IMG/VR virus record: IMGVR_UViG_3300005515_000012
Coordinates: 1 to 46,040 of that record
Origin: a virus
Direction: 5' to 3' (one strand)
DNA length: 46,040 nucleotides
Positions 1-46,040 of this stretch are shown here, one piece after another; position 1 is the first letter of the stretch, and each line of letters starts with the position of its first letter. The notes beneath the pieces were generated by a model. That model worked only from the letters and a program-made list of their open reading frames with translations, did not search any database and was not told the origin of the DNA. The translations under genes were made by a program, and so were the position numbers.

Positions 1-485
1 CAGCCAGCACCGCGGGGAATGCCTCCGCTTTTGGCTCGTTCAATGCCGGCGGCGGCTCCGGAAGCAGCCAAATTGCACCCGGCGCAGGGGGTACAGCGAG
101 CGGTGGCTATTGGAACATGGCCGGGCAGCCGGGCGGCGCACCTTTCGCCTCTAGTTCGGCATCGAATGGCGCAGGAGGCACGGGCGGAAGCTTGGTCGGT
201 GGCGGTGGTGCAGGCTCAACCAGCACGGGCGGCTCGGCTACAGCAAATAGCGGCGCTGGCGGCGGTGGCGGCGGCTCATCCAACGGCACCATTGCTGGCA
301 GCGGCGGCTTTGGCGGGTCGAGCGGCGGCATGGTGAAGGGCATCATCTCCTCTCCATCCGCGACCTACACTTACACGGTGGGTACGGGGGGCGCGGGTGC
401 TGCTGGTGTCGATATCGCCAGCTCAGATGGCGTTGCCGGCGGCGGTGGCGCGGCGGGCATCATTGTCGTGGTTGAGCATTATTGA
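1..485 (+). CDS. Glycine-rich tail fibre protein, C-terminal part (5' end cut by window edge)
   Basis: The open frame enters at base 3 with no start codon and runs to TAA at 483-485. It encodes about 160 residues, mostly Gly/Ser/Ala repeats, and ends in a short hydrophobic strand (AAGIIVVVEHY). This is the usual finish of phage fibres with a C-terminal glycine-rich domain, where Gly-rich sheets form the receptor-binding tip. The gene at 45330-46040 ends exactly where such a domain begins (TPAGVKWLEVTVIGGGSG), so the two are very probably one gene of about 398 codons cut by linearisation. The join needs one extra base (or 1+3n) to keep frame. The role as host-range fibre tip is inference. Confidence 0.8.
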   Translation, partial: ASTAGNASAFGSFNAGGGSGSSQIAPGAGGTASGGYWNMAGQPGGAPFASSSASNGAGGTGGSLVGGGGAGSTSTGGSATANSGAGGGGGGSSNGTIAGSGGFGGSSGGMVKGIISSPSATYTYTVGTGGAGAAGVDIASSDGVAGGGGAAGIIVVVEHY

Positions 486-749
486 TTATTTGGGCTGTTG
501 ACCGCGCAACGCATCCTGCCGGGCGATAGCTTGCTTGGCCATGTACTCAATAGATTTGTCCAAGCTGTCCTTGCGCTGTGCTTCTAGCTTCTGAGCGCAT
601 TCTTCATCGCCCTTACACTGCCCCCGGAAAACTTCGAGTGCAGATCCGATGTGATGGCCCGGTTGTCTTGCGAGCATGACAATGCAGGCGAGCACCGCCG
701 CCATTGCTGCGAACCATAGAAGGCGTTCGTTCCCCAGTATCCGCACCAC
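486..749 (-). CDS. Small membrane-anchored protein of unknown function
   Basis: Encodes 87 residues: a short charged N-terminus, one hydrophobic segment at about residues 10-27, then a soluble Lys/Glu/Gln-rich tail of about 60 residues with two Cys (GQCKGDEECAQ) and a helical end. The likely topology is a single-pass protein with a periplasmic helical domain. It converges on the fibre gene with no gap between the stop codons and lies opposite to the surrounding late genes, which suggests an independently expressed moron-like gene. A role in superinfection exclusion is possible but not shown. No family was recognised. Confidence 0.55.
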   Translation of the reverse strand: MVRILGNERLLWFAAMAAVLACIVMLARQPGHHIGSALEVFRGQCKGDEECAQKLEAQRKDSLDKSIEYMAKQAIARQDALRGQQPK

Positions 750-812
750 AGACTCTCCCGTGCATGGGCCGGATTGTTACCACCCGCACCCCAACCGGGC
801 AACCCAAGGGTG

Positions 813-941
813 TTAGTCGTCGGACTTCGGGGCCTCCGGGCGCTTCTGCTCCGAAGGTTCAGGCTTTTCGGGCTGCGCGGGCTTGATGCTGGTCACGACG
901 CCGTTCGCGTCGAACTCGATTCTAACGTGCCGTTCGTCCAT
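813..941 (-). CDS. Small acidic/proline-rich protein, unknown function
   Basis: Encodes 42 residues beginning MDERHVRIEFDANGVV, with a tail rich in Pro, Glu and Lys (PEKPEPSEQKRPEAPKSDD). The start at 941 has a purine-rich stretch (AGAGA) about 11 bases upstream. The first half looks like a short beta-hairpin; the rest is probably disordered. It lies upstream of and in the same direction as the membrane protein at 486-749, so the two may form a small reverse-strand unit. Function unknown. Confidence 0.5.
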   Translation of the reverse strand: MDERHVRIEFDANGVVTSIKPAQPEKPEPSEQKRPEAPKSDD

Positions 942-1222
942 TTGGCGTCATTCTCTGCATGACGGCTTGGGGTGCCGGGTGGTTGAAATTCAGCAGCAGA
1001 GGTGCTGACCCCCAGTATTCCCGCCACGCCGGGAGCGACCCAGCGTTGCTACTAACGGTTATTTCCGGAGCCACCCGGCATATGCCGGTTACCTCTGCCG
1101 CCTTTGAGCCCACCAGCGGATTTCAAGCCACCGGCGGACCGGCTCACCCTACGCTGTCACAATTGACCCGCGCAAGCCCCTGACGGGTGCGCAACCTGTA
1201 ACCCGCAACCGAGCACCCAGAG
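942..1222. other. Intergenic region before the lysis cassette
   Basis: No convincing gene was seen in these 281 bases; open frames on both strands have poor, repetitive composition. The region holds a perfect 14-base palindrome, CCGGCATATGCCGG (1075-1088), and a TTGACC at 1163-1168 without a well-spaced -10 box. It separates the divergent reverse-strand pair from the rightward lysis genes, so it probably carries their control signals. Confidence 0.4.
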
Positions 1223-1798
1223 ATGAAAACCTCCCACAAAGTAGCGGGCGGCAGCGCTGCCGTCATTGCCGCAGCGATCGCCTTTACCCCCGGCTGGGAA
1301 GGCATGGACCTGACCGCCAAGCGGGACATGATCGGGACCGGACACCCAATCACGTACTGCATTGGCCAAACTGACGAGTTCGGCAAGGTCAAGGTCGGCC
1401 AGAAGTTCACGCCTGCTCAGTGCAACGAGCTGCTGGCCCAGAGCCTGCCGAAATACCTCGCGCCGCTTCAGAAGTGCGTCAAGCGCGAGATTCCGGTCAA
1501 GTCGATGGCCGCGCTTCTGGACGCTGCCTACAACGCCGGTTCGGGCGCCGTCTGTGCCTCTCCCATGGTCAAGAAGTTCAATGCTGGCGACCTCACCGGG
1601 GCCTGCAACGCCTTCGCGGGCTGGTACGTCCGCTCTGACGGTCAAGTGAGGCGGGGGCTCGTCGCGCGCCGCGGTGGCGATGGCCGCAAGGGTGAAAAGC
1701 AACTCTGTCTTGAAGGTGTTGCCGAAGGTCTGCCGAAGCCGAGCCTCCTCGACAAGCTGAAGCTGTTCTTCACGTCAATCTGGAAAGGAATTTTCTGA
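1223..1798 (+). CDS. GH24-type endolysin (lysozyme) with N-terminal signal anchor
   Basis: Encodes 191 residues. Residues about 8-22 form an Ala/Ile-rich hydrophobic segment, like the signal-anchor-release domain of R21-type endolysins. It is followed by the GH24 catalytic Glu in WEGMDL (E26) and an Asp/Thr-containing stretch, and later by AALLDAAYNAGSGAVC, typical of phage lysozymes. Cys residues may take part in activation. The C-terminal tail of about 35 residues is basic and hydrophobic (LKLFFTSIWKGIF). The enzyme should cut the MurNAc-GlcNAc bond of peptidoglycan at the end of infection. It is the first gene of the lysis cassette, and its TGA overlaps the next start by one base. A second GH24 protein is at 44568-45326. 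Confidence 0.88.
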   Translation: MKTSHKVAGGSAAVIAAAIAFTPGWEGMDLTAKRDMIGTGHPITYCIGQTDEFGKVKVGQKFTPAQCNELLAQSLPKYLAPLQKCVKREIPVKSMAALLDAAYNAGSGAVCASPMVKKFNAGDLTGACNAFAGWYVRSDGQVRRGLVARRGGDGRKGEKQLCLEGVAEGLPKPSLLDKLKLFFTSIWKGIF

Positions 1799-1953
1799 TG
1801 TTCGCGATGATCGATATCGTTTGGTTCGTTGCGGGCGGCGCTGCCGTCTGGTTTGGCCGTGAACCCATCACCCGCTGGTATAAAGGCGCGGAAGATTATG
1901 CCGGCGCGCTGAAGGACAAGGCCGAGGCCATCCTGAAAGCGGTCAAAAAGTAA
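1798..1953 (+). CDS. Small membrane protein of the lysis cassette
   Basis: Encodes 51 residues starting MFAMIDIVWFVAGGAAVWFG, one hydrophobic helix followed by a Lys/Glu-rich amphipathic tail ending ILKAVKK. The start overlaps the endolysin stop (TGATG) and the stop overlaps the holin start (TAATG), so translation is coupled on both sides. The position suggests an accessory lysis protein such as a holin partner or antiholin, but no family signature is visible. Confidence 0.72.
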   Translation: MFAMIDIVWFVAGGAAVWFGREPITRWYKGAEDYAGALKDKAEAILKAVKK

Positions 1954-2345
1954 TGTGGTCCTGGCTGGCCTCGTTCCTGAGCGGGCCTCTGCTCTCCAAG
2001 CTCGTGGATGCCTACAAGGCGAAGCTCGATGCCGACAACGCCAGCGATAAGGTCGCGGCCGACCTCGCCGCCAAGGATCTAGAGCTCCAGGCAAAAGAAC
2101 GCGAGATCAACGCCAAGCAGACACAGGCAGAGGAGGGTCGTTGGTGGACAGCGGCGCCTCGCGCAATCGTTTGCTGGGCGATGGCGATCTACGTGGGGAA
2201 GGTTGTCGTTTGGGACACCGTTCTTCACCTCGGGGTCACCTATCCGCTTAAGGGCGTGATGTCTGACGCCTTCAGCACCATCCTATGTTTCTGGTTTGGT
2301 TCGCGTTCCCTCGAAAAAATTGCAAGAATTTGGAGATCGAGATGA
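1953..2345 (+). CDS. Three-TM holin (GTA_holin_3TM type)
   Basis: Encodes 130 residues. The order fits the holin family found in alphaproteobacterial prophages and gene transfer agents: an N-terminal hydrophobic stretch (MWSWLASFLSGPLLS), a charged Ala/Lys/Glu helix (about residues 20-60), a RWWTAAPRAIV turn, then two hydrophobic segments (about 69-85 and 95-118), ending in GSRSLEKIARIW. It should permeabilise the inner membrane and time lysis. The start codon overlaps the stop of the preceding 51-residue gene. Confidence 0.82.
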   Translation: MWSWLASFLSGPLLSKLVDAYKAKLDADNASDKVAADLAAKDLELQAKEREINAKQTQAEEGRWWTAAPRAIVCWAMAIYVGKVVVWDTVLHLGVTYPLKGVMSDAFSTILCFWFGSRSLEKIARIWRSR

Positions 2346-2533
2346 AATTGCTTGCCGCGGCGGCGGTCGTTCTGTTGCTCGGAGGCTGCGCCACGATGCA
2401 GCAACCGAAGTCAGTTGCTCCTAAGGCTGCAAAGGTCGTCAAGCACTCTGAGCCATGTCCGTGCAGCCCGACCGCAAATCAGGTCGTGAAGAAGCGCTGG
2501 TTCAGTGGCTGGAAGATCAAACTTCTTCACTGA
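2342..2533 (+). CDS. Small lipoprotein, candidate outer-membrane spanin-like subunit
   Basis: Encodes 63 residues with a lipoprotein signal: MKLLAAAAVVLLLGGC, with a good lipobox (LLGGC). The mature part is short and Lys/Pro-rich with a CPC motif, ending in a basic stretch. The ATG lies four bases inside the holin gene, so translation is coupled. A small lipoprotein directly after a holin is the usual place of an o-spanin (Rz1-like), but no separate i-spanin was identified, so the spanin role is inference. Confidence 0.7.
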   Translation: MKLLAAAAVVLLLGGCATMQQPKSVAPKAAKVVKHSEPCPCSPTANQVVKKRWFSGWKIKLLH

Positions 2534-2550
2534 TCAAAGAGAGGCGGCCC

Positions 2551-2610
2551 AACCTGTCGCGCTAACGACAGGCTGAGCCTGACCGACGTGCGGCGCTAAC
2601 CGCACACCGG
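2551..2610 (+). ncRNA. Twin RNA hairpins with identical CGCTAA loops (putative structured leader)
   Basis: Two perfect stem-loops lie 15 bases apart in the gap between the lipoprotein and the next gene. Hairpin 1 is CCTGTCG (2553-2559), loop CGCTAA, CGACAGG (2566-2572). Hairpin 2 is GTGCGG (2588-2593), loop CGCTAA (2594-2599), CCGCAC (2600-2605), extended by CCG (2583-2585) pairing with CGG (2608-2610) around a small internal loop. The stems differ in sequence while the six-base loop is the same, which suggests selection on loop and pairing. No U-tract follows, so these are not ordinary terminators. It could be a protein-binding or cis-regulatory RNA for the downstream cassette. Confidence 0.55.
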
Positions 2611-2662
2611 CTGGGATTCCACCTAGCAGGAACTTCTTAATGGAAACTCTAGGGACTGGCTG

Positions 2663-2905
2663 GTGGCAGACAAGACCGATACGACGATTCTTCTCGATGT
2701 TTACGAGCGCCTTGGCGCGATTGAGAACCAACTTAAGAACCTCAACGACGGCCATAAGACGATGGACGAGGACGTTGAGGATTTGAAGCAATTTAAGGGG
2801 AGGGTTGCCGCTTACATCTGGCTCGGCGGCTCGATCGCCTCGGGCGTTCTCTTCTTCCTCTGGGAGGGCATCAAGTTCGCCTTTGATCACTGGGTGAAAC
2901 ATTGA
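2663..2905 (+). CDS. Coiled-coil plus single-TM protein
   Basis: Encodes 80 residues from a GTG start (GTG GCA GAC). The first 50 residues form a charged helix with heptad-like spacing (LGAIENQLKNLNDGHKTMDEDVEDL), followed by a TM segment (about residues 50-70, YIWLGGSIASGVLFFLW). The layout resembles XhlA-type phage membrane proteins and accessory lysis proteins. It begins the gene chain that runs to 4473; its stop overlaps the TTG start of the next gene. Confidence 0.72.
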   Translation: MADKTDTTILLDVYERLGAIENQLKNLNDGHKTMDEDVEDLKQFKGRVAAYIWLGGSIASGVLFFLWEGIKFAFDHWVKH

Positions 2906-3108
2906 TCCAGATCATCGCCGTGCTGTGCAGCCTGTCCGTTCCGGCCGACTGCCAAGAGCAAACCGTCACCACGTCGGACTTTGCCGACATCTCCCTAACA
3001 TCCTGCCTGATGGGCGCTCCGCAGCTTGCGGAGTGGATGAAGGATCATCCAAACCAGAGGCTCGCGCGATGGAAATGCGTACTCGGTACGCCAGCGAAGG
3101 GGGCTTGA
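2902..3108 (+). CDS. Conserved small Cys-containing phage protein
   Basis: Encodes 68 residues from a TTG start that overlaps the previous TGA (TTGA). The N-terminus is hydrophobic (MIQIIAVLCSLSVPADC) and may be a signal or a buried strand. Four Cys residues are spread through the chain, with a PQLAEWMKDHP segment and a basic end. The length and pattern are familiar from small proteins in Rhizobiales prophages, but no function is known. It directly abuts the exonuclease gene. Confidence 0.62.
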   Translation: MIQIIAVLCSLSVPADCQEQTVTTSDFADISLTSCLMGAPQLAEWMKDHPNQRLARWKCVLGTPAKGA

Positions 3109-3852
3109 TTGGGAGCCAAACTCCTATTTCTGGATATCGAAACCGCACCCATCCTCATGACGTCTTGGTCGATGAGGAGTCCAGAAGCCTCCGCGGTTTG
3201 GGTTGAACGTGACACGTTCATCCTCATGTTCTCATACCGGTGGTCGCACGAAAGGCAGGTCAAGACGGTGTGTCTTCCTGATTTTCCTCGCTACAAGCGC
3301 CATAAATACGACGATAAGGATCTTTGCCGCTCTCTTCATTCTCTCCTGGATGAGGCGGACATTGTGTGCGCCCACAACGGCGACGCGTTCGACGTCAAGA
3401 AGATCAACAGCCGGCTCATCGTCAACGGCTTCAGACCGCCAAGCCCATACAAGACGATCGACACGCTGAAGATCGCTCGGCGTGTCTTCAAGTTCGACAG
3501 CAACAAGCTCGACAATATCGGTCGATACCTCGGGGAAGGGCGCAAAATTCCCAATACGGGAGCAGCGCTCTGGCGCGGCTGTGTCGAGGGCGACGAGGTG
3601 TCATGGCGGACGATGCGCCGCTATGGCAAGCAGGACACAGCCCTTCTGGCGAACGCCTATGAACGGCTGAGGTCGTGGGCACCGAACCACCCAAATCTCA
3701 ATCTCTACAAGGCGTACCAGGATCGCGCTGGCTGCCCTACCTGCGGCAGCGAGCACATCCAGCGCCGAGGCGTGCACGTTAAGCAGAGCAGCAAATATTA
3801 TCGCTTCCAGTGCCAGGACTGCGGCGGCTGGTTCTCGGGGATGAAGGTGTGA
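3109..3852 (+). CDS. DnaQ-like (DEDD) 3'-5' exonuclease with C-terminal zinc ribbon
   Basis: Encodes 247 residues from a TTG start directly after the upstream stop. The N-terminus carries LFLDIET (D9, E11), the ExoI motif. CAHNGDAFD (about 88-95) fits ExoII, and YGKQD (Y172, D176) fits ExoIII of the DEDDy type. A C-terminal zinc ribbon has CPTCG (C209, C212) and CQDCGGW (C235, C238). The predicted role is a metal-dependent 3'-5' nuclease, with the ribbon as DNA/RNA-binding module. It lies in a late-side accessory cassette, not with the replication genes, which suggests a role other than proofreading. Confidence 0.8.
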   Translation: MGAKLLFLDIETAPILMTSWSMRSPEASAVWVERDTFILMFSYRWSHERQVKTVCLPDFPRYKRHKYDDKDLCRSLHSLLDEADIVCAHNGDAFDVKKINSRLIVNGFRPPSPYKTIDTLKIARRVFKFDSNKLDNIGRYLGEGRKIPNTGAALWRGCVEGDEVSWRTMRRYGKQDTALLANAYERLRSWAPNHPNLNLYKAYQDRAGCPTCGSEHIQRRGVHVKQSSKYYRFQCQDCGGWFSGMKV

Positions 3853-4052
3853 GCAACAAATCAGAATACTACCACGTGACGGACGGAGAATGGATCAGAG
3901 TCCCCAAGCGCGGCTACAAAGAGCAATGCTGCGACTGCTCCTTAGTTCATCGCATGAACTTCAAGGTAGACGACAAAGGCCGCATCTTCATCCAGACATT
4001 TCGCGACCCGCGCGCGACGGGCGGCGCAAGAACGAGGTTTAGAGAAGAGTGA
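3849..4052 (+). CDS. Small protein with CCxxC motif
   Basis: Encodes 67 residues from a GTG that overlaps the exonuclease stop by four bases. The sequence holds EQCCDCSLVHRMNF, a possible metal-binding knuckle, then a strand-rich part (GRIFIQTFRDPRATGG) and a basic tail. Similar small proteins occur in phage accessory regions, but the function is unknown. It is the middle member of a tightly coupled gene chain. Confidence 0.65.
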   Translation: MSNKSEYYHVTDGEWIRVPKRGYKEQCCDCSLVHRMNFKVDDKGRIFIQTFRDPRATGGARTRFREE

Positions 4053-4195
4053 TGGCGCCTTGGTTGATTCTCGTCGTCATGGTAATTTACGCCATGATCG
4101 CAATTGATTTGTGGCGCACCGGAAATGCTGCAATGGCAGCGGTTTTCATGGGCTATAGCTTCTCGAATTTGGGCTTGTGGGCAGCTTCACGATGA
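4052..4195 (+). CDS. Small two-segment membrane protein
   Basis: Encodes 47 residues: MAPWLILVVMVIYAMIAIDLW, then a second weakly hydrophobic segment (AAMAAVFMGYSFSNLGLW). The start overlaps the previous stop (TGATG), and its TGA overlaps the start of the DUF4406 gene (ATGA). It is probably an inner-membrane protein working with its neighbours; function unknown. Confidence 0.68.
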   Translation: MAPWLILVVMVIYAMIAIDLWRTGNAAMAAVFMGYSFSNLGLWAASR

Positions 4196-4473
4196 GGGTC
4201 TATCTCGCTGGCAAGATCAGTGGCCGCCCGAACTACTTCGAGGTGTTCGCGCGCGCTGCTGACGACTTGCGCAAGCAGGGTCACCACGTCTTCAACCCGG
4301 CAGCCGCGAACCTCGAAGGAACGCCGCTCAACAAGATCATGGCCTACCTGCTGCCGTATCTGTGCCTTGAGGCGGAGGCCATCGCGCTCCTGCCCGGCTG
4401 GTGGCGCAGCGGCGGCGCTCGCATTGAATACCTTCTTGCCCGCTATATCGGCCTGAAGATCATCAAACTCTAA
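4192..4473 (+). CDS. DUF4406-type protein (nucleoside deoxyribosyltransferase-like fold)
   Basis: Encodes 93 residues. MRVYLAGKISG at the N-terminus and LLPGWWRSGGARIEYLLA near the C-terminus match the DUF4406 pattern, a Rossmann-like family related to nucleoside 2-deoxyribosyltransferases. The Glu of ARIEY is the likely catalytic or ligand-binding residue. The ATG at 4192 overlaps the upstream TGA and is preferred to an in-frame GTG at 4177. It is the last gene of the cassette and is followed by a terminator. The substrate is unknown; nucleotide metabolism or signalling is inference. Confidence 0.8.
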   Translation: MRVYLAGKISGRPNYFEVFARAADDLRKQGHHVFNPAAANLEGTPLNKIMAYLLPYLCLEAEAIALLPGWWRSGGARIEYLLARYIGLKIIKL

Positions 4474-4492
4474 ACCCACAACCACCTATCAC

Positions 4493-4524
4493 GCTCTCGG
4501 CGCTGCGGCGCGCGGGAGCTTTTT
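4493..4524 (+). terminator. Rho-independent terminator after the DUF4406 gene
   Basis: GCTCTCGGCGC pairs, with G-U pairs and slight irregularity, with GCGCGCGGGAGC across a short loop, and TTTTT follows at 4520-4524. It sits between the accessory cassette and the tailspike gene. Confidence 0.7.
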
Positions 4525-4539
4525 GCATTTGGAGATACC

Positions 4540-5979
4540 ATGAGCTTTGGACGGTTGGGGAGCATGGGTAGGGGCACGGGGCACCTCGGCTCCATTGGAA
4601 GAAATGGCTCCGTCTACATCCCTCCGGCTCTTGGCTTCGATACCGCATCATGGCCGATCAGTCCGCGCATCTCAGACCCTGGCGGCCTATCCTTGGCAAC
4701 GGGCGACGCCGGCATTACGCCCGAAGCGCTGTTCGATGGGCAGTCCGCAGCTCGAGCAAATCCGGGTGTCACGTACTTCGTTGGAGCTCCAGGGAGTTCT
4801 CCGACGCCTAGCGACAGCAATAACGGGCTGTCCACGGGGGCTCCTCTCGCATCGATCACAAAAGCTATTCAGCTCGCCAATGCGTCCGGCCAGAGCACGG
4901 CCAAGGTCAACATCGCATCCGGCGAATACGTCCGCGCGATCGGCCCTGTTGGAACGGTTCCAACCATTGACATCGCCTTCGTCGCGACCGGTGGCCGGGT
5001 GACGACTGGCACCTTCGACAGCTTCGGCACCTTCACGCTCGATGGCACCTTCACCAACTGCTATTCGCTCGCGCTGACCAGCATCGACCGGCTTTGCAAT
5101 CGTCTCGTCCAGACCGGATTCTCCACCTATGGCGTCCAGACCAACAAGGACTTCACGAAACTCGCCGATCCGACGACGCTGAACGCGACGACGCCGACGA
5201 CGGCGGACCTGTGGGCAACTGACGCGAGCAAGATCTACATCCGCCGGGTTGATGGGGCTGTTCCGACACCGACCAACACCAGGCTCTATCGTTCCGGCGT
5301 GACACTGTTCTCGTTCACGACCGCTGTGAACGTCTACCTGGAGAACATAGACGCGGAAGGCGGCAATTCGGCTGCGACGTTCGACTATCGTCTGACTGCA
5401 TCGTCGGCCCTTAAGCGCGTCTTCGTCGCCAAGAACTGCTCTGCCAAATATGCCGGCGGCGTGGTCAATACTGGCTCTCGCGGCTTCGGCATCGAGAGCA
5501 TGAAGGGGCTGGCCTATCTCTATGGCTGCGAGGGATCGGCCAATGCGAGCGATGGGATCAATTTCCACGATGCCCAAGCGAACGGGCTTCAGTGGCTGAC
5601 TGTGAACTGCTCGGGTACGGACAACGGCCGGCTGGCCTCGACCTCGAACAACGGCCACACGGGCCACGAGGGCTGCATCGGGATCGACCTGGCAGGCTAC
5701 TATCCGAACAATCGGGGCGGCTCGGTTCGCCACGTCAACACCTCGAAATCGCTGTTCGCAGGCACGTACTCCAGTGACCTTGGCGACGGCGTCGGAACTA
5801 CAGCCTTCCAGACGGACAACACGGCAACCATGTGGTGCGACCGCTGCAAGCCGAACTTCGCTTCTGGCAACCCGGCCTATCTCGACTATAACGCCTCGGC
5901 AGGGACCACGATCAACCTGCGCAACCCGCATGCGAACTCAGGAACGCATGGCGGGAGCGGGACGATCGGGAGCTATTGA
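4540..5979 (+). CDS. Tailspike-like protein with predicted beta-helix
   Basis: Encodes 479 residues. A Gly-rich N-terminus (SFGRLGSMGRGTGHLGSIGR) probably serves as attachment. About residues 75-130 resemble the start of pectate-lyase-like folds (GLSTGAPLASITKAIQLAN, a common entry to right-handed beta-helices), followed by many short strands with Asn/Asp turns. The end is Gly/Ser/His-rich. It probably binds or degrades surface polysaccharide. It lies apart from the main tail genes, directly after the accessory cassette. No catalytic residues could be assigned. Confidence 0.68.
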   Translation: MSFGRLGSMGRGTGHLGSIGRNGSVYIPPALGFDTASWPISPRISDPGGLSLATGDAGITPEALFDGQSAARANPGVTYFVGAPGSSPTPSDSNNGLSTGAPLASITKAIQLANASGQSTAKVNIASGEYVRAIGPVGTVPTIDIAFVATGGRVTTGTFDSFGTFTLDGTFTNCYSLALTSIDRLCNRLVQTGFSTYGVQTNKDFTKLADPTTLNATTPTTADLWATDASKIYIRRVDGAVPTPTNTRLYRSGVTLFSFTTAVNVYLENIDAEGGNSAATFDYRLTASSALKRVFVAKNCSAKYAGGVVNTGSRGFGIESMKGLAYLYGCEGSANASDGINFHDAQANGLQWLTVNCSGTDNGRLASTSNNGHTGHEGCIGIDLAGYYPNNRGGSVRHVNTSKSLFAGTYSSDLGDGVGTTAFQTDNTATMWCDRCKPNFASGNPAYLDYNASAGTTINLRNPHANSGTHGGSGTIGSY

Positions 5980-6176
5980 GCCTGCGTCCTCGCGAACTCC
6001 TGCGCCTGCTTCTTGGCGGTCTCCTGGTCGACCTGCTCGGGGCGTAGACGGCGGGATGGGATATCGTCCCAGTAGAACCAGACGCTCGGCTCGCCGTTCG
6101 GGAATCGGACTTCAAAGCTACCAGTGTCAGGAATTCCCTCAGGTGTGTGTCTGATTATCCTGATCTTGCCCATCAT
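5973..6176 (-). CDS. Small conserved protein of Rhizobiales phages
   Basis: Encodes 67 residues (66 from the second ATG): GSFEVRFPNGEPSVWFYWDD, then PSRRLRPEQVDQETAKKQAQEFARTQ. The first half reads as a beta-sheet unit and the second as a basic helix, a pattern familiar from small proteins in Bradyrhizobium genomes. It overlaps the tailspike 3' end by seven bases in convergent orientation and is the last gene of the long leftward operon. Function unknown. Confidence 0.72.
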   Translation of the reverse strand: MMGKIRIIRHTPEGIPDTGSFEVRFPNGEPSVWFYWDDIPSRRLRPEQVDQETAKKQAQEFARTQAQ

Positions 6177-6819
6177 CTATGCCCCATGGACTAAACTCGC
6201 CCTTAAGGGCGCGCGAGGCCCCTTGGTATGCGGCTGCCGCCTCTTCTTTGGTAGCATATGAGCCTAGCCTGATGGTGCGTCCATTGTGGCCAATCGCCGA
6301 TCTGTACCGACCATTTCTTTTATCCAAAGAGGCGCCCATCACGCCAAGGCGAGCCGCCATTCTATTGGCGTTATTCTGGGCTGGCGTGCAGTTGCGGATG
6401 TTGCTTCGTCGGTTGTTCAGTCCGTTTCCATCTTTATGATCCACGAATTTATCATCAGGTGTTCCGAGCAAACAACGATGCATCGTCGTGAAATCGCCGT
6501 TGATTGTATACCCGGCGATCGCATAGGAGTGGCCGTGCTTGCCGGCCAGCAAGCGCCACCTACGCCCCTCTACCAAGGGTATGTCAGCGATATCGATGGC
6601 AGCCTCAACCCCCTCCCTTAGATAAACGTATGCAACATCGCCGTCGATTCTGATCGGCGATGGATATCCATTCTTTAGGCGCGGTGGCAGAAGTTCGCGC
6701 TTTTCTTTCCGCGTCAGCTCAGTCGAGCAACGCTTTGAGCACGTCCGTTGCTTTGTGATCCGGAATTTGAAAGGACCACCACAAAAGAGGCACGTGCCCA
6801 CAGTTCCAATGATACTCAT
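6139..6819 (-). CDS. HNH homing endonuclease with AP2 DNA-binding domain
   Basis: Encodes 226 residues. The N-terminus has a Cys-rich knuckle (CLFCGGPFKFR, CSKRC). The HNH core is MHRCLLGTPDDKFVDHKDGNGLNNRRSN (split over about residues 112-140), followed by the AP2-like segment ASLDKRNGRYRSAIGHNG and GSYATKEEAAAAY. This arrangement is typical of free-standing phage homing endonucleases, which cut unoccupied sites in related genomes and spread by repair. Its 3' end overlaps the next leftward gene by 38 bases. A selfish element inserted in the operon is the likely reading. Confidence 0.88.
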   Translation of the reverse strand: MSIIGTVGTCLFCGGPFKFRITKQRTCSKRCSTELTRKEKRELLPPRLKNGYPSPIRIDGDVAYVYLREGVEAAIDIADIPLVEGRRWRLLAGKHGHSYAIAGYTINGDFTTMHRCLLGTPDDKFVDHKDGNGLNNRRSNIRNCTPAQNNANRMAARLGVMGASLDKRNGRYRSAIGHNGRTIRLGSYATKEEAAAAYQGASRALKGEFSPWGIDDGQDQDNQTHT

Positions 6820-6840
6820 TCGTCCGTCTCTTTCAATTCC

Positions 6841-7032
6841 TCAGGGGGAACGGGGAGGTGGGCCAGTAACGACCACGATCTCGACAGGTTCGAACGGGCG
6901 AGGTGGCGTGATTCCAGCCGCATTACACGCGCCGATGACGCAAGCCTCGGGGCCATGGCCCTCGGCTTCCATCTCAACCATCTCGCGTCGCAAGATGGCA
7001 AATTGCTCCGAAGATATACGGCGCTCAACCAT
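6841..7032 (-). CDS. Small protein with helical N-terminus, unknown function
   Basis: Encodes 63 residues beginning MVERRISSEQFAILRREM, preceded by a strong GGAGG. The middle has EGHGPEACVIGACNAAG and the tail is strand-like and Pro-rich (EIVVVTGPPPRSP). The start at 7032 is chosen because of the ribosome binding site; the frame is open further upstream. It overlaps the stop of the next upstream gene by eight bases. Confidence 0.62.
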   Translation of the reverse strand: MVERRISSEQFAILRREMVEMEAEGHGPEACVIGACNAAGITPPRPFEPVEIVVVTGPPPRSP

Positions 7033-7222
7033 GGCCTTTCCCTCCTTGCCCAGCGATGGCCTCCAAGAGGAGGCTCCCACGCATATCTCGCGCAAACTCA
7101 CGATCGATATCGCCTTTCAAGCGTTCGCTGATGATCCGGAAACATTCGGACCAATCCGCCATAGTCGGGTTCTTGATCACGACGTCGCGGCCATCCCGGT
7201 CCCGGTAAAGAAGAATGCTCAC
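7025..7222 (-). CDS. Small protein, paralogue A of the D-DG-DV-IKNP pair
   Basis: Encodes 65 residues: LLYRDRDGRDVVIKNPTMADW, then helical segments (FRIISERLKGDIDREFARDM). It shares the pattern Y-(R/K)-D-x-D-G-x-D-V-(V/I)-I-K-N-P and a similar helical tail with the adjacent upstream gene (7247-7426), so the two look like a tandem duplication. Function unknown. Confidence 0.66.
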   Translation of the reverse strand: MSILLYRDRDGRDVVIKNPTMADWSECFRIISERLKGDIDREFARDMRGSLLLEAIAGQGGKGHG

Positions 7223-7246
7223 TTCAATGCTCCTTGCCCAGCATCG

Positions 7247-7426
7247 CTAGGCCGTTATGAACGGCCGGAACCCCTTCAAGAACTCAGGGTCTTTTGCCAA
7301 GGAACTGGCAACTTCCGGCGCGATGCGCCTTGCGATGCATCCCCACATCTTTTCCATGTCTTCGTCTGACGGGTTCTTTATGATCACGTCTGCGCCGTCA
7401 TCGTCCTTGTAGGCGATCATAGCCAT
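7247..7426 (-). CDS. Small protein, paralogue B of the D-DG-DV-IKNP pair
   Basis: Encodes 59 residues from ATG at 7426: MAMIAYKDDDGADVIIKNP, followed by a helical region (MEKMWGCIARRIAPEVASSL). It is aligned along its length with the downstream gene 7025-7222. The reading frame is open further upstream, but the shared start point with the paralogue and GGAGAACTCCC-type purines before this ATG favour it. Function unknown. Confidence 0.66.
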   Translation of the reverse strand: MAMIAYKDDDGADVIIKNPSDEDMEKMWGCIARRIAPEVASSLAKDPEFLKGFRPFITA

Positions 7427-7445
7427 GGGAGTTCTCCGTGTTCGC

Positions 7446-7571
7446 TTATAAGTGCCACCAGCCCCAGCTTCGATAAATGAGGCCGGCGCCGTAGGCAAAG
7501 AATACCATGCTGATTCCGGAGATGATCGTTCCGCACATCATCTTCAGGACCATTATGTCGTGTTCGCTCAT
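7446..7571 (-). CDS. Mini membrane protein (41 aa)
   Basis: Encodes MSEHDIMVLKMMCGTIISG, then a hydrophobic run (ISMVFFAYGAGLIY) and a Trp-rich end (RSWGWWHL). One TM helix with a charged N-terminus. It is one of several very short membrane proteins in this operon. It lies between the paralogue pair and the gene at 7601, in the same direction. Function unknown. Confidence 0.6.
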   Translation of the reverse strand: MSEHDIMVLKMMCGTIISGISMVFFAYGAGLIYRSWGWWHL

Positions 7572-7600
7572 GGACCGGCTCCGTGACTGCTCAGCACCAA

Positions 7601-7924
7601 TTATGCCACCCGGCGCCATCCGTCGCGCCGCAACTCAATGATACCGTGCCCCCAATCGTCCGCGCGATCTGGAAACGTGGGTGGGTTGAACCACTCTAGT
7701 GGTCCGCCGGAACGGAAGCATTTGCTCCAGTTGTCGTCCTGATAGCCATCAACGCGCTCGCCGGTGAGCAGGTTTTCTAGCTCGGGCTTAATTTCGGAGA
7801 CGGCAACCAGGCGCTGCTCCTCCATTCTTCCACGCATCGGATTCAGGACCAGACCAAAGCAGGACGCAACTTCAGGAGCGAGGTCGTCAAGCGGGCTACC
7901 AAAGCCGCGAGCGAAATAGATCAT
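7601..7924 (-). CDS. Conserved hypothetical phage protein
   Basis: Encodes 107 residues: MIYFARGFGSPLDDLAPEVASCFG at the start (split), then a mixed region with LENLLTGERVDGYQDDNWSKC and an aromatic end (EWFNPPTFPDRADDWGHGIIEL). Composition is protein-like and codon use matches its neighbours. No domain was recognised. Confidence 0.62.
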   Translation of the reverse strand: MIYFARGFGSPLDDLAPEVASCFGLVLNPMRGRMEEQRLVAVSEIKPELENLLTGERVDGYQDDNWSKCFRSGGPLEWFNPPTFPDRADDWGHGIIELRRDGWRRVA

Positions 7925-7955
7925 TTTCCTATCCTCAATGTTCGGTCAGAAGTTA

Positions 7956-8066
7956 TTACGCGCCACGCCAAAAGAAGATCAGGACCGGCAGCACAAAGAA
8001 CAAGAACCATGTGATCCCGGCCGCAATCTCTCGCTCTATCCCCGTCATGTCGTCCTCACTTGCCAT
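7956..8066 (-). CDS. Mini membrane protein (36 aa)
   Basis: Encodes MASEDDMTGIEREIAAG, followed by one strongly hydrophobic helix (ITWFLFFVLPVLIFFWRGA). The start lies 11 bases inside the upstream gene (8056-8340), so translation is probably coupled. An internal ATG (MTGIERE) could also be used. Single-pass inner-membrane protein of unknown function. Confidence 0.6.
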   Translation of the reverse strand: MASEDDMTGIEREIAAGITWFLFFVLPVLIFFWRGA

Positions 8067-8340
8067 TCGAATGCTCTGAAGCCCACTCGCGGCAAGCTGG
8101 ATCGCCCGCGCGAACATCGGTCCCACCGCCGCCAGTCCAGTGCGCTCGCATTAGACCGCACTTCAAGTAGACCTTGGACATTTGCTTGCGGACCAGATGC
8201 TTGCAGGTTTTGCAGGTCTCGCCCTGCGGCCCCGTACCAGGGCGCCAAGCGTGGCCGGTCTTCTTCACCTTCGGCTTCGTATTCAGCCGGCGGCGCTCCG
8301 CTGGCGTCAGCGCTCGGTCGAGCTGAAATAGATCGTCCAT
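8056..8340 (-). CDS. Small zinc-motif phage protein
   Basis: Encodes 94 residues. A basic linker (PKVKKTGHAWRPGTGP) precedes CKTCKHL and KCGLMRAHWTGG, and GDPACREW follows, giving four Cys that could bind zinc. This Cys arrangement with a tryptophan-glycine segment is recurrent in small alphaproteobacterial phage proteins. Its start touches the stop of the next upstream gene at base 8340. DNA or RNA binding is inference. Confidence 0.7.
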   Translation of the reverse strand: MDDLFQLDRALTPAERRRLNTKPKVKKTGHAWRPGTGPQGETCKTCKHLVRKQMSKVYLKCGLMRAHWTGGGGTDVRAGDPACREWASEHSNGK

Positions 8341-8633
8341 TATGCGCTCCCTTGGTTGCCTTGCCGAAGTGTGTACGTCTCGCCGAGCAGGCGCGAGAAG
8401 TGCTCCGTATCGCAGCTATTGCAGTCCTCGTAGTAGTAATGGCCGTGAGGGCATTTGGTCTGTGGGCCTTGTGCCCGGTAGCTGCGCGGGTGGGGGTAGT
8501 TGCCATCCAGAAAGTCTTGGATGCCCTTGCGGAGCCTCAGCACCTCCCTGACCAACCCGGCCGTAGTTTCGATATCGACCGGAACCACACCGTCCGGTCT
8601 CACCAGTTCTGCAATGTCAAACTGCCGCTTCAT
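8340..8633 (-). CDS. Hypothetical protein with Cys/His cluster
   Basis: Encodes 97 residues. The N-terminal half is helical (IETTAGLVREVLRLRKGIQDFL); then KCPHGHYYYEDCNSCDTEHF gives a possible zinc site. The stop shares one base with the start of the next gene. Function unknown. Confidence 0.66.
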   Translation of the reverse strand: MKRQFDIAELVRPDGVVPVDIETTAGLVREVLRLRKGIQDFLDGNYPHPRSYRAQGPQTKCPHGHYYYEDCNSCDTEHFSRLLGETYTLRQGNQGSA

Positions 8634-8660
8634 GACTTCCCCCGCCTCACCGAGTAACCC

Positions 8661-8852
8661 CTATTGCTTCGGCCTGCGCTTGCCGCGGATAGCGCTTGCC
8701 GCCGCTTCTTGCAGGTTCTCGTAGGCCATCTCCAGCGCTTCGATATAATCCAGTCCGAAGCCGCGTTCGCTATTGCGACGAAGCTGGCTCGTCTTCTGGG
8801 ACCCCTTGGCGATGCGTTTCAGGCGGTCGTAATAGATCTGTTCGTTGCTCAT
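8661..8852 (-). CDS. Small basic helical protein
   Basis: Encodes 63 residues: MSNEQIYYDRLKRIAKG, then a helical region (GLDYIEALEMAYENLQEAAA) ending in a basic tail (RGKRRPKQ). The start follows the TAA at 8865 by twelve bases. Function unknown; the basic tail could contact nucleic acid. Confidence 0.65.
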   Translation of the reverse strand: MSNEQIYYDRLKRIAKGSQKTSQLRRNSERGFGLDYIEALEMAYENLQEAAASAIRGKRRPKQ

Positions 8853-8864
8853 TTTCCCGAGCCC

Positions 8865-8966
8865 TTATGTTGCAGCACCAGTAAGTTCCATCAGCCTCGC
8901 ACCATAGTCTGAGGCACCTGCACCGAACGCCTTTTGGCAGTTGTTGATAATGTTCTGGAGGCATAC
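8865..8966 (-). pseudogene. In-frame continuation after a TGA stop (possible gene remnant or readthrough)
   Basis: Directly after the TGA of 8967-9182 the same frame stays open for 33 codons to TAA at 8865-8867. It gives a protein-like stretch containing NNCQKAFGAGASDYGARLME. It has no ATG/GTG/TTG start of its own in a useful place. A competing frame starts at the overlapping ATG at 8970 (66 residues, Cys/Trp-rich, to 8770) but runs 83 bases into the next gene. Either this is a split or decayed gene, or the 66-residue frame is the real one. Low confidence. Confidence 0.3.
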
Positions 8967-9182
8967 TCATTCTCCTCTAAGTGCACCTTCAGCCTCTTGC
9001 GCCATCTCATGGGCTAAGGTCATGTCGCATGTGGCCGGGCACTTGTTGGCGATATTGCGCAGTGCGGCTTCGTATTTTGTGACTTTATCAAACTGCCTCT
9101 CGATCTCGTCGGCAGCCTCAAACATGATCTGAGGGGCTTCTCCACGACGGAAGTTCCGCAGTCGTTCAACGATGTCGCTCAT
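8967..9182 (-). CDS. Ea22-like helical phage protein
   Basis: Encodes 71 residues beginning MSDIVERLRNFRRGEAPQI, with FEAADEIERQFDKVTKYEAAL, a pattern common in small phage early proteins with an N-terminal MSDIVERLR helix. The start at 9182 was chosen because it matches this pattern and leaves a 19-base gap to the upstream gene; an ATG at 9230 would overlap it. Probably a coiled-coil protein; function unknown. Confidence 0.68.
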   Translation of the reverse strand: MSDIVERLRNFRRGEAPQIMFEAADEIERQFDKVTKYEAALRNIANKCPATCDMTLAHEMAQEAEGALRGE

Positions 9183-9201
9183 GGGTTCAGCACTCTCCTC
9201 G

Positions 9202-9387
9202 TCAGATCGGGTCGGCCGGATGAAAGCCACTCGGCGCGTACTGCCAAGCGTAGACGCATTCGCAGCCCCGCCAATCGACCGTCCAGCGCCAGTGATATCG
9301 GCGCCATGTTGGCCGCCAAAACAGCCACCAAGGCGTGCGCTGCCAATCGCTAAACTCTAGTTCAGTCTTTCCGTCGATCATCATCAT
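9202..9387 (-). CDS. Tryptophan-rich small protein
   Basis: Encodes 61 residues, nine of them Trp, clustered in WQRTPWWLFWRPTWRRYHW and RWTVDWRGCECVYAW. Arg and Trp alternate, so the peptide is cationic and aromatic, not a plain TM helix. It lies in the leftward operon with spacing similar to its neighbours. It could be a membrane-surface binding protein; that is inference. Confidence 0.5.
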   Translation of the reverse strand: MMMIDGKTELEFSDWQRTPWWLFWRPTWRRYHWRWTVDWRGCECVYAWQYAPSGFHPADPI

Positions 9388-9414
9388 CGTTCCCCTTGCC
9401 AGAGCGCCGTACCC

Positions 9415-9771
9415 CTAGATCCTGCGGATACTGCCATTCGGCATGATCTCGATCGGGATATCGTCCACGCTATTGATCAGGTGTTCGAGTTCCTCCAAGG
9501 TCGGAAGCGGCTTGTGAGGATCGGCACCGCCGGCCTCCAGCCACCCATGCAGGAATGCCGCCCACAGCGATCCCTCGACGGCTTGTATCTTCATTTCTTT
9601 GGTCCACGGGTTTGAGCCGTTGGCTCGGATGCGCTCCAGCTCGGCCGGGTCGTCGTCGGGAATAAATCGCGTGGCCCAACTACGGCTGTTCCTGTATTCC
9701 TCAGATAGTTTGTACATCTCCCAGGTCTGCATGATCGCGGAATCCTTGGGGCATGGTGCAGATGCGTTCAT
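9415..9771 (-). CDS. Hypothetical phage protein
   Basis: Encodes 118 residues: MNASAPCPKDSAIMQTWEM, then an Arg/Asp region (FIPDDDPAELERIRANGS), a helical Trp-containing core (EGSLWAAFLHGWLEAGG) and a C-terminal part with PTLEELEHLINSVDDIPIEI. It is well behaved as a soluble alpha/beta protein. No domain was recognised. Confidence 0.66.
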   Translation of the reverse strand: MNASAPCPKDSAIMQTWEMYKLSEEYRNSRSWATRFIPDDDPAELERIRANGSNPWTKEMKIQAVEGSLWAAFLHGWLEAGGADPHKPLPTLEELEHLINSVDDIPIEIMPNGSIRRI

Positions 9772-9820
9772 TTCATTCTCCTATTTGTGTCAGGCAGTGA
9801 CCCCGCCTCACCGCCGAACC

Positions 9821-10243
9821 CTATGCCGACTTGAATCGATGTCGGAGCGATTCCGGGATAACGCCGGTGGTGAGCATGGCGTCATAATCCTTGGCTTCGG
9901 CGCACAGCGCCCTAATGGCCCTGGCGTTAGCCGCATCTGCGTCCCAAGCAGCAACCGCCGCCATATCCCCGTGATTGCCGCAGTCGCAGCGCTCACAATC
10001 GCAAGGCCGAGGCCCCTTCGGTTCCACGACCTTGGCGCATTCTTCGATGATCTCTTCACGCATCGTCAGATCCTCCATCTCGATCTCTTGAAGTTCGACC
10101 TCGACTTCGCCGGTCCCGCCGCAGGCGTGGCACTCGAAAACCTGCTCACGGATTCGGCCACTGAACGGGCTCATGCTGACGGGCTCCGTAAAGCCGCCGT
10201 CGCCGCCACAGGCTTCGCAGGGGATGATGCGGGTCTCGTTCAT
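9821..10243 (-). CDS. DnaJ-type zinc finger protein
   Basis: Encodes 140 residues. CEACGGDGG near residue 9 and CHACGGTGE near residue 39 are CxxCxGxG-type repeats as in the DnaJ central zinc domain. A second Cys-rich region has CDCERCDCGNHGD. An acidic helix lies between them. It probably binds zinc and may act in protein or nucleic acid binding. The start overlaps the stop of the upstream HTH gene by four bases. Confidence 0.72.
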   Translation of the reverse strand: MNETRIIPCEACGGDGGFTEPVSMSPFSGRIREQVFECHACGGTGEVEVELQEIEMEDLTMREEIIEECAKVVEPKGPRPCDCERCDCGNHGDMAAVAAWDADAANARAIRALCAEAKDYDAMLTTGVIPESLRHRFKSA

Positions 10244-10425
10244 TTTACGTCCTCAGGATTAAGCTTGAGCTTGATGCAAAGGCGTAGAAGCTTGGCGACG
10301 GGCTCTGGAGGCCCCTTAGCGGCGTAGTTCTGGCTGGTGCGGAGAGAGACACCTAGCCAATTCCCGGCACGCTCCTGAGACAGCCCCAGCGCCTTGATGG
10401 CAGCTTTGTATTGGGCTGGGGTCAT
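10240..10425 (-). CDS. Small helix-turn-helix DNA-binding protein
   Basis: Encodes 61 residues: MTPAQYKAAIKALGLSQ, then ERAGNWLGVSLRTSQNYAAKG, an XRE-like helix-turn-helix with recognition helix SLRTSQNY, and a helical end. The ATG at 10425 overlaps the upstream stop by one base (TGATG). It is the second gene after an operator-like promoter at 10617-10644 and is a good candidate to bind there. Confidence 0.75.
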   Translation of the reverse strand: MTPAQYKAAIKALGLSQERAGNWLGVSLRTSQNYAAKGPPEPVAKLLRLCIKLKLNPEDVK

Positions 10426-10589
10426 CAAAGAACCCGGATGCCGCGGCTACGGCAGAACTCGCGAGCCTCGGCTTCATCGAAGCAAGCCCGCTCGCCAACC
10501 AGGAACGAGCCGACGTTCATATAGCGAAGGAAAACCGAACCGTTCGAGCGGATGGTCATCTGGGCGGTTCCGAGGGTCAGCTTGGTCAT
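10425..10589 (-). CDS. Small hypothetical protein, first gene after an internal promoter
   Basis: Encodes 54 residues: MTKLTLGTAQMTIRSNGS, then a strand region and FDEAEAREFCRSRGIRVL, which resembles a small alpha/beta fold. GGAG lies nine bases before the ATG. It is the first gene downstream of the predicted leftward promoter at 10617-10644, and its stop overlaps the HTH gene. Function unknown. Confidence 0.65.
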   Translation of the reverse strand: MTKLTLGTAQMTIRSNGSVFLRYMNVGSFLVGERACFDEAEAREFCRSRGIRVL

Positions 10590-10616
10590 TTACGTTCTCC
10601 GTGGTTGATGGAGATT

Positions 10617-10644
10617 ACTATACGCATAATTTGCGTATACGCAA
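10617..10644 (-). promoter_or_regulatory. Leftward promoter overlapped by inverted-repeat operators
   Basis: On the minus strand a TTGCGT (-35, 10639-10644) and TATAGT (-10, 10617-10622) are 16 bases apart. The same bases contain a perfect 14-base palindrome, TTGCGTATACGCAA (10631-10644), and TATACGCA (10619-10626) inverted to TGCGTATA (10632-10639) across five bases. A repressor bound here would cover the promoter. The HTH protein of 10240-10425 is a candidate ligand. Confidence 0.55.
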
Positions 10645-10694
10645 CTATTTCGTAATCACGTATTGTTACAGGGTGGGGTCTCGCACTCTCCTCG

Positions 10695-10937
10695 TCAGGG
10701 CGTGGAACGGCGATACGGCATCTTGCTTTGCGTCTGCCAGCACAGCCGGAAGCTCAGCAGACACAGATCCCAGCGGCGCCTACTAGAGTGGAAGAAGTAC
10801 CAAACCCACGGCTCGTCAGGCTTCCTCGTGCCGAATGACAAAATCCACGACCAGGTGATGGAGTTGGGGTCGTGGTACGACGCCAGATTCCGCCAATGCT
10901 TGTCGTTTGTCCGCTGAAAAAATCTAAGGCCCTGCAT
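10695..10937 (-). CDS. Trp/Arg-rich phage protein
   Basis: Encodes 80 residues from ATG at 10937. The core FFQRTNDKHWRNLASYHDPN, followed by TWSWILSFGTRKPDEPWVWY, resembles short proteins repeatedly seen in phages of this group. The end is basic (QSKMPYRRSTP). The stop lies upstream of the internal promoter, so the upstream transcript may run through into it. Function unknown. Confidence 0.6.
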   Translation of the reverse strand: MQGLRFFQRTNDKHWRNLASYHDPNSITWSWILSFGTRKPDEPWVWYFFHSSRRRWDLCLLSFRLCWQTQSKMPYRRSTP

Positions 10938-10951
10938 GGCATCCTCGCTCC

Positions 10952-11239
10952 TCACATCCCACCAAGACGTGCGGCCTCGCGCTCCATGAAGTAGGGCAGC
11001 GCTTGGCGGCGATCGGTAGCCCAACTCGGGCGAACATAGGTCTCGGCGTTGTCGCCCATCTCAATCAGGTTGGAGAGGGCGCGGCCTTTGGGGCTCTCGG
11101 CTCCTTCGATCTCGCGCCGCTTGATCATCGAGGCGCGGAGAACGGGCCAAGAACGTGGCTGTGTCAGTTTTGGGTCAACCGGCGTGCATGTTCCCGAGTC
11201 GTTCATGCCTTCCGGTGCACCTTCGGTTACTTCGGTCAT
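10952..11239 (-). CDS. Hypothetical phage protein
   Basis: Encodes 95 residues. A disordered N-terminus (EVTEGAPEGMNDSGTCTPVD) precedes SMIKRREIEGAESPKGRALS and a helical C-terminus (RQALPYFMEREAARLGGM). AAGGAC lies about six bases before the ATG at 11239; a second in-frame ATG at residue 12 is also possible. The gene is downstream of the integrase. Function unknown. Confidence 0.6.
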   Translation of the reverse strand: MTEVTEGAPEGMNDSGTCTPVDPKLTQPRSWPVLRASMIKRREIEGAESPKGRALSNLIEMGDNAETYVRPSWATDRRQALPYFMEREAARLGGM

Positions 11240-11317
11240 GTCTTAGTCCTTTGATTTGAAGAGGAATTTTGCGTCGTCAGTTCCGGAGTATCTTCCTGGA
11301 GCAGGAGAAGCCCTATC

Positions 11318-12331
11318 TCAGGAAGCCTTTGCAGCGTCTTTGTTTTTCGCCTCGTCGTTGAGGATGTGTGTCAGTTCAGTGCCAATGAGCAACTCTGTCA
11401 GCCGCGGGTTCTTCGTGGCGTGCCCATAGGTCTGTAGAACCTGTGCGGGGCTCGCCCAGCCGCCCAACCAAGCGACGGTCACAACGTCCACCCCGCGCCG
11501 GAGAAGCCCTGTAGCGAAGCCGTGGCGGCAGGAATGCATGGTCAGCGGCTTGATGCCGGCGCGGCCGATGGCGCCCTGCCAAGCGTTCCAGGCGTCGGGC
11601 CTGCGCTGGTAGACAAACACGCCCCGCTTGGGGACCTTCGGCAGATTGGCGAGCGCGACGACAAGCGGCATCGGAAGGTGAGAGACCCGCTCCGCACTGG
11701 TCTTGGTCTGGCGAATCCGGACCGTTCGGTCGGTCAGGTCGATGTCGGACCACTGCACAGCAATTGCCTCGCTAGGTCGCGCGCCGGTCAGGTACATGAA
11801 CAGGGCCATGGCGCCGAGGTGAGGGGACGCCTCTTTCCGGAATTCCTCGATCCATTCGAGTGTGACCGGCTCTTTGATTTTCGTCTCTTCCTTGTACCAC
11901 GTCACCTTGATCGGCGAGCAGAGTTTCGCCTTGGCTGCGTGATTAATCACAGCCTGCGTCGGCACGATCACGGCGCGGTTGAGGCTCGCTCCGCTGTAGT
12001 CCGGATACAGCTTCTTCGCCATCATCTGGATCGAGCCTTCGGACAAGTCCTTGACCAGGGTGTTACCGAGAAACTTCGCAATCGGATCGAGGAAGCGGTC
12101 TGCCTTGCCGGCGGCGCGATAAAGCTCGCAGGCATGGGCGAATGTCAGGATCGCTGCTGGTCCATCGAAATGACCTTTCCAGTATCCGGCTTCAAGCTCC
12201 GCAATCTGACGCGCTGCGATGTCTTGGTTCGTGGTTTGGCACGAACCCCGAAGACGCTTGCGCTTGCCAGCTGGGCCAACTGTTCCGCGATAATGGTAGA
12301 TCCCGTTGCGCCGATAGAGTTTAAGCGGCAT
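11318..12331 (-). CDS. int: Tyrosine recombinase / phage integrase
   Basis: Encodes 337 residues. The N-terminus has a basic strand region (KLYRRNGIYHYRGTV), then a core-binding domain. The catalytic domain shows TGARPSE (R185), a Lys at about 210 (RQTKTS), HSCRHGF (H266, R269), W292 in the place of the second His, and the nucleophile Y302 in LQTYGHATKN. It catalyses attP x attB recombination, so the phage is temperate. An inverted repeat CTTCCTG/CAGGAAG (11292-11298, 11319-11325) overlaps its 3' end. No attP core could be recognised. Confidence 0.93.
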   Translation of the reverse strand: MPLKLYRRNGIYHYRGTVGPAGKRKRLRGSCQTTNQDIAARQIAELEAGYWKGHFDGPAAILTFAHACELYRAAGKADRFLDPIAKFLGNTLVKDLSEGSIQMMAKKLYPDYSGASLNRAVIVPTQAVINHAAKAKLCSPIKVTWYKEETKIKEPVTLEWIEEFRKEASPHLGAMALFMYLTGARPSEAIAVQWSDIDLTDRTVRIRQTKTSAERVSHLPMPLVVALANLPKVPKRGVFVYQRRPDAWNAWQGAIGRAGIKPLTMHSCRHGFATGLLRRGVDVVTVAWLGGWASPAQVLQTYGHATKNPRLTELLIGTELTHILNDEAKNKDAAKAS

Positions 12332-12522
12332 CGTTCCCCCTCACGAATGGATGATTTGATCCGGCCGATATCGGCTTGGTCGAAACGCTTGTTCCGACCG
12401 ATCGGAACGTAAAACGGAATTCCTGCGCTATCCACTGGGTTTTGGGCAAGCCAATACTGAAACCAGCGCTTTGACACACCCAGCTCGGCCGCCGCCTGAG
12501 CCAGTGTGAGCAGACGATTCAT
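12145..12522 (-). CDS. Excisionase-like helix-turn-helix protein
   Basis: Encodes 125 residues. LTLAQAAAELGVSKRWFQYWL is a MerR/Xis-type winged helix start, followed by a wing (PFYVPIGRNKRFDQADIGRI, split). Family members usually end soon after; here the frame goes on for about 60 more residues (basic, Ser/Arg-rich) and overlaps the integrase gene by 187 bases. Such a protein normally steers integrase toward excision. The C-terminal part may be real or simply an open shadow of the integrase 5' end. Confidence 0.75.
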   Translation of the reverse strand: MNRLLTLAQAAAELGVSKRWFQYWLAQNPVDSAGIPFYVPIGRNKRFDQADIGRIKSSIREGERCRLNSIGATGSTIIAEQLAQLASASVFGVRAKPRTKTSQRVRLRSLKPDTGKVISMDQQRS

Positions 12523-12722
12523 GACTGACTTGCCCCTTTCGTTTCAGGTGCTTCGTGGTGAGCCGGAGGGGGCGCCGGGCGGCATGTGCAACAACCGTCA
12601 TTCTCGACGACAGCCCAGCCAGTCCTCGCCCACGGGCATCGCTCGACTCTTTGGTCGCCTACAGGCTCACAAATCGGCGCGGTTGCGATTTGCCGCATCG
12701 TCTCGCTGACAAGATCACTCAC
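12519..12722 (-). CDS. Small Cys-containing hypothetical protein
   Basis: Encodes 67 residues: MSDLVSETMRQIATAPIC, ERCPWARTGWAVVENDGCC and a Pro/His/Ala-rich tail. Its stop overlaps the excisionase start by four bases, and its start overlaps the upstream gene by eight. Cys spacing could support a metal site. Function unknown. Confidence 0.6.
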   Translation of the reverse strand: MSDLVSETMRQIATAPICEPVGDQRVERCPWARTGWAVVENDGCCTCRPAPPPAHHEAPETKGASQS

Positions 12723-12963
12723 GCGCTCCTCCCACAGGAGGGCGACTGCCGGGCTTCGACCGCCGCAGCGCCTTCAGCTTGCGCTCGCCCCAAATCTTGC
12801 GCGGATTGCCGTTCCAGGAGACCATGGCGCTTCGCGTCTCCTGATCGACCTCGTACACGACGACGCGCCACGTCCCCATGCGCGTCATCTTGGTGTTGCC
12901 CATCTTCTCGCGATGGCAATCCCAAAGCACGTCACCAGGCTTGATGGTCGAAAAAGCCACCAT
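12715..12963 (-). CDS. Small beta-rich hypothetical protein
   Basis: Encodes 82 residues. TIKPGDVLWDCHREKMGNTK, TWRVVVYEVDQETRSAMVSW and NPRKIWGERKLKALRRSKPG describe a compact SH3-like beta barrel with a basic tail. Similar small proteins occur in phage early operons. Nucleic acid binding is possible from the basic end. Function unknown. Confidence 0.66.
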   Translation of the reverse strand: MVAFSTIKPGDVLWDCHREKMGNTKMTRMGTWRVVVYEVDQETRSAMVSWNGNPRKIWGERKLKALRRSKPGSRPPVGGARE

Positions 12964-12964
12964 C

Positions 12965-13138
12965 TCACGCTCCTTTCACAGCAACATTGATAGCCGCCGC
13001 AATCGCGCCTTTCACCGCCTCATATCTGGCGCGCTCGACATCATCCAAATCGCCTTCCCAAGGAAGGCAGATGTTGAATCCTTCATCGTTCAGCACCTTG
13101 ACAGCGGCCTCGATCTGCTTGCGGGTTGGCCTAATCAT
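12965..13138 (-). CDS. Small helical hypothetical protein
   Basis: Encodes 57 residues from the ATG at 13138, which overlaps the upstream stop (CATGATTAG): MIRPTRKQIEAAVKVL, NDEGFNICLPWEGDLDDVE and an Ala-rich helix. An ATG at 13177 gives a longer but less likely product. Function unknown. Confidence 0.65.
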   Translation of the reverse strand: MIRPTRKQIEAAVKVLNDEGFNICLPWEGDLDDVERARYEAVKGAIAAAINVAVKGA

Positions 13139-13364
13139 GGATGGTGTCCTGGGGAGTGTGCGGATGCATGGCCTCAATCAACTTCTCGGCCGCTTCAAAT
13201 TCCATCCGCCTATATTCGACTGGACCCGGAGGGGATCGCTGCATGCCGGCCTGCTCAAGTCTCGCAGCTTCGCCGCTGAAGATGCGCCGGACTCGGTTGA
13301 CAGGCGTGTCGGCCTGCATTGCGTCCACCACTTCACGATCAGTAAGTTTGCGCCAATCAGTCAT
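13131..13364 (-). CDS. Hypothetical phage protein
   Basis: Encodes 77 residues: MTDWRKLTDREVVDAMQ, RVRRIFSGEAARLEQAG and a helical tail (EYRRMEFEAAEKLIEAM). The start overlaps the stop of the 57-residue gene at 13361-13534 by four bases. Probably a soluble helical protein; function unknown. Confidence 0.64.
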   Translation of the reverse strand: MTDWRKLTDREVVDAMQADTPVNRVRRIFSGEAARLEQAGMQRSPPGPVEYRRMEFEAAEKLIEAMHPHTPQDTIHD

Positions 13365-13534
13365 GCCTCATCCCTCATTTTTTCGTATTCGTGGTCGGGA
13401 TCGCGCCATCCAGTACCGCACTCCCCGCTGCACTTGTTCGGCTGCCATCCACCACGACACTCCCACGGAGCCGCACCGCAAAACTCGCAGCGGTCATCGT
13501 CCGGATTATGCGTTTTCCAATCGTCGTAGCTCAT
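13361..13534 (-). CDS. Small zinc-motif protein, copy 1 of a duplicated gene
   Basis: Encodes 57 residues with CEFCGAAPWEC, CSGECG and a WRDPDHEYEKMRDEA tail; two Cys pairs suggest a zinc fold. A second copy at 16749-16922 has the same length and differs at only three residues (positions 34, 36 and 41) by my alignment, while about 23 of 174 bases differ, most of them at synonymous sites. Both neighbours overlap by four bases. Function unknown; the duplicate suggests dosage or slight functional divergence. Confidence 0.75.
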   Translation of the reverse strand: MSYDDWKTHNPDDDRCEFCGAAPWECRGGWQPNKCSGECGTGWRDPDHEYEKMRDEA

Positions 13535-13788
13535 GGGGCAGCTCCGTTCTGCGAAGACAGCGCGGCGCTACCAAAAATAGGCTTCCCGTCGATCTTTGCT
13601 CCAGGCCACTTTTGCCGAGCCCGGTGCACCGCCGCTATCCGGGACTCGCCCTGCTTCAATGTGAAAAACTCGTCAGGCGAAAGTCCCATTTGCTCGAATT
13701 CGAGTGGCGGAATATCCCACGCATCGCGGTAGAGATCGGCCTGCCAGAAGCCCTTCGGGTGCTTCGAGATGATAACAAGATCAGTCAT
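13531..13788 (-). CDS. Hypothetical phage protein
   Basis: Encodes 85 residues: MTDLVIISKHPKGFWQADLY, DIPPLEFEQMGLSPDEFFTL and a basic helix (AVHRARQKWPGAKIDGKP). It shows a small alpha/beta pattern. Its start lies within the last codons of the methylase-like gene, overlapping by eight bases. Function unknown. Confidence 0.66.
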   Translation of the reverse strand: MTDLVIISKHPKGFWQADLYRDAWDIPPLEFEQMGLSPDEFFTLKQGESRIAAVHRARQKWPGAKIDGKPIFGSAALSSQNGAAP

Positions 13789-14791
13789 TTTGAGTATCCG
13801 CTAAAAGATGGCGCGCTGCATTCACCAGCAGATCAACTGCGCCACGCTGGCTTTCCGACAACTCGTAGTCGCCGAAGTATTTGTACTCGGTCTCGCGAAT
13901 TGCCGCCGCGATTCCATCAGAGGAGGGCCTCTCAATCGCTCCGCTCTTGAGTGCGGACTGATACTTTTGAAACAGATGCTCTCGCTTTTCTGCTTCTTCA
14001 AAGGCCACTTGGCGCCATGGTTTGCCGTCAGGAGCATAAACCAGGTCAGGGTCGCTCTCGACCGCCCTGGACATGAACGGCATGGCAATTCTTATTTCAG
14101 AGAATTGCGGGCCAAGGCGGGTCGCGACGAAGGAACCCCACTGATCAGCGCACGCCTCAGCATGGCCGGGATAGGTCTCCGCGCGCAGCATGGCGCGGTC
14201 CTCAGACGGCGGCAGTTTGTTTTGCCCGCCATCTGTCTGATTGCCCCAGCGCGGGCGGCCATTGACCAAGCGCGGTTCTACCCGCTTGGTTGGCACCAGC
14301 TTCGGCAAGCCGCCCTCCAGCCACCAGCAGGTGCCCTTGCTGGCGTCGTCGCCGAACATATAGGGCTGTACCGTCTGATCCGCCTTGCGCCAGCGGGACG
14401 AGAGAATGCCAACAGGGTTTTCGATGGCCTTATATGGGATCGGCGCGTCGCGGAGCTTGAAGACGAACTCAATCGCCTGCTCTCGCGCTTCTCGCCTGGC
14501 TGCACCAACCAATGTGTCTGGCTTGACCTTTTGGTGATAGCCGACGCCGGGATAGCGCTCGAAGTCCGGATCGTTGTAGGCCCATTCCGCCGAGCACGTC
14601 AGGTAGGTACAGTCGGGATGGAAGATGCCAAGATCCCAGCCGTCACCTAAAACCGACAGAACGTCGCATTGAAGATGGAAGAGGCTGTTGTCGCGAGCTG
14701 GAGCCAGATCGCAGGACCAAGCATCCCATCCCCGGCGCCGGAAGGCTTCCCGCATATGACCGAATTGTTCGCAGCCGATAAGGACGCGCAT
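13781..14791 (-). CDS. Phage DNA methylase-like protein with extended C-terminus
   Basis: Encodes 336 residues from ATG at 14791 (TAATG overlap). MRVLIGCEQFGHMREAFRRR, DAWSCDLAP and IFHPDCTYLT (H58-T65) match the phage DNA methylase / C5-cytosine methyltransferase-like family, with AIENPVGILSSRWRKADQ further on. The motif IV position reads HPDC where PPC is more usual. Family members usually stop near 220 residues; here about 100 more residues follow (from RIAMPFMSRAV), possibly another domain. DNA modification to evade restriction is the likely role; activity is uncertain. Confidence 0.72.
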   Translation of the reverse strand: MRVLIGCEQFGHMREAFRRRGWDAWSCDLAPARDNSLFHLQCDVLSVLGDGWDLGIFHPDCTYLTCSAEWAYNDPDFERYPGVGYHQKVKPDTLVGAARREAREQAIEFVFKLRDAPIPYKAIENPVGILSSRWRKADQTVQPYMFGDDASKGTCWWLEGGLPKLVPTKRVEPRLVNGRPRWGNQTDGGQNKLPPSEDRAMLRAETYPGHAEACADQWGSFVATRLGPQFSEIRIAMPFMSRAVESDPDLVYAPDGKPWRQVAFEEAEKREHLFQKYQSALKSGAIERPSSDGIAAAIRETEYKYFGDYELSESQRGAVDLLVNAARHLLADTQND

Positions 14792-14865
14792 TAGTGCCCA
14801 CCTGAAAGACGGATGAAAATTCCGATGACGAAGTAGAGGATTGCGAGGCGCCAAAGCCAGATCAT
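14791..14865 (-). CDS. Mini membrane protein (24 aa)
   Basis: Encodes MIWLWRLAILYFVIGIFIRL and SGGH: one TM helix and almost nothing else. Its ATG overlaps the upstream TGA by three bases and its stop overlaps the methylase-like start (TAATG), so it is translated in a chain with its neighbours. The size is below most gene-calling limits. Function unknown. Confidence 0.55.
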   Translation of the reverse strand: MIWLWRLAILYFVIGIFIRLSGGH

Positions 14866-15044
14866 GATGAGGGGCCCTGCCGGTCAACCATAACCAGTCC
14901 AGGATGCGTGGACTGAGCCCGCTCCAGAACGGTATGGTCACAGCCACCCATCCCGCGGAAGCCTTCCCGCACACACAACGGGCATGGGAAGAACGGATAT
15001 CCGGGAAGCGCTTTAAATAGCTGGCGAGCTGATGTTTCAGCCAT
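14862..15044 (-). CDS. Small Cys-containing protein
   Basis: Encodes 60 residues: ALPGYPFFPCPLCVREGF, then GGCDHTVLERAQSTHPG, giving a CxxC and a CxH pair suitable for zinc. The ATG at 15044 overlaps the upstream gene by eight bases. Function unknown. Confidence 0.62.
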   Translation of the reverse strand: MAETSARQLFKALPGYPFFPCPLCVREGFRGMGGCDHTVLERAQSTHPGLVMVDRQGPSS

Positions 15045-15798
15045 GACCACCTCCCGACACTGGGCGCGAGAGTGGTGATAGGACGGCATCGGCCGCAGCC
15101 AGATATTCGGCCTTATGCGTCTCATCAGCCCAGCCGATGTGATGAACCGGGGCGAACCGCTCCCAAAGAATGCGCGCAATTTCCTCCCGGTTCGGGAGTG
15201 TCTGCGGTTCAGTGGCGGTGAGCGGCATCGCGCCGAACAGGTAGCAATTCCATGCCGTGTTGGCCTTCGTGAAAGCCTCGCGCGCCTCCGCCTCATTGTC
15301 GAAAACCGCGATGCCTCGATCGGCGTCCTCGAAATACAGCAGGAACTTGCGGGCCGAGTGCTTGCCGTTGTCCATCGGCTGGCACCACGCTTCGCCAGTC
15401 GCGGCAGAGGAGGGCGAGATCCCAGCCGTCATGTTGTCGATCTGCGTCAGAACGCCGATCAGATCTGGTAGCGGCTTCCATTCCGGAGCGCCCGCCTTCC
15501 AGTGCTTGTCCCAAAGGGTAGTCGCGAGCCGCTGAGCGTAGCCGAGTGCGCCTTCTTCCTCGACCGGAGCGGCCGGCGGCTGGGCGGCGAGGGCTTCCCG
15601 CACGCGCCCGATCGCCTCCGTCGTCTCCTGATCCACGGAGCGGATGGTGGGCAGAAGCGCTTCTACGGCCGTGCGCAGGGGCTCCGCTGCACCTTGGGCA
15701 GCATCGGGAATGCGGTCAGATTCCCAGTCACATTGATCGCAAGCTGCGCCATCAGATAAGGCAACGATAGATCCTCCACATTTAGAACATCTCGTCAT
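15037..15798 (-). CDS. Multidomain hypothetical protein with N-terminal zinc ribbon
   Basis: Encodes 253 residues from ATG at 15798. The N-terminus MTRCSKCGGSIVALSDGAAC and DQCDWES form a zinc ribbon. The middle is Ala/Pro/Glu-rich and helical. Near the C-terminus GIAVFDNEAEAREAFTKANT, then YLFGAM, resembles a module seen in other phage early proteins, followed by REEIARILWERFAP. The start overlaps the upstream stop by 17 bases. Function unknown. Confidence 0.66.
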   Translation of the reverse strand: MTRCSKCGGSIVALSDGAACDQCDWESDRIPDAAQGAAEPLRTAVEALLPTIRSVDQETTEAIGRVREALAAQPPAAPVEEEGALGYAQRLATTLWDKHWKAGAPEWKPLPDLIGVLTQIDNMTAGISPSSAATGEAWCQPMDNGKHSARKFLLYFEDADRGIAVFDNEAEAREAFTKANTAWNCYLFGAMPLTATEPQTLPNREEIARILWERFAPVHHIGWADETHKAEYLAAADAVLSPLSRPVSGGGHG

Positions 15799-16156
15799 TG
15801 TCGCCTCCGTGCAGCTTGGCTTCCAATTCTTCGACGCGGCCACGCAAGGAGTCGCGGCTGGCCACAACATTCAGGTTTTCGACAAACAGTTCGCTGTAGG
15901 TCTCGCGAAGTTTTGCTAGGGCGTTTATCTCGGCCTTGAGCACCTTCAGGGTCACGGCGGGGATGGGCCTTCGAATGTCAGTATCGCCGCGCTCGTATCG
16001 CTCTGCGTTCTTGATGTAGAGGTCCAGCTCCTCAACGAGGCCGCTTTTGTCGGCATACTCAGTGGCAGCGGAGGATCGCGGCGGCAGGTGCGCACAGATG
16101 CAGGCGCCATCTTCCAACCCGCACAGCCTGCACTTCGGCGTCAGTTCTTCAGTCAT
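15782..16156 (-). CDS. Coiled-coil protein with N-terminal Cys motif
   Basis: Encodes 124 residues from ATG at 16156 (ATGA overlap with the upstream mini gene). TPKCRLCGLEDGACIC is a possible zinc knuckle. The rest is a helical coil (LVEELDLYIKNAERYERG; LRGRVEELEAKLHGG). Function unknown. Confidence 0.66.
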   Translation of the reverse strand: MTEELTPKCRLCGLEDGACICAHLPPRSSAATEYADKSGLVEELDLYIKNAERYERGDTDIRRPIPAVTLKVLKAEINALAKLRETYSELFVENLNVVASRDSLRGRVEELEAKLHGGDNDEMF

Positions 16157-16251
16157 GACCACACCATCACGAAAACGGTTGGAGGAACGATCCAGGCTGA
16201 TAGCCATGCGGACCAGATGCAGACGACGGAGAAGGTATCGGGACAGGTCAT
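16153..16251 (-). CDS. Mini membrane protein (32 aa)
   Basis: Encodes MTCPDTFSVVCIWSAWLSAW, then IVPPTVFVMVWS. Hydrophobic throughout, with one or two short membrane segments around a PP turn. Start and stop each overlap a neighbour by four bases. Likely real because of this coupling, but very short. Function unknown. Confidence 0.5.
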   Translation of the reverse strand: MTCPDTFSVVCIWSAWLSAWIVPPTVFVMVWS

Positions 16252-16334
16252 CGCGGCCCCGCCATCACGCCCAGGCCGTACAAAGCGGCCCCGATGATGA
16301 GTATCGTGATCAGGTATGGGATGGCGCGGATCAT
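16248..16334 (-). CDS. Mini membrane protein (28 aa)
   Basis: Encodes MIRAIPYLITILIIGAALYG and LGVMAGPR: one TM helix. Its stop overlaps the next mini gene by four bases. Two mini membrane proteins in direct tandem make chance open frames less likely. Function unknown. Confidence 0.52.
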   Translation of the reverse strand: MIRAIPYLITILIIGAALYGLGVMAGPR

Positions 16335-16373
16335 GGGGTGCTCACCTCGGAGAGGAGAGGGTGACGCCGGGGT

Positions 16374-16601
16374 TCAGCGCTGTGGCCAGCGCCAGTAGAA
16401 CTGCGGGCGCACCTCTTCAATCAGCCGCTTGTCTACCATTGCATTCCAGACGCGCTCCACGTCCGCGCGCGGCAAGGCATCTGCGGCCTTCCGGATCTTG
16501 TCATAGTGGGCCGAGCCCCGCTGCCAGACGCTGTGATCGTCGCTGTAGCTATAGGTCAGATCGTGGCGGTTAACTTCCCGTTCGAATTCTTCGATGGTCA
16601 T
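16374..16601 (-). CDS. Hypothetical helical protein
   Basis: Encodes 75 residues from ATG at 16601, preceded by TAGGAGATTTTGAG (good Shine-Dalgarno). MTIEEFEREVNRHDLTYSY, GSAHYDKIRKAADALP and ADVERVWNAMVDKRL suggest a compact helical protein. The frame is open far upstream, but the strong ribosome binding site decides the start. Function unknown. Confidence 0.65.
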   Translation of the reverse strand: MTIEEFEREVNRHDLTYSYSDDHSVWQRGSAHYDKIRKAADALPRADVERVWNAMVDKRLIEEVRPQFYWRWPQR

Positions 16602-16635
16602 CTCAAAATCTCCTATTTTTGAAGGGGGTTCATGC

Positions 16636-16752
16636 TCAGTGAGGCGATGAGAGTGGGGATGAGTGTCGAGCGATCGCCCGTCGCAGGCGATATAGGACGA
16701 CGTGCCAACTAAACTGGTGGTGATAGTCCACATGCTTGATGGGTTCGCTCAT
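16636..16752 (-). CDS. Small basic protein (38 aa)
   Basis: Encodes MSEPIKHVDYHHQFSWHVVL and YRLRRAIARHSSPLSSPH. The ATG overlaps the stop of the duplicated zinc-motif gene by four bases. The peptide is His/Arg-rich with a short hydrophobic centre. The overlap is the main support. Function unknown. Confidence 0.42.
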   Translation of the reverse strand: MSEPIKHVDYHHQFSWHVVLYRLRRAIARHSSPLSSPH

Positions 16753-16922
16753 GCTTCATCTCGCATCTTTTCGTATTCGTGGTCCGGATCGCGCCAGCCC
16801 TTGCCACACTCGCCAGTGCAGTTGTTCGGCTGCCAGCCTCCGCGACATTCCCACGGAGCCGCACCGCAGAATTCGCAGCGGTCGTCGTCCGGGTTGTGCG
16901 TTTTCCAATCGTCGTAGCTCAT
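16749..16922 (-). CDS. Small zinc-motif protein, copy 2 of a duplicated gene
   Basis: Encodes 57 residues, near-identical to the product of 13361-13534: differences K34N, S36T and T41K by direct alignment. The Cys pairs (CEFCG, CTGECG) are kept. The nucleotide changes are mostly third-position, so both copies appear to be under protein-level selection. Two extra in-frame ATGs lie just upstream, but the paralogue supports this start. Function unknown. Confidence 0.75.
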   Translation of the reverse strand: MSYDDWKTHNPDDDRCEFCGAAPWECRGGWQPNNCTGECGKGWRDPDHEYEKMRDEA

Positions 16923-16959
16923 GGGCATCCCCATTGTCGTAGCGGCAGTGATTACGTCC

Positions 16960-17055
16960 TCACGACCTGAACAGCCGCAGCAGCGCGCGATAGGCGACGC
17001 CAGACACAAGCAGCAGGAAGACGATCCCGAACACGATGGCGGCGATGGCGGTCAT
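16960..17055 (-). CDS. Mini membrane protein (31 aa)
   Basis: Encodes MTAIAAIVFGIVFLLLVSGV, then AYRALLRLFRS. One TM helix with a basic cytoplasmic end, following the positive-inside pattern. Its ATG overlaps the stop of the HNH gene by four bases. Function unknown. Confidence 0.58.
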   Translation of the reverse strand: MTAIAAIVFGIVFLLLVSGVAYRALLRLFRS

Positions 17056-17393
17056 CGGCGCACCTGGTAGCTGATCACTTCATGAGCGAGCTCGTGGTCG
17101 CCACTCGCCGCGTGCAGGCTGAGCGCCAGAACCCATGGATTGATCCCGAGGTTCGTCCAAAAATTCTTCTCATTGCCCCGGTGCTGGACGTCATGGCAGC
17201 GCCCGCATAGCGGCAGCGTCCATCTGTCGTCCGGCTTCATCTGCATGCCCGAGGTCGTCTTGCCGTACATCCGATTGTCCGAGCGGAGATGTGCCGCCTG
17301 GGTCTCGATATCGTTACCGCAAGATACGCATGGCAATTGACGGATGAACTCGAGGTGAGCGTCGTTGTGGGCGCGGGGCATGCGCTGTCTCAT
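17052..17393 (-). CDS. HNH-type nuclease (recombination/DUF968-like)
   Basis: Encodes 113 residues from ATG at 17393, overlapping the upstream stop by four bases. LPCVSCGNDIETQAAHLRS, then PLCGRCHDVQHRGNEKNFW, contain the two Cys pairs and the His residues of a beta-beta-metal nuclease such as YbcO/DUF968-like phage proteins. Its position next to putative recombination genes supports a role in recombination or DNA repair. The precise family was not confirmed. Confidence 0.78.
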   Translation of the reverse strand: MRQRMPRAHNDAHLEFIRQLPCVSCGNDIETQAAHLRSDNRMYGKTTSGMQMKPDDRWTLPLCGRCHDVQHRGNEKNFWTNLGINPWVLALSLHAASGDHELAHEVISYQVRR

Positions 17394-17707
17394 AGACGCG
17401 CCTCCGTCCGCTTTGTCGCCTCGTGCGACTGCCACTCGGAGAACTTCATGCGCAGATACTCCATCTGCACCTTGAGGCGGTTCGCGGCGCGCCTGGCGTT
17501 GACGATGGACTCGACGTGCCGCTTCCACTCGGGAGAAGCCTTGACCAGCGCCTCAGCCTTGTTGACGGCCATCTCCCCAAGGCCGAGCATGCGCTCAGCC
17601 ATTACGGCGGACTTGGTGTCCTCAAGGATTGTTGCGGCAGCATCTGCATCGACCCATTGCTTGGCGACGATGCGGAATTGCTCAGACCATGGTAGGTTGT
17701 CGGTCAT
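17390..17707 (-). CDS. Conserved phage recombination-cluster helical protein
   Basis: Encodes 105 residues: MTDNLPWSEQFRIVAKQWVD, DAAATILEDTKSAVMAERM, then a long helix ending KFSEWQSHEATKRTEARL. The pattern is common in alphaproteobacterial phages beside SSB-like and nuclease genes. It is all helical with no catalytic motif, so it may be an accessory or structural factor of the recombination set. Function unknown. Confidence 0.72.
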   Translation of the reverse strand: MTDNLPWSEQFRIVAKQWVDADAAATILEDTKSAVMAERMLGLGEMAVNKAEALVKASPEWKRHVESIVNARRAANRLKVQMEYLRMKFSEWQSHEATKRTEARL

Positions 17708-17727
17708 GCTTCCCCCGAAGCGTGAAG

Positions 17728-18036
17728 TCAGCGAAACTCAGGAGCGAACGGGATTTGGTCGTCGTCCATGTCGCTGTTGCGAGGGCGCCCCGTCGAGATC
17801 GGATCAGGCTTCGATGAACGGCCCGAGCCGCCGACAAATTGGTCCTTCGGCGCCAATTCCTTCGGCTTGAAGGCGAAGGAGAAGAACTTGCCTTTCTGGC
17901 CGTCCTTGACCCAGGCCGAGATCCAATACTCGCGCCCGTCGATCATGCCGTTGCCCGTGTAGTCGGGATGGTTGTCCTTCTCCTTGCGGTCGTTCTTGAA
18001 GAGGACGCCGGAATTGTCTCGTTGTTCAAAGGCCAA
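17728..18036 (-). CDS. Putative ssDNA-binding-associated protein with SSB-like tip
   Basis: Encodes 102 residues. The N-terminal part ([39 protein letters not shown]) is beta-rich and could be an OB-like fold. The C-terminus is disordered and contains MDDDQIPF, close to the acidic DDDIPF tip of bacterial SSB that binds repair and replication enzymes, followed by five residues. It lies between a recombination-type protein and the helical protein. Binding to ssDNA or to host SSB partners is inference. Confidence 0.68.
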
Positions 18037-18045
18037 GTTTCTCTC

Positions 18046-18759
18046 CTATCCAGCCATGCGCATGTCGTCGCCAGCTTCTTGCGTGCGCAGTGCTGCAAGG
18101 TGCTCCTTGCAAACACCGCGAAACATTTCCTGCCAATCGGGCTTGAAGTCCGCGACCCTCGCGATGGTCTTCTCGTCCTTCATCCAGGCCAGAAACTTCT
18201 TGGCGTCACCAAAGGCATGTGCCTCTTTCTGGATCGCCGCGAAAAGCGGGCGCTGGTCGGCAACGCGAAGCTTTTGCGAAGGCTCGCCATGCGGGATGTT
18301 GTCAACGATCTCGCCATGGTCGTCGTATTCCGCCGTCGGCAGAATGTCCGACGCGCGCGTGACGTGCGGGTTGGCCCGCTTGAAGTCCTCGGCCTCGTCC
18401 TCGGAATAGAGGTCTCCATGAGCAGACAGAAGCTTCAGGATCACGCGATCCTTGGCGCGCTTCTCCGTCATCGCGGCAAAATACTGGTTCTTGTTGTTGC
18501 CTGGGCTAGCCTCGCCGAACGTCCATTCCTCGCGGTCGCCCATCTTGCCGAACACACAGACGACCATACTCCTTTCGGCGAGGTCGCAGCCAATCACGGC
18601 GGGCCGCTCGAAGCTGATCCTTTGGGTGACGGCGATCCGCTCCAGCGCCTTGTGCTTGACGGCGTAAGCCTTCCCGCCAGGAACAGGCCAAACCTCGTCG
18701 GCGCCGACGCCGTACTTCTCCATGAACTCGGAGATTTCCTTGGGGAGACGATTAGCCAT
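18046..18759 (-). CDS. Putative phage recombination/annealing protein
   Basis: Encodes 237 residues from ATG at 18759. Residues about 20-120 form a compact domain (DEVWPVPGGKAYAVKHKALE; QYFAAMTEKRAKDRVILKLL). The xxAMTEKRAKDRVILKLL helix followed by a short loop resembles the pattern of ERF/Rad52-type annealases. The C-terminal part is helical. It sits with the SSB-tipped protein and an HNH nuclease, consistent with a phage recombination module. The family is not certain. Confidence 0.6.
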   Translation of the reverse strand: MANRLPKEISEFMEKYGVGADEVWPVPGGKAYAVKHKALERIAVTQRISFERPAVIGCDLAERSMVVCVFGKMGDREEWTFGEASPGNNKNQYFAAMTEKRAKDRVILKLLSAHGDLYSEDEAEDFKRANPHVTRASDILPTAEYDDHGEIVDNIPHGEPSQKLRVADQRPLFAAIQKEAHAFGDAKKFLAWMKDEKTIARVADFKPDWQEMFRGVCKEHLAALRTQEAGDDMRMAG

Positions 18760-19075
18760 TTCGCACCACACTCAGTTGGCCCAGCGGGCGCTTCGGGACT
18801 TCCAGCGCGACGATCAGCCGGCGGATCTGATCGATGTCCTCGCCCTCGAAGACCGAGAGCATTAGCTTGGCGCGGAGAAGGATTTGGGCGATCCCGCGCG
18901 CTTCCCTCTGGATGAGGGGCTTCTGCTCCGGATCGAGCGCGAGCATTGCAAGGTCGGTCATGTCTTCGGCGAGGCGGTGAACGCGTTCCTCGACGAGCTG
19001 CTGGGGGGTGCCGGGCTCAACCATCTCATGGGCGATGGCCTGCAACTGAAGGTCAAAGTCAGACATGAAGCTCAT
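18752..19075 (-). CDS. Helical hypothetical protein of the recombination cluster
   Basis: Encodes 107 residues from ATG at 19075, overlapping the mini gene stop (ATGA). DFDLQLQAIAHEMVEPGTP, RVHRLAEDMTDLAMLALD and IAQILLRAKLMLSVFEG are amphipathic helices. No catalytic motif. Eight-base overlap with the following recombination gene. Function unknown. Confidence 0.66.
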   Translation of the reverse strand: MSFMSDFDLQLQAIAHEMVEPGTPQQLVEERVHRLAEDMTDLAMLALDPEQKPLIQREARGIAQILLRAKLMLSVFEGEDIDQIRRLIVALEVPKRPLGQLSVVRNG

Positions 19076-19149
19076 ATCGAAACTCCAATGAAAAAGCCGA
19101 TGGCGTAGAGGCCGATGCAGCAGAGGATGAGTTCGGCGCGGTTTTCCAT
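19072..19149 (-). CDS. Mini membrane protein (25 aa)
   Basis: Encodes MENRAELILCCIGLYAIGFF and IGVSI: a single TM helix. GAGGAGG lies seven bases before the ATG and the start overlaps the upstream stop (TGATG); its own stop overlaps the next start. This is the best-supported of the very short membrane proteins. Function unknown. Confidence 0.62.
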   Translation of the reverse strand: MENRAELILCCIGLYAIGFFIGVSI

Positions 19150-19514
19150 CACGCCACCTCCTCAAGCCTGAAGCAGTTGGCGAACGCCTCGCCCTTGAAT
19201 GAGGCGACGGTGTCACGCTGGGAACGGGTCAGCTCCTTGTCGTCCTGCGCCCAGCGCTCGAAGATGAGCGAGACAAGCTCGAGCGTGGCGTCGCGGGACG
19301 TGCCGTTGGCGAGGTCAAAGGCAATGACTTGATGAAGCTGCTCGATGTCTTCCGAGATATGGGCGGTCACGTCAGCGCGGTTCATCATGGTGTCCTCGAC
19401 GTAGGACACGTTCCCGCGGCGGGTGCCGCGAACCACGATGAACTGCTCGGCGGACTTGAGCGGTGGGACGATGCTGACTTCGCGAAGGTTGGAAGGCGGC
19501 AGATGCTGGTTCAT
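19149..19514 (-). CDS. First gene of the leftward early operon, unknown function
   Basis: Encodes 121 residues from ATG at 19514. The N-terminal part is strand-rich (LREVSIVPPLKSAEQFIVV; RGNVSYVEDTMMNRADV) and the rest helical (EQLHQVIAFDLANGTSRDA; KGEAFANCFRLEEVA). As the first product from the predicted leftward promoter (19545-19573) it would be made immediately after infection. No family was recognised. Confidence 0.68.
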   Translation of the reverse strand: MNQHLPPSNLREVSIVPPLKSAEQFIVVRGTRRGNVSYVEDTMMNRADVTAHISEDIEQLHQVIAFDLANGTSRDATLELVSLIFERWAQDDKELTRSQRDTVASFKGEAFANCFRLEEVA

Positions 19515-19544
19515 GGCTCGGTCTCCCCTGATCTGATGGGCCAA

Positions 19545-19573
19545 GTCATAGCATTACTGAAATTACAGTGCAA
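19545..19573 (-). promoter_or_regulatory. Leftward early promoter (PL-like) with operator in its spacer
   Basis: Minus strand: TTGCAC (19568-19573) and TATGAC (19545-19550) with a 17-base spacer (19551-19567) that contains TTTCAGTAATGC, the operator. The same design (TTGCNN, 17 bases with the operator, TATGNN) is seen at the rightward promoter. Transcription would begin about 25 bases before the ATG at 19514. Confidence 0.65.
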
Positions 19574-19600
19574 CTGAAATTCGGAGCATTACTGAAATTA
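19551..19600. promoter_or_regulatory. Left operator cluster (three repeats)
   Basis: GCATTACTGAAATTA occurs twice exactly (19551-19565 and 19586-19600). A partial copy, GCAACTGAAATTC (19570-19582), lies between them. These are the likely binding sites of the repressor (19667-20023) and/or the Cro-like protein. The first copy lies within the PL-like spacer. Confidence 0.7.
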
Positions 19601-19608
19601 ATTTTGGG

Positions 19609-19638
19609 CAAAGAAAAACCCGCCGGAATCAGCGGGTT
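19609..19638 (-). terminator. Terminator of the repressor gene
   Basis: On the minus strand AACCCGC (19632-19638) pairs with GCGGGTT (19617-19623) across eight bases and is followed by TTTCTTT. It lies 29 bases after the repressor stop and before the leftward early promoter. Confidence 0.7.
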
Positions 19639-19666
19639 GGTCTTACTTTGAGCGCTTGGCCGGCCC

Positions 19667-20023
19667 TTAGTCGTCTGTCCCTGTCTTGCCTACCATCCCC
19701 TTGGCGACCTCCAGAAGGGCGGTCCGCTGGCCCGGCTTGGCCCGCTCCCACAGTGACCAGATCGCATTGTCGTCGGTCGGGTCCACTTCCAAGATCTGGC
19801 CTGGAGTGCAGTGTAAAAGCTCCGCGAGCTTCGCCAGCCCTTCGTCGCTGTACCCCTGCTCCCCTCGCTCAAGCTGGGACACATTGCTCACTGACCAGCC
19901 CATGTACTCGGCGACCTGTTCCTGGGTCATCCCCCGGTACTTACGCCACTGCCGCAGGAAAATCCGGCGCCGCTGTTTGAAGCGGGTCTGGACCTGCTGG
20001 GGGTTCATCGGTCTTCTAGCCAT
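19667..20023 (-). CDS. CI-like XRE-family repressor (immunity repressor)
   Basis: Encodes 118 residues. A basic N-terminal arm (ARRPMNPQQVQTRFKQRRR) precedes an XRE helix-turn-helix at about residues 32-55 (MTQEQVAEYMGWSVSNVSQ, LERGEQG). The C-terminal part has no LexA-type protease motif, so induction is not by RecA-stimulated self-cleavage of this protein. It is divergent to the Cro-like gene across an operator region, the layout of a lysogeny switch. One operator-like TTTCAGTATGGC overlaps its start codon, which suggests autoregulation. Confidence 0.85.
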   Translation of the reverse strand: MARRPMNPQQVQTRFKQRRRIFLRQWRKYRGMTQEQVAEYMGWSVSNVSQLERGEQGYSDEGLAKLAELLHCTPGQILEVDPTDDNAIWSLWERAKPGQRTALLEVAKGMVGKTGTDD

Positions 20024-20103
20024 ACTGAAAGTCTAGCTGCACTGCGAAATGACGGAATAAAGCAATACTGAAGAAAACGCTTGCGGCGCTTTTTCAGTAA
20101 TGC
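20021..20103. promoter_or_regulatory. Right operator region between repressor and Cro-like gene
   Basis: Contains an exact core TTTCAGTAATGC (20092-20103, reverse of the left repeats) and weaker copies: GCAATACTGAAGA (20062-20074) and CATACTGAAAGT (20021-20032, over the repressor start). A GCACTGCGAAAT (20039-20050) is more distant. The array covers both divergent start regions. Confidence 0.68.
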
Positions 20104-20109
20104 TATGGG
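20081..20109 (+). promoter_or_regulatory. Rightward early promoter (PR-like)
   Basis: TTGCGG (20081-20086), a 17-base spacer ending in the operator TTTCAGTAATGC, and TATGGG (20104-20109). The expected start point, about seven bases on, falls at the ATG of the Cro-like gene at 20116, so the mRNA may be leaderless. Confidence 0.6.
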
Positions 20110-20115
20110 TTCACT

Positions 20116-20319
20116 ATGCAGCTTTCAGATTGGCTTTCTCAACACGGCATCAAGCGCAAGGATTTTGCGGCGCGGATTGGCGTCTCACCGCAAACCATCA
20201 CGGGTTGGTGCAAGGGAACTTTCTGGATCAAGCATGACCAGGCGAAGGCCGTCCTCAAGGAAACCGGAGGCGCTGTAACGCCGACCGACTTCCTGAAGAT
20301 GGATGAGGCGACTCAATGA
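20116..20319 (+). CDS. Cro-like XRE-family regulator
   Basis: Encodes 67 residues: MQLSDWLSQHGIKRKDFAAR, then IGVSPQTITGWCKG, a compact helix-turn-helix at about residues 12-31, as in YdaS/Cro-type proteins. It is divergent from the repressor and shares operators with it. No clear Shine-Dalgarno precedes the ATG. It probably represses the repressor gene and the early promoters during lytic growth. Confidence 0.82.
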   Translation: MQLSDWLSQHGIKRKDFAARIGVSPQTITGWCKGTFWIKHDQAKAVLKETGGAVTPTDFLKMDEATQ

Positions 20320-20585
20320 CCGGTCCGGCGCCGCTCCGTAACTGCGGACATCCTGATCGCCTCGACAGCGAGCGCTTCGCACTGTTGCGAGAGTTCGATG
20401 AGGTCCGCAGGCGAGCACACGACCGTGTAGAGCCAATTGAGTTGGCCGAATCGCTTGGCGCCGAAGACGAGGCGAACATCGTGCCCGTTGCCTTCGATCT
20501 CGCCGCTCATCTCGCTTACTTTGTACTCCGGCAGCCCAAAAGTGTCCGGAGCTATGGCAACTTCCGGAAAGTTCGGCATTCCCAT
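20313..20585 (-). CDS. Conserved small alpha/beta protein (antisense to the early right region)
   Basis: Encodes 90 residues: PNFPEVAIAPDTFGLPEYKV, VRLVFGAKRFGQLNWLYTVV, then a helix (PADLIELSQQCEALAVEA). The fold-like alternation and codon pattern make this strand more convincing than the overlapping plus frame (20316-20822), which is Arg/His-rich, although that frame starts with an ATGA overlap to the Cro-like gene. It converges on the Cro-like gene with a seven-base overlap. Function unknown. Confidence 0.62.
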   Translation of the reverse strand: MGMPNFPEVAIAPDTFGLPEYKVSEMSGEIEGNGHDVRLVFGAKRFGQLNWLYTVVCSPADLIELSQQCEALAVEAIRMSAVTERRRTGH

Positions 20586-20974
20586 GATCGCAGCCCCCGC
20601 TTATTGGCGCAAATCGCGCGCGGGATGAATCTGCAATGCGCACTTGTGAACACGCAAGTGAAATCGTCGTCAACTCGTAAACCTACAGGCTTTCGCGCGT
20701 CAGTTGAGCGCAATTCTACGCAATTAGTAGCTGTTCCCTGTGTAGGAACAGAGTGCAGCACATTGCATGGATTAGCTCCCTGCATTTCAGGCGTTTCACT
20801 TCAATTCGGAGTGCTCGCATGACGAAAAATTTAGAATTGAGCCGCCGCCCTGCGCTCGACGGGGGAATCAACACGCAGGGCGGCTCTCACAGCGCGGGAA
20901 CGCAATACAATCCGCACGCTAAAACCTCTTCTTCGCCGGCCATCTCCTCCCTTGGCCTGGCAAACTTGGCGCCA
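20586..20974. other. Lower-GC region with an inverted repeat and weak plus-strand frames
   Basis: No convincing gene. The plus strand has two overlapping frames, 20625-20822 (65 aa) and 20819-21139 (106 aa, joined by ATGA), but the second runs antisense to the better-supported gene 20975-21223. A perfect inverted repeat CTGTTCC-N7-GGAACAG lies at 20731-20751 and looks like an operator or hairpin. The region probably holds promoters for the reverse gene at 20313-20585. Confidence 0.4.
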
Positions 20975-21223
20975 TTAACGGCGTCCTTTTATTCCAGCGC
21001 TGTAGCGCCGTTCAAATTCGGCAAGCTCGCGCAAACGTTGATCGATGTACTCGCGTCGATCGTTGTTTTTCTTTTCCTCATCATGGTTGCGCTCAGTTTG
21101 CCGCTGAGCCTCTTCCTGATGGTCCTCGGAGTTATCTAGGTATCGAACTACGTTGGCGGTTGCCGCTGCCAGCGTAATGAAGCTGAACTCTTCGTTGTCG
21201 TTGTCGAATGTCGCGTTGCTCAT
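20975..21223 (-). CDS. Conserved coiled-coil protein
   Basis: Encodes 82 residues from ATG at 21223: MSNATFDNDNEEFSFITLAA, then a helix ATANVVRYLD and a highly charged Glu/Arg/Asn coil (RREYIDQRLRELAEFERR). The pattern is familiar from Bradyrhizobium-type phage genes. It is divergent from the gene at 21255 across only 31 bases. The antisense frame on the plus strand would read as a TM protein, a usual shadow of a charged coil. Function unknown. Confidence 0.66.
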   Translation of the reverse strand: MSNATFDNDNEEFSFITLAAATANVVRYLDNSEDHQEEAQRQTERNHDEEKKNNDRREYIDQRLRELAEFERRYSAGIKGRR

Positions 21224-21254
21224 GGCCCAGAATGAACCATGAGGAGTATCCGGA

Positions 21255-21683
21255 ATGCCGGAAAAGAAGGTCGTAGAAATGGAACAAGCGATCAATTGGC
21301 CGGACGAGATCGGCATAATCGCCGGTCCTTTCGGGGGGAACCGCAAGAGCTGGTTGGCGCGTGCTGCTCGAGTTGCTGGCGTGACTTATCGCCAGATCAA
21401 GGCGTTGTACTACGGCGAGCACGATGACCCGCGCCATTCGGTTGGAACGAAGCTCCTGGCGGCGGCTCAGGAAGCTAGAATTCAAAGGGCGAAATGCGAT
21501 GCGCTTAATGTTGCGGAATTTTTTAGTCGGCACGCTCAAGCGCTTGCCAGCAGCAATCCGGATCTGGATCGGGAGCGCATTGATGAGTTCGTCGCTGCGG
21601 CGCGCGCGATTGGCGGCCGAGATCGCGCCGGAGATCATGCCGACAAAGGACTAGCCGGGCCATTTCTCGGCAAAGATCCGTAG
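21255..21683 (+). CDS. Putative HTH regulatory protein of the early right operon
   Basis: Encodes 142 residues. GAGGAG lies eight bases before the ATG at 21255; an internal ATG at 21279 is also preceded by AGAAGG. The segment WLARAARVAGVTYRQIKALY is a likely helix-turn-helix, followed by GTKLLAAAQEARIQRAK and a helical end. It probably binds DNA and regulates early genes. No exact family was recognised. Confidence 0.66.
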   Translation: MPEKKVVEMEQAINWPDEIGIIAGPFGGNRKSWLARAARVAGVTYRQIKALYYGEHDDPRHSVGTKLLAAAQEARIQRAKCDALNVAEFFSRHAQALASSNPDLDRERIDEFVAAARAIGGRDRAGDHADKGLAGPFLGKDP

Positions 21684-21737
21684 GAAGTGAAGTAGCCCGC
21701 CGCATCACGGCATCGGGCATAGAAGGAAGGCAGGGGA

Positions 21738-22229
21738 ATGACACTCGCAGAACAATTGCATGCCGAGCGCAAGGCCCGGCTGGTGCGCCTTGGCGCTGTG
21801 CCGACCAAGGCCGTCGTTTCTCATCTGACAGAGGCGGATATCATCCCGCTGAAGGTCAAGCCCGCGGCCATTGATGTGCCGTCGGCGGAATCCTTCTGGC
21901 CGTCGCTTTGGTGCTGGGACCTGGTGACGATGCCTCAGAGGCTCCCGTCCTTCTGCAAGACGATCCAGTCCGTCGTCGCGGCGGAATTCAACATCTCCGT
22001 TCTCGACATGCGGTCTACGCGCCGGACGAACAATGTCACGGTCCCCCGCTGGGTCGCGATGTACCTCTGCCAGCAACTACTGGAGTGGTCGCTGCCTCAG
22101 ATCGGCAGACACTTCGGCGGCAAGGATCATACGACGGTGCTGCACGGCCTCAAGCGCGTCGAGGCAATGATGGAGATGGATTTCGACTTCCGCAACAGGG
22201 TCAATTCACTGATGGTGAGGTTCGCATGA
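21738..22229 (+). CDS. DnaA domain IV-like DNA-binding protein
   Basis: Encodes 163 residues. The first 65 residues are not DnaA-like. Residues about 70-150 match domain IV of DnaA, the DNA-box-binding helix-turn-helix, with the signature QIGRHFGGKDHTTVLHGLKR (121-140). The AAA+ ATPase domain is absent. It should bind DnaA-box-like sites and may help recruit or compete with host DnaA at the phage origin. It is followed by RusA, GapR-like and initiator genes. AGGCAGGGG precedes the start. Confidence 0.85.
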   Translation: MTLAEQLHAERKARLVRLGAVPTKAVVSHLTEADIIPLKVKPAAIDVPSAESFWPSLWCWDLVTMPQRLPSFCKTIQSVVAAEFNISVLDMRSTRRTNNVTVPRWVAMYLCQQLLEWSLPQIGRHFGGKDHTTVLHGLKRVEAMMEMDFDFRNRVNSLMVRFA

Positions 22230-22405
22230 CGCCGATCCATGAGATCGTCTCACGCATGAGGCGGCTTCCGCTGCATCACCGCATTGCCCATCTGCGTGCG
22301 TTGGTCGCGGCCGAGAAGCCGCATTCGGTCCGGCGCAACGAACTCCAGTCCTTGCTGGAGGGCGCGATCCTGAAACAACTCCGCAAGGAGAACCGCGCGG
22401 CATGA
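22226..22405 (+). CDS. Small basic helical protein
   Basis: Encodes 59 residues: MTPIHEIVSRMRRLPLHHRI, then an Arg/His-rich helix and LQSLLEGAILKQLRKENRAA. ATGA overlaps couple it to both the DnaA-like gene before and the RusA gene after. Its charge suggests nucleic acid or protein contacts. Function unknown. Confidence 0.7.
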   Translation: MTPIHEIVSRMRRLPLHHRIAHLRALVAAEKPHSVRRNELQSLLEGAILKQLRKENRAA

Positions 22406-22785
22406 ACGTGGTTCTCACACTTCCATTCCCGGTGAGCGTCAATGCGATGTTCGCCGACGGCAAAACGCGCCGTCACAAGTCGCAGCGATACTGCGATTGG
22501 CTTGTGGAAGCTGGGTATGCGCTCAAATTGCAGAAGCCAGCGCAGATCAAGGGGCAGTATCATATCACTTACGCTTTCCAGGAAGGCCAAGACAGGCGCG
22601 AGCGCGACGCCTTCAACCTGGAGAAGGGCTGCACCGATCTCCTCGTCAAGCACGGCGTCGTCGAGGGCGACAGCAACAAGTACCTGCGTAAAGGGTCCGT
22701 CGAATGGGACCGCTCAGTAATCGGCGTGCGTATCACAATCACACCGCTAGAGCAGGGGAATGCATCACATGGAAGCCGGCCATAA
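22402..22785 (+). CDS. rusA: RusA-type Holliday junction resolvase
   Basis: Encodes 127 residues. LPFPVSVNAMFADGKTRRHK at the N-terminus and RRERDAFNLEKGCTDLLVKH, then VVEGDSNK, are the RusA hallmarks: PxSVNxx, and the acidic D-x-x-N-x-x-K-x-x-x-D active site. It resolves four-way junctions during phage recombination and replication. It overlaps its neighbours on both sides within the replication operon. Confidence 0.9.
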   Translation: MNVVLTLPFPVSVNAMFADGKTRRHKSQRYCDWLVEAGYALKLQKPAQIKGQYHITYAFQEGQDRRERDAFNLEKGCTDLLVKHGVVEGDSNKYLRKGSVEWDRSVIGVRITITPLEQGNASHGSRP

Positions 22786-23011
22786 CAGCCAGGGGCAACT
22801 CAAGGCGCTCGTAGAGCGCATCAATCGCCTGATGGACGATCGCGACGAGGTGTCGAGCGATATTCGAGATGTATTCGCTGAGGCGAAGTCGGCCGGGTAC
22901 GATTTGCCGGCGCTGCGAGCTATCATTCGCTCTCTACGCGAAGATGCCGATAAGCGCCGCAACAGAGAGGCGATGATCGATCTCTATAGCAACGAGCTGG
23001 GGATCGGGTGA
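22769..23011 (+). CDS. GapR-like protein (DUF2312)
   Basis: Encodes 80 residues (83 from an earlier ATG at 22760): LKALVERINRLMDDRDEVSS, FAEAKSAGYDLPALRAIIRS and REAMIDLYSNELG closely follow the DUF2312/GapR pattern. In Alphaproteobacteria GapR binds overtwisted DNA ahead of forks. AGGGGA lies nine bases before 22769, favouring that start. A phage copy may manage supercoiling during phage replication; that is inference. Confidence 0.85.
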   Translation: MEAGHNSQGQLKALVERINRLMDDRDEVSSDIRDVFAEAKSAGYDLPALRAIIRSLREDADKRRNREAMIDLYSNELGIG

Positions 23012-23550
23012 TGGCGCGGGTTGGACTTTCTAAGAAGACCCGCTTTGACATATTCAAGCGGGATGGGTTCCAGTGCGCATATTGCGGCGCGCACCCTTCG
23101 GAGACCGTCCTGCTTGAGGTGGACCACATCCATCCGGTAGCGGAGGGCGGGACTAACGACATCGACAACCTACTGACGGCTTGTTGGGACTGCAACCGCG
23201 GCAAGGGTGCCGGCCTGCTGTCGAGTGCCCCCCAGTCGCTTGAGGAAAAAGCCGTCCAGGTCGCCGAGCGTGAGGCTCAGCTTCGCGCCTATTATCAGAT
23301 CCTCGAACTCCGCGAAGAGCGCAGAGACGAAGATGCGTGGTCCGTAGCTGGAATATTCCTTGAATATTTTGCCATGGCAGCGATGCCGAAGGATGGGATT
23401 ATCAGCATTCGCATGTTCATCGAAAGGCTCGATGTGTTCGAGGTGCGAGAGGCGATGAACATCGCTTGTGCTAGAAAGAATAGCGGATACGCGGTCTGGA
23501 AATATTTTTGCGGCGTGTGCTGGAACAAGATCCGGAGTGCGGGACGCTGA
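23011..23550 (+). CDS. HNH endonuclease-domain protein with long C-terminus
   Basis: Encodes 179 residues. TRFDIFKRDGFQCAYCG (C22, C25), LEVDHIHPVAEGG (D38, H39), DNLLTACWDCNRGKG (N53, C58, C61) is a standard HNH module. About 110 residues follow, largely helical, with IISIRMFIERLDVFEVREAM, possibly for DNA or partner binding. The ATG overlaps the GapR-like stop (TGATG). It lies in the replication operon next to the initiator, so it may act in replication or recombination and not only as a homing enzyme. Confidence 0.82.
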   Translation: MARVGLSKKTRFDIFKRDGFQCAYCGAHPSETVLLEVDHIHPVAEGGTNDIDNLLTACWDCNRGKGAGLLSSAPQSLEEKAVQVAEREAQLRAYYQILELREERRDEDAWSVAGIFLEYFAMAAMPKDGIISIRMFIERLDVFEVREAMNIACARKNSGYAVWKYFCGVCWNKIRSAGR

Positions 23551-24449
23551 TGGCTCGCATTCGCACGATAAAGCCCGAATTTCCGCAATCCGAGAGCGTC
23601 GGGCGACTTTCGCGCGATGCAAGGCTGCTCTATGTCCAACTCTGGACAATTGTTGACGATGCCGGGAGGGCTCGCGCGGCCTCGCGAATGCTCGCGAGCC
23701 TTCTCTATCCGTATGATGACGATGCCCGCGACCTGATAGATGGTTGGTTGGACGAGTTGGAGCAGGGCGAGAAGATCCGCCGCTACGAAGTCGATGGTGC
23801 TCAGTACCTCGAAATCGTTAAGTGGTTGGAACATCAGAAGATTGATAAGCCGTCGAAGTCGCGTCTTCCGGAATTCGTGGAGGGCTCGCGAGTTATCGCG
23901 AATGTTCGCGAGGCTTCGACTACGGACCTAGTACCTAGTACCTTGGACCTAGTACCTCCGAACGCTCCGCGTTCTCGTGCGGCTTCGCCTTCGAATGAGG
24001 ATTTTGAAAAGTTCAAAAAGGACTATCCGAAGCGCGCCGGCAACTATGGTTGGAAGTCCGCCGAGCGAAAGTACCTTGCGCTCGTGAAAACGGGCGTCTC
24101 TCCCCAGGCGATCAGTATTGCTGTCCGGCGGCATGCCGAGGAGATGCGGAAGTTGAAGCGCATCGGCACGGAGTTTGTTCCGATGCCCGCAAGCTGGCTG
24201 AACTCGGAGGATTTCATCGAAAGCGCCGTTGAGGCGTTCGAGGCGCCGCAGCCCGCCGCCGGCTTCTACGCCAAGTTCGGCAGCGAAGAACAGGACGCTT
24301 GGGACGCATTCGGCAAAGCCAAGCTGGGCAAGGCATATCCGCGCGATGGCAAGGGCGGGTGGTGGCATTCGGCGCAGTGGCCGCCAGATTACGTTCCGCT
24401 GGCGCAGGCGCATGGAGCGCCTCCTGTGCCGGTTCTGAAGACTATGTAG
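23550..24449 (+). CDS. Phage replication initiator-like protein
   Basis: Encodes 299 residues. The N-terminus MARIRTIKPEFPQSESVGRL, RLLYVQLWTIVDDAGR is the winged-helix start typical of phage replisome organiser proteins (lambda O / DnaD-like users). A variable linker (residues about 105-150) is followed by a second conserved part (DYPKRAGNYGWKSAERKYLA; PMPASWLNSEDF). It should bind the phage origin and recruit the helicase system. Repeats at 23666-23955 lie inside the gene, the position of the lambda origin within gene O. Confidence 0.8.
   Translation: MARIRTIKPEFPQSESVGRLSRDARLLYVQLWTIVDDAGRARAASRMLASLLYPYDDDARDLIDGWLDELEQGEKIRRYEVDGAQYLEIVKWLEHQKIDKPSKSRLPEFVEGSRVIANVREASTTDLVPSTLDLVPPNAPRSRAASPSNEDFEKFKKDYPKRAGNYGWKSAERKYLALVKTGVSPQAISIAVRRHAEEMRKLKRIGTEFVPMPASWLNSEDFIESAVEAFEAPQPAAGFYAKFGSEEQDAWDAFGKAKLGKAYPRDGKGGWWHSAQWPPDYVPLAQAHGAPPVPVLKTM
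23666..24022. other. Putative phage replication origin (iterons inside the initiator gene)
   Basis: Two 38-base blocks, 23666-23703 and 23880-23917, match at about 32 positions. Each contains three TCGCG cores at 10-base spacing (CTCGCG...TCGCGAATG...TCGCGAG). The blocks lie in different reading frames of the initiator gene, so the likeness is not due to protein sequence. A 7-base tandem follows: CTAGTAC, CTAGTAC, CTTGGAC, CTAGTAC (23928-23955). An AT-rich stretch is at about 23997-24022 (ATTTTGAAAAGTTCAAAAAG). This matches the plan iterons plus AT-rich unwinding element. Confidence 0.55.
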
Positions 24450-24476
24450 CGTCCAACTGCATCACACGGGGCAACC

Positions 24477-24683
24477 ATGACCACAGCATCACTCACAATC
24501 CGCCAGCGGCAGGTTTGCGAACTTGCGATCCAGGGCCTTTCGCACAAGGAGATCGCTCGAAAGCTGGATATCAGCTACCGGACGGTCGAGGATCACATCT
24601 ATCACGCCTACAAAGTTTACGGCGTGAACAACAAGGTTGGGTTGCTTTATCGGATCATGGGTGGCGCGAATGGCGCGAGCTAA
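24477..24683 (+). CDS. Stand-alone LuxR/GerE-type HTH protein
   Basis: Encodes 68 residues: LTIRQRQVCELAIQGLSHKE, then IARKLDISYRTVEDHIYHAY, the complete LuxR-type four-helix DNA-binding domain with no sensor or receiver domain. It is probably a constitutively active regulator, perhaps of late genes, because it is near the end of the early operon just before the late region. Confidence 0.85.
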   Translation: MTTASLTIRQRQVCELAIQGLSHKEIARKLDISYRTVEDHIYHAYKVYGVNNKVGLLYRIMGGANGAS

Positions 24684-25230
24684 ACGACGGCAGCCCTACG
24701 ATCCGAGCAAGCCGGCACATGACCGGCGGGCTACCGATCTGTTGAGGAATGCGATGGTCGCCCCCGTCGAGGTCGATGACCCGATGGAGATTGGGTCGAA
24801 GTTGATCGTCATGCGATCTCTTCGGAATGATCCCCTAGCTGCTTTGCATTCTCGGCAGTTCATCGATGACGCCCAGCTTTGGGGTGGCCGTGCTTTCCAG
24901 CGCGATTTCGAGGCTGCCGAGCGCGGTCCTCGTGCCATTGATCCATCGAAGGAGGCCGTTGACGGTGGAGTGATGCCAGAACCGATTACGGAGGCCCAGC
25001 AGCGCGCGGCGCGGTCTCTGGCTCGTGTGTATGCGGAGCTTGGTCAAAACGGCTCAGCGATCGTCTCTGACGTTTTAATCCACGGCAGGACAATTACGGA
25101 GTTGACTGCGCGGCGTGGGATGGAGGGCGAGCGCTGGGAAAAATACTTCGGAATGCGCTTTCGTGAGTGCTTGGACTGTCTGGCGTTGGTTTATGGTTTT
25201 GCGATGACATCTGGCGGGAGCGTGAAATGA
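24670..25230 (+). CDS. Putative late regulator (DUF6456-like)
   Basis: Encodes 186 residues from ATG at 24670, overlapping the LuxR-type gene by 14 bases. A basic N-terminus (MARAKRRQPYDPSKPAHDRR) is followed by linker and a C-terminal helical region (ITEAQQRAARSLARVYAELG; VLIHGRTITELTARRGME; RFRECLDCLALVYGF) resembling the HTH-like C-terminus of DUF6456 proteins. The pair with the LuxR-type gene suggests control of late transcription. The family is uncertain. Confidence 0.6.
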   Translation: MARAKRRQPYDPSKPAHDRRATDLLRNAMVAPVEVDDPMEIGSKLIVMRSLRNDPLAALHSRQFIDDAQLWGGRAFQRDFEAAERGPRAIDPSKEAVDGGVMPEPITEAQQRAARSLARVYAELGQNGSAIVSDVLIHGRTITELTARRGMEGERWEKYFGMRFRECLDCLALVYGFAMTSGGSVK

Positions 25231-25418
25231 GATTTTGCGTCATTCTTGTCGCGGCAGTTCTCTGTGGGTGCAGCCAGAGCGAACCCGAGCCGGACCGGGC
25301 CGTTGCCGTCGCACGCATCTGTCGCGATGGCAGCCATATCTTTAAATACCGGGATGGTTCGTATCACACATCTTGGGGCTATGCAGTCGAAGACCTCGAC
25401 AAGGTATGCCAGCCCTGA
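25227..25418 (+). CDS. Small lipoprotein
   Basis: Encodes 63 residues: MRFCVILVAAVLCGCSQSEP has a lipobox (VLCGC) with a basic start. The mature part has RICRDGSHIFKYRDGSYHTS and a C-terminal Cys. ATGA overlap with the upstream gene. It is the last gene before a strong terminator and may be a lysogenic-conversion or exclusion lipoprotein; that is inference. Confidence 0.7.
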   Translation: MRFCVILVAAVLCGCSQSEPEPDRAVAVARICRDGSHIFKYRDGSYHTSWGYAVEDLDKVCQP

Positions 25419-25484
25419 TCCGTAGTCAGCCGGATGGACCGGTCCAGCAAATCAGGGTACATCAATCATCGTCGCAAGATTTGT

Positions 25485-25517
25485 AACCCGCCCGGAGAAA
25501 TCCGCTGGCGGGTTTTT
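25485..25517 (+). terminator. Strong terminator ending the early right operon
   Basis: AACCCGCC (25485-25492) pairs with GGCGGGTT (25506-25513) around a 13-base loop and is followed by TTTT. A 12-base palindrome TGGACCGGTCCA (25435-25446) lies upstream in the same gap. Confidence 0.8.
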
Positions 25518-25590
25518 CGTTTGGGCCATCCCTGAATTGTCCGGTACACGCGCTATGACCGCGACCAGGGGCGCGAATGGTCCAATTCAG

Positions 25591-25681
25591 TTCGGGCACC
25601 CTCAAGCGCACCGTTGAGCTACTCCCCCTGCCATAGGCCCTTTAGGTGCCTAGAGCTCCGACATGCTGAGTGGTGCCCGAA
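25591..25681 (+). ncRNA. Candidate structured 5' leader of the late operon
   Basis: TTCGGGCACC (25591-25600) is perfectly complementary to GGTGCCCGAA (25672-25681). They enclose the hairpins CTCAA-N8-TTGAG (25601-25618) and TAGGC-N9-GCCTA (25634-25652). A second GGTGCC (25645-25650) could pair with the same left arm, so two exclusive folds are possible. The right arm ends five bases before the TTGGAG ribosome binding site of the gene at 25699. Outside these bases, 25518-25590 shows nothing clear. Confidence 0.45.
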
Positions 25682-25698
25682 ACCTTTTGGAGCAAACC

Positions 25699-25800
25699 AT
25701 GACCAAGGCGCAGATTGAACTGCTCGCCCGCCTGATCCGCGACGGACAGGCGAAGATTGTCGAACGGAACGGTAAGCTGGTTCCGGTCAGCCTGATCTGA
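25699..25800 (+). CDS. Small helical protein (33 aa), first late gene
   Basis: Encodes MTKAQIELLARLIRDGQAKI and VERNGKLVPVSLI. TTGGAG lies before the ATG, and the stop overlaps the next start (TGATG). It could be a small regulator or peptide. Function unknown. Confidence 0.6.
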   Translation: MTKAQIELLARLIRDGQAKIVERNGKLVPVSLI

Positions 25801-25913
25801 TGAACTTCGGTATTCCCCACGCATTCGCCTACGCAGATCAGGTCTGGGCTGGCGTGATTTACCTGGGGGTGTTTGCCGCTGGATGGGTTGCGCGAGGAGT
25901 CTGCCGTGGGTGA
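25800..25913 (+). CDS. Small membrane protein (37 aa)
   Basis: Encodes MNFGIPHAFAYADQVWAGVI, YLGVFAAGWVARGVCRG: one TM segment with a basic end. The start overlaps the previous stop. The next gene begins inside it at a GTG. Function unknown. Confidence 0.58.
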   Translation: MNFGIPHAFAYADQVWAGVIYLGVFAAGWVARGVCRG

Positions 25914-26064
25914 TGTCGTCCAGCTCCGAGACTTCAAGCGCCGCGAGGAACGCGAGGCGGCCGACGTGAGGCTTGCGAAGCAGGTGATGGGGCTCGACAC
26001 CGCGCCGTCCGAAATGCCGCCTGTGTGGCCGTCCTACACGGCTCCGGATAGTGACCCAGCTTAG
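25906..26064 (+). CDS. Small charged hypothetical protein (52 aa)
   Basis: Starts at GTG 25906 (GTG GGT GAT GTC), overlapping the upstream gene by eight bases: GDVVQLRDFKRREEREAADV, then a Pro/Ser/Asp tail. It overlaps the next gene by 14 bases. Function unknown. Confidence 0.58.
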   Translation: MGDVVQLRDFKRREEREAADVRLAKQVMGLDTAPSEMPPVWPSYTAPDSDPA

Positions 26065-26548
26065 CGCCAATGATCTTGGCTGGTTTGATCTTCGCCTTTC
26101 GATCGCTGTTTACGAAACCCAGAGATTGACGCCTGAGATGTCAGCGCTCGAACTGAAGGAAGCGCTGAAGGACATCGCGGGCAACGACCAGCTAACCGTT
26201 GGCTATGCCACAAATGGCAACCAGATCGTTACCATTGGCGACAGGTCGGTTGAAGTCGGGCCAATGGCCTCGAATGACGAGATCAGACTGGCGCTTCAGA
26301 ACCCCTTCATTCGCACGGAAAACACGAAGATGAGCGTCACTGGCGCCAAGTTCCTGGCTGAGCAAATCCGCAACCAGCTTGCAGCGGCCAAGGCGCAGCT
26401 CAACCAGGCTGGTCAGGAGATGACCGATGTTATGGCGGAGTTGCAGGATACGGCGAACGCGGCGACGCAGCAGGTCAAGGACATCAAGGCTGAGACTGCC
26501 GACCTGAAGGCGGCGCTTGGGCTGAACTCGAACGGGGCGCCGGAATGA
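26051..26548 (+). CDS. Hypothetical coiled-coil protein of the packaging region
   Basis: Encodes 165 residues from GTG at 26051. The N-terminal domain (LRLSIAVYETQRLTPEMSAL; NQIVTIGDRSVEVG) is alpha/beta; from about residue 95 a long Ala/Gln/Lys coil (KFLAEQIRNQLAAAKAQLNQ). Just upstream of the terminase genes. Function unknown; an internal or accessory head protein is possible. Confidence 0.65.
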   Translation: MTQLSANDLGWFDLRLSIAVYETQRLTPEMSALELKEALKDIAGNDQLTVGYATNGNQIVTIGDRSVEVGPMASNDEIRLALQNPFIRTENTKMSVTGAKFLAEQIRNQLAAAKAQLNQAGQEMTDVMAELQDTANAATQQVKDIKAETADLKAALGLNSNGAPE

Positions 26549-26784
26549 CCGCGGCCATTCACGACTTCAAGTCGATCAGGCGCAAGCTGGACCGGCAAGA
26601 GCAGAAGGCCGAGTTCGAGGAGAAGAATCCGCCGGCTGAGACTGCGATGTACGGCTGGCCGCTGTGTGGGGTGGCTGTGCCCTATGGGCCGGCTCGCGGG
26701 TGGCTGGCGCCGGATAGCGGGCTGCCTCAGAACCAGTACCAGATTCAGGCCGCATCGAATCTCTTTGGTAACTACAACAAATAG
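26545..26784 (+). CDS. Hypothetical protein before the terminase genes
   Basis: Encodes 79 residues: IHDFKSIRRKLDRQEQKAEF (basic/charged helix), then an aromatic Pro/Gly-rich tail (MYGWPLCGVAVPYGPARGWL). ATGA overlap with the upstream gene. Function unknown. Confidence 0.65.
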   Translation: MTAAIHDFKSIRRKLDRQEQKAEFEEKNPPAETAMYGWPLCGVAVPYGPARGWLAPDSGLPQNQYQIQAASNLFGNYNK

Positions 26785-26798
26785 TTGAGGAATTTAAT

Positions 26799-27101
26799 AT
26801 GGCCGGAAGACCTCCCGGCTCTGTCAACAAGGACAAGCCGTTTCGCGATGCGATTAGGATGGAAGCGGCACTCGCGGAACAGGGCGAAGATACGCCGGCA
26901 AATCCTGGTTCGCTTAGATTCATTGCTCGCCAGCTCCTGATCAGGGCGTCGACTGAGACCGCGGCTGCGCGAGAGATCGGCGACCGTCTCGATGGCAAGC
27001 CGGCGCAGGCGATCATCGGCGGCGAGGATGACGATCCGGCGGTCAAGATGGTCCACAAGATCGAGCGCGTGATTGTCAGCCCTCCAGATACAGACGGCTA
27101 A
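26799..27101 (+). CDS. Putative terminase small subunit
   Basis: Encodes 100 residues: MAGRPPGSVNKDKPFRDAIR, RFIARQLLIRASTETAAARE, GDRLDGKPAQAIIGGEDDDP. The basic GRPPGSxNK start and following helices resemble small DNA-binding packaging proteins (DUF5681-like) next to terminases. Position directly before TerL with a 29-base overlap supports the call. Not proven by sequence alone. Confidence 0.65.
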   Translation: MAGRPPGSVNKDKPFRDAIRMEAALAEQGEDTPANPGSLRFIARQLLIRASTETAAAREIGDRLDGKPAQAIIGGEDDDPAVKMVHKIERVIVSPPDTDG

Positions 27102-28377
27102 GGTATTTCGGCCGTTACTGCATCCTGCCCGGTATAAGGGGGCGCATGGAGGGCGCGGTTCTGGGAAGTCGCACTTCTTCGGCGAGCTCGCTGTTGAGGA
27201 CGCGCTAAGGGCGCCGGGTGATCTGGGCGAGGGGCTGCGGATGGTATGCATCCGCGAGGTCCAGAAGGATCTAACGCAGTCGTCAAAGCTTCTGATCGAA
27301 GACAAGATCAGGCGGCTTGGCCTGACTGAGGCGGACGGGTTCAGGCCATGGAACGATCGGATCGAACTCCCCAAAGATGGGGTAGTGATCTTCAAGGGCA
27401 TGAAGGACTACTCGGCCGATTCCGTAAAGTCTTTGGAGGGCTTTCATCGCGCATGGATGGAAGAGGCGCAGTCAATCTCGGCGCGCTCACTGTCCTTGCT
27501 TCGACCTACGATCCGCTCGCCCGGGTCGGAGATCTGGGCAAGCTGGAACCCGACGCGCAAGAGTGATGCGGTCGATGATTTCTTCCGCGGCTCTCAGGGG
27601 CTGCCGAAGGGCGCTGTCGTTGTCCAGGCCAATTGGCGGGACAATCCGTTCTGGACAGCCGAGCTCGAGGCCGAGCGGCAGATCGAATTGGAGCGCTATC
27701 CAGAGCGTTACGACCACACCTACGAGGGCGGATACGCGGCGGCCTTCGAGGGTGCTTACTACGCGGCTCTGCTCTCAGAGGCCAAGCGCAAGGGCAGGAT
27801 CGGCGTTGTCGCGGCCGACCCATTGTTACCGCTGCGGGCGTTCATCGACATCGGCGGCTCCGGTGCCAACGCTGATGCCTTCACTATCTGGATTGTCCAG
27901 TGGGTGGGGCAGGAAATTCGCGTGCTCGACTATTACGAGGCGCAAGGGCAGGTGCTCGCGGCGCACGTCGCTTGGCTGCGTAAGAATGGCTATCAGGACG
28001 CAATCCTGTACCTGCCGCATGATGGCGTCAACGAGAACAACGTCACCGGAAAGCGCTACGAAGAACATTTGAGGGACGCCGGCTTTACGGTCGAGCCCCC
28101 AGTCAAGAACCAGGGCAAGGGCGCCGCAGCAATGCGGATTGAGGCCCTTCGGCGGCTTGGTCCGCAGCTTTGGTTCAATGAGAAAACCACAGAGCCGGGC
28201 CGGCAGGCACTTGGCTTCTATCACGAACGGAAAGACGAAAATCGCAATGTTGGCCTTGGACCTGAGCATGATTGGAGCTCCCATGCGGCGGACTCGCTGG
28301 GCCTAATGGCGATTTGCTATGAGCCGCCGCGGTCTACCGCGCCCGTCGTTGACCCCGACGAGGACTGGATCGTCTAA
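27073..28377 (+). CDS. terL: Terminase large subunit
   Basis: Encodes 434 residues from a TTG start. Walker A is GGRGSGKS (26-33), Walker B ends WMEEAQ (E130/E131), and the motor motif SWNPTRKSD follows. The RNase H-like nuclease begins FIDIGGSGANADAF (D259) and ends with HDWSSHAADSL. It matches PBSX-type terminases (Terminase_3). It cuts concatemeric DNA and drives it into the prohead through the portal. The stop overlaps the portal start. Confidence 0.93.
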   Translation: MSALQIQTAKVFRPLLHPARYKGAHGGRGSGKSHFFGELAVEDALRAPGDLGEGLRMVCIREVQKDLTQSSKLLIEDKIRRLGLTEADGFRPWNDRIELPKDGVVIFKGMKDYSADSVKSLEGFHRAWMEEAQSISARSLSLLRPTIRSPGSEIWASWNPTRKSDAVDDFFRGSQGLPKGAVVVQANWRDNPFWTAELEAERQIELERYPERYDHTYEGGYAAAFEGAYYAALLSEAKRKGRIGVVAADPLLPLRAFIDIGGSGANADAFTIWIVQWVGQEIRVLDYYEAQGQVLAAHVAWLRKNGYQDAILYLPHDGVNENNVTGKRYEEHLRDAGFTVEPPVKNQGKGAAAMRIEALRRLGPQLWFNEKTTEPGRQALGFYHERKDENRNVGLGPEHDWSSHAADSLGLMAICYEPPRSTAPVVDPDEDWIV

Positions 28378-30623
28378 TGGCTGAGAAGATGGACGACGAC
28401 AGGCTAAAGGCCCTGTTGTCGCAAGAGATCAACTCGGCGCTGACCTACGACGACACGGAGCTATCCCAGAAGCGCGCGAGGGCGCTTGAATACTATCGCG
28501 GCACGATGAGCGACACGCCGGCCATGACGGGCCGGTCTTCGGTTGTGTCAATGGACGTGGCCGACACGATCGGCTGGATGCTGCCGGGCATTATTCGCGT
28601 GTTCACGGCCTCGGACCGCATGGCGATCTATGAGCCTGAGAAGCCGAACGACGAAGAGTTCGCCAAGCAGGCGACCGACTACATCAACTACGTGTTCACC
28701 AAGGACAATCCGGGATACCGGATCATGTGGGATGCCACCCACGACTCGCTGTTGCTCGGCAACGGCATCGTCAAGCACTGGTGGGACACCCAAGAGGAGA
28801 TCGAGACCTCCGAGCATTCCGGCCTGACGGAAGAGCAGATTGCGATCCTGCAACAGGATCAGTATGTCGAGATCCTCGCTCAGAAGGAGGGCGAGCCGCA
28901 GATCATCATGGTGCCTGGTCCGACCGGGCAGATGATGGAAGTCCCGATCCAGACCTTTGACGTGAAGGTCAAGCGTGTTGTGCGCTGCGGCCGGCTTCGT
29001 GTCGAGTGCATTGAGCCGGAGGATTTCCTGCTTGATCGCGAGGCGACCCGCATTGAAAATGCGCGGTTCTGCTCGCACCGCCGGGATGTTACTCGCTCAG
29101 AGCTGATCGAGATGGGCTTTGACCGGGAGCTTGTTGAAAACCTGCCGGTCGATAGCTTCTCCAACCTGCAACAGGAGAAAGTCTCACGGGACGATGCCGC
29201 CACTGTGTTCTTCAACAACGTCGGCGATGAGTCCATGCTCATGGTCGAGTTGTTCGAGTGCTACGTCAAAGCGGACGTGGACGGAGACGGCATTGCCGAG
29301 ACCGTCAGGGCCTATTACGCGGGCGCTGGAGCGACGGGCGAGCTCCTGGACTGGGAAGTCTGGGACGACGATGTGCCGTTCTCGGACATCCCCTGCGAGC
29401 CGGTTCCGCATCGTTGGGATGCCCGGTCGGTAGCAGACGACACGCAGGACATCCAGCGCGTCAAGACGGTTCTGACCCGTCAGATGCTGGACAATCTGTA
29501 TTGGGTGAACAACCCGATGACGGTTGCCCAAGAGGGCACTGTGACCAACCCCGAGACGCTGCGCAGCCCCCGGTTTGGCGCAACGGTTTGGGTGAACAAC
29601 AAGGCCACTGTGCCGCCCACGCCCCTTGCTGTCCCCTTCATCGGTGACAAGGCGCTCCTCGGCCTCCAGCACTTCGACAACGTGCGGGAAATGCGCACGG
29701 GTGTGTCCAGGTCCACCATGGCTTTGGACCCGGAGGCGCTGCAAAACCAGACCGCGACCGCAAACCAGAACCAGAAAGACGCGGCGTATTCGCAGATCGA
29801 GCTGATCGCGCGCAACCAGGCTGAATTGGGCTGGCGGCGGGTTTTCCGGCAGATCCTCAAGCTGATCGTCAAGCATCAGGACCGGCCGCGGACGATCAGG
29901 CTTCGCGATACGTGGGTTGAGATGGACCCGCGTTCGTGGAACGCCAACATGGACGCGACCATCAATATCGGGCTTGGGACCGGTTCGCGTGACCGCGACA
30001 TGGCGATGCTGAACCAGATCCTGAACGTTCAGATGGCCATGACTGATCGCCTCGGCGCCGCTGGCTTCTCGGCCGAAGCGCTGGAGATGGTGCCAAAGAT
30101 CAACAGCACGGCGATCAAGCTGGCCGAAAGCGCCGGTATTCGCAATCCTGATCAGTTCTATCTCGACATCAAGCCTGAACGGCTTGAAGAGATGAAGAAG
30201 GAAGCGGCGAGTCGCCCTGATCCTGAGATGCAGAAGGAGCAGGTCAAGGCCCAGACGCAGCTCCAGCTTGGTCAGCAGCAGGCACAGCTTGACGCGCAGG
30301 CCGACCAGCGCAAGGCCCAGATCGAGGCTGTGCAGATGCAGGCCGACATCGAAGCGCAGAACAAGAAAACGCAGGCTGAGATGATCCAGGCTCAGCAGAA
30401 GTTCGCGTTCGACAAGGAAATGGCGCTGCTTGAGTTCCAGCTCGAGCGCGAACTCAAGATGGCCGAACTCGAGATGAAGCGCGAGCTTGCTCAGCAGCAG
30501 ATGGCGCAGCAGGCCGAGCAGCACCGGCAGATGATGGAAGCCGGCGCGTTCAAGGTTGCGCAGGGCCAGCAGGCCCATGAACAGAAAATGGAAGCGGCGA
30601 GGGCCGCGCCGAGCGGAGATTGA
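28377..30623 (+). CDS. Portal protein (SU10-type)
   Basis: Encodes 748 residues. The N-terminal part (RARALEYYRGTMSDTPAMTG; SVVSMDVADTIGWMLPGI; YINYVFTKDNPGY) and the core (IEPEDFLLDREATRIENARF) match the long portal proteins of SU10-like podoviruses. The last about 150 residues are a Gln/Ala/Lys/Glu coiled coil (QMQADIEAQNKKTQAEMIQA), which may form the barrel inside the head. It forms the dodecameric DNA channel. Confidence 0.88.
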   Translation: MAEKMDDDRLKALLSQEINSALTYDDTELSQKRARALEYYRGTMSDTPAMTGRSSVVSMDVADTIGWMLPGIIRVFTASDRMAIYEPEKPNDEEFAKQATDYINYVFTKDNPGYRIMWDATHDSLLLGNGIVKHWWDTQEEIETSEHSGLTEEQIAILQQDQYVEILAQKEGEPQIIMVPGPTGQMMEVPIQTFDVKVKRVVRCGRLRVECIEPEDFLLDREATRIENARFCSHRRDVTRSELIEMGFDRELVENLPVDSFSNLQQEKVSRDDAATVFFNNVGDESMLMVELFECYVKADVDGDGIAETVRAYYAGAGATGELLDWEVWDDDVPFSDIPCEPVPHRWDARSVADDTQDIQRVKTVLTRQMLDNLYWVNNPMTVAQEGTVTNPETLRSPRFGATVWVNNKATVPPTPLAVPFIGDKALLGLQHFDNVREMRTGVSRSTMALDPEALQNQTATANQNQKDAAYSQIELIARNQAELGWRRVFRQILKLIVKHQDRPRTIRLRDTWVEMDPRSWNANMDATINIGLGTGSRDRDMAMLNQILNVQMAMTDRLGAAGFSAEALEMVPKINSTAIKLAESAGIRNPDQFYLDIKPERLEEMKKEAASRPDPEMQKEQVKAQTQLQLGQQQAQLDAQADQRKAQIEAVQMQADIEAQNKKTQAEMIQAQQKFAFDKEMALLEFQLERELKMAELEMKRELAQQQMAQQAEQHRQMMEAGAFKVAQGQQAHEQKMEAARAAPSGD

Positions 30624-30626
30624 TGG

Positions 30627-30938
30627 ATGGCGACGCTTTGGATCAAGGAACACGCCAAGAAGCCACAGATGGCGGGCGGCCCGGATATTTGGGCCGAGCC
30701 CACGCTGGTTGAGCAGGCCGTGACGATCAGCGGCACGTCGGCGCAGTCGGCGGCATTCAACGCTCAGACCAAGTTTATCTCGATCACGTCGGACAGCGCG
30801 TTTTGCTACCTCGTTGCTGCCAACCCGACCGCGGCGGCGACCAACTGGCGCGTGCAGGCCGGGGATGTCCTGACCGTTGGTGTTGAGCCCGCGCCGGGTG
30901 TTGCACCCTACAAGATCGCGGGCATTACGACGACCTGA
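30627..30938 (+). CDS. Small structural-type protein between portal and scaffold
   Basis: Encodes 103 residues: strand-rich, Ala/Thr/Ser-rich (EQAVTISGTSAQSAAFNAQT; FISITSDSAFCYLVAANPTA). It looks like a small beta-sandwich, perhaps a capsid accessory protein. TAA/TGATG junctions with neighbours. Function unknown. Confidence 0.65.
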   Translation: MATLWIKEHAKKPQMAGGPDIWAEPTLVEQAVTISGTSAQSAAFNAQTKFISITSDSAFCYLVAANPTAAATNWRVQAGDVLTVGVEPAPGVAPYKIAGITTT

Positions 30939-31174
30939 TGAGCGAGCACCTAGCCAAGGAAGCCGCAAGGCTCAAGGCAGACCCGATCTTCAACAAGGCG
31001 CTGGACGACATCCGCGCCGACGCTCTCAAAGAGCTCGTCAAGGCCAACGCCGACGACAAGTCCAACATCATCCGCTTGCAGCAGGTCGCGCAGGTGGCAG
31101 ACGAAATCCGCAACGTGCTGGACCGCTACATCATGGCGGCAGACGTGCAGGAAAACGCCGGCTCGTTCGCGTAA
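30938..31174 (+). CDS. Small helical protein of the head module
   Basis: Encodes 78 residues: LAKEAARLKADPIFNKALDD, then NIIRLQQVAQVADEIRNVLD. It is all helical, and its ATG overlaps the upstream TGA. Similar short helical proteins are often found between portal and scaffold genes. Function unknown. Confidence 0.68.
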   Translation: MSEHLAKEAARLKADPIFNKALDDIRADALKELVKANADDKSNIIRLQQVAQVADEIRNVLDRYIMAADVQENAGSFA

Positions 31175-31204
31175 CGACTCCCGGAAAACCCAAAGGAAGA
31201 CTGA

Positions 31205-32221
31205 ATGTCTGATACCAACCCGGCTCCGGCCGCTGGTAACGACGAGCCGTTGTCTTTTGACGACGGCGTTGATGCACTGACTGATGTCCTCGCGGACCCG
31301 GAAACGGACCTCCAGCAGGAAGATCAGGGCCAACAGGACGAAGCCGAAGAACCCGAAGCGGAAGGCGAGCAGCCGGAAGCTGAAGGCACTGAGGAAGCGT
31401 CCGAAGAGGAAGCCGCCGAAGAGGGCGACGGACCCGGTTACGAGTCAGGCAAGTTTGCGGCCGATACCGCGAACGTGCGCCTGAAAGACGGCACCGTGAT
31501 CTCCGTTCAGGACCTCAAGCGCGGATATCTCTCACAATCTTCGTTCACGCGAGGCTCACAGGAGAACGCCAGAGAGCGCGAAGCGCTGGCCTCCCAGAAA
31601 GCCGAGTTTGAGCAAAACGCTCGCACCCTACAGGCGCAGCGGGACTTTATCCTTCAGGTATCGCAGCAGTTCTTGCCGCAGCCACCCGACGAATCATTGC
31701 TGGACGGAAACTCGCCCGGTTACGACCCGCTTCGGTACATGGCGCTCAAGGCTGACTACGATAAGCGTGTCGGACAACTGACGCAGTTGCAGCAGGCGTC
31801 GCAGGCGGACCAAACCCGCCTGACGCAAGAGCAGCAGCGCCAGAAGAAGGAATTGCACGAGCGAGAGGCCAAGCTTCTTGTCGAGGCCATGCCGGAGCTG
31901 AAAAAGCCGGAGGTCTACAACAAGTTCTGGGCCGATGCGGTCGATACGATGGGCGAATACGGCTTCTCTGCGGAGGAGATGAACGACGCCATCGATCATC
32001 GGCTGTACCGCGTGTACCGCGATCTTGCAGCCTATCGCAGGGCGCGCAAGAGCATTCCTTCCGTCAAGCAAGCCGTGCAGTCGAAGCCCGTTTTGACGGG
32101 CAAGAAGCGCATGGACCCGAAGGCCAAAGCCTCCCGCGAGACCCAGGTCAGGAGCGAGCAACTGCGCAAGACCGGATCATTCGATGCCGGTGTGAGCGCC
32201 CTCATGGACCTTGATCTTTAA
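31205..32221 (+). CDS. Scaffolding protein
   Basis: Encodes 338 residues. The N-terminus is highly acidic and disordered (residues about 35-80, repeated EAE/PEAE). The middle is a Gln/Arg/Lys coil (NARTLQAQRDFILQVSQQFL; QEQQRQKKELHEREAKLL), and the end is basic (KPVLTGKKRMDPKAKASRET). Acidic-coiled-basic layout and position just before the capsid gene are typical of scaffold proteins that guide prohead assembly. Confidence 0.82.
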   Translation: MSDTNPAPAAGNDEPLSFDDGVDALTDVLADPETDLQQEDQGQQDEAEEPEAEGEQPEAEGTEEASEEEAAEEGDGPGYESGKFAADTANVRLKDGTVISVQDLKRGYLSQSSFTRGSQENAREREALASQKAEFEQNARTLQAQRDFILQVSQQFLPQPPDESLLDGNSPGYDPLRYMALKADYDKRVGQLTQLQQASQADQTRLTQEQQRQKKELHEREAKLLVEAMPELKKPEVYNKFWADAVDTMGEYGFSAEEMNDAIDHRLYRVYRDLAAYRRARKSIPSVKQAVQSKPVLTGKKRMDPKAKASRETQVRSEQLRKTGSFDAGVSALMDLDL

Positions 32222-32239
32222 CGCATAGGAGGAGCCAAG

Positions 32240-33259
32240 ATGGCTCAGGTTAGCAATACTTACGAGACCTACGACGTCGGCGCGGCCGGCGGCAACCGCG
32301 AAGAGCTCGCGGACAAGATCTACCAGATCACCCCGGAAGAAACTCCCTACATCTCCCTGATCGGCCGCAAGCCGGTTGCCTCTGTTCACCCGGAATGGCT
32401 GAACGATACCCTGGCGTCGCCCGACACGGCGAACAACCAGCCGGAAGGCAACGACTGGAACTATGACGCGATCACGCCGCCCACCCGCGTCGGCAACTAC
32501 ACCCAGATCTCCGACAAGAAGATTCTGGTCTCGCGCACCCAGGACAAGACCTCAAAGGCCGGCCGCAAGTCTGAACTGGCTTACAACGTGGCCAAGAAGG
32601 GCGTCGAGCTGCGCATCGACATGGAGGCAATCTGTCTCTCCAACCAGGCTTCGACTGCTGGTTCGGGCAATGGCGCGACCAATCGCAAGCTGGGCGGTTT
32701 CCGTGCCTGGCTCGCGAGCAACGACAGCATGGGCGCTGGCGGCTCCTCGGGCGGCTTCAACACCGGCACGAGCGTTGTTGACGCGGCCACCAACGGCACC
32801 CAGCGCGCCTTCTCGAAGGCGATCCTGGATTCGGTGATTCTGTCCACCTACAACGCGGGCGGCTCGCCGAAGACCCTGATGCTGTCGCCCTACGCGAAGA
32901 CCGTGTTCTCGACCTTCATGTCGGATTCGAACGTTGCGCCGCAGCGTTACGAGACCCCGAGCAAAGGCCAGACCACGATCGTTGCGGCGGCCGACATGTA
33001 TCTGTCGGACTTCGGCTCGATCTCGGTTGTCCCGAACCGCCAGATGGCCCGCGCCGGTGCGGCTGTTGCGCGCAACGCCTACCTGATCGACCCGCGCATG
33101 GTGTCGCTCGGCGTGTTCGATGACATCCAGCTCGTGAAGCCGGCCAAGACTGGCGACGCGGAAAAGCGCGTGCTCGTGACCGAGTACACGCTGGTGGTCA
33201 ACAACGAGGCTGCCCACGGTGTCGCTGCCGACATCTTCGGCCTGACCTCGGCGTCCTAA
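32240..33259 (+). CDS. Major capsid protein (SU10 / DUF5309 family)
   Basis: Encodes 339 residues behind a strong AGGAGG. EELADKIYQITPEETPYISL, NNQPEGNDWNYDAITPPTRV, ISDKKILVSRTQDKTSKAGR and KGVELRIDMEAICLSNQAS match the DUF5309/SU10 major head protein family (HK97-like fold). It forms the icosahedral shell. Confidence 0.9.
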   Translation: MAQVSNTYETYDVGAAGGNREELADKIYQITPEETPYISLIGRKPVASVHPEWLNDTLASPDTANNQPEGNDWNYDAITPPTRVGNYTQISDKKILVSRTQDKTSKAGRKSELAYNVAKKGVELRIDMEAICLSNQASTAGSGNGATNRKLGGFRAWLASNDSMGAGGSSGGFNTGTSVVDAATNGTQRAFSKAILDSVILSTYNAGGSPKTLMLSPYAKTVFSTFMSDSNVAPQRYETPSKGQTTIVAAADMYLSDFGSISVVPNRQMARAGAAVARNAYLIDPRMVSLGVFDDIQLVKPAKTGDAEKRVLVTEYTLVVNNEAAHGVAADIFGLTSAS

Positions 33260-33272
33260 GGAGAACGGAACA

Positions 33273-33707
33273 ATGGGATATCCCTTCGCACCCATCAGCA
33301 TCTCGGCTGCGGTTACGCTTGATCGAGATGTCCATGCTAACGGCCCGTTGCTGATCTTCACCAATGCGGCTGGCGCAACTGTGACCCTTCCGGCTTCGGC
33401 CGGCACTGGCGATCGTTACCGCTTCCTGGTCCACACGACCGTCACCTCGAACAGCGACAAGATCCAGGTCGCCAATTCGACCGATGTGATGGAAGGATCG
33501 ATCATGACCAACCAGGACTCGGGCGACACGATTGCTGGCTGGGAAACGGCGTCCACGTCGGACACCATCACCCTGAACGGCACCACGACCGGCGGCCTTA
33601 AGGGCGATTACATCGAGCTCGAAGACGCCGTCTCCGGTTTCTGGCGCGTCCACGGCATGACGTCGGCCACGGGCACGGAAGCCACGCCGTTCTCGGCTGC
33701 GGTTTAA
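33273..33707 (+). CDS. Head decoration-like protein
   Basis: Encodes 144 residues, almost all beta: SAAVTLDRDVHANGPLLIFT, GDRYRFLVHTTVTSNSDKIQ, SDTITLNGTTTGGLKGDYIE. The short length, lack of charge clusters and place directly after the capsid gene (14-base gap, AAGGAG) fit a capsid-stabilising surface protein. The role is inferred from context. A strong terminator follows. Confidence 0.68.
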   Translation: MGYPFAPISISAAVTLDRDVHANGPLLIFTNAAGATVTLPASAGTGDRYRFLVHTTVTSNSDKIQVANSTDVMEGSIMTNQDSGDTIAGWETASTSDTITLNGTTTGGLKGDYIELEDAVSGFWRVHGMTSATGTEATPFSAAV

Positions 33708-33715
33708 GACAACAT

Positions 33716-33745
33716 GGCGGGGCTTCGGCCCCGCCTTTCTTTTTT
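33716..33745 (+). terminator. Strong terminator after capsid and decoration genes
   Basis: GGCGGGGC (33716-33723), UUCG-type loop TTCG, GCCCCGCC (33728-33735), then TTTCTTTTTT. Eight perfect GC-rich pairs and a tetraloop. It probably reduces readthrough to the tail genes, giving more capsid mRNA, or acts as a 3' stabiliser. Confidence 0.88.
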
Positions 33746-33755
33746 GGAGTGAATG

Positions 33756-34112
33756 ATGCCGAAGGGCGTCTATGAGCGCAAACCCAAGGAATCGGACATG
33801 AGCCCTCCTGAGGCCAGAGTGACTGAAACTAAGATGTTCCCCGTGCTCTTGAGCAAGAACTATGTGCCGCGAGGGGACTACGAAATCGTCGGCTATATCA
33901 AGGAGGCCGTGAAGCGCAAGGACGCGGCCGGCACCTGGCGCATCGTTGAGCCGGAAGAGTTCGTCGAGGGTGTGATGAAGCCCCACCAGACGCCCGGCGT
34001 CGGCTATGACGGCAAGATCTGGGCCGGCACCCATATCAAGCTTCCCATTGAGGAGGCCAAGCATCTCGTGGCGAAGAAGATCGCCGAACGGGCCGATGCA
34101 ATCTCTGCCTGA
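33756..34112 (+). CDS. Hypothetical head-tail region protein
   Basis: Encodes 118 residues from the second of two tandem ATGs, which gives better spacing to GGAG. The core is KMFPVLLSKNYVPRGDYEIV, then RKDAAGTWRIVEPEEFVEGV, and AGTHIKLPIEEAKHLVAKKI at the end. Beta-rich with a C-terminal helix, resembling small phage proteins in head-tail joining regions. Function unknown. Confidence 0.66.
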   Translation: MPKGVYERKPKESDMSPPEARVTETKMFPVLLSKNYVPRGDYEIVGYIKEAVKRKDAAGTWRIVEPEEFVEGVMKPHQTPGVGYDGKIWAGTHIKLPIEEAKHLVAKKIAERADAISA

Positions 34113-34458
34113 TCCCTCCAGAATTCCCGACGACGCTTGGGAGTTCGAGAAGTTCTCGGAAGACGGCCTTAGGCGCCACTACGTCTATTGGATCGACAAG
34201 GCCAATGGCCTCGGCTTCCGAAAGACTGAGAACCTTGTCGAAGAGGAGCTTTTGGCCCGCAACCGCGAGAGCCTGAACGACTCTTACGGCAAGCGGTTTC
34301 GGGACGATGCTGTTGGTACACGCATCGCCAGCACGCCCCTCAACGTCTTCTATCGGGACATCGCTCCGCGCCTGAAAGATGGAGATGCGGACTTCATGAA
34401 GTGGTGGCTGAACCACGAAAAGAACCGCCCGTATCGCACATTCCGGGGCAAAGTTTAG
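34096..34458 (+). CDS. Hypothetical protein of the head-tail region
   Basis: Encodes 120 residues from ATG at 34096 (17-base overlap): RIPDDAWEFEKFSEDGLRRH, YVYWIDKANGLGFRKTENLV, IASTPLNVFYRDIAPRLKDG, DADFMKWWLNHEKNRPYRTF. Well-formed alpha/beta protein. Function unknown; the position suggests a virion or assembly role. Confidence 0.68.
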   Translation: MQSLPDPSRIPDDAWEFEKFSEDGLRRHYVYWIDKANGLGFRKTENLVEEELLARNRESLNDSYGKRFRDDAVGTRIASTPLNVFYRDIAPRLKDGDADFMKWWLNHEKNRPYRTFRGKV

Positions 34459-34459
34459 G

Positions 34460-34663
34460 ATGGCGCGCATTCTCATGGTGACTGTCGCGGTAGAGGGCGG
34501 CCAGTATTCCGCGCGCAAGGATGAGGCCGCCCCAATCCGAATCTACTCTGATCGTTGGATCGAGGACGATATCTTCGCATCGATGATGGGGCGCTCCAAA
34601 CGAGAGCGGCTGTCCAAGAAGGATTACCGGCGGGTGCGAAATCTAGCCAAAGCGAGCGCCTAA
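34460..34663 (+). CDS. Small hypothetical protein
   Basis: Encodes 67 residues: MARILMVTVAVEGGQYSARK, RIYSDRWIEDDIFASMMGRS, then a basic end (KRERLSKKDYRRVRNLAKAS). It directly abuts the adaptor gene. Function unknown. Confidence 0.65.
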   Translation: MARILMVTVAVEGGQYSARKDEAAPIRIYSDRWIEDDIFASMMGRSKRERLSKKDYRRVRNLAKASA

Positions 34664-35317
34664 ATGGCGATCAACACCTACGCAACGCTTGTAAGCGCGG
34701 CCACTGAATGGCTTGCCCGTGACCAGGACGCGACGCTCGTCGCCCGTATTCCGGACTTCATCACGCTCACGGAGGCCAAGTTTAATCGTTTTTTGTTCGT
34801 GCCCCAGATGGAAGTCAGGTCCACCACAATCGTTGATACGGCCTCGACTGAGCCCGAGTTCATTTCCCTCCCGACCGATTTCCAGACCATGCGACGGATC
34901 AGGCTTTCGAGCGTGACCGGCAAGCCGCCGCTGCGATTTGTGAGCGGGACGCAGATTGATGAGTTGCGGTACTCCAAGGATAACGTGACCGATCAGCCCA
35001 CATCCTACGCGATCATCGGGACTGAGCTCGAGCTATTCCCGACGCCGAACGAGGACTACACGCTCGAAATGACTTATCGAGCGAACATCCCGGCGCTGAC
35101 CGCGAGCAATACGACGAACTGGCTTCTGACACTCGCGCCCGATCTGTACCTCTACGGCACCCTTCTGGAATCGGCCCCGTACATCAAGGAAGACGAGCGC
35201 ATCGCGACGTGGGGGCTTGGCTTCAAGACCGCGTTGGACGGCCTCAACGACCTCGGCCACAAGCAGTCGTTCGACTCCGGCCCGTCTGACATCACCCTTC
35301 CGGGCGTGACTCCATGA
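34664..35317 (+). CDS. Head-tail adaptor protein (SU10-type)
   Basis: Encodes 217 residues: INTYATLVSAATEWLARDQD, IPDFITLTEAKFNRFLFVPQ, EFISLPTDFQTMRRIRLSS, NEDYTLEMTYRANIPALTAS, PDLYLYGTLLESAPYIKEDE. This fits the phage adaptor family of podoviruses with DUF5309 capsids. It forms the ring between the portal and tail nozzle. Its stop overlaps the next start (ATGA). Confidence 0.85.
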   Translation: MAINTYATLVSAATEWLARDQDATLVARIPDFITLTEAKFNRFLFVPQMEVRSTTIVDTASTEPEFISLPTDFQTMRRIRLSSVTGKPPLRFVSGTQIDELRYSKDNVTDQPTSYAIIGTELELFPTPNEDYTLEMTYRANIPALTASNTTNWLLTLAPDLYLYGTLLESAPYIKEDERIATWGLGFKTALDGLNDLGHKQSFDSGPSDITLPGVTP

Positions 35318-35487
35318 CGACCTGGACGCCGAAGACGCAGCAGGCCGAGACGTGGACTGATTTCACCCAGCCTGTGCGCGTGTTCGATCCCGCCGTGTTC
35401 GATCGCAATCCCATCTTCGATACCGGCTTCTCCGCCGGACTTTGGGACGCGAAGACCATTCAAGCCGAGACGTGGACGCCTGAATGA
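35314..35487 (+). CDS. Small tail-region protein with internal repeat (57 aa)
   Basis: Starts [15 protein letters not shown] and ends [15 protein letters not shown], so W-x-x-K-T-x-Q-A-E-T-W-T occurs at both ends. The centre has [23 protein letters not shown] overlaps connect it to the adaptor and fibre genes. The repeats may be binding or structural motifs of a tail appendage. Function unknown. Confidence 0.68.
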
Positions 35488-36974
35488 CACTGACCGTCAA
35501 GCACGCCTCGCTGACCGGCGCGGCGGCAAATCCCAATGTGCTCGTGGATGGCCCGAAGTGGGATGCGGAGCACACGGTCACAGGATCGGTTGATGCGACC
35601 CAGATGCCGGCGCTGACCGGGGACGTCACGACCTCTGCGGGCGCAGTTGCTACGACGCTTGCGACCGTCAATTCCAACGTTGGGACGTTCGGCAGCGCGA
35701 CGCAGTCGGTTCAGTTTACCGTCAACGCCAAGGGGCTGATGACGGCGGCGGCCAACGTCACGATTACGCCCGCGATCGGGAGCGTGACGGGGCTTGGAAC
35801 GAACGTCGCAACGTTTCTTGCCACGCCGTCGAGCGCCAATCTGAGGGCTGCGCTGACGGATGAGGTGGGCACGGGCGCGGCCTATTTCGTGGGTGGCGCG
35901 CTGGGAACGCCAGCCTCGGGTACAGCTACGAACCTGACGGGCCTTCCGCTTTCGACGGGTGTTACCGGGAATCTCTCAGTCAACAACCTGAACAGCGGCA
36001 CCTCTGCCTCGTCTTCGACATTCTGGCGCGGGGATGGAACGTGGGCGACGCCGAGTGGTGTCTCTAACTTCGCAATTGCGCCGGGCGGCCGCATCACGCT
36101 CGCAAGCGGCGTTCCCGTCATGGCCACGAGCAACGCGGGCTGCACCACAGTCTACTACACGCCATACGCCGGCAATCTGTGCCCGATCTATGACGGCACG
36201 AACATGACGCCGACTGCGTTCTCCGAGTTGTCTCAGGCGACGACGGATGCAACCAAGAGCCCGGCGGCGGTTGCTGCCTCAAAGGTCTATGACCTGTTTG
36301 TCTGGAACGACAGCGGGACCATCCGCTGCACTCGCGGTCCGGCTTGGTCGTCGTCCTCATCGCGGGGCTATACGCTGACGATGACAAACGGCATTCTGCT
36401 GAACACGTCGTCGATCACCAATGGCCCCGCGGCTCTCCGTGGAACATGGGTTGGCACGATCGCGTCTAATGCGTCCAGCACCATTGACTATATCTTTGGT
36501 GCGCCTGGTTCTGGTGGCGTCGCGGCAGCCTTTAACGTTTGGAACGCTTATAACCGGGTGACCGTCGGAACGACCGTTGTCGATACTGGCGCGTCATATT
36601 CCTATACGTCCTCGACTTGGCGCCAGGCTCGCGGCAGCACGGGCATGCAGGTTTCGTTCGTCGTCGGCGCATCCGAAGACGCCGTGATCGCGAACAACCA
36701 GAACGTGGTCCAAATGGCGGCAAGCGCCAGTGCGGTGATCCGCCTCGGCATTGGTTACGACAGTATCACGACCCCGGCCAACAACAACGCGATCGGCAAC
36801 AATGCGGCGGTGGCGCTGATCGTCAGCCCGAATACTCCGTATCTCGTGCCGAATCCGGCGGTTGGAACGCACTATCTTTCGGCCATGGAGAACGCAGACG
36901 GAACCAACGGTGGCACCTTCAATCTGGGGGGCGCCGTCTCGACATCCGGCTTTGAAGTCATGCTGAGGATGTAA
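35484..36974 (+). CDS. Tail fibre protein
   Basis: Encodes 496 residues. The N-terminal 200 residues have fibre-type repeats ([51 protein letters not shown]), the rest is a beta-rich receptor-binding region with many Asn/Ser/Thr. The [11 protein letters not shown] element is widespread in phage fibres. It is followed by an esterase-like protein, so the two may work together on surface glycans. Confidence 0.75.
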
Positions 36975-37819
36975 TGGCGCAGGGCGGCATTGCTCCTCCA
37001 GATCCGTTTCTGCTCTACGATACGGGGATTCTAAACTACGCGGTGACACTGACCCATCGTGTGACCTCGGGTCGCGCGGCGCGGTCGTTCACCATCAATC
37101 CAGCTCTGAAGACGCTGGTTTGTCTCGTCACGGGCCAATCGCTTCTGACGAACGTCGGCCCGACGATTTACACGGCGACGAATGCCAGCGTCATTGACAA
37201 CTTCAATGTCTACGATGGCAACCTCTATGATCCCGCTGGGCCGCTTCTCGGCTGTGCATACGCAAATTCGGGAGGTCTCGGCCCCGGCAATGTGATGCTG
37301 CGGGTGGCTGACACCCTGGTGACGAACGCCAAGTTCGATCGGGTTATTCTGGTCCCGCTTTCGATCGGCAACACGAACATTTCGCAATGGGGTGATAGCG
37401 GGGGCATCCACGCCAACAGGACGACTGTTGCGATGCGTCGGCTGGCGGCGAGGGGCATCACGCCGGGGATGACGGGTGTAACCTTCGCCTGCGTGCTGGC
37501 AGACGGTCACAGGGACTTCGCGGACGGCACCTCGCAGTCTGCATGGACGGCGTCTTGCAACAGCTTCATTTCGACGCTGAATGCGACCGGCTTCAATGGT
37601 CGGATCTTCGTGTGCAGCGAGAGCGCATCCGGGCAGACCTCGAATTCAATCCGATCCGCTCAAGCTGCCGTGAGGAACGGAACGACGGTGTTTGACGGCG
37701 GCGACATCGACAGCAATACCATCGCGACGGTGGATGGCGTGCACCCCTCCGATGCGGGATCAGCGACGATGGCAACGATCATCTACAACGCCATGCACGC
37801 AAGCGGAGCGCCTTACTGA
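36974..37819 (+). CDS. SGNH/GDSL hydrolase-like protein (putative tail esterase)
   Basis: Encodes 281 residues. LVCLVTGQSLLTN carries the nucleophile Ser (S56) in a GQS block as in sialate O-acetylesterase-type SGNH enzymes. VDGVHPSDAG near the C-terminus gives the Asp/His pair (D254, H257). VILVPLSIGNTNISQWG fits the Gly/Asn blocks. It could remove O-acetyl groups from host surface polysaccharide. Start and stop overlap neighbouring tail genes. Confidence 0.78.
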   Translation: MAQGGIAPPDPFLLYDTGILNYAVTLTHRVTSGRAARSFTINPALKTLVCLVTGQSLLTNVGPTIYTATNASVIDNFNVYDGNLYDPAGPLLGCAYANSGGLGPGNVMLRVADTLVTNAKFDRVILVPLSIGNTNISQWGDSGGIHANRTTVAMRRLAARGITPGMTGVTFACVLADGHRDFADGTSQSAWTASCNSFISTLNATGFNGRIFVCSESASGQTSNSIRSAQAAVRNGTTVFDGGDIDSNTIATVDGVHPSDAGSATMATIIYNAMHASGAPY

Positions 37820-39285
37820 TGCCGCTTCTGCAATGGGGCGAGTATCGGCCCGACATCAGTGATTATGAGGGTTCGACCACAAAGAACATCCTGAACGTCA
37901 TCCCGCGTGGTGACGGCTACGGGCCGTTCCCCTCGTTCTCGGCCTATACTTCGGCGCTGGGTGCTACATGCCGCGGGGCGTTCTACGCGTTGAAATCTGA
38001 CGGCTCGGTCGTGACCTTCGCGGGCACCTCGACCAAGCTTTACATGCTGAACAATACCGACTTTACCTGGACCGACGTTTCGCTCGGCGCCAGCACCTAT
38101 TCTGCGCTGTCGGCCAATGCACAATGGCAGTGGGCGCAATTCGGCAATCTGGTGTTCGCAACGCAAGCGAATGCTGTGTTGCAGGTCTTCGATCTGAGCT
38201 CGTCCAGCGCGTTCGCCAACTGCGCCGGGTCTCCGCCTCAGGCCGCCTATATCAGTGTTGTCGGGCGCTTTCTGGTGCTCTCTGGATTGCTCTCCAATCC
38301 GTACCGCATCCAGTGGTCTGGATTGAACGCTACGACGACATGGACGAGCGGCACAAATAGCTCTGACTTCCAGGATTTCCCTGATGGCGGCATCGTTCGC
38401 GGTGTCGCTGGTGGTGAGTATGGGATCATCTTCCAGGATCAGTCAATCAGGCGCATGTCCTACGTTCCGGGCTCGCCGCTGATCTTCCAGATCGACCGTA
38501 TAACCCAAGACAAGGGTCTGTTTGCGCCGTATTCGATCATTCGGGCGGGCGAGAAAATCTTCTTCTTCGCGGGGCAGGGCTTCCACAAGATCGAGCCGGG
38601 CGGGGTGCCTGAGCAGATCGGCCGCGAGAAGGTTGACCGGACCTTTCTTGCCGACCTCGACAAGGGGCATCTCGAGCTATTCATGGGCGCGGCTGATCCG
38701 CGGTCTACGAAGGTCTATTGGGCCTACCGCTCCGCGAACGGCGTAAACCCTGCGAACTATGACAAGATCCTTGGGTATGACTATTTGCTGGATAGGTTCT
38801 TCCCGCTCTCGGTGACTGGGGAGTTTCTGGTCGGCATTTCGCAAACCGGCCTGACGCTGGAAAATCTCGACAGCATCTCATCGTCTTTGGATGCCTTGAC
38901 GCTCTCGCTCGACTCCTACGCTACCGCGGTTCAGCCGCAGATTGCCCAGTTCAACAACACGCATACGCTGGGCTTCTTTGCGGGAACGAACCTGGAGGCG
39001 ACGCTGGAGAGCGCAGAGCAGGGAACAGACGAGCAGAGGATCACGATTAAGGGCTTCCGCCCGATCACGGACGCCTCGACGCTCTACGGCTCGGTGTCAT
39101 ATCGCGACAATCCGTCGGCAGCGGCAACGGCTGGTTCTGAAGTTCTGGTGAACTCGCGGACGGGCCGGTGTGATCTCATGCGTGATACCCGCTATTCTCG
39201 CTTCAAGGTGCGCATTCCGGCGGCAACGACTTGGACCTTCTGTGCAGGCGTCGTTCCGGACGTAACGACGAACGGTTCGCTTTGA
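37819..39285 (+). CDS. Tail nozzle / DNA-stabilisation-like protein
   Basis: Encodes 488 residues: LQWGEYRPDISDYEGSTTKN, ILNVIPRGDGYGPFPSFSAY, then repeated strand pairs with aromatic/Gly turns (TSDGSVVTFAGTSTKLYMLN-like), consistent with a beta-propeller as in P22 gp10 and T7-type nozzles. GGEYGIIFQDQSIRRMSYVP and GEKIFFFAGQGFHKIEPGGV recur in podovirus tail hubs. It probably closes the tail channel below the adaptor. Assigned by pattern and position. Confidence 0.75.
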   Translation: MPLLQWGEYRPDISDYEGSTTKNILNVIPRGDGYGPFPSFSAYTSALGATCRGAFYALKSDGSVVTFAGTSTKLYMLNNTDFTWTDVSLGASTYSALSANAQWQWAQFGNLVFATQANAVLQVFDLSSSSAFANCAGSPPQAAYISVVGRFLVLSGLLSNPYRIQWSGLNATTTWTSGTNSSDFQDFPDGGIVRGVAGGEYGIIFQDQSIRRMSYVPGSPLIFQIDRITQDKGLFAPYSIIRAGEKIFFFAGQGFHKIEPGGVPEQIGREKVDRTFLADLDKGHLELFMGAADPRSTKVYWAYRSANGVNPANYDKILGYDYLLDRFFPLSVTGEFLVGISQTGLTLENLDSISSSLDALTLSLDSYATAVQPQIAQFNNTHTLGFFAGTNLEATLESAEQGTDEQRITIKGFRPITDASTLYGSVSYRDNPSAAATAGSEVLVNSRTGRCDLMRDTRYSRFKVRIPAATTWTFCAGVVPDVTTNGSL

Positions 39286-39596
39286 CAGTCCTTCTCCCGG
39301 CGATCACTGAGACCGATCAAAAGAAGATCAACCTCTCGATTCAGCAGCTGGGCGCCGGCCGCTCGAATGCGGTGGGGACTGTGACGCTGACGGTGAGCGT
39401 AGCGACGACGACGGTCACGGACAACAACGTTGCAGTAGGCTCGGTTCCTATCCTGGTGCCGACAACGGCAAATGCGGCCGCCGAAGTCGGCAATGGCACG
39501 ATGTACATCAGCGCGGTCGCGAACAAGTCGTTCACGATTACCCACGCCAACAGCGCCACGACGGGCAGGACGTTCCTGTACGCGATTGTCGGCTGA
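39282..39596 (+). CDS. Small beta-rich tail protein
   Basis: Encodes 104 residues from a TTG overlapping the upstream TGA (TTGA). LPAITETDQKKINLSIQQLG, then Thr/Val/Ala strand repeats (TVTLTVSVATTTVTDNNVAV) and SFTITHANSATTGRTFLYAI. This resembles short tail or capsid appendage proteins. Function unknown. Confidence 0.66.
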   Translation: MTVLLPAITETDQKKINLSIQQLGAGRSNAVGTVTLTVSVATTTVTDNNVAVGSVPILVPTTANAAAEVGNGTMYISAVANKSFTITHANSATTGRTFLYAIVG

Positions 39597-39987
39597 ACTA
39601 ATCTGCGTCGATCCGGCGCGCATCGATGAGATGTGGCCGCATGTTCGCGACAAGATCAGGGCGGCAGTTGAGCGTACCGGGCTGAGCAGTTTCGCGGACA
39701 TCGAAAGCGATGTTCTGACGGGCATGCAACTGGTGTGGATCGCTTGGAATGGTCGCGAGATCATGGCGGCGGCGACCACGCAGCTTGTGAAGCCGCACGA
39801 TAAAGTTTGCGTCCTGACGGCGTGCGCTGGTTACGACCGAGACCGCTGGCTTCCACTGTTCGCCGAGATTGAAAGGTACGCGAAAGCGGAAGGCTGCACA
39901 ACGATGAGAATTTACGGCCGAAAGGGCTGGGAACGAGTGCTTGACGGATACCGCGTCGAGCATGTTGTCTTAGAAAAAGTGCTTTGA
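39586..39987 (+). CDS. GNAT-like small protein (T7 gp13-like position)
   Basis: Encodes 133 residues from a TTG start (TTG TCG GCT). The region QLVWIAWNGREIMAAATTQL, LFAEIERYAKAEGCTTMRIY, GRKGWERVLDGYRVEHVVLE has the strand-helix order of a degenerate GNAT fold, as in the T7 internal protein gp13. It lies between nozzle and internal protein genes, so a virion assembly role is plausible. The start is uncertain. Confidence 0.6.
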   Translation: MSAELICVDPARIDEMWPHVRDKIRAAVERTGLSSFADIESDVLTGMQLVWIAWNGREIMAAATTQLVKPHDKVCVLTACAGYDRDRWLPLFAEIERYAKAEGCTTMRIYGRKGWERVLDGYRVEHVVLEKVL

Positions 39988-40012
39988 GGTTGATTCGGGT
40001 AATGGTAAATTG

Positions 40013-40037
40013 AACCTGCAAGAAAAGCTTGCAGGTT
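40013..40037. terminator. Bidirectional-type hairpin between tail gene and XRE gene
   Basis: AACCTGCAAG (40013-40022), loop AAAAG, CTTGCAGGTT (40028-40037), ten perfect pairs. On the minus strand it is followed by a U-richer stretch (CAATTT), so it probably ends the reverse-strand XRE gene; it may also slow forward transcription. Confidence 0.6.
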
Positions 40038-40054
40038 GCCTGGAACTGGCCGGG

Positions 40055-40258
40055 CTATGACGGCGGCTTTAGCAACTCGTGAGGCTCTACTCCGAGAGCC
40101 TCGGCCACATCGCTGAGTGTCTGTGAACTGAATACCAGTGGTGTGTGTTCAAGCCGAGCAACGCTCGGCGCCTCTATGCCGATGCGCGATGCAAGGTCTT
40201 CTAGAGTGATGCCTTTGTGGTTGCGCCATTCTTTGAGATAGATGCGGGCTTTGGTCAT
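40055..40258 (-). CDS. XRE-family regulator in the late region
   Basis: Encodes 67 residues: ARIYLKEWRNHKGITLEDLA, SRIGIEAPSVARLEHTPLVF, DVAEALGVEPHELLKPP. A complete HTH_3 domain with little else. Reverse to all nearby late genes and only 21 bases from the divergent gene at 40280, it looks like a moron regulator expressed from the prophage and perhaps controlling its neighbour. Confidence 0.85.
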   Translation of the reverse strand: MTKARIYLKEWRNHKGITLEDLASRIGIEAPSVARLEHTPLVFSSQTLSDVAEALGVEPHELLKPPS

Positions 40259-40279
40259 TTAGAACTCCATCGAGGGACG

Positions 40280-40636
40280 ATGTCAGAACTAATATGGTTG
40301 CCATGTGATTTCGAAGGCTGCAAGCGCCAAGAGAGCGGAGATTGCGATCATTGCGGTTTCCATGCTGGCGAGATGGAGCTTTTGGAGGCTATTGGCCAAA
40401 AAAAGCAAGCTGACGCGATCAGGAACAAAGCCACTCTTCCTGTTTCGGACAAGGCTATATACGAGCGAGCGACCCGCTCGTCTGCACCCATCGCCACTGT
40501 CCATCTAGATGCTGAACTAGCCCAAGAAGTGGGTATTGACTGGAAATTGAGTGGCGCCGCGGCTCTCATGATTGAAGAGATCAACGAAAACATTCGGAAC
40601 GCGCGGATAATCGGAAACCGGCTTATGGCTGGGTAA
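40280..40636 (+). CDS. Cys-rich protein divergent from the XRE regulator
   Basis: Encodes 118 residues from ATG at 40280 (GAGGGA upstream). The N-terminus LPCDFEGCKRQESGDCDHCG has four Cys and a His for a zinc site. The middle and C-terminus are helical (GAAALMIEEINENIRNARII). GC content seems lower than in its neighbours, which suggests recent acquisition. Unknown function; probably an accessory (moron) gene. Confidence 0.7.
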   Translation: MSELIWLPCDFEGCKRQESGDCDHCGFHAGEMELLEAIGQKKQADAIRNKATLPVSDKAIYERATRSSAPIATVHLDAELAQEVGIDWKLSGAAALMIEEINENIRNARIIGNRLMAG

Positions 40637-40664
40637 AGATCGCTAAAGATCGCTAATAATCGCT
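40635..40664 (+). repeat. Three tandem 10-base repeats
   Basis: AAAGATCGCT (40635-40644), AAAGATCGCT (40645-40654) and AATAATCGCT (40655-40664) begin over the stop codon of the Cys-rich gene and end 16 bases before a terminator. Each unit holds ATCGCTAA. One helical turn per unit suggests a protein-binding array. Confidence 0.75.
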
Positions 40665-40680
40665 AATGAACGACCAAACT

Positions 40681-40703
40681 CCCGCCCTCTGGCGGGATTT
40701 TTT
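40681..40703 (+). terminator. Terminator after the accessory gene pair
   Basis: CCCGCC (40681-40686), short loop, GGCGGG (40691-40696), then ATTTTTT. It separates the accessory pair from the internal virion protein genes. Confidence 0.8.
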
Positions 40704-40729
40704 ATGAGCTACACGAAAGGCCAAGCCTG

Positions 40730-41629
40730 ATGGGCGGCAAGAGCACTAGCACCACCACGCAGCAGAGCGAGACCAATCCTTGGGCGCCCGCGCAGGGCAC
40801 CATGACTGGCATCCTCAGCCAGCTCAATAGTTACCTGCCGCAAACCGGCCTGACGGGGGCGCAGAACAACGCGCTCAACACGATCGAGCAGAACAACGCA
40901 ACGGCGAACGCCTACAATCCTGCCATCCAGAGCTACACCTCGGATATGCTCAACGGCGGCGGGGCGCTGAACCAGCAGGGAGCGATCAACAACGCCTACC
41001 AGCAGTACTACAACCAGACCAATCCGCTGGCGTCGAACACGAACTACAACCCCTACGATACGCCCGGATTCAAGGATGCCCTCAATACGATGGTGTCCGA
41101 CATCACGAACAGCACGAACGGAACGTTTGCCGCCGCTGGCCGCGACTTCTCGGGTGCCAACTCTCAGGCGCTGGGACGTGGCATCGCACAGGGCGTCGCC
41201 CCAACGATCGCCTCCCAATACAACCAGAACATCCAGAACCAGCAGGGCGCAGCCGGCAATCTCTACAGCGCCGGCAATACCACTGCGGGCCTGAACAGCG
41301 GCTTGCAGCAGCTCTATAACACCAATCGCGGCACTGGCGTCAGTTCGGTCGGGACCGGCCTCGATGCGATGAACGAGGGCGCGAAGTCCACGCTTGCGGC
41401 TGAGGCGCAGAGGCTCGGCATTCCGCTACAGAACCTTGGAATGCTCGCTAACATCGGCGTTCCCATCGCGGGACTTGGCGGCACATCAAGCGGCACGAGC
41501 AACACCACGAACCAGGCTTCCGGCTGGCAGCAATTCCAGCAGGCCATGAGCGGGCTTGGCAGCTTCTCGAACGGAGCGGGCGGCGCAAGCTCCGGCAGCG
41601 GCATCATGGGTCTCTTGAACTTCCTGTAG
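40730..41629 (+). CDS. Internal/ejection-type virion protein, Gln/Asn/Gly-rich
   Basis: Encodes 299 residues, rich in Gln, Asn, Thr, Gly and Ser: TQQSETNPWAPAQGTMTGIL, SFTNSTNGTFAAAGRDFSGA-like segments and AQGVAPTIASQYNQNIQNQQ. Composition and position, first of three genes before the virion lysozyme, resemble ejection proteins of podoviruses that build a conduit across the envelope. Exact role unknown. Confidence 0.65.
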   Translation: MGGKSTSTTTQQSETNPWAPAQGTMTGILSQLNSYLPQTGLTGAQNNALNTIEQNNATANAYNPAIQSYTSDMLNGGGALNQQGAINNAYQQYYNQTNPLASNTNYNPYDTPGFKDALNTMVSDITNSTNGTFAAAGRDFSGANSQALGRGIAQGVAPTIASQYNQNIQNQQGAAGNLYSAGNTTAGLNSGLQQLYNTNRGTGVSSVGTGLDAMNEGAKSTLAAEAQRLGIPLQNLGMLANIGVPIAGLGGTSSGTSNTTNQASGWQQFQQAMSGLGSFSNGAGGASSGSGIMGLLNFL

Positions 41630-41636
41630 GATATCG

Positions 41637-42965
41637 ATGGCTGGTCTTCTCGACTATCTCACGAACCCGATCGGTACTGTCGGCGCGGGGCTGCTCGGCA
41701 ATCTTGCGGATTACTATCGCAACATGCCGCAGCCTCAGGTGGACAATAGCGGCGCGCAATACGATCCCATGGGCTCGTTCACGGGCATCAATGTGCAGCC
41801 GCAGGCAACCGCCGCGCCGCCTTCTGTCTTCAATACAGGCGCCCCTGCGTTTATGCCGTCTCCGTCATTGCCGGCTGCCCAGCCTGCCGCTCCTCAGGCC
41901 GCGCCACAGCCTCAGATGGAGAACCCAATCTCGGTTGGTGGCTACCAGATGCCGCGTATCGGCAACCCCGACGAGTATTTGCCGCAGCAGGCCATGACGC
42001 CACCGAACGCGACGCCGACGCAAGGGCAAATGCCCACGGCAATGCCGCAGCAGGGCGCTCTCCCGCCCGCCCTCGAAGGCCCCTCAGCACTCGGCCGCCT
42101 GTTCAATCCAAACGGACTGATCGCCAAGCTCACGGGCAACGACACGCGCTCGATGGCGCAGCAGAACCTTAGGGCTCAGTACGAGGCTCTGGTTCCTATC
42201 GTTGGGCGCCAGAAGGCCATGCTTGCGGTCATGAACCCGGAGGCCGGCAAGACCATTCTTGATCAGGCTCTGAGCAGCAAGCAGAAGTTCACAGAGATTG
42301 GTGTTAATGCTGACGGTACCAAGCAATACGGCTTCGTCAATGACCGCGACCAGACTGTTTCACCCTACGCTGCGCCGGGCTCTGAGACCTCGAATACCGT
42401 GACCGGCCCCGACGGCAAGCAGATCGCCATTCCTCCCGGCGTCGATCGCAAGACCTTCGTGAATGAGATCAGCCGTGCCAATGCTAAGGCGCAGGCGGGT
42501 GAGAAGACGGAGGTTCAGGCGAAGTCCGAGAAGTTCGCCAACAAGATGGAGACCGCCGAAAAGAACCTCTCTGACATCGTCAATGAAGGAACGAGCGTGA
42601 CGGGCCGCGGCCTCGACATGGTACCCGGTGGCAACTTCCTCCAGTCGGATAAATATCAGAAGTACCGGCAGGCTCAGGACAACTTCATCACGGCGCTGCT
42701 GCGCGATGAATCCGGCGCTGCCATCGGCACGGCGGAATTCAAGCGTTATGAGCGCGAGCTGTTCCCGCAGCCGGGCGACGGTCCTCAGGTGATCGCGCAA
42801 AAGGCTGAGGCGCGCAAAACCGCCATCGAGGCGATGAAGAAGAGCGCTGGGCCCGGCTACAAGGCGCCTGAAGGTGCTGGCCCGCAAGTGGGCGCCGTCC
42901 AGCAGGGTTACCGCTTCAAGGGCGGCAATCCCGCTGATCGCAATAGCTGGGAGCGCGTGCAGTAA
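41637..42965 (+). CDS. Internal/ejection-type virion protein
   Basis: Encodes 442 residues. The N-terminus GLLDYLTNPIGTVGAGLLGN is amphipathic; then Pro/Gln/Ala-rich linkers to residue 150, a middle domain (QNLRAQYEALVPIVGRQKAM; AMLAVMNPEAGKTILDQALS), and a helical part (KYQKYRQAQDNFITALLRDE; SGAAIGTAEFKRYERELFPQ) that resembles modules in other phage internal proteins. It should be ejected with DNA at infection. Confidence 0.68.
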   Translation: MAGLLDYLTNPIGTVGAGLLGNLADYYRNMPQPQVDNSGAQYDPMGSFTGINVQPQATAAPPSVFNTGAPAFMPSPSLPAAQPAAPQAAPQPQMENPISVGGYQMPRIGNPDEYLPQQAMTPPNATPTQGQMPTAMPQQGALPPALEGPSALGRLFNPNGLIAKLTGNDTRSMAQQNLRAQYEALVPIVGRQKAMLAVMNPEAGKTILDQALSSKQKFTEIGVNADGTKQYGFVNDRDQTVSPYAAPGSETSNTVTGPDGKQIAIPPGVDRKTFVNEISRANAKAQAGEKTEVQAKSEKFANKMETAEKNLSDIVNEGTSVTGRGLDMVPGGNFLQSDKYQKYRQAQDNFITALLRDESGAAIGTAEFKRYERELFPQPGDGPQVIAQKAEARKTAIEAMKKSAGPGYKAPEGAGPQVGAVQQGYRFKGGNPADRNSWERVQ

Positions 42966-44476
42966 TGGAAGGCCCTTGGGAGATGTATTCCGCAGCCGAA
43001 GCGGGGCCGTGGGATAACTACAAGGCGCCAGCCAAGGAAACCTCGCCGAGTGTTGGCATCGGCGAGGATCTTGCGAAGGCGGCAACAACCGTTCCAGGCC
43101 GTATGGTGGCGAGCGCTCTCGGCTTGCCGGGCGATCTCTATCATCTCGGCTTGCGGGCCTTGGGCGACAACCTGACGCCACGCTCCGAATATGGTTCAGA
43201 GGCCATTCGTCAATCGCTTGGCTCAGATTATCAGTCTCAGCGTCTGCCCGGCCAATTTTTGCAGAAAGCCGCTGACTTTGCTCCCGGTCTGATCGGCGGT
43301 CCTGAAGGTCTCGCGCTGAAACTGGCTACTCGGGTTGCGGCGCCGGTCATCGGAAGCGAGATCGGCAGGGAGGTTGCCGGTCCTTATGGTGAGGTTGCTG
43401 GCGCGCTTGTTGGCGCTGGCGGTGCGAGCTCTGCGGCTCGAAAGTTCGATGAACTGGTGGCCGCACGGAAGGCCGCGAGCGCCGTCCCCAGCGCACAGGA
43501 TTTGCTCTCGACGGCAAAGGGCCAATTCAAGTCCGCCGAGGACATGAACCTGGTCGTTAAGCCGGACTTCACCAGCAACACGGCGGCGGATATCCGGTCC
43601 TCCCTGAGGGGCTTCGATCCCGAAGGACAGGCTCCGGTGTTCAAGGCCGTCGATCGGCTGGAGGCGTTGGGCCAGTCGGCTCCCGGCCTGCCCCCGACTG
43701 CCGTTCCCATGAACGACGTCGAGCTGATCCGCAAGCAGCTCACGAATCTGAAGATGAGCCCGGATGCGCCCATTCGTGAAGCAGCACGGAAGGCCCTCGA
43801 AACGCTGGTCAACAGCCAGAAGGGCTTGACAGCAGCGGACGTGATCGCAGGCGACGCGGCGTCCTACAGCAAGACGATGCAGGACGCGGTCGGAAACTAT
43901 GCCGCCGGCAAGCGCTCCAACACGGTCATGGGCAAGGCAGCGTTGGGCGATCTCAATGCCGCGACCGCAGGATCAGGCGCGAACGAAGACAACGCGCTTC
44001 GTCAGGCCATCAAGCAGCTTGTCCGCCCCGTCAACAACGACATCGTCCCGAAGGCGCAGCGGCTCGGTTTCAATCAGCCTGAAATCGACGCCATGAACCA
44101 GGTTGCGCGCGGAACGCCGGTTGGCAATGCAGCCCGCTATGTGGGTAAGCTTGCCCCGACCGGCAGTGTATCCGGCGCGCTCAGCGCTGGCGCTGGCTAT
44201 GGCGCGGCCGGCCCCGTGGGCGCCATTGCTCTTCCGGCGGCCGGTTATCTCGCCAAGAAAATCGGCGATATGTCCACCAAGAGCGCGATCAAGACGCTGG
44301 ACTCTCTGGTGAGGTCGCGGTCTCCGCTGGCCCAGCAGGTTGCGGCGCAATTGCCGCCTCATGTTGTTGCTCAGTTGCCGACCAAGACACAGCGCCTGTT
44401 GCAATCCTTAGCCATCGCTGCGCCGCCACTGCGTCAGCAGATAAGTCAGCCCGTAGGCCAGCCCGTAGCCCAATAG
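42965..44476 (+). CDS. Large internal/ejection protein
   Basis: Encodes 503 residues. The start (WEMYSAAEAGPWDNYKAPAK) resembles W-x-x-Y repeats of phage internal proteins. A Gly/Ala-rich segment (ATRVAAPVIGSEIGREVAGP; GEVAGALVGAGGASSAARKF) may insert into membranes. The middle is helical, and the end has a second Gly/Ala-rich stretch (GALSAGAGYGAAGPVGAIAL). The stop region is overlapped by a reverse-strand gene. Role in DNA ejection is inferred. Confidence 0.7.
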   Translation: MEGPWEMYSAAEAGPWDNYKAPAKETSPSVGIGEDLAKAATTVPGRMVASALGLPGDLYHLGLRALGDNLTPRSEYGSEAIRQSLGSDYQSQRLPGQFLQKAADFAPGLIGGPEGLALKLATRVAAPVIGSEIGREVAGPYGEVAGALVGAGGASSAARKFDELVAARKAASAVPSAQDLLSTAKGQFKSAEDMNLVVKPDFTSNTAADIRSSLRGFDPEGQAPVFKAVDRLEALGQSAPGLPPTAVPMNDVELIRKQLTNLKMSPDAPIREAARKALETLVNSQKGLTAADVIAGDAASYSKTMQDAVGNYAAGKRSNTVMGKAALGDLNAATAGSGANEDNALRQAIKQLVRPVNNDIVPKAQRLGFNQPEIDAMNQVARGTPVGNAARYVGKLAPTGSVSGALSAGAGYGAAGPVGAIALPAAGYLAKKIGDMSTKSAIKTLDSLVRSRSPLAQQVAAQLPPHVVAQLPTKTQRLLQSLAIAAPPLRQQISQPVGQPVAQ

Positions 44477-44569
44477 GGCGGGTATCAGCCCGTTCGGCGT
44501 CCAATGATAGTGAATATTGGTCGCCATCACCGCGAACATGATCAGACCTTGAAGGCAATACCACCACAT
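44408..44569 (-). CDS. Two-TM small membrane protein on the reverse strand (53 aa)
   Basis: Encodes MWWYCLQGLIMFAVMATNIH, YHWTPNGLIPALLGYGLAYG, LTYLLTQWRRSDG: two hydrophobic helices joined by a His/Trp/Pro loop, ending in basic residues. AAGG precedes the ATG. It overlaps the ejection gene 3' end by 69 bases, and the facing start of the lysozyme gene by two bases. It is opposite to all late genes. Similar two-TM mini proteins are familiar from Rhizobiales genomes. An exclusion or lysogenic role is inference. Confidence 0.6.
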   Translation of the reverse strand: MWWYCLQGLIMFAVMATNIHYHWTPNGLIPALLGYGLAYGLTYLLTQWRRSDG

Positions 44570-45326
44570 GGCCTTAGACCAATCCTATCTTGATGCCATA
44601 AAAAACTTCGAGGGATACACCCCGAACGCAAGCTGGGATTACAAGCAATACAGTTCCGGCTACGGCACCAAGGCGCAGGCCGGCGACGAGAATATCCCGG
44701 CCGACCAACTGAAGGGCGTTTACGAACAGCGGTTTCAGGATGAAGTAGGCAAGGCCGCCTCTAGTGTCGATGCCTTCGCCCCGAACCTTCCTCCCGGTGT
44801 TCGGGCCGCTCTAACATCTCTGACATATAACGCAGGACCTGGCTGGCAGCAATCCGGCCTCGGTCAGGCGGTCAAGTCGGGGGACTACGACGCCGCCAAG
44901 AACATCTTTCTCCAGTACAACAAGGCCGGGGGAGAGGTTAACGATGGGCTGGTGGCTCGGCGGCAGAAGGAGGCGGCCTGGTTCGGTGGCCAGCCTCAGG
45001 CCGCACAACCACATGGACAACCCCAACCCGCACCAGCGAGTCCCGCAGCCCCGGCAAACGGCCTTCTGGCGCAGGGTACTGGCGGAACGAGTACCCCCAC
45101 CTCGGGGGGGCTACTTCCCGGCACCTCTGGCGGCCTCATGGCTCCGATCTTCCCGCAGCAGGCGCCCCAACAGGCAGCCCCGGCCGACCCGCCCTATTTC
45201 GCTCAGATCCCCGCCGAGCAGGCCATGCAGGCCCCTCCCATCCAGTTCGCCCAAAGGCGTCCCGTCAACCTGACCGCACTGCGCAATAGCTTGCAGCAGC
45301 GGGCTCCCTTCTTTGCGAAAGGCTGA
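44568..45326 (+). CDS. GH24-type virion lysozyme with disordered C-terminus
   Basis: Encodes 252 residues. LDAIKNFEGYTPNASWDYKQ (E15, D24) and YSSGYGTKA form the GH24 active site, followed by ALTSLTYNAGPGWQQSGLGQ and KAGGEVNDGLVARRQKEAAW. After residue about 145 the chain is Gln/Pro/Ala/Gly-rich. It has no signal anchor, unlike the endolysin at 1223, and lies with internal and fibre genes, so it probably opens peptidoglycan during entry. Confidence 0.85.
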   Translation: MALDQSYLDAIKNFEGYTPNASWDYKQYSSGYGTKAQAGDENIPADQLKGVYEQRFQDEVGKAASSVDAFAPNLPPGVRAALTSLTYNAGPGWQQSGLGQAVKSGDYDAAKNIFLQYNKAGGEVNDGLVARRQKEAAWFGGQPQAAQPHGQPQPAPASPAAPANGLLAQGTGGTSTPTSGGLLPGTSGGLMAPIFPQQAPQQAAPADPPYFAQIPAEQAMQAPPIQFAQRRPVNLTALRNSLQQRAPFFAKG

Positions 45327-45329
45327 TCT

Positions 45330-46040
45330 ATGGCTCTGCCGTTCTATCTTTGGTCGAAAACTGCCGCGTCGAATGCTACCGCTGATCCCACGGTCAATTG
45401 GGCGGAAGGCCAAAGCCCGTCCAGCGTCAACGACTCCGCACGAGCCATGATGGCATCGACGGCGGCGTATCGGGACGATACGTCGGGCATTCTCCTCACT
45501 GCCGGCACTTCAACCGCCTACACGCTGACGACCAACGAGGTATTCGATACACTCGCGCACATGGATGGCAAAGAGCTGTCCTTCACGGTTCACACGACCA
45601 ATGGTGCAAGTGCTACGCTGAACGTCGATGGCCTCGGCGCCGTTCCTCTCATCATCGATACGTCGAGCGGCACGACGCCAGTTCCGGCGGCGACCATGAT
45701 TACTGGCGCCGTTCACACTGCTGTCTATTACAACAGCGGCAGCACGTTCCGGCTCAAGGGCTTCTATCCGATCGTCTCGGCCTCGATCCCGTCCAGCGCT
45801 GTCACCTATGCCAAGATCCAAAACGTTACGGCTGCGCGCTTGCTCGGCAACCCGACCGGCGGCGCGGCTGCTCCGTCTGAAATCTCACTTGGAACGGGGC
45901 TCGCATTCTCCGGGACCGCTCTCAACTCGTCGGCCATCCCGCCGACGACGCAGGTATTCACCAGCGGCACCAGCCAGACCTACACGACGCCCGCAGGGGT
46001 GAAATGGTTGGAAGTTACGGTTATTGGCGGCGGCAGTGGT
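45330..46040 (+). CDS. Tail fibre protein, N-terminal part (3' end cut by window edge)
   Basis: Encodes 237 complete codons and is still open at the window end. LPFYLWSKTAASNATADPTV, NWAEGQSPSSVNDSARAMMA is a conserved phage fibre start for attachment. The middle has AYTLTTNEVFDTLAHMDGKE, and AARLLGNPTGGAAAPSEIS is a common fibre element. It ends at TTPAGVKWLEVTVIGGGSG, the entry of a glycine-rich tip domain, whose remainder is at 1-485. Confidence 0.82.
   Translation, partial: MALPFYLWSKTAASNATADPTVNWAEGQSPSSVNDSARAMMASTAAYRDDTSGILLTAGTSTAYTLTTNEVFDTLAHMDGKELSFTVHTTNGASATLNVDGLGAVPLIIDTSSGTTPVPAATMITGAVHTAVYYNSGSTFRLKGFYPIVSASIPSSAVTYAKIQNVTAARLLGNPTGGAAAPSEISLGTGLAFSGTALNSSAIPPTTQVFTSGTSQTYTTPAGVKWLEVTVIGGGSG

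Follow-up and report, generated by a model that had tools for sequence, protein, structure and literature searches.

The sequence analyzed here (the window) is a 46,040-nucleotide stretch of DNA, positions 1 to 46,040 of the IMG/VR virus record IMGVR_UViG_3300005515_000012, and the phage looks temperate since the window carries an integrase gene. On the plus strand, a replication initiator gene (23550 to 24449) encodes a 299-aa protein that matches the PHROG replication initiation profiles phrog_2149, phrog_1408, and phrog_16167 (E values of 7e-33, 4e-29, and 3e-27, respectively). Its AlphaFold2 model (pLDDT 84) consists of a confidently modeled winged helix-turn-helix N-domain (residues ∼1 to 100), a linker (∼113 to 147) modeled as disordered with pLDDT under 50, and a helical C-domain (149 to 231). 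The C-domain coding region (23994 to 24245, plus strand) is common to initiators with other DNA-binding domains and other iterons, and its product shows a weak PHROG match to the DnaD-like helicase loader phrog_1701 (E value of 5e-5). Searches of Pfam and NCBIfam assigned the initiator to no family, and a PDB sequence search likewise gave none; Phage_rep_O (PF04492) was absent from the Pfam matches at E values of ≤1 for any of 54 members, and RepA_N (PF06970) was absent from the Pfam matches at the same threshold. A PDB fold search with the model returned generic winged helices only (Foldseek E values above 0.05, VIA Z up to 8.0), including 4pql (Z 7.5, rmsd 3.7, 87 aligned), 4pt7 (Z 7.3, rmsd 3.8, 87 aligned), and 5kbj (Z 6.9, rmsd 3.6, 85 aligned), all of which tie with many other winged helices. 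The AICE protein RepAM was rejected as a relative, being a DUF3631 protein outside the initiator family. Upstream, an HNH endonuclease gene (23008 to 23550, plus strand), which is a variable neighbor, ends on the initiator start codon.

Two repeat blocks occur inside the initiator gene on the plus strand, and they are present just as the first-pass annotation had claimed, with agreement at about 32 positions and three TCGCG cores each at 10-base steps. Iteron cluster 1 (23666 to 23703) carries three TCGCG(A) sites at 23672, 23682, and 23692 within the DNA-binding-domain coding sequence, and iteron cluster 2 (23880 to 23917), 214 bp away, carries three TCGCGA sites at 23886, 23896, and 23906 within the linker coding sequence. 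The blocks match at 32 of 38 bases and form the best ungapped 38-mer pair of the whole window at spacings of 39 to 599 bp. All seven matches to TCGCGN5TCGCG found on both strands of the window lie inside the initiator gene, compared with 0.66 in dinucleotide shuffles. Beyond the second block, the 7-base tandem proposed earlier was recovered by TRF as a short array of the unit ACCTAGT (23926 to 23957, plus strand; 4.6 copies, 84% matches), and the disordered linker of the AlphaFold2 model spans the coding sequence of both cluster 2 and this array. Elsewhere, the structural-gene region contains a 10-bp tandem of TAAAGATCGC (40634 to 40666, 3.3 copies).

The blocks are read in different frames of the 299-aa open reading frame (frame 2 for block 1 and frame 0 for block 2), and the earlier suggestion that their likeness exists at the DNA level agrees with both shuffle and synonymous-site tests. 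Relatives were found by protein and made non-redundant at under 90% identity (n = 80); they came mainly from viral contigs, because 385 alphaproteobacterial genomes, when scanned, yielded just 3 matches. In 17 relatives, TCGCG occurred 49 times in block 1 and 47 times in block 2, compared with codon-shuffle nulls of 8.6 and 10.8, while the count outside the blocks was 19 versus 17.8. Among the 80 relatives, TCGCG pairs 10 bp apart numbered 232, versus 6.3 in codon shuffles, and pairs at distances of 6 to 9 and 12 to 15 bp numbered zero; the usual spacings were 10, 20, 21, and 31 bp, which are whole helical turns. The first-pass annotation had named conservation of the protein with loss of the repeats as the outcome that would contradict its reading, and the opposite was observed: among 83 non-redundant relatives found by protein, the window itself included, 75 keep the block 1 sites and 69 those of block 2, with 64 retaining the two sets together.

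The comparison of synonymous sites with the flanks showed a sharp maximum that coincides exactly with block 1, where codons 42 to 51 showed a synonymous identity of 0.82 versus 0.24 expected (z 71, with the caveat that shared ancestry makes z values overstate the independence of the sequences, which affects neither the frame-free block 2 sites nor the position shifts described below). A second, weaker peak (codons 87 to 101, z 20) falls on an AT-rich stretch between the clusters and overlaps the peptide probe HQKID used in the search, making it the less secure of the two; the remaining flanks were close to expectation. One might argue that the likeness reflects nothing but protein constraint combined with high-GC codon usage, and block 1 does encode a conserved stretch, GRARAASRMLASLLYPYD. 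We reject this explanation, however, given the z of 71 against codon shuffles and the block 2 sites, which occupy frames 0, 1, and 2 in 65, 56, and 75 cases, respectively, among the 80 relatives (196 in total versus 43 in codon shuffles). It is also contradicted by the actinophage members, in which cluster 1 lies at gene position 171 to 202 rather than 123 to 143 and the protein at that place differs. As judged from these comparisons, the constraint acts on the DNA.

The same TCGCGA clusters appear at other codons in phages of Gordonia, Mycobacterium, and Propionibacterium and in a Bifidobacterium megaplasmid, in some cases with 11-bp spacing. Gordonia phage Nymphadora (10-bp spacing), Mycobacterium phage Bernal13 (11-bp spacing), and Propionibacterium phage PFR1 (11-bp spacing) each have two clusters with an 8-bp GGAACAG-type array after them. 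In the Bifidobacterium breve megaplasmid pMP7017, a gene annotated as hypothetical (L623:2998-4059) has two clusters that together hold seven TCGCGA sites, along with an 8-bp array, and it may represent the megaplasmid's own initiator and origin. When viral contigs were scanned for TCGCGN5TCGCGN5TCGCG without protein information, the pattern lay inside an initiator of the group in 51 of 120 stretches, whereas the reversed-pattern control (GCGCT) lay inside initiators in 0 of 120. TCGCG was absent from the homologues in phages of Streptomyces, Micromonospora, and Gammaproteobacteria, and a phased k-mer search of the Streptomyces, Micromonospora, Legionella, and Azospirillum homologues revealed no phased iteron, or none convincing; several homologues without TCGCG show only a short tandem array and no phased iteron.

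Other members of the group carry other palindromes. In L166 and L236, two genes whose N-domain has diverged (44% identical) and whose C-domain is related (53% and 39% identical), ACGCGT recurs every 11 bp in two clusters, each with three sites, one or two of the sites in L236 being reduced to ACGCG. ACGCGT pairs at 11 bp were observed 259 times versus 12 in codon shuffles, in a gene set chosen by motif, and when the prediction from this gene pair was tried in a pattern scan for ACGCGT, 103 of 120 stretches had the match within an initiator. One ACGCGT-class initiator (L626:22281-22976) is located on a 46.6-kb circular Bradyrhizobium "plasmid" that is itself a temperate phage genome with integrase, portal, and capsid genes. 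In a further set of genes (L019, L365, and others), an unrelated N-domain (phrog_26426) is fused to the window-type C-domain, which in L365 is 87% identical to that of the window over 90 aa. These genes carry GCTAGC, mostly at gene positions 118, 129, and 150 and again at 277 and 288, and 74 of 120 matches in a GCTAGCA pattern scan lay within initiators with the phrog_26426-type N-domain. By these sequence relationships, three DNA-binding domains pair with three palindromes (TCGCGA, ACGCGT, and GCTAGC) placed in two corresponding parts of the gene, and such joint change of iteron and DNA-binding domain would be expected if the initiator binds its own origin. In addition, the Escherichia phage Louie initiator (L153:3344-3450) contains TGCAAG pairs 11 bp apart together with a CTGATTC 7-bp array, and the pairs are possibly a further iteron class.

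The limits of homology indicate how these parts travel. In TCGCGA-class relatives with other C-termini, homology to the window typically begins at 23546 to 23551, at the start codon, and, where it continues across the linker, stops at 23942 to 23961, the end of the 7-bp array, while in relatives with other N-domains it begins at 23972 to 24000; in many distant relatives the match ends earlier (23845 to 23918), as similarity decay would give. From these breaks it follows that domain, clusters, and array move together, and the plus-strand segment from the start codon to the end of the 7-bp array (23550 to 23957), comprising the DNA-binding domain, both iteron clusters, and the tandem array, is evidently exchanged as one unit. 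The HNH gene directly upstream lies outside this shared unit, because in most relatives the homologous DNA sets in at the start codon of the initiator, and this position weighs against the idea, suggested by that gene and by the fact that TCGCGA, ACGCGT, and GCTAGC are all restriction-site palindromes, that a modification or cutting enzyme acts on the sites. Phages, moreover, usually avoid restriction targets rather than phase and keep them, and we consider such targets very unlikely. A centromere-like partition or incompatibility site seems equally improbable: partition sites are often phased repeats, but the sites described here co-vary with the initiator's own N-domain and the phage has an integrase. 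A ParABS system was rejected, as no ParA-type or ParB-type gene was found in the window.

Two further elements accompany the clusters. The tandem array after cluster 2 recurs across the iteron classes at the same place with units of 5, 7, or 8 bp (7-bp ACCTAGT, 8-bp GGAACAG-type, 7-bp GGGAACA-type, and 5-bp GGGAA, with 7-bp CTGATTC in gammaproteobacterial phages), and period-7 runs were detected in 22 of 80 relatives versus 0.5 in codon shuffles. A conserved AT-rich stretch, a candidate unwinding region, lies between the clusters (23805 to 23852, plus strand), as revealed by the AT content of 75 relatives, in which gene nucleotides 256 to 300 have a mean AT of 0.58 to 0.59 versus a gene mean of 0.43. 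The first-pass annotation had placed an AT-rich stretch after the blocks instead; this is present in the window (47% GC at 23970 to 24059, compared with 43% at 23790 to 23849 between the blocks), but it was not seen on average in the 75 relatives. Within the stretch between the clusters, CATCAGAAGATTG (23832 to 23844) resembles the IHF consensus, with matches in 37 of 80 relatives versus 11.8 in shuffles; this IHF-like site is enriched in two iteron classes and not in the third, and it is kept as a lead.

Taken with the conservation of the DNA and the co-variation of sites and N-domain, which support the earlier proposal of a candidate phage origin within the initiator gene, this layout leads us to infer that the segment from 23666 to 23957 is very probably the replication origin of the phage, located inside its own initiator gene and bound by the winged-helix N-domain. 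The sites could otherwise serve as an operator, at which the initiator or a phage repressor silences its own gene or operon at the level of transcription while the origin lies elsewhere. Sites inside a transcribed gene would allow a bound protein to block RNA polymerase, and iteron-binding initiators often autoregulate as well. Nevertheless, the two clusters lie deep in the gene rather than at a promoter, an operator needs neither an adjoining tandem array nor a conserved AT-rich stretch, and the layout fits the known intragenic origins of lambda (PMC7466680) and pSK41 (PMC5703833). We therefore regard an operator without an origin as improbable, and an operator role does not exclude origin function.

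If the segment is an origin, the winged-helix N-domain would bind the palindromic TCGCGA iterons, with three protomers (or dimers) per cluster lined up next to each other along the same face of the DNA, since successive iterons are spaced by a single helical turn. The two clusters, separated by 214 bp, might then be brought together, and the resulting strain could open nearby DNA, either at the AT-rich stretch between them or at the tandem array beyond cluster 2, with the array serving in unwinding or in initiator loading on single strands. The C-domain would then recruit the host replicative helicase. Because cluster 2 and the array code for the linker, its sequence may be free to follow the DNA, and the DNA-binding domain and its sites would constitute one heritable unit that is swapped whole between phages. 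Among annotated phages, a DnaB-like helicase gene follows the homologous initiator of Arthrobacter phage Pitbull, and in Escherichia phage Louie that place is taken by the gene for a DnaC-like loader. In the window, searches for genes of a DnaB-type helicase and a DnaC-type loader found none, which counts against the proposed loading step.

Other indicators of replication start were also considered. DnaA boxes (TTATNCACA, ≤1 mismatch) numbered zero within 9 kb of the putative origin and 6 in the window versus 13 by chance, and a DnaA-box origin was therefore rejected. For the same reason, the suggested involvement of the window's DnaA-like protein found no support; this 163-aa protein (21738 to 22229, plus strand) has a strong match to the DnaA C-terminal domain (domain IV; E value of 1e-26) and no PHROG match. 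The GC-skew check proposed in the first-pass annotation placed the minimum near 19 to 20 kb, ∼4 kb from the blocks, in a signal confounded by gene orientation, and it was dropped as uninformative. An imperfect, AT-rich 17-bp tandem of the AGCATTACTGAAATTACAG type (19550 to 19600, 2.8 copies) lies near this minimum.

The repeats are a real DNA-level feature and very probably an intragenic origin, of a variant that appears to be new and very widespread. No description of these sites was found in open-access full texts. On balance, we favor the broader view that they represent an undescribed, very widespread class of phage origin, a self-contained replicator cassette in which a DNA-binding domain and its own palindromes (TCGCGA, ACGCGT, GCTAGC, and probably more) are written in the same bases and travel together. 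If so, a single exchange between phages could switch origin specificity, and in many phage genomes the pattern would suffice to predict the origin. This would matter since, to our knowledge, the origins of most temperate phages are unknown. A short DNA pattern locates candidate origins and provides a route to origin annotation in alphaproteobacterial phages, actinophages, and others. There are at least three specificity classes, each combining one palindrome with one DNA-binding domain, and natural domain swaps between them; the co-evolution of initiator and origin and the escape of phages from replication cross-interference thus become directly testable.

Several known systems resemble this arrangement in part. 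The repABC replicons of Rhizobiales, from the same bacterial class, have oriV inside repC and thus share an intragenic origin in an initiator gene, a likeness taken as a lead only. In the mycobacterial RepA phages Miko and Jeeves, deletion analysis led to an origin inferred within or next to repA (PMC7157519), but no repeats were found there, unlike in the window. In lambda and Stx phages, the origin lies in the middle of the initiator gene O, with iterons beside an AT-rich tract (PMC7466680). The window likewise has iterons within its initiator gene; however, lambda has a single array of four to six iterons of ∼19 bp, whereas the window has two clusters of three 6-bp palindromes spaced by one helical turn. 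The conserved AT-rich stretch of the window lies between its clusters. In Rep, the RepA_N protein of pSK41, the sites bound by the winged-helix N-domain are within rep itself, where it codes for a dispensable linker, and the C-domain is DnaD-like; in the pPR9 chimera, N-domain and origin (∼500 bp) were replaced as a unit (PMC5703833). Similarly, in the window the segment coding for the predicted disordered linker holds cluster 2 and the array. Unlike in pSK41, cluster 1 lies in the DNA-binding-domain coding sequence, the sites are 6-bp palindromes at 10- to 11-bp steps in two clusters, and the type occurs in phages of Gram-negative bacteria and actinobacteria. By sequence, the window initiator belongs to neither the RepA_N nor the lambda O family, yet by analogy it appears to work like both, and most of all like RepA_N of pSK41.
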